Part shown: positions 1-22,363 of the stretch, in pieces | Layout: every line of letters begins with the position of its first letter | Position numbering within the stretch: the stretch's first letter is position 1 | IMG/VR virus record: IMGVR_UViG_3300024308_000064 | Location: 1 to 22,363 of that record | Strand: one strand, 5' to 3' | DNA from: a virus | Length of the DNA: 22,363 bases | Made by a program: the position numbers and the translations under genes | The notes under the pieces: model-generated | Told to the model about the DNA's origin: nothing | What the model saw: only the letters and a program-made list of their open reading frames with translations | The model's database searches: none

Positions 1-2047
1 CGCCTGCCTGCAGGGCATTGCGGGCCCCCACCTTCAGCGCACTGGCCTGCCCGTAGGATGCCTCCTGCGCCGGGCCTGCACTCAAACTGGCCAGCGCCTC
101 CTTGTATCGCTGCTGGGTCTCCAGCTGAGCCTGCTTGGCGTTGGCCAACTCGCTGGCGGCTTTGCGTTCGGCGTCGACCTGCTTCTTCAGGGCAGCCTCG
201 GTATCCTTTACCTGCTGCTCTTGAATCGTCTTCGCTTCATCGGCTGCACTCTTCTGCAGGGCCTTCATCTCAGCGGCATGCATGCCAAATAGACCAGCGC
301 GATAGGCATAGCCTTGCTGCTCACTACCAGCAAGACCGGAGCGCAGCTCCTTCAGCTTGCCGATATGGCCTTCGAGCTCTTTCAGCTCTGCATCCAGTTC
401 AGCCTTCGAGTAGAACTTGAACTTGAATAGCGCTGTGTCGTTCGGGTCATCCTTGTTCAGGCGAGATCGAACGTTCTGCAGATCACGAACCCGGGCCAGC
501 AGGACGCTGATCTCATTGTTGACTCCCTCAACACTCTGCTTGTCAGCACGAAAGAAGTCGCCAAACTCTCCGCTGTTCACTCGCTTGATGGCATCTGCCA
601 AGTCTCCAAAGCCCGATGCGAGCAGGTTCACAGCGCCAATAACTGCTCCAGACGCGCCAGTAAACGAGTCGAACTCTTTCAAGAACTGCTGAAGCTCATT
701 TTTCATGCGAGTCAGCGACCCGGAGAAGGTTTCAGGCAACTGAGCAGCCTCAGCGGTCAGCTTTGGCAATTGCCCGATTAGCGCCTCAGCGATCACATCC
801 GCCGTCAGTTTGCCCTCGGCAGCCAGACCCCGAAGCGCTCCCACGTTCACGTTCAGCCCATCGGCCAATGCCCGAAGCAGGCGCGGCGAGCTTTCGGCGA
901 GCGTGTTGAACTCCTCGCCACGCAGAACACCAGAACCAAGAGCCTGGCTGAATTGCTGAATCGTCGAAGCGGTCTCCTCAGCAGTGGCACCGCTGATCCG
1001 GAGGGATTTGGTAACTGCATCGATGATGCTTACAGCATCACCTTGGCCCCTCCCAACATCGCGAAGAGCAGGGGCAAGACGCGAGTAAAGCGTTGCGATG
1101 TCGGCAAGCGGCGCCTGATTCTCCTGAGCGATACGAAAGGCCTCGGCCTGAGCACGATTGAACTCATCCTGGCTTTCCGTGGCCAGCTTCAGCTGAGCAT
1201 CAATTTTCTTGATGGGGTCGACCGCAGCCGCATACTGAGTAGCCAGGAATGCAACTCCAGCCACCCCTGCAGCGGCGCCGCCCGCAACCCCAAGTCGCGC
1301 GCCGGCACCGGCGAAGATGCCAGCTATGGCTCCGCCTGATGCTGACTGCTCCTGGGCAAGCCCCTGCAGCTCTCGCTTGCTCTCGCGAATGCGTTGCGTC
1401 AGCTGCTGCTGAGCAACAGCCAACTCTTGCGCAGTGAGCTTCCCGCTACGACGCAGAAGCTCGTACTGCTGCGCTGCGCGTTGAATTTCTGCCTGCACTG
1501 CACGATAGCGGTTGACCCCTAAATTCTCGCGGGCTGCCTCGATATTGGCTTGCCGCTGCGCGACGGCCTGTTGCTGCAATGCGGCTGCGCGCTCGCGAAT
1601 GCCGCGCGCGGCAGCATCTGCTCGGCCGGTGCCGAGCGCTTTACTCATCTCGGCATTCAGGCGCCGCTGTTCAGCTGCAAGCCGCGAGGTATCCACACCG
1701 GCGCCGGCCAGCTCGCCACGCATCCGGCTGAGTTGGTTGGTCTGCATCGCCTCAGTGCGCTGCAGCTTCTGCAGCTCGGCGGCAGCCTCCTTGAACGACT
1801 GCTTTAGCCGCTCGGTCGGGCTATCGGTGCGAATCAACTCGGCCTGCAGCTCGCTGAGCCGTTGCTTCGCCTGCTGCACACGCTTGCCAGTGGCCTCCAG
1901 GGAGGCTTCCAGCTCACGGGTGGCATTGACCTGCCGCAAAGGCTTTTCCACCTGGCGCACAAGGTCCGCGTATTCTTTGCGGAAGCCTGCGACCTCACGT
2001 GTCGCCTGGTCCAGGTCAGCAGAGACGCGAAGTTCTACTTCAGCCAT
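1..2047 (-). CDS. Tail tape measure protein (partial, C-terminus off the left edge)
   Basis: Tape measure proteins fill the tail tube, set tail length and help DNA entry. The reading frame is open from ATG 2047 to the window edge (about 682 codons). The first 230 residues are rich in Arg, Gln, Glu and Ala and look coiled-coil. A Gly/Ala-rich hydrophobic stretch follows at about residues 235-275. The next part has the tape-measure N-terminal domain signature, including LRGEEFNTLAESSPRLLRAL. The visible 3' part returns to Lys/Glu/Gln-rich helix. An AAGGG lies about 8 bases ahead of the start, and the gene begins 3 bases after the stop of the frameshifted chaperone, the normal G-GT-H order of siphovirus tails. 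Family is secure; full length cannot be judged. Confidence 0.93.
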   Translation of the reverse strand, partial: MAEVELRVSADLDQATREVAGFRKEYADLVRQVEKPLRQVNATRELEASLEATGKRVQQAKQRLSELQAELIRTDSPTERLKQSFKEAAAELQKLQRTEAMQTNQLSRMRGELAGAGVDTSRLAAEQRRLNAEMSKALGTGRADAAARGIRERAAALQQQAVAQRQANIEAARENLGVNRYRAVQAEIQRAAQQYELLRRSGKLTAQELAVAQQQLTQRIRESKRELQGLAQEQSASGGAIAGIFAGAGARLGVAGGAAAGVAGVAFLATQYAAAVDPIKKIDAQLKLATESQDEFNRAQAEAFRIAQENQAPLADIATLYSRLAPALRDVGRGQGDAVSIIDAVTKSLRISGATAEETASTIQQFSQALGSGVLRGEEFNTLAESSPRLLRALADGLNVNVGALRGLAAEGKLTADVIAEALIGQLPKLTAEAAQLPETFSGSLTRMKNELQQFLKEFDSFTGASGAVIGAVNLLASGFGDLADAIKRVNSGEFGDFFRADKQSVEGVNNEISVLLARVRDLQNVRSRLNKDDPNDTALFKFKFYSKAELDAELKELEGHIGKLKELRSGLAGSEQQGYAYRAGLFGMHAAEMKALQKSAADEAKTIQEQQVKDTEAALKKQVDAERKAASELANAKQAQLETQQRYKEALASLSAGPAQEASYGQASALKVGARNALQAG

Positions 2048-2050
2048 TGG

Positions 2051-2451
2051 TCAGCCCTTGAGGGATCGCTTGAAAAGAGTCCAGGGGTAGTCGAGAACGC
2101 GGTAGTGCCCTAGGCGGGTCAGCACGACGATCGAGTCGTCCAGCTGCTTCAGAGAGACTTCCGGAGGGCAGCCAGCCTCCCCGCCATGTCGAAAAAATCA
2201 GGATTGGCTTCCCTGCATGCATCGACTGCGATGCGAAGCGCACTCGGCGGCATTTGGTCGACCTGATCCCGAGTCAGATTGCTCATCTGCATCAGGTCCT
2301 GCAGGCGCATGTTCTCGAAAAGAAAGTCATCGACCAGATCTCCTTCGATCTGACTTCCTATCATGGAGCGCAGCTGCCCCACGGAAACTTCCCGGCAAAC
2401 CAGATCGAATGACCCGATGCGCTTATTCACCACCTTGCCGATCTCACTCAT
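2051..2451 (-). CDS. Tail assembly chaperone, -1 frameshift product (gpGT-like)
   Basis: Predicted 133-residue fusion. The first 87 codons are those of the short chaperone; after T_TTT_TTC (2197-2191) the ribosome steps back one base and reads 46 more codons to TGA at 2051-2053. The -1 frame has no stop between the slippery site and that TGA, and its tail reads like real protein (LDDSIVVLTRLGHYRVLDYP, then WTLFKRSLKG). Without the frameshift a gap of about 100 bases would separate chaperone and tape measure; with it the gap is 3 bases, matching the compact style of the operon. Lambda makes gpGT the same way, and its T part contacts the tail tube protein. Inferred from sequence, not shown experimentally. 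Confidence 0.72.
2149..2451 (-). CDS. Tail assembly chaperone, short form (lambda gpG-like)
   Basis: This 100-residue protein sits directly before the tape measure gene, where lambda-type phages encode the chaperone that coats the tape measure during tail assembly. The chosen ATG follows GGAGG with a 5-base gap; an in-frame upstream extension would run through the terminator at 2468-2489, so it is unlikely. The protein starts MSEIGKVVNKRIGSF and is mostly acidic helix, with no transmembrane segment. A slippery heptamer near its 3' end (2191-2197) allows a longer product. Function is assigned from position, size and the frameshift signal rather than from a sequence signature. Confidence 0.8.
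   Translation of the reverse strand: MSEIGKVVNKRIGSFDLVCREVSVGQLRSMIGSQIEGDLVDDFLFENMRLQDLMQMSNLTRDQVDQMPPSALRIAVDACREANPDFFDMAGRLAALRKSL
2191..2197 (-). promoter_or_regulatory. -1 programmed frameshift slippery site
   Basis: On the minus strand the zero-frame codons GAT TTT TTC give the canonical X_XXY_YYZ heptamer T_TTT_TTC. Both tRNAs can re-pair after slipping back one base. Ten bases downstream a GGAGG/CCTCC stem (2176-2180 with 2163-2167, 8-base loop) could act as the stimulator. Confidence 0.72.
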
Positions 2452-2467
2452 CCCATCCTCCGGGCAA

Positions 2468-2489
2468 TAAAAAACCCGCCGAAGCGGGT
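2468..2489 (-). terminator. Rho-independent terminator after the cargo gene
   Basis: Read on the minus strand: stem ACCCGC, loop TTCG, stem GCGGGT, then a run of T. It lies between the 163-residue secreted-protein gene and the tail chaperone. Late transcripts must pass it to reach the chaperone and tape measure, which fits antiterminated late transcription or partial read-through. Confidence 0.8.
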
Positions 2490-2510
2490 CTGTTGAATGG
2501 ATATAGCCGG

Positions 2511-3002
2511 TCAGCGACCTTTGAAGGTTCCCTGCACACTCTCCACACAACCGTTCTCAATGTAGAAGTAGGCGGATGCACCGTTATCCCAGTGGTATGC
2601 GTTCTGCCATCCGCCCCCATTTGTTGGCTTGCCCCAGGCCTTTATCGCGTCGCCTAATGTCATTCCAGGGGCAACCTGGTTTCGGATGATCATGGTCCGC
2701 AACTCGGTTGAGTTGAATTCACGGCACGGCGCATTGGCTAAGCGAGCATTGGCATCTGCGTAGCGGCGCTTAGTGTCCGATTGAGCCCGTTTCGCCTCAT
2801 CCAACTCACGCTGCGCCTTCCAGACCTCTGTCTGAACCTGGCTGGAACCAGGGCTGCTCGCCTTAACATCCACAGCCTGAGCATCTGCGGCACATGGGTG
2901 CCCGGAGAAAACCGTTTTCCCCTGTGCGTCAGTGCACTTAAAGACACTTGCTGCATCAGCCCACAAAGGCGTCGCCACAAGCAAAAGAAACAATAGCCGC
3001 AT
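2511..3002 (-). CDS. Secreted DUF4124-like protein, probable moron
   Basis: A 163-residue protein that is not a normal tail component. ATG 3002 follows GGGAGG and begins a clear signal peptide (MRLLFLLLVATPLWADA), with likely cleavage after ADA, so the product should enter the periplasm. The next part (VFKCTDAQGKTVFSGHPC) resembles DUF4124, a small domain of exported proteobacterial proteins. A charged helix of about 35 residues follows. The C-terminal part, with GMTLGDAIKAWGKP and then YFYIENGCVESVQG, resembles the SmpA/BamE-type fold. The gene is bracketed by hairpins at 3083-3106 and 2468-2489, the classic layout of a moron inserted in a late operon. Role unknown: an envelope effect on the lysogen or superinfection exclusion is possible. 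Export is well supported; function is not. Confidence 0.75.
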   Translation of the reverse strand: MRLLFLLLVATPLWADAASVFKCTDAQGKTVFSGHPCAADAQAVDVKASSPGSSQVQTEVWKAQRELDEAKRAQSDTKRRYADANARLANAPCREFNSTELRTMIIRNQVAPGMTLGDAIKAWGKPTNGGGWQNAYHWDNGASAYFYIENGCVESVQGTFKGR

Positions 3003-3051
3003 TGGACTCCCTCCCATCAGTTGGAAGGACTCTAGCAACAGTCAGTACCAA

Positions 3052-3070
3052 AGCCCAGCATGGCTGGGTT
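3052..3070 (-). repeat. Inverted repeat ahead of the cargo gene
   Basis: CCCAGC-ATG-GCTGGG, extended by an A-T and a G-T pair, forms an 8-pair hairpin between the upstream terminator and the cargo gene. On the minus strand it is followed by CTTT only, so it is a weak terminator at best; an operator or mRNA-stability role is equally possible. No convincing -35/-10 pair was found near it. Confidence 0.4.
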
Positions 3071-3082
3071 AAGGCACGGTCA

Positions 3083-3106
3083 GAAACCCGCCAACCGGCG
3101 GGTTTC
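3083..3106 (-). terminator. Hairpin terminator after the tail tube gene
   Basis: Perfect 10-pair stem GAAACCCGCC/GGCGGGTTTC with a 4-base loop, 12 bases beyond the tail tube stop codon. The T-run on the minus strand is short (TTTC), so termination may be partial. It forms the right-hand boundary of the cargo gene. Confidence 0.65.
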
Positions 3107-3117
3107 TTCATTCAGCA

Positions 3118-4155
3118 TCACGCGATCCGCTGCTTCTGCAGCTTGCCGTAGGCGGACTTGGCATCGCTGGTGGCGCGGGAATCCTCGCGGAGCACCTCGG
3201 CGCGCACGGTCATGGTCATGAAGTCCTCGTTGCCGAGCACATCGCGGCTCTCGGTCGGGCTGAACTTCACGCGCCAGTAGTGGGCGTTGAACTTGCCCTT
3301 CTCGCCCACGGCGTTGGCACCCTCGAACAGCAGGTACCACTCCTCGCCGGAGTTGGTCAGCAGCTCGATCTCGTCGAAGGTGGCGCTGGTGTAATCCACC
3401 TCGGCCACAACTTCGGTCGCCTGCACCACAGTGATGGTGAAGCCATCACCGGCAGCAAACGCCGTTGCGCCAGCGGTAATGGTGAAGCTCAGACCGCCAG
3501 TGCTGAACGGAGTGCCGGCAGTACCAGTGCCAACCGCGCCGCCCGGGCCGGTCACGCTGAAGGCCGTGCTGCTGGTAAAGCTGACGGTGTAGGCACCGAC
3601 GGCAGCAGAGGTCACGGTGACGGCACCCATGGTGCCATTGCCGGTGTTGCCGCCGGCCTTCGGCGCGCTGCTGGCGGTTTTGCTGCTCAGCTGGGTGGTG
3701 ATGAAGTCGGCCAGGTCACTGTCCTCGATGACCTCGATACCGGCACCGGTAATGCGCCAGTCGATGTCCTCGTCGTACTCAGTGCCGCCGATGGCCACCT
3801 TGGTGATATCCAGAGGCATCAGGGCCAGGGCGGTGGTCTGGCCAACGCCGAGCACGACCTCCTCACCGGTTACCGCTGTGCTTGGCACTTCGGCGATGTC
3901 GGCATAGAGGGCATTGGCGAGGTTGCGGGAGTTGATCTCGCGCAGCGCCAGGGTAAGGAAGAAGCGGTCCACCCGGGCGAAGGTGTCATAGGTACCACCC
4001 TGCGGAGTGGTGGTGTCTTGCAGGCGAATCTCGGTCTGCTCGATCTGCTCTTGGGCAGTAGAGACCAGGCCGATGAAGTCGGTCGGCGCGCGGCCACCGG
4101 CCTTACCCAGTTTGAAGCGGCCGCCAATCAGGGCGGTTTCTTTGACTTTCGGCAT
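3118..4155 (-). CDS. Major tail (tube) protein, gpV-like, with Ig-like insertion
   Basis: A 345-residue protein that should form the tail tube. It lies between the tail terminator gene and the chaperones, as lambda V does. The N-terminal 165 residues and the C-terminal 100 residues (YTSATFDEIELLTNSGEEWY and onward) belong to the tube-type fold. Between them, at about residues 168-243, lies a Gly/Thr/Ala-rich module starting GGNTGNGTMGAVTVTS and ending with a DGFTITV-like strand. A close relative of this module sits in the decoration protein (6028-6663). Start ATG 4155 has GAGGG 8 bases upstream. Phage Ig-like modules are surface-exposed and often bind sugars weakly; that role here is inferred. 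Confidence 0.85.
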   Translation of the reverse strand: MPKVKETALIGGRFKLGKAGGRAPTDFIGLVSTAQEQIEQTEIRLQDTTTPQGGTYDTFARVDRFFLTLALREINSRNLANALYADIAEVPSTAVTGEEVVLGVGQTTALALMPLDITKVAIGGTEYDEDIDWRITGAGIEVIEDSDLADFITTQLSSKTASSAPKAGGNTGNGTMGAVTVTSAAVGAYTVSFTSSTAFSVTGPGGAVGTGTAGTPFSTGGLSFTITAGATAFAAGDGFTITVVQATEVVAEVDYTSATFDEIELLTNSGEEWYLLFEGANAVGEKGKFNAHYWRVKFSPTESRDVLGNEDFMTMTVRAEVLREDSRATSDAKSAYGKLQKQRIA

Positions 4156-4165
4156 GGTAGTGCCC

Positions 4166-4636
4166 TCAGTAGTCGATGGAGTCGACGAAGGTGATGATGT
4201 GGATGGGGATTAGCACGGTGGCGGCCGGCAGGCCCTCGCCGGGCGGTACAGGTTCGGGAGCCCCAACGGTGAGGTTCGGCGCCATCTTCGGCAGCCACTC
4301 TGGAGGCACGCCCTCGGTCGGAGTCAGGCACTGGAGCAGGTCCAGCTCGATGTCCTCGAGCGCCTCTTCATAGCCATCCAGCCCCGCCGTGACGGCGCCG
4401 ATGACGGTGAAGCCGGTCAGCATTCGCAACGCATTGCCGCCGCCCTTGGGCTCCTTGCCCTTGGCGCGCTGCACAACCACCATGCCGGTGGCAGGCACGG
4501 CATCGGCCTTGGTGATCTCATTGAACCAGCCAGCCTTCACCTGGCCGCCGATATCCGTTCGGTAACCGCGGCTGGTACGGATGGTCTCCAGCCGAGCTAT
4601 CAGCGCCTGGCGCACTTCTGTGATGACGTTACTCAT
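4166..4636 (-). CDS. Tail terminator protein (gpU-like)
   Basis: A 156-residue protein one gene upstream of the tail tube, where lambda-type phages encode the terminator that caps the finished tail and joins it to the head. The start (MSNVITEVRQALIARLETI) is an amphipathic helix typical of this family, followed by short strands and an acidic stretch (EEALEDIELDLLQCL). The ATG overlaps the preceding stop by 4 bases (ATGA), indicating translational coupling. It is slightly longer than lambda U (131 residues). The assignment rests on order, size and overall look. Confidence 0.7.
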   Translation of the reverse strand: MSNVITEVRQALIARLETIRTSRGYRTDIGGQVKAGWFNEITKADAVPATGMVVVQRAKGKEPKGGGNALRMLTGFTVIGAVTAGLDGYEEALEDIELDLLQCLTPTEGVPPEWLPKMAPNLTVGAPEPVPPGEGLPAATVLIPIHIITFVDSIDY

Positions 4637-4956
4637 GACTGCACCATGCAGGCAGCGGTCATCCAGTCCCCATCGTCAGCGATGACGCGCTGGACCAGTA
4701 ACCGCTCGCTTCCAAATAGAAACACCCCACCGGCTTCGACGGACTTGAGGCAGGCACAACGCCAGGTAACGCCCACCAGAGAGGTCTGAAACACCTCACC
4801 AGCGCCCGCCACCTCCAGATTGCGATCGATGATCACCGGTATGCCTTTCTTCTCACCGGCCCCGATCTGGGGAGGCCGGTATGTGACGGCCCCGTCGCTG
4901 AGGCTTTTCATCACCAAAGTGTCGAGGTCGTCGACCAGTTCGCCGAAACCAGCCAT
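4633..4956 (-). CDS. Head-tail connector / head completion protein (gpFII-like)
   Basis: A 107-residue protein starting MAGFGELVDDLDTLVMKSLSD, placed two bases after the capsid gene and overlapping the tail terminator gene. In lambda this slot holds FI and FII; size and the small beta-rich look (GIPVIIDRNLEV, GGVFLFGSERLLVQ) fit FII, which forms the surface where the tail docks. The longer frame starting at 4998 would overlap the capsid gene by 40 bases without a better ribosome site, so ATG 4956 was chosen. Only one gene occupies the FI/FII interval. Confidence 0.6.
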   Translation of the reverse strand: MAGFGELVDDLDTLVMKSLSDGAVTYRPPQIGAGEKKGIPVIIDRNLEVAGAGEVFQTSLVGVTWRCACLKSVEAGGVFLFGSERLLVQRVIADDGDWMTAACMVQS

Positions 4957-4958
4957 GG

Positions 4959-5957
4959 TCAGATGGTCAGCTCGCGAACGGAGACCGGGCGAGTGCACAG
5001 GTGCAGCGGGTTGGACTGAGCCTCGCCCTCCACGCCCTTGCCAAACTTCATCATCTCCAGCTTGGAGTAGTACGGCATGCCCTCGGTGTTGACCGTCTCG
5101 ATATAGTCGGCCGGGGCGAAAGCGCTGATGAACAGCTCCGGCACACCCGTGGGCACGACGTAGGCGCGGTCAGCCGGCACAAATGCCGAACCGCCCAGCT
5201 GGCCCTTGTAACGCTCCCAGGTAATGCCGCCGAACTCGAACGGCTGGCGACGATCACCCAACAGCTGTGCGGCACGTTCCCAGCCCAAGTAAGCCTCGCG
5301 GACTTTCGGGTGCCCGATCAGCTTCTTCCAGTAGTCCTTGCCACAGTAGGCATGGGCACCGGTGCTGGTCGTCGCACCCAGTGCGTCCTCTTGGGCGTCC
5401 AGCACCTCGACGCACTTGGCACTCACATCCGTGTCGTCGTTGTTCAGCTCCATGCTGAAGGCTTTCGGGCGCTTGATATCGAAGCGCTGGAAGATGTCGA
5501 ACAGCACGCTTTTGCCGTCCGCGTCCACCACCTTGCCCATGATCGCGCCGATGCGCTGGTATTCATGGGTAAGGTCGAGTTGGCGACGAGCTTTCTCGAT
5601 ACGGCGTGCCACATAGGCCTGAACCTGCATCAACTCGGTGAGGCTGCCGACGGCGCGGATACCCTGGATCTCGTCGGCGAGGATATTGAAGGTCTGCGGC
5701 AGGTGGACGGTGTTGAACGGGATGAGGTCGCGCTTGTCGCCGGTGACCACTTGGCCGGTGCTACCGCGCGCGGCGGCCTTGACCAGGGCGAGGGTCATGC
5801 CGTCCTTTTCGATCTGCACCACGGTGCTCTGAACACCCTGCTCTTCGAACAGGCCAGCAGCAGCGATCTGCCCCGGCAGAACGTGGTCTTCGTTGATGAC
5901 GGTCAGCAGCGCATCAACGCCGAATGCCTCGTCCTGGAAAATCGTAATCTCGGCCAT
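4959..5957 (-). CDS. Major capsid protein, lambda gpE family
   Basis: A 332-residue protein (lambda gpE is 341) with the gpE-family features: N-terminal strand EITIFQDEAF, the central LIPFNTVHLPQTFNILADEI segment, the acidic helix region with DLTHEYQRIGAIMGKVVDAD, and a C-terminal part with ITWERYKGQLGG and FISAFAPADYIETVNTEG. It builds the HK97-fold head shell. ATG 5957 is preceded by AGGAG. A strong hairpin (5978-5999) separates it from the decoration gene, so expression can differ from the genes upstream. Confidence 0.95.
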   Translation of the reverse strand: MAEITIFQDEAFGVDALLTVINEDHVLPGQIAAAGLFEEQGVQSTVVQIEKDGMTLALVKAAARGSTGQVVTGDKRDLIPFNTVHLPQTFNILADEIQGIRAVGSLTELMQVQAYVARRIEKARRQLDLTHEYQRIGAIMGKVVDADGKSVLFDIFQRFDIKRPKAFSMELNNDDTDVSAKCVEVLDAQEDALGATTSTGAHAYCGKDYWKKLIGHPKVREAYLGWERAAQLLGDRRQPFEFGGITWERYKGQLGGSAFVPADRAYVVPTGVPELFISAFAPADYIETVNTEGMPYYSKLEMMKFGKGVEGEAQSNPLHLCTRPVSVRELTI

Positions 5958-5977
5958 GTTGGGCTCCTAGAAATGCG

Positions 5978-5999
5978 AAGCCCCGCAGATGCGGGGCTT
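5978..5999 (-). terminator. Hairpin between decoration and capsid genes
   Basis: AAGCCCCGC/GCGGGGCTT, a 9-pair stem with a 4-base loop, lies between the decoration stop (6028) and the capsid ribosome site. On the minus strand it is followed by CGCATTTC, a poor T-run. It may attenuate transcription or mark an mRNA processing and stability point that favours capsid mRNA. Confidence 0.5.
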
Positions 6000-6027
6000 G
6001 GGGTCATTGGGTTGCTACAGGTAGCGA

Positions 6028-6663
6028 TCAGGGTCGGATGATGATGCCCTTGGCCAGCAGGTCAGCGCGGCCGCTGGTATCGAGGCCGGTGAGCAGGCGT
6101 TCGATTACCTCGGCGTCACGCACCACGGCAACGGCGCGAACATCGTTCAGGGTGGCATCCACCGGTGCGAACAGAATGCCGCTTGCCGCGCGCCGGCCAT
6201 CGTCGGTACCGTCATCGTCGTAGGGCACGTACTCGCCCAGGTTGGCCCGCACGATGAGGGTGAAACTGTCGTCGACTGCGAAGTCGGTAGAACCATCACT
6301 CAGGGTGAAGGTCAGCCCGCCGCCAGTGAACGCCTGGCCCACAGAACCTTCGCCCACCAGGGCGCCGGTCGGGTCCACCAGTTCGAACTTGCCGCCATTG
6401 GCTGCAGCTTCAGTGATGGTCAGGGTGTAGTTGCCGGTGATGGCCATGCTGGTCACCGTCACCGAGCCGATAGTGCCGTTACCAGTGTTGCCGCCATCGG
6501 CAGCGGGGGTCAGGGCATTGGCAGCGGTGATCAGCGCGATCAGCGTGCCGGCCTTGAGAATACCGGAGCCGGCGGCAATGACCACCTCCTCGCGGCTGCG
6601 GGTGCCGTTGGCCTCCGAAAGGAGGAACTCGCCGGCGTACACGCCTTCGGTCTTGATGGTCAT
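6028..6663 (-). CDS. Head decoration protein (gpD-like) with Ig-like insertion
   Basis: The flanks match the lambda D decoration family: N-terminal TEGVYAGEFLLSEANGTRSR with VVIAAGSGILKAGTLIA, and C-terminal GILFAPVDATLNDVRAVAVV with LLAKGIIIRP. Such proteins trim the capsid three-fold sites and stabilise the packed head. At 211 residues it is about twice the usual size. The extra part, about residues 57-138, begins GGNTGNGTIGSVTVTS and ends with a DDSFTLIV strand, and closely matches the insertion in the tail tube protein. The ATG overlaps the protease stop by 4 bases. The insertion probably projects from the head surface. Confidence 0.9.
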   Translation of the reverse strand: MTIKTEGVYAGEFLLSEANGTRSREEVVIAAGSGILKAGTLIALITAANALTPAADGGNTGNGTIGSVTVTSMAITGNYTLTITEAAANGGKFELVDPTGALVGEGSVGQAFTGGGLTFTLSDGSTDFAVDDSFTLIVRANLGEYVPYDDDGTDDGRRAASGILFAPVDATLNDVRAVAVVRDAEVIERLLTGLDTSGRADLLAKGIIIRP

Positions 6664-7868
6664 GCTTGTTTTCCTCCTTTCGAGGCTTGATTACGGCGCC
6701 GCGCGTACACGTCGCTGGGCACCGGGGGTTGGTAAGCGGAGTTCTGCGGCAGATCGTCCAACGGCGGCAGACTGCTGATCTCAACTGCGCCGCTGTTGCT
6801 GGCCAGCTTGTCCCACAGCTTCAGCCGCGCTTCATCGGGGCTGGCACCTGCAGCGATCAGCCCGGGGGCTTCATCGGGCAACTTGGCGACGATGCAGACG
6901 GCATGAATGGCCTTCGCCCGGGTCAGCTCGGCCTGGACCGCTTCCGCGCTCTTCAAGCCACTGGACTTGATCAGCGCAGGGAGGCATGCCGAAAGCCCGG
7001 CGGCAGTACAGTCAACAGCGAGCTGAGCGGCCAGGGCGGCAGCCTCTGGCGATTGCGGCTCCGGGGTCGGCGCAGGTTCTGGATCAGGTGTCGGCGCAGG
7101 GTCAGGCTCTACCTCGGCAACAAGCTGCCGGGCGGCCTCCGGCACGTTTCGATAGCGATTGAGGATCTTGCCCATCGCCGCGTTGCGGGCCAGCGGCTGG
7201 CCAGCACCCAGGATCTCGTCGACGAAGCCGAACGCTTTGGCCTCGGCCGGGGTCAGCCAGGTTTCCTCATCGATCATGCGGCTCAGTTCGGCTTCATCCA
7301 CCGTCAGCTCGCGGTGCTGGTAGCTGGCGATGATCCCTTCGCGGGCCTTGTCCATCATGTCGGCCATCTTGCGCAGCTCCTCGCTGCCGCCGGCCATCCA
7401 CGTCCAGGGGTTGTGGATCATCATCAGGGCGTTGTCGGCCATCTCGATACGGTGCGCGCCGCAGACGGCCACGCTACCTGCGCTGAAGCAGGCGCCATCG
7501 ATACGACCGGTGCAGCGCTCACCCAAGGTGCGCAGGGTGTTGTGGATGGCGATGCCGTCGAAGAGGTCGCCTCCGATGGTGTCGAAGTGGACCAGCACTT
7601 TCGACACACCATCGTCCTGAGCCTGCAGGTCACGGATGAAGTCCCCTGAGGTCACGCCCCAGTAACCGATCTCGCCGTAGATGAAGACCTCGATGACCTT
7701 GGCATCGCCCTCGCCAATATCGCGGATGCTGTACCAGTGCTCGGCCTGCAACTCAGGAGCTCCGGCGGCCTTGTTGAAGATGCGCGGCGGCTGCGAGAAA
7801 GCGAAGCCAGGCGCAGCCAGGGCGATGGACAGAGCCAGCGCCAGGTGCTTGTGCTTGTGCTTGATCAT
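6660..7868 (-). CDS. Head maturation protease (ClpP-like) with C-terminal scaffold-like region
   Basis: A 402-residue protein. Residues 40-220 are a ClpP/S14-type protease: VFIYGEIGYWGV, then HFDTIGGDLFDGIAIHNTL, nucleophile Ser129 in GACFSAGS, catalytic His152 in MMIHNPWT, and a probable Asp near 200 in MIDEETWLTPAEA. It processes the portal and scaffold during head assembly. After a Pro/Asp/Glu linker (about 253-275) the remaining 130 residues are Ala-rich helix and may serve as scaffold, as lambda C and Nu3 overlap; no good internal ribosome site was seen. The first 25 residues (MIKHKHKHLALALSIALAAP) look like a signal peptide, odd for a capsid protease. The start overlaps the portal stop (ATGA) and GAGGACGA precedes it, so the start appears right. 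Confidence 0.9.
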   Translation of the reverse strand: MIKHKHKHLALALSIALAAPGFAFSQPPRIFNKAAGAPELQAEHWYSIRDIGEGDAKVIEVFIYGEIGYWGVTSGDFIRDLQAQDDGVSKVLVHFDTIGGDLFDGIAIHNTLRTLGERCTGRIDGACFSAGSVAVCGAHRIEMADNALMMIHNPWTWMAGGSEELRKMADMMDKAREGIIASYQHRELTVDEAELSRMIDEETWLTPAEAKAFGFVDEILGAGQPLARNAAMGKILNRYRNVPEAARQLVAEVEPDPAPTPDPEPAPTPEPQSPEAAALAAQLAVDCTAAGLSACLPALIKSSGLKSAEAVQAELTRAKAIHAVCIVAKLPDEAPGLIAAGASPDEARLKLWDKLASNSGAVEISSLPPLDDLPQNSAYQPPVPSDVYARRRNQASKGGKQA

Positions 7869-9322
7869 TGTTCGTCCTCTTTGCCACCTGTGGGGGCGGC
7901 TATTGCGGTGGTGTAGTTGAGGCCCAGGCTCTTCTCCCGGCGCTTGTCGTCGGCGTTCTCTTGGTCGATCTGCTCGGCGTCATAGCCTTGGCGAAGCGTG
8001 TGTTCGCTCCGACTGGCAAGACCGCCAGCGATCTCCAGCAGCTTGCCCTGCACGTCCTGCACCGGATGTATGTAGGCCCATCCCTGCGGCACCCAGCGAG
8101 TGCGCAGATACTCGCGGCGCTTGGTCGCGTAGTCCGGCAGGTCGATAGCGCCAGATAGCACCGCCGCGTCCAACCAGGCCGCGCGAACCGGCCGACAGAG
8201 CTGGAACACGTAGACCGAGAACTGCAGCTGCTCGATGCGGCGGCGAAACTCGTTGAGCAGCACCCGCAACACGCGGTCACTTATGTCGGCCATGTCGCCA
8301 GTCAACAGCTCGTAGGGCAGGCCCACGCCCGCGGCGACGGCTTGCAGCTGCTGCCGCATGAAGTCGACATAGGTGTTGCCAGCATCGGGCGGGTCGGAGA
8401 ACTCGATCTCCTCGCCCTCCATCAGCTCCTGCAGGGTGCCGGGCTCCATCGCCGCCATGGGCGTGCCATCGCGATCAGCCTGAATCGGTTGCCCCGTGAG
8501 CGGGTCCAGTACCGGCGGCCCACCTTCCGGGCGCGGCTTGGTGATGAAGCCGGCGAAGAGGTTGCTCACCTCCTGACGGAACAGCACCGCGTCGTCGTAA
8601 CTGTCGAGCGACTTCAGGCGCAGTAGTACCGGAGCCAAACGCGGAACGCCGCGTAGTTGCCCGCCTTCCAACGGTTCGAAAATGTGCAGTACCTGGTCCG
8701 CCGGGATGCGGTGCAGCTCGTTGTAGGTGGCACCGGCCGCGCGGAAGTCGCCCGGGTGGCTCTTGTACATCCAGTACGCCACCCGGCGACCGACTGGGTC
8801 GAACTCGATACCGGCCCGAACGATGTTCCCGCGGCGGGTGGTGAAGTTGCGCTCAGTCGGGCAGAACTCCGGTGCCAGCACCTGCAACTGCAGGGGTACC
8901 GCCAGACCATCATCCAGCTTGCGCTGGCGGAACCGCACAAAGCACTCGCCGCTTTCCTCCACCACGCGGGCAATTACTGCCTGTAACCCGTAGAAGTCAG
9001 TCCGGTTGTCGGCGTCCGCTTCGTCCGTCCAGTCTTCCCAAAGCAGGTTGAGCGCCGAGCGGAGGGCAGGATCAGCGATCCTGGCGCGCGGGGTGATGCC
9101 CGTACCAATCAGGCTGCTGACACGACGGTCGATGGCGCTGAAGGCGTAGGGATCATTGCGCACCGCTGCGCGAGAACGGCGCCGCAGGGTTGGCAGAGCC
9201 GGAATGGCTATGGCATTCAGCGCCGCCTCAGGGGCATCCCAGCCCTGTGCGCGCCGGCCTTGGCCGGCTCCCTCGTAGCTGTTGCGGAGGCGGCCAGAGC
9301 CGCGAACTCGCCGAGCCATCAT
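7865..9322 (-). CDS. Portal protein, lambda gpB family
   Basis: A 485-residue protein of the Phage_portal_2 (gpB) family; it forms the twelve-fold ring through which DNA enters and leaves the head. Family features include RRRSRAAVRNDPYAFSAID, a LIGTGITPRARI strand, VEESGECFVRFRQRK, the RIPADQVLHIFEPLEGGQLR segment and GVGLPYELLTGDMADISDRV. It lies between gpW and the head protease with 4-base overlaps on both sides, so the head genes are translationally coupled. ATG 9322 and ATG 9319 are adjacent; the first overlaps the gpW stop, while the second has the better spacing from GGGGG. The C-terminal tail is probably trimmed during maturation, as in lambda. Confidence 0.95.
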   Translation of the reverse strand: MMARRVRGSGRLRNSYEGAGQGRRAQGWDAPEAALNAIAIPALPTLRRRSRAAVRNDPYAFSAIDRRVSSLIGTGITPRARIADPALRSALNLLWEDWTDEADADNRTDFYGLQAVIARVVEESGECFVRFRQRKLDDGLAVPLQLQVLAPEFCPTERNFTTRRGNIVRAGIEFDPVGRRVAYWMYKSHPGDFRAAGATYNELHRIPADQVLHIFEPLEGGQLRGVPRLAPVLLRLKSLDSYDDAVLFRQEVSNLFAGFITKPRPEGGPPVLDPLTGQPIQADRDGTPMAAMEPGTLQELMEGEEIEFSDPPDAGNTYVDFMRQQLQAVAAGVGLPYELLTGDMADISDRVLRVLLNEFRRRIEQLQFSVYVFQLCRPVRAAWLDAAVLSGAIDLPDYATKRREYLRTRWVPQGWAYIHPVQDVQGKLLEIAGGLASRSEHTLRQGYDAEQIDQENADDKRREKSLGLNYTTAIAAPTGGKEDEQ

Positions 9323-9537
9323 GCCCCCTTGCCGCGGCTGTAGATCCGCACCTGACGTGGACGCCCTACCTGAGCCTCCCGCGCCGCGTCGGCGGCGTAC
9401 TGTTGTTCCAACATCCGGAGGCTCGCCAGCTCGGCGCGTTCGATTTGGCGGTCAGCCTTACGCACGCTCTGGCCTTTCTGCAGGATGTCCGTGATCGCCG
9501 CCCGGACTTCATCCAGGCGCTGCTGTGCATTGCTCAT
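9319..9537 (-). CDS. gpW-family head-tail joining protein
   Basis: A 72-residue protein (lambda W is 68) between large terminase and portal, the conserved W position. gpW binds below the portal, closes the filled head and gives the platform for FII and the tail. The sequence is mostly charged helix (SNAQQRLDEVRAAITDILQK) with a short basic end (RPRQVRIYSRGKGA). GAGGT lies 5-6 bases upstream of the ATG. Size, order and composition all fit. Confidence 0.85.
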   Translation of the reverse strand: MSNAQQRLDEVRAAITDILQKGQSVRKADRQIERAELASLRMLEQQYAADAAREAQVGRPRQVRIYSRGKGA

Positions 9538-9549
9538 GCTGACCTCGGC

Positions 9550-11547
9550 TTATCGACGGCTCAGATACCCGCTGCGCGAGGTACGCCGGCCAGTTGGCTT
9601 GGGCTGTGGTGTGGCAGCAGGTGCTGCCGGTTGAGGCCTTTGCGGGGTTTTCACTGGACCGGGGTCGTCATCATCCACAGCGCTGGGCGCAGGGGCTTGG
9701 GGCGCGGCGAACAGGTTGCCCTGGCCAACTGCAGCACGAAGGTTGCTCCACTGCGGTTCGTGGTACCGATGCAACCCCAGGAACTGTGCGGCGGCCAGGT
9801 TGTACACCATGAGGTCGAGCGCTTCGTTGCGCTCCGACTTGGCCTTCACCCACTCGATGCGCTTGAAGCCCTTCACGTAGCGCGTGACCTTGCGCTCCGC
9901 GACGCACTGGTCGAAGAACTCGGCCGGGAGGTCACACGAGAAATGCAACGCCCCTGGGCCGCCTTCCAACTGGTAGCGGTTGTAGATCCAGTCCTTGGCA
10001 GTGTCGGTACCGATCATCCACAGCTCGGCACCTTGCTTCTCGGTGTTGCCCCGCCAGGTGACGTCGACCTTCGAGGGCCGCTGAGCCAGCACCGGGCGAC
10101 CCCGTTTGCTGGAGCCTTTCACCGCCAGCACGTTGCGCCAGCGACGAAGCCGGGTGAACTGGTACACCTCATCCGTGTGGTGACCACCGGAGTCGATGCA
10201 GGCTGCGCAGATCGAAAGATCGACACCACTGACGTGGCGGTACCGTTCCTTCAGCTTCTCGTCGAGCAGAGCCCAGGTGCGCTCGTCGGCGGGGTCGCCA
10301 GGGATCACTTGGAAGTCCACCGTCCAGCGTTCCATGCCTTCTCCCCAGCCCATCACGAGCAGCTCCAGCCGGTTGTGCTGGGTATCCACGGCGGCGGTGA
10401 GGATCAAGGCGCCGGCCGGCACCAGGCCGAGCCGGTGCCCTTCCGCCTCGGCGCGCTGACGCAGCTCGTCGGCCTTGGTCATCTCCTCGGCGCTGTCCCA
10501 AACCTTTGCCAGCCGGGTGTTGTAGAAAACCTGCATGGAGCCAGGGTCGCCCTTCTCCTGCAGTTTCTTGGCCTCGTCGTACTCCTTGGCCATGTCCGTC
10601 CAGCTGAGCCAGCCGGGTGGCGCATAGAGCGCACTGAGCGTGAAGCTGACCGTCTCGCCATCGCCTGCTGCATGGGCTCGCCACTCGCCAGCCTCAAGCA
10701 TCGCGGCCTTGTGGTGCTCCTCGATCAACGCGCAGCCCGGCGTGCAGCACTGGTACTGCACATGGCGGTAATCGTCGGTGTACTTCAAGCCCTCCCACTC
10801 CAGCACCTGGTAGGTACCGCAGTGCGGGCACGGTACGTAGAAGTGCCGCTGATCACCCTGCTCGAACAGGTCGAAGATGCGCGAGACGCCCTTCAGGGTT
10901 GGCGAGCTGGAGTAGTAGAACTTCGCGCGGCGCCCGAAGGTGGATCCGCGGGCCTCTGCCTGTTTGACCGGGTCGCCATCGTTGTCGACGTCCAGTTCCC
11001 AGCGGTCGATCTCATCGCCGTACACGTACCGGGCTGAGAGCTCAGCCAGGTTGGAGGCCGAAGCAGCAGTTGCGCAGTACAGCGCGCCGCCTTCGAACTC
11101 CTTGGTGTCCAGGGTGTTGCGGGCGTCACGAGAGCGCGGCTTGGCCACACGCTGGGTGAGCACCGGCACAGCCTTGATCGTCTTGTCGATCCGGCCGGAA
11201 ACCCGCTTGCTCAGCTTTTCCGTTGGCAGCAGCACAAGGAAGTTGGCAGGCGCCATGTGGATGCTGCCACCGATCCAGTTGAGCGCCACCTGCGTCTTCA
11301 TCAGCTGGGAGGCGATCATCGTCACCACCCGCTTCGCCGGGTGCATCGGTGAGAGGCAGCGCTGCGGCTCGCGGGCAAACGGTGTGCGGTCGGTGTGGTA
11401 CTTGCCAGGTTCGGCCGCGCCGGTGTCCGGCGGGATCATCTGGTATTCGTCAGCCCACTCGTCGATCCACAGCTCAGGGTCGGGCATCAGCCCTCTGCGG
11501 TATGCCGCCAGGTACGCGGCGACACCATTGGCATACGGTTGTTCCAT
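9550..11547 (-). CDS. Terminase large subunit, lambda gpA family
   Basis: A 665-residue packaging motor and cos-cutting nuclease. The N-terminal part has the GpA signature (EWADEYQMIPPDTGAAEPGK). The ATP site is VVTMIASQLMKTQVALN; Lys84-Thr85 are present but the usual Gly before Lys is Met, a loose P-loop as is common in GpA proteins. Walker B is VYGDEID at residues 175-181. A zinc-knuckle-like CPHCGTYQVLEW with CCTPGC follows. The C-terminal nuclease part includes LTAAVDTQHNRLELLVMGWG and ACIDSGGHHTDEVYQF, with acidic metal-binding candidates. The final 45 residues are Pro/Ala-rich and probably a disordered tail. It starts 3 bases after the small subunit gene. Confidence 0.96.
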   Translation of the reverse strand: MEQPYANGVAAYLAAYRRGLMPDPELWIDEWADEYQMIPPDTGAAEPGKYHTDRTPFAREPQRCLSPMHPAKRVVTMIASQLMKTQVALNWIGGSIHMAPANFLVLLPTEKLSKRVSGRIDKTIKAVPVLTQRVAKPRSRDARNTLDTKEFEGGALYCATAASASNLAELSARYVYGDEIDRWELDVDNDGDPVKQAEARGSTFGRRAKFYYSSSPTLKGVSRIFDLFEQGDQRHFYVPCPHCGTYQVLEWEGLKYTDDYRHVQYQCCTPGCALIEEHHKAAMLEAGEWRAHAAGDGETVSFTLSALYAPPGWLSWTDMAKEYDEAKKLQEKGDPGSMQVFYNTRLAKVWDSAEEMTKADELRQRAEAEGHRLGLVPAGALILTAAVDTQHNRLELLVMGWGEGMERWTVDFQVIPGDPADERTWALLDEKLKERYRHVSGVDLSICAACIDSGGHHTDEVYQFTRLRRWRNVLAVKGSSKRGRPVLAQRPSKVDVTWRGNTEKQGAELWMIGTDTAKDWIYNRYQLEGGPGALHFSCDLPAEFFDQCVAERKVTRYVKGFKRIEWVKAKSERNEALDLMVYNLAAAQFLGLHRYHEPQWSNLRAAVGQGNLFAAPQAPAPSAVDDDDPGPVKTPQRPQPAAPAATPQPKPTGRRTSRSGYLSRR

Positions 11548-11550
11548 GGC

Positions 11551-12129
11551 TCAGCTCGTCTCAGTGTCGCCCTGCGCGCTCTGCAACTGGCGGTCGGCAT
11601 CTTCCAGGGCACGGCGTATCGCCTGCACTAGGCGCCGCTCGATTTCCCAAGGGTCGGTCAAGGTCACCAGCTCGCCCGCGAGCTTCGACGGGATCCCTAA
11701 CATCAGGTCACGCAGGGTTCGAGCAGCAGTGAAGGCTGCAGAGTCCACCAGCTCGCGCTCGACCAGCTCTCCACGGCTCTTGCGGTGCTCATCCTCGGCA
11801 AGCAGCGCGAGGGCATGCTCACGGCGGGCCCGGGCTTTCTGGTAATCAGGAGTAGTACCCGCAGGCCCAGGCGGCGCCAGCGCCGGACTTGGCGCGGCGG
11901 ATGGCGCGATGTGGGCATAAACCCCCTTCTCCACCCGATCCTGATGATGCCGTTGAGCGACACCTGCCTTACTGGGGTCGGCACTGGCAGCGAGCAGTTC
12001 ATCGCTTGCCTCAGCATCCACTTTCCCATCAGCGGTGATTACCAGGCGCCCTTGCCCCACCAGCTTCGACACGTAGGGGCGGGACCACCCGCGCCGATCA
12101 GCGTATTCAGCCTTGGACATGAGAGTCAT
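11551..12129 (-). CDS. Terminase small subunit (Nu1-like)
   Basis: A 192-residue protein immediately before large terminase. The N-terminus (SKAEYADRRGWSRPYVSKLV) is a winged helix-turn-helix like that of lambda Nu1, which binds cosB. A Pro/Ala-rich linker follows at about residues 75-95. A charged helix (REHALALLAEDEHRKSRGEL) and a C-terminal region with ALRD-like and WEIERRLVQAIRRAL segments should handle oligomerisation and gpA binding. ATG 12129 has AGGTG 7 bases upstream; ATG 12120 is an alternative. The TTAAC array just upstream is a plausible binding target. Confidence 0.88.
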   Translation of the reverse strand: MTLMSKAEYADRRGWSRPYVSKLVGQGRLVITADGKVDAEASDELLAASADPSKAGVAQRHHQDRVEKGVYAHIAPSAAPSPALAPPGPAGTTPDYQKARARREHALALLAEDEHRKSRGELVERELVDSAAFTAARTLRDLMLGIPSKLAGELVTLTDPWEIERRLVQAIRRALEDADRQLQSAQGDTETS

Positions 12130-12279
12130 ACGGGCACCTGTTAACCGCCATTAACCACGGGGGTTAACCCGATTAACCCCTGTTAACTAACTTCACCCCC
12201 CAGCCACTAACGCGAAAACGGGGCTCGAATTACCCTCATACCCCAGCTCTACCCAGGGGCCCCCGGCCATAGGGAGTAC
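12130..12279. other. Candidate cos region
   Basis: This 150-base gap between the Z-like and small terminase genes is rare non-coding space in an otherwise packed late operon. It holds a TTAAC array next to the Nu1-like gene and, about 70 bases away, the GC-rich palindrome GGGGCCCC (12256-12263). Lambda cos has the same order: nicking site, small-subunit binding sites, then Nu1. The actual cut site cannot be located by eye. Confidence 0.5.
12140..12188. repeat. Phased TTAAC repeat array
   Basis: TTAACC occurs at 12141, 12151, 12164 and 12173, and TTAACT at 12183, with spacings of 10, 13, 9 and 10 bases, close to one helical turn. Three copies lie in GTTAAC palindromes and one in the 10-base palindrome GGGTTAACCC. 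Such phasing places sites on one DNA face, as for terminase small subunit or another multimeric DNA-binding protein. Confidence 0.8.
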
Positions 12280-13068
12280 CTATCGAACCCGGCGGGTGGC
12301 TAGCGCTTGAGCCATGGCCTTTTCGAACTCGACTGGCAGCGCACCCTCGGCCGAACGCTCGGCAATAGCGAACCAATCGAGGGCCTTGCTGTAGGTGGGA
12401 CGTCTGGCGAAGGCCAGGACGATCTTCAATCCGGCCCGCCCACGACCTGTACGCTCAGCGACCGCGAACGGTTTGCGGTTGGTGTCATGCATCACGAAGT
12501 AGCGCTTGCCGTGCCCCTTGGCGCGACTGCGTTTGCTGCCAGTGGCGTTGGCGCTGTAGCCCTCTTGAGTGAAGAGCCGAGCACCGGACATGATCTGGTT
12601 CAGCTTGCCTCGAGGGATGTTGCCGAACTGGTCCCGCGCCAGCCCGTTGCCGGGGACGATGTACTGGCCCTGGGTCAACACGCCTCGCCGGCGCAGCATG
12701 GCCTCGACGCCCTTGTCGTCGCGCGGCCCGCCAAACACTTCAGGCGACAGCCACTTGATAGCCGCCCTGCCCTTGCCCCACCGGCCGACCTGGCCAACAA
12801 GCCCACCACCTGGCCCGGCACTGCGGCCATCCTTGATCCAGACCGAAGCCTCCATCCGCTGCCGAGTGGCAGGCCGGATGAAGAGACTGTCGAGAGTTGC
12901 AGGCGTTGGCCTATCGAACGCCACCTGCATCTCCTGGCGCAAATCCTCAGCCACCACCTGTGCGGTGCGTGTGAGCGCGAGTGTCGCTGCGAATGGCAGC
13001 TGGTCTCGCTCCAAGCGGTCCAGAGTCTGAAGGCGCTCACGCAGGCCGCTGAAGGACACCTTGATCAT
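12280..13068 (-). CDS. Phage structural protein, possibly gpZ-like tail completion protein
   Basis: A 262-residue basic protein. The start (MIKVSFSGLRERLQTLDRLE, then LPFAATLALTRTAQVVAEDL) has the layout of lambda minor tail protein Z: a leading GL-containing helix and an Ala-rich helix before a basic core. The rest is Arg/Gly-rich with few acidic residues (GQVGRWGKGRAAIKW, NATGSKRSRAKGHGKRYF). Lambda Z lies after FII, whereas here the gene is between the holins and terminase, and no other Z candidate lies between FII-like and U-like genes. AGGAGG precedes the ATG by 4 bases. Alternatively it is an unassigned head protein. Gene reality is firm; function is tentative. Confidence 0.65.
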   Translation of the reverse strand: MIKVSFSGLRERLQTLDRLERDQLPFAATLALTRTAQVVAEDLRQEMQVAFDRPTPATLDSLFIRPATRQRMEASVWIKDGRSAGPGGGLVGQVGRWGKGRAAIKWLSPEVFGGPRDDKGVEAMLRRRGVLTQGQYIVPGNGLARDQFGNIPRGKLNQIMSGARLFTQEGYSANATGSKRSRAKGHGKRYFVMHDTNRKPFAVAERTGRGRAGLKIVLAFARRPTYSKALDWFAIAERSAEGALPVEFEKAMAQALATRRVR

Positions 13069-13086
13069 CGAGCCTCCTGCGAGCAG

Positions 13087-13422
13087 TCACACCCGCTCTC
13101 CAGTCTGCGCAGCTCGCCGGCGATCTGGCCCCGCATACGCCACCGACTCAGGCCGCAACACCCCGGCTAGGTTGCCGGCCGTGCGCAATACAGAAACTGC
13201 GAACACCGCCAGCAGCACCACCAGGGGCCAGGCAGCCTCGGGCAACACCAGGTCACCCTTGAGGATGTGGATGATCGTCACCCCGGCGCTGAACATCACC
13301 GCCACCGCCAGGCACGAGATACCACGGCGGAAGCGAGCGCCACCGCGCTGGAAGGTGAACAGGCGGACGAACACCACCACGCACAACCAGAACGTCGCCT
13401 GCGTCAGCAGATAGCTCAGCAT
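13087..13422 (-). CDS. Holin-like membrane protein, three predicted membrane segments
   Basis: An 111-residue protein with three hydrophobic stretches: LSYLLTQATFWLCVVVFVRL, ISCLAVAVMFSAGVTIIHIL and AAWPLVVLLAVFAVSVLRTA. The C-terminus is basic (GPDRRRAAQTGERV). Size, topology and position beside a second holin-like gene suit a class I or 3TM phage holin. ATG 13422 shares one base with the upstream stop (TGATG); a GTG one codon earlier is an alternative. The gene ends about 20 bases before the Z-like start. No peptidoglycan-cutting enzyme lies next to it. Confidence 0.75.
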   Translation of the reverse strand: MLSYLLTQATFWLCVVVFVRLFTFQRGGARFRRGISCLAVAVMFSAGVTIIHILKGDLVLPEAAWPLVVLLAVFAVSVLRTAGNLAGVLRPESVAYAGPDRRRAAQTGERV

Positions 13423-13790
13423 CACCGCTCCCCTTGGCGCTCCAGCGAAGCCGGGTCACCAAATTTCTTGATCAGTCCGAGGGAAATCGTGACCACCAGC
13501 AGCGAGGCGGCGAAGCCAGCCGGAGCCGGATAGGCGAAGGGATGCATACCCCACACCTCGAACTCCACGATGGCCGGGGCGAACAGATACCCCATCACGA
13601 ACGACACCATGAAGAACAGCACCCGCAGGGCCAGGCCCAGTTCGCGGGTGGTGGTGAAGTAGATCAGTGCACCCAGCAGCGCCCCGGTCAGGGCCTCGCC
13701 GTTGATGCCCGCGATAAAACCAGCCAGGCCCAGGCCAGCAGCGCCGGCAACGACCATGGCTCCAGCACCAGTGGAAACCGGCTCGCCCAT
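13422..13790 (-). CDS. Putative holin (first gene of the late operon)
   Basis: A 122-residue protein with hydrophobic segments AMVVAGAAGLGLAGFIAGIN, ALTGALLGALIYFTTT, LRVLFFMVSFVMGYLFAPAI and FAASLLVVTISLGLI. The start MGEPVSTGAGAM is typical of a putative holin family often seen in Pseudomonas phages. ATG 13790 follows GGGAGGT; the longer open frame back to 13892 would run through the terminator at 13825-13848 and is unlikely. As first gene after that terminator, it marks the start of the late operon. It might be the holin with the next gene as antiholin, or the reverse. Confidence 0.75.
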   Translation of the reverse strand: MGEPVSTGAGAMVVAGAAGLGLAGFIAGINGEALTGALLGALIYFTTTRELGLALRVLFFMVSFVMGYLFAPAIVEFEVWGMHPFAYPAPAGFAASLLVVTISLGLIKKFGDPASLERQGER

Positions 13791-13824
13791 CACTACCTCC
13801 CTTGCGGCCATGGGCCAGAAAAAG

Positions 13825-13848
13825 AAAACCCCGCCGGAGCGGGGTTTT
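13825..13848 (-). terminator. Strong terminator between early and late regions
   Basis: Perfect 10-pair stem AAAACCCCGC/GCGGGGTTTT with loop CGGA on the plus strand, followed on the minus strand by CTTTTTC. It should stop minus-strand early transcripts that leave the Q-like gene. Its position just before the lysis genes matches lambda tR', which Q protein overrides. Confidence 0.87.
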
Positions 13849-13883
13849 GCAGGTGCCCAGGCGGGGTGGCCTGGGGCTTTTCG

Positions 13884-13897
13884 GCACAGCACTGTGC
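13884..13897. repeat. Perfect 14-base dyad in the Q-holin gap
   Basis: GCACAG-CA-CTGTGC lies 36 bases upstream (in transcription sense) of the early-late terminator. It could be a protein-binding site for late control or a pause hairpin. No clear -35/-10 pair was identified around it. Confidence 0.4.
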
Positions 13898-13974
13898 GCT
13901 CGGTTGCTCGGTAGGCGGACCTATCGAATCGTGGCGCCTTTTTACCCCTCGACTGACAAACCGAAAACCCCCTA

Positions 13975-14574
13975 TTAACGGTTGTTCCTGACGGGGGCTT
14001 GCCGGGGCGCTACGGCGCCGACCGGCGCCGAGTCGCCCGACGAGCGGTCGTTACGGCCGCCCCGATAAAGTTCTGCACCACGCCCTGCATGAGCTAATGC
14101 CGCCTGCTGAGTCGAGGCCTTCCGCATCCGATCGCCTGCCCGCTTCGACTCCCGCACCATGGTCTGCGTCGCCGAGCGCCGCGCGAGCAGTTCAGCCTTC
14201 ACCAACTCATGCAGCCGGTGCACCAGGCGGAAGTAAGCCTGCTGCCCTGCGCCACCGTGGCCCAGCTGCAGATCCCGCACCTGCTCATCCACCGACAGCG
14301 CCGGCTCGTAGCCATACCGCCTCCAGGCCAGCGCACCCAGCAACGCCCCGCCCTCCTGCCGCTCGACAGCAGCCAGCGCGGCATCCACCTCCTCGGTCAG
14401 AAAGTCCGCACCGGCACCCGCCAGCAACATCCGCGATCCACCCGAGCCAGTGCGCGGCGGGCAACCCTTCCACTCGACCAGCGTCCCGGCCGGGCTGGCC
14501 AAGCCGCCGCCTGGGCAACCTTCGCGCAGCGTGCGCCCCCAGTGCTTCAGCACATCTTCAATCGCCTCAATCAT
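13975..14574 (-). CDS. Putative late-gene regulator in the lambda Q position
   Basis: A 199-residue protein starting MIEAIEDVLKHWGRTLREG at ATG 14574, with GGGGGAG upstream. The first hundred residues include LASPAGTLVEWKGCPPRTG; the middle (VDAALAAVERQEGGALLGAL) and the segment GQQAYFRLVHRLHELVKAEL are helical and could be a sigma-4-like or HTH region, as in many Q-type antiterminators and late regulators. The last 45 residues are basic and Gly/Arg-rich. It is the last early gene, followed by a terminator and then the holins, exactly as Q is followed by tR' and lysis genes. An upstream extension to 14640 would enter the nine-base repeat region and was not used. Position is the strongest argument. 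Confidence 0.55.
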   Translation of the reverse strand: MIEAIEDVLKHWGRTLREGCPGGGLASPAGTLVEWKGCPPRTGSGGSRMLLAGAGADFLTEEVDAALAAVERQEGGALLGALAWRRYGYEPALSVDEQVRDLQLGHGGAGQQAYFRLVHRLHELVKAELLARRSATQTMVRESKRAGDRMRKASTQQAALAHAGRGAELYRGGRNDRSSGDSAPVGAVAPRQAPVRNNR

Positions 14575-14601
14575 GGCCCGTCTCCCCCTCGCCAGAACCA
14601 A

Positions 14602-14903
14602 CCCAACACAAAAACGCCCAACCCAACACACACCCAACACACCACAAACCCAGCAAAACCAAGGCTTTCAAAGCATCTGTGTTGGGTGTGTTGGGTTTGT
14701 TGGGGTTTTCAGTCCTCGCGTGGGGAAATAAAGCGCCGCCGTCTTGGAGTGTTTCAGCCGCTGAAAATGAATGCGCGCACGCCTGCGCGCGTGGGCAAAC
14801 CCAACACACCCCACACAGCCAGCCAGAAACCGCGCCGCACAAGGCTTGCGCCTGTGTAGGGTTGCCAGAACAGACCCGACACAAACCCAACACACCCAAC
14901 ACA
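14602..14903. repeat. CCCAACACA iterons, candidate replication origin
   Basis: The 342-base gap (14575-14916) between the Q-like and primase genes has exact copies of CCCAACACA at 14602, 14622, 14633, 14800, 14886 and 14895, and inverted TGTGTTGGG at 14678 and 14687. Two pairs are in direct tandem, 9 bases apart. Near-copies lie at 14617, 14696, 14809, 14853 (inverted) and 14875. Between the clusters are the dyads TTTCAG-CCG-CTGAAA (14752-14766) and GCGCG/CGCGC near 14774-14790. Iterons beside a phage primase-helicase gene suggest an origin, by analogy with P4. Confidence 0.65.
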
Positions 14904-14916
14904 ACACCGGGCGCAC

Positions 14917-17634
14917 TCATGCCGCGCCTGCCTTCACGTGGTCCCACGAGTCCACCGCCCAGCCGCTCACGCGCGCACGCTCCCGCCATTCCTCGACGTG
15001 CTTGCCCAGCGCGGCCGCCGTTGTGGATGGTGGCAGGAAGGCCTGCTCGCCCGAGGGGAAGAAGAACGCCCCGAAGCGCCGACTGAGGCCAGCCGACCAG
15101 GGAATCGCCCGCGTCTTCTCCATCCCCGGCGCCGTGCTGATGAACAGCGAGAACTTCGTCTGGCTCATCGAGTGCTCTTTGTTCCGGTGGCACCACTCCA
15201 GGAAGAGCGAGTACAGGTCCGAACTCAGGCACGCACCCCACAGGCCCTTGCCCAGCTCGCCCACCTGCCACAGGTGCAGGAAGGTCTGCCAGCTCGCCCT
15301 GCTCAGCGCCACCAGGCGCTCACGGGCCGGCGTCACCGGGGGCTTGGTCTGCGGGTCGAAGTCGCCCAGCTCAACGCTCAGCAGCCAGCCATACAGCGCC
15401 TCTACGCCGCCGTTGGCCAGTTCGTGCTTGATCGCCTTCTGCCGTTCGGCCGGCAGCTTCTCCTCGGGCCACATCACCAGGAAGCGCCGGTCGCTGTCGC
15501 TGATCGGCCACGGCATGATCTCGTTCGAGAGGAACACCGCATTCATGTGGCTGGCTTCTTCCCAGCCGTTCACGAACTTGCTCTCGATGCGCACCGTCTG
15601 GCCGGTGATCAACTGCTTGATCTTGCCCACCTGGTTGTAGCGCTGGTCGCGGGACACAACTTCCTCGAACACCGCCCACAGCTTGCCGCTCTGCCAGGCG
15701 TTGAAGTTCCCCTCCAGCTGCGTCTGCCCCACCGTGGCCGAGTACTGGCCGTAGAGCATCCCCATCACCACCGAAAACAGCAGGCTCTTGCCCGAGCCTT
15801 CGATGATCGAGTGCATCAGCACTGCCGTGTCCATCTTCGCGCCCGTGTGCTGCAGCGGGTACGCCAGCCAGCGGGTCAGCCACTCCACCGCCTTCTCCTC
15901 GTGGTTACACAGGAAGGCGATCAGCCAGCGCAGGTTCTCGCACGCGTTCAGATTGTTTGCCGGCTCCAGCGGCAGCCCCTCGAAGGTGTTGATGTATACC
16001 GCCGGGTCATGCGTCATGGTCGGGTCGAACACGATGTGGTTCATGTCCACCACGCGCCGCTCCGGACTGTTCAGCCACAGGCTGTACGCATCACCCAGCG
16101 CCATCTTCACCGCGCCCTCGGCAATGCGCCGCTTCTTTGCGTAGTCCCACACATCCTTGGTGCCGTCGATGTACACGTACCGCACCAGGGGTGGCATCAC
16201 CACATCGCCGACCGCCTTGCCGGCCATCGTCCGGGCCTGCTCGATATCGCGTACCCACTCCTCGCTGACGCGCTTCTTCGTCGAGTCAGTGACCGCGCTC
16301 CATTCCTTGAACTTGTCCTTGCCCACGTGCGCCTCGAAGGCCGCCCGCTTCATCTTCTTCGCCTTGTCGATGTCCCACACATGCGTGGTGCCTTCGATCA
16401 AGGCATAGCGCCGCAGCAAGCCCCTGAGGCTCAGCCCCTCCCCCGCCCCCCCGTTGTCGGAGCTGCCGGGCTCGCCGCCGGCCTCAGGTTCGGTTGGGGA
16501 CGGGGGAAGGTCGCCCACCGGTGGCGGCTCAGGCGGCCTCGGGGCGGAGCGCTTGTGCTCCAGGCCAAGCGATCGCGCAGCAGCCTTGATCGCCGCCGAG
16601 GTGTCGCCGTTGTGCTCAAGGATGCAGTACACATCGAAGGCATCGTTCATGTGCCCATTGGCAAGCGGGTCGGAGCCATGGTGCGAATACAGGCGCTGCT
16701 CGCCCTGCTCATCCACCACATTCACCCCGGGCAGGCCGGTGGAGCTCTGCGGCGCGAGCCACTTGCGCCCGCGTTTGATGTAGCCATGCCGCTGCAGCAG
16801 GCTCTCGATATCGGTCGCCCGGTTGAAGCTGTCGATCACCGAGGGATGCTCACCGGCCGGCAACCGCGGCGGCGAACTCTTCTTCACCTTGGCCGGCGGC
16901 TTGGTAGCGGCCGGCGCCCAGGGGCAGGCCTCCAGCGCCGTGCGCTTGAAGATGTCCCAGTTCTGCCAAGTCTTTACCAGGTCGCTGGGCAATTCGATCA
17001 GGCCATCGGCCGGCGGGTTGCGCCAGAAGTACGGCTCGCCAGTGTCCGGGTGGATCGAAGGCGGTAGCACATCCTGCACCGCCCCGGCCCGCAGCTCGAA
17101 CACCGTCACCGGCGCGAACTCCCTCTGCCGCGCCTGCATGGCCTCGATCTGTGCCTTGTCGTTAGTGTCCCGCGCCTGTTTCAGTGCTGCTGTGGCCAGC
17201 TTGTGCTTGCTGCCGTCCGGGTCCAGCGGGTTCGGCCAGCTCAGCGAGTGGCGGCTGAACTCCAGGCCCTCCGGCATCTTGAACAGGATGCGGAAGCGCG
17301 CCGGGTTGCCCACCAGCGTCGGGTAAACCACCGCCATGTCATCCAGGTTGATGCCCAGCACATCGCTGAACACCTGGCGGCTGTACTCCACATGGTCCAC
17401 GTCCAGCGAGCACACGCCGCTCGGGCCAAGCACCACGCCCATGTTGTGCTTCGGGTGCTTCGTCCAGAACGCCTCGGCCTGGTCAGCATCGGTGATGTAC
17501 CCGCCAGGCTTGTTCCAGCCATTGCCCTTCGGGGCCTTCTGCCCCGGGTCGATGGGCACCAGGGCCAGCTTGAAGATTTCGATATAGCGCCGCGCCCAGG
17601 CGGCCATATTCTTCGGAGCTGCTGTCTTAGTCAT
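14917..17634 (-). CDS. Primase-polymerase / helicase replication protein
   Basis: A 905-residue two-part replication enzyme. The N-terminus resembles the bifunctional primase-polymerase domain: YIEIFKLALVPIDPGQKAPK, metal-binding Asp78 and Asp80 in GVCSLDVDH, and PPSIHPDTGEPYFW. A linker rich in Pro, Glu and Gly follows the middle region. The C-terminal third is an SF3/D5-like helicase with Walker A EGSGKS at about 612-617, KLWAVFEEVVSRD, the sensor-like HMNAVFLSNEIMPWP, and an Arg-finger candidate in DSDRRFLVMWP. It should prime and unwind at the origin, probably the iteron region right after its stop. ATG 17634 is preferred; a TTG 27 bases upstream keeps the frame open. Ribosome site is weak. 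P4 alpha has a comparable primase-helicase organisation. Confidence 0.9.
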   Translation of the reverse strand: MTKTAAPKNMAAWARRYIEIFKLALVPIDPGQKAPKGNGWNKPGGYITDADQAEAFWTKHPKHNMGVVLGPSGVCSLDVDHVEYSRQVFSDVLGINLDDMAVVYPTLVGNPARFRILFKMPEGLEFSRHSLSWPNPLDPDGSKHKLATAALKQARDTNDKAQIEAMQARQREFAPVTVFELRAGAVQDVLPPSIHPDTGEPYFWRNPPADGLIELPSDLVKTWQNWDIFKRTALEACPWAPAATKPPAKVKKSSPPRLPAGEHPSVIDSFNRATDIESLLQRHGYIKRGRKWLAPQSSTGLPGVNVVDEQGEQRLYSHHGSDPLANGHMNDAFDVYCILEHNGDTSAAIKAAARSLGLEHKRSAPRPPEPPPVGDLPPSPTEPEAGGEPGSSDNGGAGEGLSLRGLLRRYALIEGTTHVWDIDKAKKMKRAAFEAHVGKDKFKEWSAVTDSTKKRVSEEWVRDIEQARTMAGKAVGDVVMPPLVRYVYIDGTKDVWDYAKKRRIAEGAVKMALGDAYSLWLNSPERRVVDMNHIVFDPTMTHDPAVYINTFEGLPLEPANNLNACENLRWLIAFLCNHEEKAVEWLTRWLAYPLQHTGAKMDTAVLMHSIIEGSGKSLLFSVVMGMLYGQYSATVGQTQLEGNFNAWQSGKLWAVFEEVVSRDQRYNQVGKIKQLITGQTVRIESKFVNGWEEASHMNAVFLSNEIMPWPISDSDRRFLVMWPEEKLPAERQKAIKHELANGGVEALYGWLLSVELGDFDPQTKPPVTPARERLVALSRASWQTFLHLWQVGELGKGLWGACLSSDLYSLFLEWCHRNKEHSMSQTKFSLFISTAPGMEKTRAIPWSAGLSRRFGAFFFPSGEQAFLPPSTTAAALGKHVEEWRERARVSGWAVDSWDHVKAGAA

Positions 17635-17650
17635 GCGGCGCCCCGCTCGA

Positions 17651-17695
17651 AGTGATTCCAATCACTGTTTGATGGCACCATTTGCCAATCAACAG
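17651..17695. promoter_or_regulatory. Two dyads between divergent primase and membrane-protein genes
   Basis: AGTGATT-CC-AATCACT (17651-17666) is a perfect inverted repeat. Next to it, CTGTTTGATGGCA and TGCCAATCAACAG (17665-17695) form an imperfect dyad around CCATT. Both lie upstream of the plus-strand gene at 17718 and of primase on the other strand. They look like operators for a regulator of the plus-strand gene; no convincing promoter hexamers were found. Confidence 0.5.
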
Positions 17696-17717
17696 TTCTA
17701 TGGAAGGAGATCGAACT

Positions 17718-18275
17718 ATGGAGACAGCCATCCTCTGGATGGAAGCGCACCAAGGCCTGGCAAGTTGGGCGCAGGCAATCGGCGCGATGATTGCTCTGGG
17801 AATAGCGATTTGGGTGCCAGCTCACCAACATGCTCAGGCGACTCGCCTCATGCTCGAACAGCGAGAACTCGAGGTACGCAATCTCCTGAGCTCTTTCGCA
17901 GCCATGGCTGATTGGGGTGATCGAACCTTCACTAAGTACGAAGTAGTGCTTCAGCAAGATGACGTCATTGCTAAGACGAGGGAAAAATACATACCTGAAG
18001 CGCATGAGCGTGTGGGAAGGATTTTTGAGAACTTCCCTTACCACAACCTGCCGAGCTATGAGCTGACAAAACATGCAATGGAGGTCAGGGACGCGGCATT
18101 CTTTGTAAACACCAATATCCACGTGGGCGCGACCAGGATGATCGCCGGCACGATTGATATCGTTCACTTTCGAAAGTTCTACCACCAGCAAGTCGAGCTC
18201 TACTCCGATCTCGTTCAGCAATATCACCTGCTCATGAATGATTACTTGGCCACGTCCAAGATCATGAAACGCTGA
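17718..18275 (+). CDS. Single-pass membrane protein of unknown function, probable accessory gene
   Basis: A 185-residue protein encoded opposite to its neighbours, inside the minus-strand early operon. ATG 17718 follows GGAAGGAGA, a strong ribosome site. One membrane segment (WAQAIGAMIALGIAIWV, about residues 18-36) is followed by a long helical, charged cytoplasmic part (HAQATRLMLEQRELEVRNLL and onward) ending in VELYSDLVQQYHLLMNDYLA. No catalytic motif is evident. The gene is visibly richer in A and T than the genes around it, suggesting recent acquisition. Orientation, own upstream dyads and composition suggest a gene expressed in the lysogen, such as a superinfection-exclusion or defence factor; that is inference. 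A minus-strand frame over the same bases lacks these signals. Confidence 0.8.
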   Translation: METAILWMEAHQGLASWAQAIGAMIALGIAIWVPAHQHAQATRLMLEQRELEVRNLLSSFAAMADWGDRTFTKYEVVLQQDDVIAKTREKYIPEAHERVGRIFENFPYHNLPSYELTKHAMEVRDAAFFVNTNIHVGATRMIAGTIDIVHFRKFYHQQVELYSDLVQQYHLLMNDYLATSKIMKR

Positions 18276-18282
18276 AGTTTGC

Positions 18283-18489
18283 TCATCCACGCCGCACCTC
18301 CCGCAGCCCCTGGCATTCCACGCAGAAGCGGCAACCCGGCACTGCAAGGCGCCGGGCTTCGGGGATATCGCTACGGCAGGACTCGCACTCCAGGGCGCTC
18401 TCGCCCTGGTACTGCACGCGGTTGGCGATGGCATGCTGCAGGCGTTCGTCCTGCAGGCGCTGCGCCTGCTCGAATTGGGCCTCATCCAT
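18283..18489 (-). CDS. TraR/DksA-type zinc-finger protein
   Basis: A 68-residue protein with an N-terminal helix (MDEAQFEQAQRLQDERLQHA) and a four-Cys zinc finger: CESC, then CRFCVECQ. This is the short TraR-like layout found in many phages and conjugative elements; TraR binds the RNA polymerase secondary channel and shifts promoter choice without ppGpp. The start overlaps the CII-like stop by 8 bases, so the two are likely co-translated. The acidic tip (DEAQFE) is near the N-terminus as in TraR. Confidence 0.87.
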   Translation of the reverse strand: MDEAQFEQAQRLQDERLQHAIANRVQYQGESALECESCRSDIPEARRLAVPGCRFCVECQGLREVRRG

Positions 18490-18970
18490 CCTGACGGCCC
18501 TCCATCGCGGCGCGGGCGCCGGCCATGATGCCGAGCACAGCGCGGATCACCTCATTGCCGTGATGCTCGAGCAGTGCCACCTCGTGGGGCTGCCACACGT
18601 TGTCGGCCGCGCCGGTGTGCAGACTGCCCACGAACTGGCCTTCCTTCTGCAGCAGCTCGCCCACCGCCTTGAGTGCATCCTTGGTGGCACGCACAGGCTT
18701 GGGCTTGAACCACACCGCCCCGGCCGGGCGCATCAGCGCATCGAGCAGGCGCGGGTCCTGGCTTGCGCCGATGATCTCCTCCAGCTCGTCTGGCGTTGGC
18801 CAGCGCGCCTCGAAGTCGAACTTCAGCTTCTTCTGCAGGGCATCCAGATCCATGCCCAGGTCGAGTGCGAGGCCAGTGACCCCGCCGCGATAGTCGCGCC
18901 CAGCGCGGTAAAGCGCCTGGCGGATGGAGAGAACCGGACCAGCGTCCGGCAAAAGGTCAAGTCGGCTCAT
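18482..18970 (-). CDS. CII-family phage regulatory protein
   Basis: A 162-residue protein fitting the phage regulatory protein CII (CP76) family. The N-terminal part (LSIRQALYRAGRDYRGGVTG, then LALDLGMDLDALQKKLK) is a helix-turn-helix in which LAxxLGM leads to a pairing helix. The middle (WPTPDELEEIIGASQDPRLL) and the C-terminal helices (ALKAVGELLQKEGQFVG) are typical of the family. It lies downstream of cro, as lambda cII does, and should influence the lysis-lysogeny choice. ATG 18970 has GGGG about 5 bases upstream, just next to a strong hairpin (18982-19003) that may control its translation. Confidence 0.85.
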   Translation of the reverse strand: MSRLDLLPDAGPVLSIRQALYRAGRDYRGGVTGLALDLGMDLDALQKKLKFDFEARWPTPDELEEIIGASQDPRLLDALMRPAGAVWFKPKPVRATKDALKAVGELLQKEGQFVGSLHTGAADNVWQPHEVALLEHHGNEVIRAVLGIMAGARAAMEGRQDG

Positions 18971-18981
18971 GCTTACCCCAA

Positions 18982-19003
18982 GCCGGCCCCAGACGGGGCC
19001 GGC
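18982..19003 (-). promoter_or_regulatory. Strong hairpin beside the CII-like ribosome site
   Basis: GCCGGCCCC/GGGGCCGGC, a perfect 9-pair stem with a 4-base loop (AGAC on plus). In the minus-strand transcript it ends 11 bases before the CII-like ATG, with GGGG in between. There is no T-run, so translational control or a Rho-type pause is likelier than intrinsic termination. Confidence 0.6.
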
Positions 19004-19062
19004 AGCGTGCTGTGCTTGATCCGGCCGGCGCGAGTCAGAGAACGCACCGCCCGGGGCCTACA

Positions 19063-19300
19063 CCGCGCAAGGGGTCAGAGTCCCTGCGCGGGTTACTACC
19101 GAAAGCCGCCGTTTAACGACATAGCCAGCCAGCAGGGCTTCCCCTACTATTTCGGCTACGGCGACCTGATGCTCCCCACATGTGCTGTGTCCGCATCAGG
19201 CGTCGTGCGCCTGCCGAGGGGTCAGAGCCTCGTCAGGCAAGGCGCGGGAGGTCAGAGTCCCGCGCCACCCGCCGCCCTGGAGGTCAGAGTCCAGAGCGGC
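19063..19300. repeat. Hairpin array with a shared GGTCAGAG loop
   Basis: The 360-base cro-cII interval has no convincing gene. It holds four hairpins whose stems differ but whose loop is GGTCAGAG (CTCTGACC on the minus strand). 19063-19091: 10 pairs with one bulge around the core at 19073-19080. 19209-19238: 5 pairs, one mismatch, 5 pairs. 19241-19266: perfect 9 pairs. 19271-19300: 5 pairs, one mismatch, 5 pairs. The last three are packed at 30-32 base spacing. A degenerate copy (AGTCAGAG, weak stem) is at 19033. A separate 8-pair stem CCTGATGC/GCATCAGG brackets 19165-19200. Different stems with a fixed loop point to a structured RNA or DNA recognition element. Confidence 0.78.
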
Positions 19301-19305
19301 ACCCC

Positions 19306-19327
19306 GCTGGCCCCCTCGGGGGCCAGC
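19306..19327 (-). terminator. Hairpin right after the cro-like gene
   Basis: GCTGGCCCC/GGGGCCAGC around CTCG, a 9-pair stem starting 3 bases beyond the cro-like stop codon. No T-run follows on the minus strand, so it may be a pause site or a tR1-like Rho-dependent site rather than an intrinsic terminator. It continues the hairpin row at 19209-19300 but lacks the shared loop. Confidence 0.45.
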
Positions 19328-19330
19328 ACC

Positions 19331-19534
19331 TTAGGCCGCCCTGCGGCGACTACCAACCGGGCGAATTTCGTATGCCTGCCAATTGCCATTCGGCAGCTGG
19401 CGCACCCGAATATCTCGACCGGATTTGATCATCTGAGATATCGCGCTCTGCGTTACCCCGATCAGCAAAGCCAACTCAGGCTGCGTCTTACCTTCAGCAA
19501 ATGCGGCCAGGGTTTGGCCAGTAAACTCATCCAT
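19331..19534 (-). CDS. Cro-like repressor
   Basis: A 67-residue protein with a helix-turn-helix (GKTQPELALLIGVTQSAISQ) and a basic C-terminus (RPVGSRRRAA). Size and position, divergent from the CI-like gene and first in the early operon, are those of Cro, which shuts off repressor synthesis and favours lytic growth. Two in-frame ATGs are close together; ATG 19534 is preferred because GAGGG is 7 bases upstream, while ATG 19540 is only one base from it. Confidence 0.87.
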   Translation of the reverse strand: MDEFTGQTLAAFAEGKTQPELALLIGVTQSAISQMIKSGRDIRVRQLPNGNWQAYEIRPVGSRRRAA

Positions 19535-19553
19535 CACCATGCCCTCGATGGGT

Positions 19554-19577
19554 AGTGCCGGAGATATTAGTGGCACT
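19554..19577. promoter_or_regulatory. Operator dyad over the early promoter
   Basis: AGTGCC and GGCACT flank 12 central bases and cover the -10 box of the cro promoter. A bound CI or Cro dimer here would block early transcription. Confidence 0.55.
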
Positions 19578-19592
19578 TCTTTTGACAAGCAA
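19564..19592 (-). promoter_or_regulatory. Early rightward-type promoter for cro (minus strand)
   Basis: Minus-strand -35 TTGCTT (19592-19587), 17-base spacer, -10 TAATAT (19569-19564). It sits about 30 bases before the cro-like start and overlaps the dyad at 19554-19577. An alternative -35 TTGTCA with -10 TATCTC (16-base spacer) lies a few bases downstream. Confidence 0.55.
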
Positions 19593-19611
19593 GAAAAAAG
19601 AAGCGCAGCTG

Positions 19612-19639
19612 TTTGCCGTAGATAAGTGATGCTTATACA
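19612..19639 (+). promoter_or_regulatory. Repressor-maintenance promoter for the CI-like gene
   Basis: -35 TTTGCC (19612-19617), 16-base spacer, -10 TATACA (19634-19639). Expected start of RNA is about 19645-19648, at the ATG, so the mRNA may be leaderless as for lambda cI. Confidence 0.45.
19622..19636. promoter_or_regulatory. Second operator-like dyad
   Basis: ATAAG-TGATG-CTTAT is a perfect 5-5-5 dyad overlapping the -10 of the CI-like promoter. Its arms differ from those of the dyad at 19554-19577, so the two may be bound by different proteins. Confidence 0.45.
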
Positions 19640-19647
19640 TTGTGGAA

Positions 19648-20454
19648 ATGGACATAACCCCTGAAATCCAGCAGGCCGAAGCGGCTGCACTCAAAGCCAT
19701 CATGAAGGCACGCAAGCTGACTGATGCGACCCTGACACAGGATCGCATTGCAGACCTGTGCGGCTGGTCCGGTCAGAGCGTCGTCAGCCAGTACGCCAAC
19801 GGCAAAATCCCGCTCAACATCCCCGCCCTGATAAAGTTCGCCCAGGTGCTCAATTTCGCACCAGTCGAAGTCAGCCCTCGTTTGGCCAGGCTCTTTGGCG
19901 ATACGAGCTACCCGCCCTCCCAAATTGCTCACGAACTTACTCAGCCAGCCCCCGAAGCTCCGGCCGAACCCCAGGGGCATGTGGACATTTACCCGATAGA
20001 GGTGTGGGACGATCAAACCCCTCTAGGCCCTGAAGAGGTAGAGCTCCCTTTCTATAAGGAAGTCGAGCTGTCTGCTGGTAAAGGATCGGAAGTAATGCTG
20101 GAAACAAGCGGCAGGAAGCTGCGATTCGGACGCCGCAGCCTTCAACGCAAGGGTGTTGAACCTGAGTCCGCCGCATGCGCCGCCGTCACTGGTAATAGCA
20201 TGGAGCCGGTCCTTCCGGACGGGTCCACAGTAGGTATCGACACCTCCCGCAAGCAGGTGCAGGACGGCAAGATGTACGCCATCGACCACGCTGGCCAGCT
20301 ACGTGTAAAACTACTCTATCGGTTGCCTGGCGGAGGCCTGAGAGTCCGCAGCTACAACGAAGCGGAGCACCCCGACGAGCGCTATGAAGGGGACTACGTT
20401 GAAAACCACATCCGCATCATCGGCAAGGTTTTCTGGTACTCAGTGCTTCTGTGA
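19648..20454 (+). CDS. CI-like repressor with S24 (LexA-type) self-cleavage domain
   Basis: A 268-residue prophage repressor. The N-terminus holds a helix-turn-helix (TQDRIADLCGWSGQSVVSQY, then ANGKIPLN). The C-terminus is an S24 peptidase: nucleophile Ser184 in VTGNSMEPVLPDGS, general-base Lys221 in LRVKLLYR, and a candidate Ala-Gly cleavage bond in VELSAGKGSE. It should be cleaved when RecA is activated, so the prophage should be DNA-damage inducible. No Shine-Dalgarno is visible; the -10 box is so close that the message may begin at ATG 19648. A GTG at 19642 is an alternative start. It diverges from cro and is followed by a terminator. Confidence 0.94.
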   Translation: MDITPEIQQAEAAALKAIMKARKLTDATLTQDRIADLCGWSGQSVVSQYANGKIPLNIPALIKFAQVLNFAPVEVSPRLARLFGDTSYPPSQIAHELTQPAPEAPAEPQGHVDIYPIEVWDDQTPLGPEEVELPFYKEVELSAGKGSEVMLETSGRKLRFGRRSLQRKGVEPESAACAAVTGNSMEPVLPDGSTVGIDTSRKQVQDGKMYAIDHAGQLRVKLLYRLPGGGLRVRSYNEAEHPDERYEGDYVENHIRIIGKVFWYSVLL

Positions 20455-20476
20455 GGCCAGCCCCCCTGCACACAAG

Positions 20477-20497
20477 GCCGCCTCCGGGCGGCTTTTT
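20477..20497 (+). terminator. Terminator after the CI-like gene
   Basis: GCCGCC-TCCG-GGCGGC followed by TTTTT, 22 bases after the CI-like stop codon. It separates repressor transcription from the next plus-strand operon. Confidence 0.9.
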
Positions 20498-20529
20498 CAT
20501 GAGTCCAACACAATTTATAAGTAACACTG

Positions 20530-20558
20530 TTGACATGATAAATTAGTAGAGCTAATTT
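20530..20558 (+). promoter_or_regulatory. Promoter of the plus-strand accessory operon with internal dyad
   Basis: Consensus -35 TTGACA (20530-20535), 17-base spacer, -10 TAATTT (20553-20558). The dyad AATTAG-TAGAG-CTAATT (20541-20557) covers the spacer and -10, so a repressor could block it. The local stretch is A/T-rich, unlike its surroundings. Confidence 0.68.
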
Positions 20559-20597
20559 TGCTCGCGTACCCACTCTCTGACCTCTGGAGTACGCGAC

Positions 20598-20777
20598 ATG
20601 CAAACGACACAGCACAGCTCTACCTGCCAGGTGCATGCACACCCGGCCCTCCATTACAGCCTCGTCATGCAGGTGCGCCGCCAGGCGCGTGACGCAGGCT
20701 GCCAATACGTCACCCGCAAGCAATGGAGCAGCTCCAAGCCGAGCACCCCCGGCCCGTTCGGAGGTGACGCAGCATGA
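20598..20777 (+). CDS. Small protein of unknown function
   Basis: A 59-residue open frame, first in the plus-strand operon: MQTTQHSSTCQVHAHPALHY to TPGPFGGDAA. It has GGAG 8 bases before the ATG, lies directly downstream of the promoter at 20530-20558, and its stop overlaps the kinase start by 4 bases (ATGA), which argues that it is translated. The sequence is rich in His, Ser, Gln and Arg with two Cys residues, and has no membrane segment or recognisable domain. Confidence 0.7.
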   Translation: MQTTQHSSTCQVHAHPALHYSLVMQVRRQARDAGCQYVTRKQWSSSKPSTPGPFGGDAA

Positions 20778-21343
20778 GCCAGATCCTGATCGGCCTCGCC
20801 GGCCGCGCCCGTGTGGGCAAGGACACTGTGGCCCGCTACCTGGCGGCGCACCTCACCCTCATCAGCTACGCCTTCGCCGACCCGCTCAAGCAGGCCCTGG
20901 CCAGCATGTTCCACCTCACCGCCGCCCAGCTGGAAGGCGCCGAGAAGGAGCAGCCCCTGCCCTGGCTGGGCAAGTCTCCGCGCGAGCTGATGCAGCTGCT
21001 CGGCACCGAATGGGGCCGCGATCTGGTGCACCCGCAACTCTGGCTGCTGCTCGCCGAGCAGAACCTGCAGCTACTGGCCGAGCACGACCAGGCCATGAAA
21101 GGCGTGGTGATCCGCGACGTGCGCTTCAACAACGAAGCCGCCTGGATCCGCAGCAAGGGTGGCGTGATCTTGCACATCACCCGGCCAGACGCGGCGGCGG
21201 TCGCGGAGCACCCCAGCGAGAGCGGCGTCCGGGCCTACGCCACGGACTTCACACTGGTCAACGACGGCACCCTGGAGCACCTCTACGACGAGGTCGACCG
21301 CTTCATCAGTCAGCTCCAGCGCCATCGCCGCCACGCCGCCTGA
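20774..21343 (+). CDS. Deoxynucleoside monophosphate kinase-like protein
   Basis: A 189-residue P-loop kinase. Walker A is GLAGRARVGKDTVARYL near the N-terminus. A nucleotide-site region (YAFADPLKQALASMF), a substrate-binding segment (PRELMQLLGTEWGRDLVHPQ) and VVIRDVRFNNEAAWI follow, all as in phage dNMP kinases of the T4 gp1 type. It phosphorylates dNMPs to dNDPs and so feeds DNA replication. It is co-translated with the 59-residue gene. The C-terminal segment (VNDGTLEHLYDEVDRFI) is the usual final beta-helix unit. Confidence 0.88.
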   Translation: MSQILIGLAGRARVGKDTVARYLAAHLTLISYAFADPLKQALASMFHLTAAQLEGAEKEQPLPWLGKSPRELMQLLGTEWGRDLVHPQLWLLLAEQNLQLLAEHDQAMKGVVIRDVRFNNEAAWIRSKGGVILHITRPDAAAVAEHPSESGVRAYATDFTLVNDGTLEHLYDEVDRFISQLQRHRRHAA

Positions 21344-21354
21344 GGCCCGCCGCC

Positions 21355-21639
21355 ATGAATCGCACCGTCAAGGAAGCGGCCCAGGTCCTGGGCATCACCG
21401 AGAACACGCTGCGCGCCTGGCTGCGCACCTCCGGCGCCCTCAACAACGACGGCAGCCTGGCAGCCCGCCACATCAACGGCGGCAACCTGTACATGGAGGC
21501 CCGCGTCACCCAGCCCAAGCACCTCGGCCACCGCAAGCACTACGCGGTGCTCAAGGTCACCGAGCGCGGCATCGACTGGCTGGCCGCGCAGATGGGCATC
21601 GAGATCAAGGAAATCCCGCAGAAGGACACCGCCGCATGA
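21355..21639 (+). CDS. KilAC-domain antirepressor-like protein
   Basis: A 94-residue protein that is almost only a KilAC (ANT) domain: MNRTVKEAAQVLGITENTLR forms the helix-turn-helix, followed by AWLRTSGALNNDGSLAARHI, a YMEARVTQ strand and a C-terminal TERGIDWLAAQMGIE helix. In phage antirepressors this domain follows an N-terminal module such as Bro-N or Rha, which is missing here. The ATG follows GAGG and lies 11 bases after the kinase stop. It may bind DNA or act as an accessory of repression. A longer plus-strand frame that starts at 20635 overlaps the kinase gene and is not used. Confidence 0.82.
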   Translation: MNRTVKEAAQVLGITENTLRAWLRTSGALNNDGSLAARHINGGNLYMEARVTQPKHLGHRKHYAVLKVTERGIDWLAAQMGIEIKEIPQKDTAA

Positions 21640-22001
21640 GCAAGCCCAACCCCATCACCGACGCCATCGGCGTGGTCAAGCTGGCCGGCATGCACTTCCA
21701 GAACCCCACCGCCGTGGACGCAGCCACAGTGCGGGACGCCGCCGCCGAGTGCATCCAGCGCCTGGAGTGCATCCCGGAGAAGGCGCTGGAGCTGGTCGGC
21801 CTGTACACCGCCCTGCTGGCACTCATGCCCCGCGGCTGGCTGCCCCACGTCACCCTCACCACCGACCAGGTGCGCCCCTTCGGCGTGGTGGTCACCGACG
21901 AGGCCGGCAACATCGCCACCCACGCACGCGGCAAGACTGTCGACAGTCTCGTCGAGCTGGTGCGGCTACGGCTCCCGGCGGGGCGCGGGGAGGCGGCATG
22001 A
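21636..22001 (+). CDS. Hypothetical protein of the accessory operon
   Basis: A 121-residue soluble protein of unknown family. The start (MSKPNPITDAIGVVKLAGMH) and the middle (ALELVGLYTALLALMPRGWL) are helical, followed by a strand-rich region with VVVTDEAGNIATHARGKTVD. No catalytic motif or membrane segment is evident. ATGA overlaps at both ends couple it to the KilAC and PrtN-family genes, so it probably acts in the same phase of infection. Confidence 0.78.
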   Translation: MSKPNPITDAIGVVKLAGMHFQNPTAVDAATVRDAAAECIQRLECIPEKALELVGLYTALLALMPRGWLPHVTLTTDQVRPFGVVVTDEAGNIATHARGKTVDSLVELVRLRLPAGRGEAA

Positions 22002-22234
22002 CAACGCTGGAGCTACTGCAGCAGCGCTGGAAGGCCAACAGCCTGTCGCTGGCGCAGGTGCGCGAGCACTACTTCCCGCACATCAAAACGGAGAAGCGCC
22101 TGCGCGCCCTGATCCGCAACGGAGAGGTCGCCCTCCCTACCTTCAAGCACACCGATTCCCGCCTGGCGCCGCTGTACGTGCGCCTGACGGACCTGGCCGC
22201 CTACCTCGACTCCCGAGCCGAGCAGGCGGCTTAA
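21998..22234 (+). CDS. PrtN-family (pyocin activator-like) protein
   Basis: A 78-residue protein with the PrtN-family layout: N-terminal helix (MTTLELLQQRWKANSLSLAQ), YFPHIKTEKRLRALIRNGEV, then VRLTDLAAYLDSRAE. In P. aeruginosa PrtN activates pyocin genes at P-box repeats after DNA damage; short family members are also common in prophage early operons, where they may act like excisionase or local activators. GGGGAGG precedes the start. It is coupled to the gene before it by a 4-base overlap. Which target it has here is unknown. Confidence 0.82.
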   Translation: MTTLELLQQRWKANSLSLAQVREHYFPHIKTEKRLRALIRNGEVALPTFKHTDSRLAPLYVRLTDLAAYLDSRAEQAA

Positions 22235-22285
22235 CCACCCCCGGCACCACCGGGCTCTGACACATCAACCGAAGAGACACAGCAC

Positions 22286-22363
22286 ATGAGCAAACGCCCC
22301 TTCATGGACACCCTCCGCGAGATCGAGATGGGTGGCCTGCTGGACGAGCTGACCGACGCGCAG
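22286..22363 (+). CDS. Start of a small phage protein (partial)
   Basis: The last 78 bases open with MSKRPFMDTLREIEMGGLLD and continue to the window edge. ATG 22286 has GAAGAGA about 10 bases upstream and lies 51 bases after the PrtN-family stop, in the same direction. Too little is visible to assign a function. Confidence 0.6.
   Translation, partial: MSKRPFMDTLREIEMGGLLDELTDAQ

Follow-up and report, generated by a model that had tools for sequence, protein, structure and literature searches.

Hairpins with one loop code in the cII leader and at other early gene starts suggest a phage-wide RNA control system in Pseudomonas phages

The leader between cro and cII of a Pseudomonas-type temperate phage carries a row of hairpins with different stems and a common loop. 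The same element recurs in single copies where other genes of this phage start, and related Pseudomonas phages have it in at least 140 loci. Since it is found at several early gene starts, the row between cro and cII is seen as part of a phage-wide RNA control system. Our preferred reading, which we hold with moderate confidence, is a post-transcriptional control with two inputs: a phage-specific ligand of the loop and a small RNA of the phage itself. The DNA analysed (the window) is a 22-kb contig of 22,363 nucleotides.

The array lies in the untranslated leader of the cII mRNA (18971-19330, minus strand), which spans the interval from the stop of a Cro-like gene located 5' of it (19331-19555, minus strand; Cro score just under the Pfam cut-off) to the start of a CII-like activator gene of the CP76 family located 3' of it (18482-18970, minus strand). 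The cI gene is at 19642-20454 on the plus strand. Read along the minus strand, the leader starts with a GC-rich hairpin, GCTGGCCCC-CGAG-GGGGCCAGC (19306-19327), which has no T-run and is thus no clear terminator; a terminator scan of the window gave no terminator-like site between cro and cII. Three hairpins with the loop CTCTGACC follow: A (19271-19300), whose 5+1+5 stem has a G-U pair at the position taken as a mismatch, B (19241-19266), with nine perfect pairs, and C (19209-19238), with five pairs, a mismatch and five pairs. The next hairpin, CCTGATGC...GCATCAGG (19165-19200), contains in its loop a second motif, CACAGCAC (19182-19189), and a domain related to it is present in relatives. 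Hairpin D (19063-19091) displays the core CTCTGAC. Hairpin E (19021-19054), with 11 pairs and the loop ttCTCTGACt, has a counterpart in L001 and L005. The leader ends with a second copy of CACAGCAC (19007-19014) and a hairpin directly 5' of the cII start (18982-19003); in most relatives the latter site reads ACCGTAAA-nGGAGn-TTTACGGT, a hairpin whose loop contains the Shine-Dalgarno sequence. A sequence-only reading had described four stem-loops with one invariant loop core. All four (A to D) are present where it placed them, but E, with an identical seven-base core, makes the array one of five. The core is indeed shared and comprises seven bases, CTCTGAC, while the eighth (C) varies in other elements.

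Motif counts and folding bear out the array. There are six copies of GGTCAGAG in the window against 0.99 expected, and none of 100 shuffles gave six; one copy, at 19771, is within the cI reading frame and does not belong to an element. The 360-nt interval folds better than its shuffles as minus-strand RNA (z = -5.6) and as plus-strand RNA (z = -5.4), and the individual leader hairpins range from z = -3.3 to -5.9. The exact 16-mer GGGAGGTCAGAGTCCC was matched 19 times in viral contigs. About half of the matches came from this phage group and, by our estimate, those beyond it are roughly as many as chance would give.

The loop motif of the family was present in the leader of 140 of 142 CII-gene loci, being absent from L200 and L242. 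An array layout matching that of the window was found in L001, L002 and L005, and variants of it in most of the 142 loci. Most other leaders contain one or two hairpins at the corresponding place; the domain after them, ...CACAGCACATGCATCGGTCGTGGTCATAGAGTAGGG...GGCTACACCGTAAAnGGAGnnTTTACGGTTATG, is strongly conserved and terminates in a hairpin with a Shine-Dalgarno sequence in its loop. Where the loci come from named bacterial genomes, 41 of 42 are Pseudomonas, the remaining one being a gammaproteobacterial metagenome bin.

That the stems differ but remain paired, as had been claimed from the window, was borne out by 31 distinct hairpins, in which all 11 stem pairs undergo two-sided compensatory change. 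Two-sided cells numbered 112, compared with 42 in shuffled and 12-32 in slid alignments, paired cells amounted to 89% (59% shuffled, 36-51% slid), and the covariation score was 0.80 versus 0.27. In a second count, 353 of 462 pairs were Watson-Crick, against 192 +/- 12 when shuffled. Covariance analysis of homologous intervals, suggested earlier as a check, thus found that related phages retain paired stems, and these comparisons indicate that selection on pairing maintains them. Stem mismatches of the G-U and C-A kinds stand at 21 to 12 in one count and 29 to 29 in another; as G-U pairs are so few in excess, the functional strand is not singled out. In the PG1-like leaders L177-L221, the hairpin-loop sequence CACAGCA can pair with TGCTGT just past the stem, possibly forming a pseudoknot that is absent from leaders of the window's type. 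In L008 the leader is present twice (near 2251-2330 and 2893-2980), once before cII and once before a gene starting MTRKAMVKREP.

The elements had been placed between cro and cII. They do lie there, but not only there, as CTCTGAC also precedes plus-strand genes at 20575 and 22255. A single element, TCGCGTACCC-actCTCTGACctctg-GAGTACGCGA (20562-20596, plus strand), is found directly 5' of the ATG of the first early gene after cI. Its core is at 20575 and its stem is retained in relatives; for the inner part of the hairpin alone (20566-20601), folding is not better than in shuffled sequences. The gene (20598-20777, plus strand) encodes a small protein of 59 aa and unknown function, MQTTQH..., and contains CACAGCAC in its first codons (20608-20615). 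Its family, MQTTQH...GPFGGDAA (57-86 aa, phrog_13491/35204), opens the cI-side early operon. CACAGCAC constrains the N-terminus of the protein, and the next Shine-Dalgarno sequence seems to lie within its C-terminus. The other element (22255-22285, plus strand) has no strong stem: CTCTGAC is followed by CACAGCAC right before the ATG at 22286. In complete relatives the core precedes further early genes too, with or without a strong stem, and CACAGCAC appears at start codons or in the leader; the gene-start arrangements seen include CACAGCACATG, ATGCAAACGACACAGCAC and gAGGACACAGCACATG.

The loop is spelled differently in different phages (CUCUGAC, CUCUCAC, CUCUAAC/CUCUAC, CUCUAUU, CACUUACC, CACUCACC and CACCUACC), and nearly all elements within one genome share a single spelling. 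Mixed spellings occur in a few genomes, such as L054 (CUCUAAC and CUCUCAC) and L226 (CUCUGAA and CUCUAC). In a first set, the loop of the leader and that of the first early gene agreed in 52 of 53 distinct pairs, and the lone exception also has a concordant motif; in a larger set they agreed in 93 of 93 distinct loci. At least 12 loop changes were found on the CII tree, all of them joint. A sister-pair test on well-supported branches gave one or two independent pairs per class, all in agreement and too few for significance. Phages Lodos (CUCUCAC) and LPPA56 (CUCUACAC, CUCUAC type) are 88-98% identical along the element-bearing regions, and despite this near identity every element has switched together. 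Hairpins with different stems can hardly be made uniform by copying, so that a common ligand is the simplest cause of the coherent loop.

No protein was found to track the loop class among the phage proteins compared across class switches. The primase (99% identical), phrog_4300, a PrtN-like protein and the late genes are almost identical across a switch, cI can be 90% identical, and Cro is either nearly identical or does not follow the class. A DksA-like protein was also discarded; this DksA/TraR-like zinc-finger gene, between cII and primase, appears frameshifted in L133 (Lodos) and is intact in its near-twin LPPA56. The search for class-specific protein families returned only apparent shadow frames. 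The leading candidate for the ligand, by position only, is the MQTTQH protein, for which the structural model was poor (pLDDT 65) and no arginine-rich motif was seen. A search for perfect 7-base loop complements, a criterion under which 6-base or wobble complements fall outside, gave no convincing additional one in a separate phage RNA of several genomes, for example G005, Lodos and G023.

The second motif is complementary to a conserved, predicted RNA. Where the late operon begins, between phrog_4300 (13975-14640) and a holin gene (13422-13892), we predict from the sequence alone a phage small RNA (about 13825-13930, minus strand), with a seed hairpin displaying GUGCUGUG and a terminator at 13825-13848. 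The seed is the complement of plus-strand positions 13885-13892, and is complementary to CACAGCAC. The predicted promoter region (13937-13982, minus strand), proposed from conservation only, contains the inverted repeat ACCGTTAAT...TTTTCGGT and GGTANAAAG. Most relatives begin this region with ACCGNNAA...TTTTCGGT as an inverted repeat, followed by GGTANAAAG, a variable hairpin, the GUGCUGUG hairpin, another hairpin and a strong terminator. The RNA is represented by 51 distinct sequences, and its fold has a z of -3.4 in the window. GCUGUG is invariant in 27 aligned sequences, partly by construction, because the first set came from searching its complement. The seed hairpin has been rebuilt on new stems in PG1, L273, L279 and G031. 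That of PG1 has an entirely different stem (GCCUAAC-UUGCUGU-GUCAGGC) and still displays UUGCUGUGUC, the complement of PG1's GACACAGCA; in G031 the match of seed and leader extends to 12 bases.

In most phages the seed is complementary to 8-12 nt of the cII leader and to 7-10 nt of the MQTTQH start, with the exceptions of L290, L292, L303 and L304. On average the RNA is complementary to its own leader over 8.9 nt, slightly more than the 8.5 +/- 0.15 with swapped partners (12 of 2000 shuffles as high), counts that are inflated by the relatedness of the phages. By predicted duplex energy the cII leader alone ranks first, whereas the other starts do not. L303 and L304 retain the seed although their cII leader has CACAACAC. 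The leaders of L290, L303, L304 and L322 contain CACAACAC or CAGAGCAC, and the seed is also altered in L290 and L322, and unaltered in L303 and L304. Prophages L324 and L326 contain a phrog_4300-like gene and a similar late-operon RNA, without the elements and without the seed. Of 149 Pseudomonas genomes searched with a covariance model of the small RNA, 20 gave strong matches (E below 1e-18), about one in eight, the weaker matches being divergent or unreliable. Rfam gave only sub-threshold matches in the small-RNA region, mainly over the terminator. As a reader of the variable loop letter this RNA was rejected, since Lodos and LPPA56 have different loops and nearly identical versions of it. 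The PG1 (L136) small RNA, near 29785-29830, contains GGTCAGAG, while the loop class of that phage is CACTTACC; this is probably chance.

Comparison of sequences shows the hairpins, their covariation, the coherent loop and the conserved RNA with its terminator and its complementarity; expression, the nature of the ligand, translation as the step acted upon and the sign of the effect are deduced. We propose that the array is a multi-copy version of an RNA element that acts in cis and is present in the cII leader, at the first gene of the cI-side early operon and at further genes of that operon. One part of the element would be a hairpin, sometimes a bare stretch, displaying CUCUNAC; the other, downstream, would be CACAGCAC, located either in the leader or no more than a few bases from the start codon. 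CUCUNAC would be recognised in trans by a ligand specific to the phage, most probably a small RNA-binding protein that the phage encodes. CACAGCAC would be paired by GUGCUGUG of the short terminated RNA predicted at the head of the late operon. Both inputs would act at translation initiation, on ribosome binding, and the early genes, cII included, could therefore be controlled together. They would probably be shut off once late-operon RNA accumulates, a direction that we infer. Among the early mRNAs that share one loop code, the cII leader with its several hairpins would be under the heaviest regulation.

In its origin the predicted late-operon RNA resembles known RNAs. Lambda 6S RNA and StxS of Shiga-toxin phages originate from late-operon leaders, and they are short terminated transcripts made ahead of the lysis genes, where the late operon begins. 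The RNA described here differs in that its predicted targets are several early genes of its own phage sharing one 8-base site, and its sequence is unrelated and matches no Rfam family. StxS has been reported to pair in trans with stx1AB and rpoS mRNA (PMC12197685).

As an alternative, which we judge unlikely but still a serious competitor of a protein ligand, the loops would be read by an antisense RNA from the other strand of the cII leader, whose GUNAGAG loops would kiss the CUCUNAC loops in trans. Its source could be, for instance, a CII-activated promoter towards cI, like pE of phage 186, or an OOP-like one. The leader itself would then set the loop code, so no separate gene would need to change. 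This accounts for the coherence of the loops when no phage protein tracks the class, and for G005, Lodos and G023 having no convincing separate perfect loop complement. The YUNR U-turn form is known from antisense loops, and the commonest loops here read C-U-N-A, which has that form; CUCUACAC, CUCUAUU and CACCUACC do not match it, and no sigma-70-like promoter was seen in the antisense direction in 13 leaders. OOP of lambda and sar of P22 resemble our system as phage RNAs controlling cII or another lysis-lysogeny gene. OOP RNA, antisense to cII, is a precedent for RNA control of this gene (PMC12197685), but its target is the gene itself, whereas here the conserved sites belong to the cII leader and to the starts of other genes. 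It is tempting to extend the antisense idea to a self-coding specificity, in which the other strand of the cII leader encodes loops complementary to all elements of its own phage; we give this less credence than any reading discussed here except DNA-level repeats. If it were true, the RNA code of each lineage would switch as a whole, as an RNA counterpart of repressor-operator immunity types, and would work alongside the late-operon small RNA.

Less probable than the antisense RNA, in our view, is a nut-like antitermination, in which the hairpins would be boxB or boxA-like sites, specific to each phage, that equip RNA polymerase with an N-like protein or with Nus factors. The layout over two operons resembles that of nutL and nutR: hairpins start both early operons, one beside cI and the other after cro. 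The loop specificity is phage-private, varies between phages as lambdoid boxB does and is common to the sites of one phage, and a small phage ligand is expected in both cases. CUCUNAC also resembles the boxA of lambda nutR, CUCUUAC. However, in none of the CACAGCA-linked elements counted is the variable base U, the boxA letter. Unlike in lambdoid nut sites, CUCUNAC is inside the hairpin loop, and neither a separate boxA nor the boxA-boxB order was seen in the leaders. Here there are five copies in one leader and many at single ribosome-binding sites, with CACAGCAC at the ATG; neither a terminator after the hairpins nor an N-like gene was found. As copies stand at individual ribosome-binding sites, translation control fits better than antitermination. 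Of the earlier suggestion that the array binds an antiterminator or another RNA-binding protein, we retain an array acting at the RNA level, probably with a trans-acting factor; antitermination is one possibility.

DNA-level repeats, either REP-like or cruciforms serving a protein of recombination or replication, are highly improbable: the inverted repeats have a GTCAGAG core and some primases use hairpin start sites, but the primase is 99% identical across a loop switch, the elements follow gene direction and sit at gene starts, and the design occurs in each of seven Pseudomonas genomes only in the prophage and in at most one other match. A REP-like origin had been named as an alternative; some REP elements have a similar GTCAGA core, and the REPs of RAYT transposases are also short inverted repeats. 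Whole-genome counts (0-1 copies outside the prophage in seven genomes of 3.7-6.3 Mb) speak against it; the array is not dispersed through host chromosomes as REPs are, being tied to prophage gene starts.

The two-input control of early genes that we favour is apparently undescribed. For the leader, Rfam 15 gave only sub-threshold chance matches in the window and none in seven related loci, and no report of the element was found in the open-access full-text literature, a search that did not extend to subscription papers. To our knowledge, little is known about how temperate phages other than those of the lambda group control their genes post-transcriptionally. Here, the early genes of a widespread group of Pseudomonas phages are marked by one conserved loop code of seven bases, which each phage has to itself and which switches at all sites together. 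The system is well suited to studies of how such a code and the ligand that reads it can change in step, and of how, through cII, RNA takes part in deciding between lysis and lysogeny. A further inverted repeat, of the form ACCGNAAA...TTTNCGGT, is found in the window at 13960-13982 (minus strand), 5' of the predicted small-RNA promoter, and in most relatives also where cII starts. Both sites may thereby share an operator, for which CII is a candidate. In PG1 both repeats of this type become GCGTTA-type.
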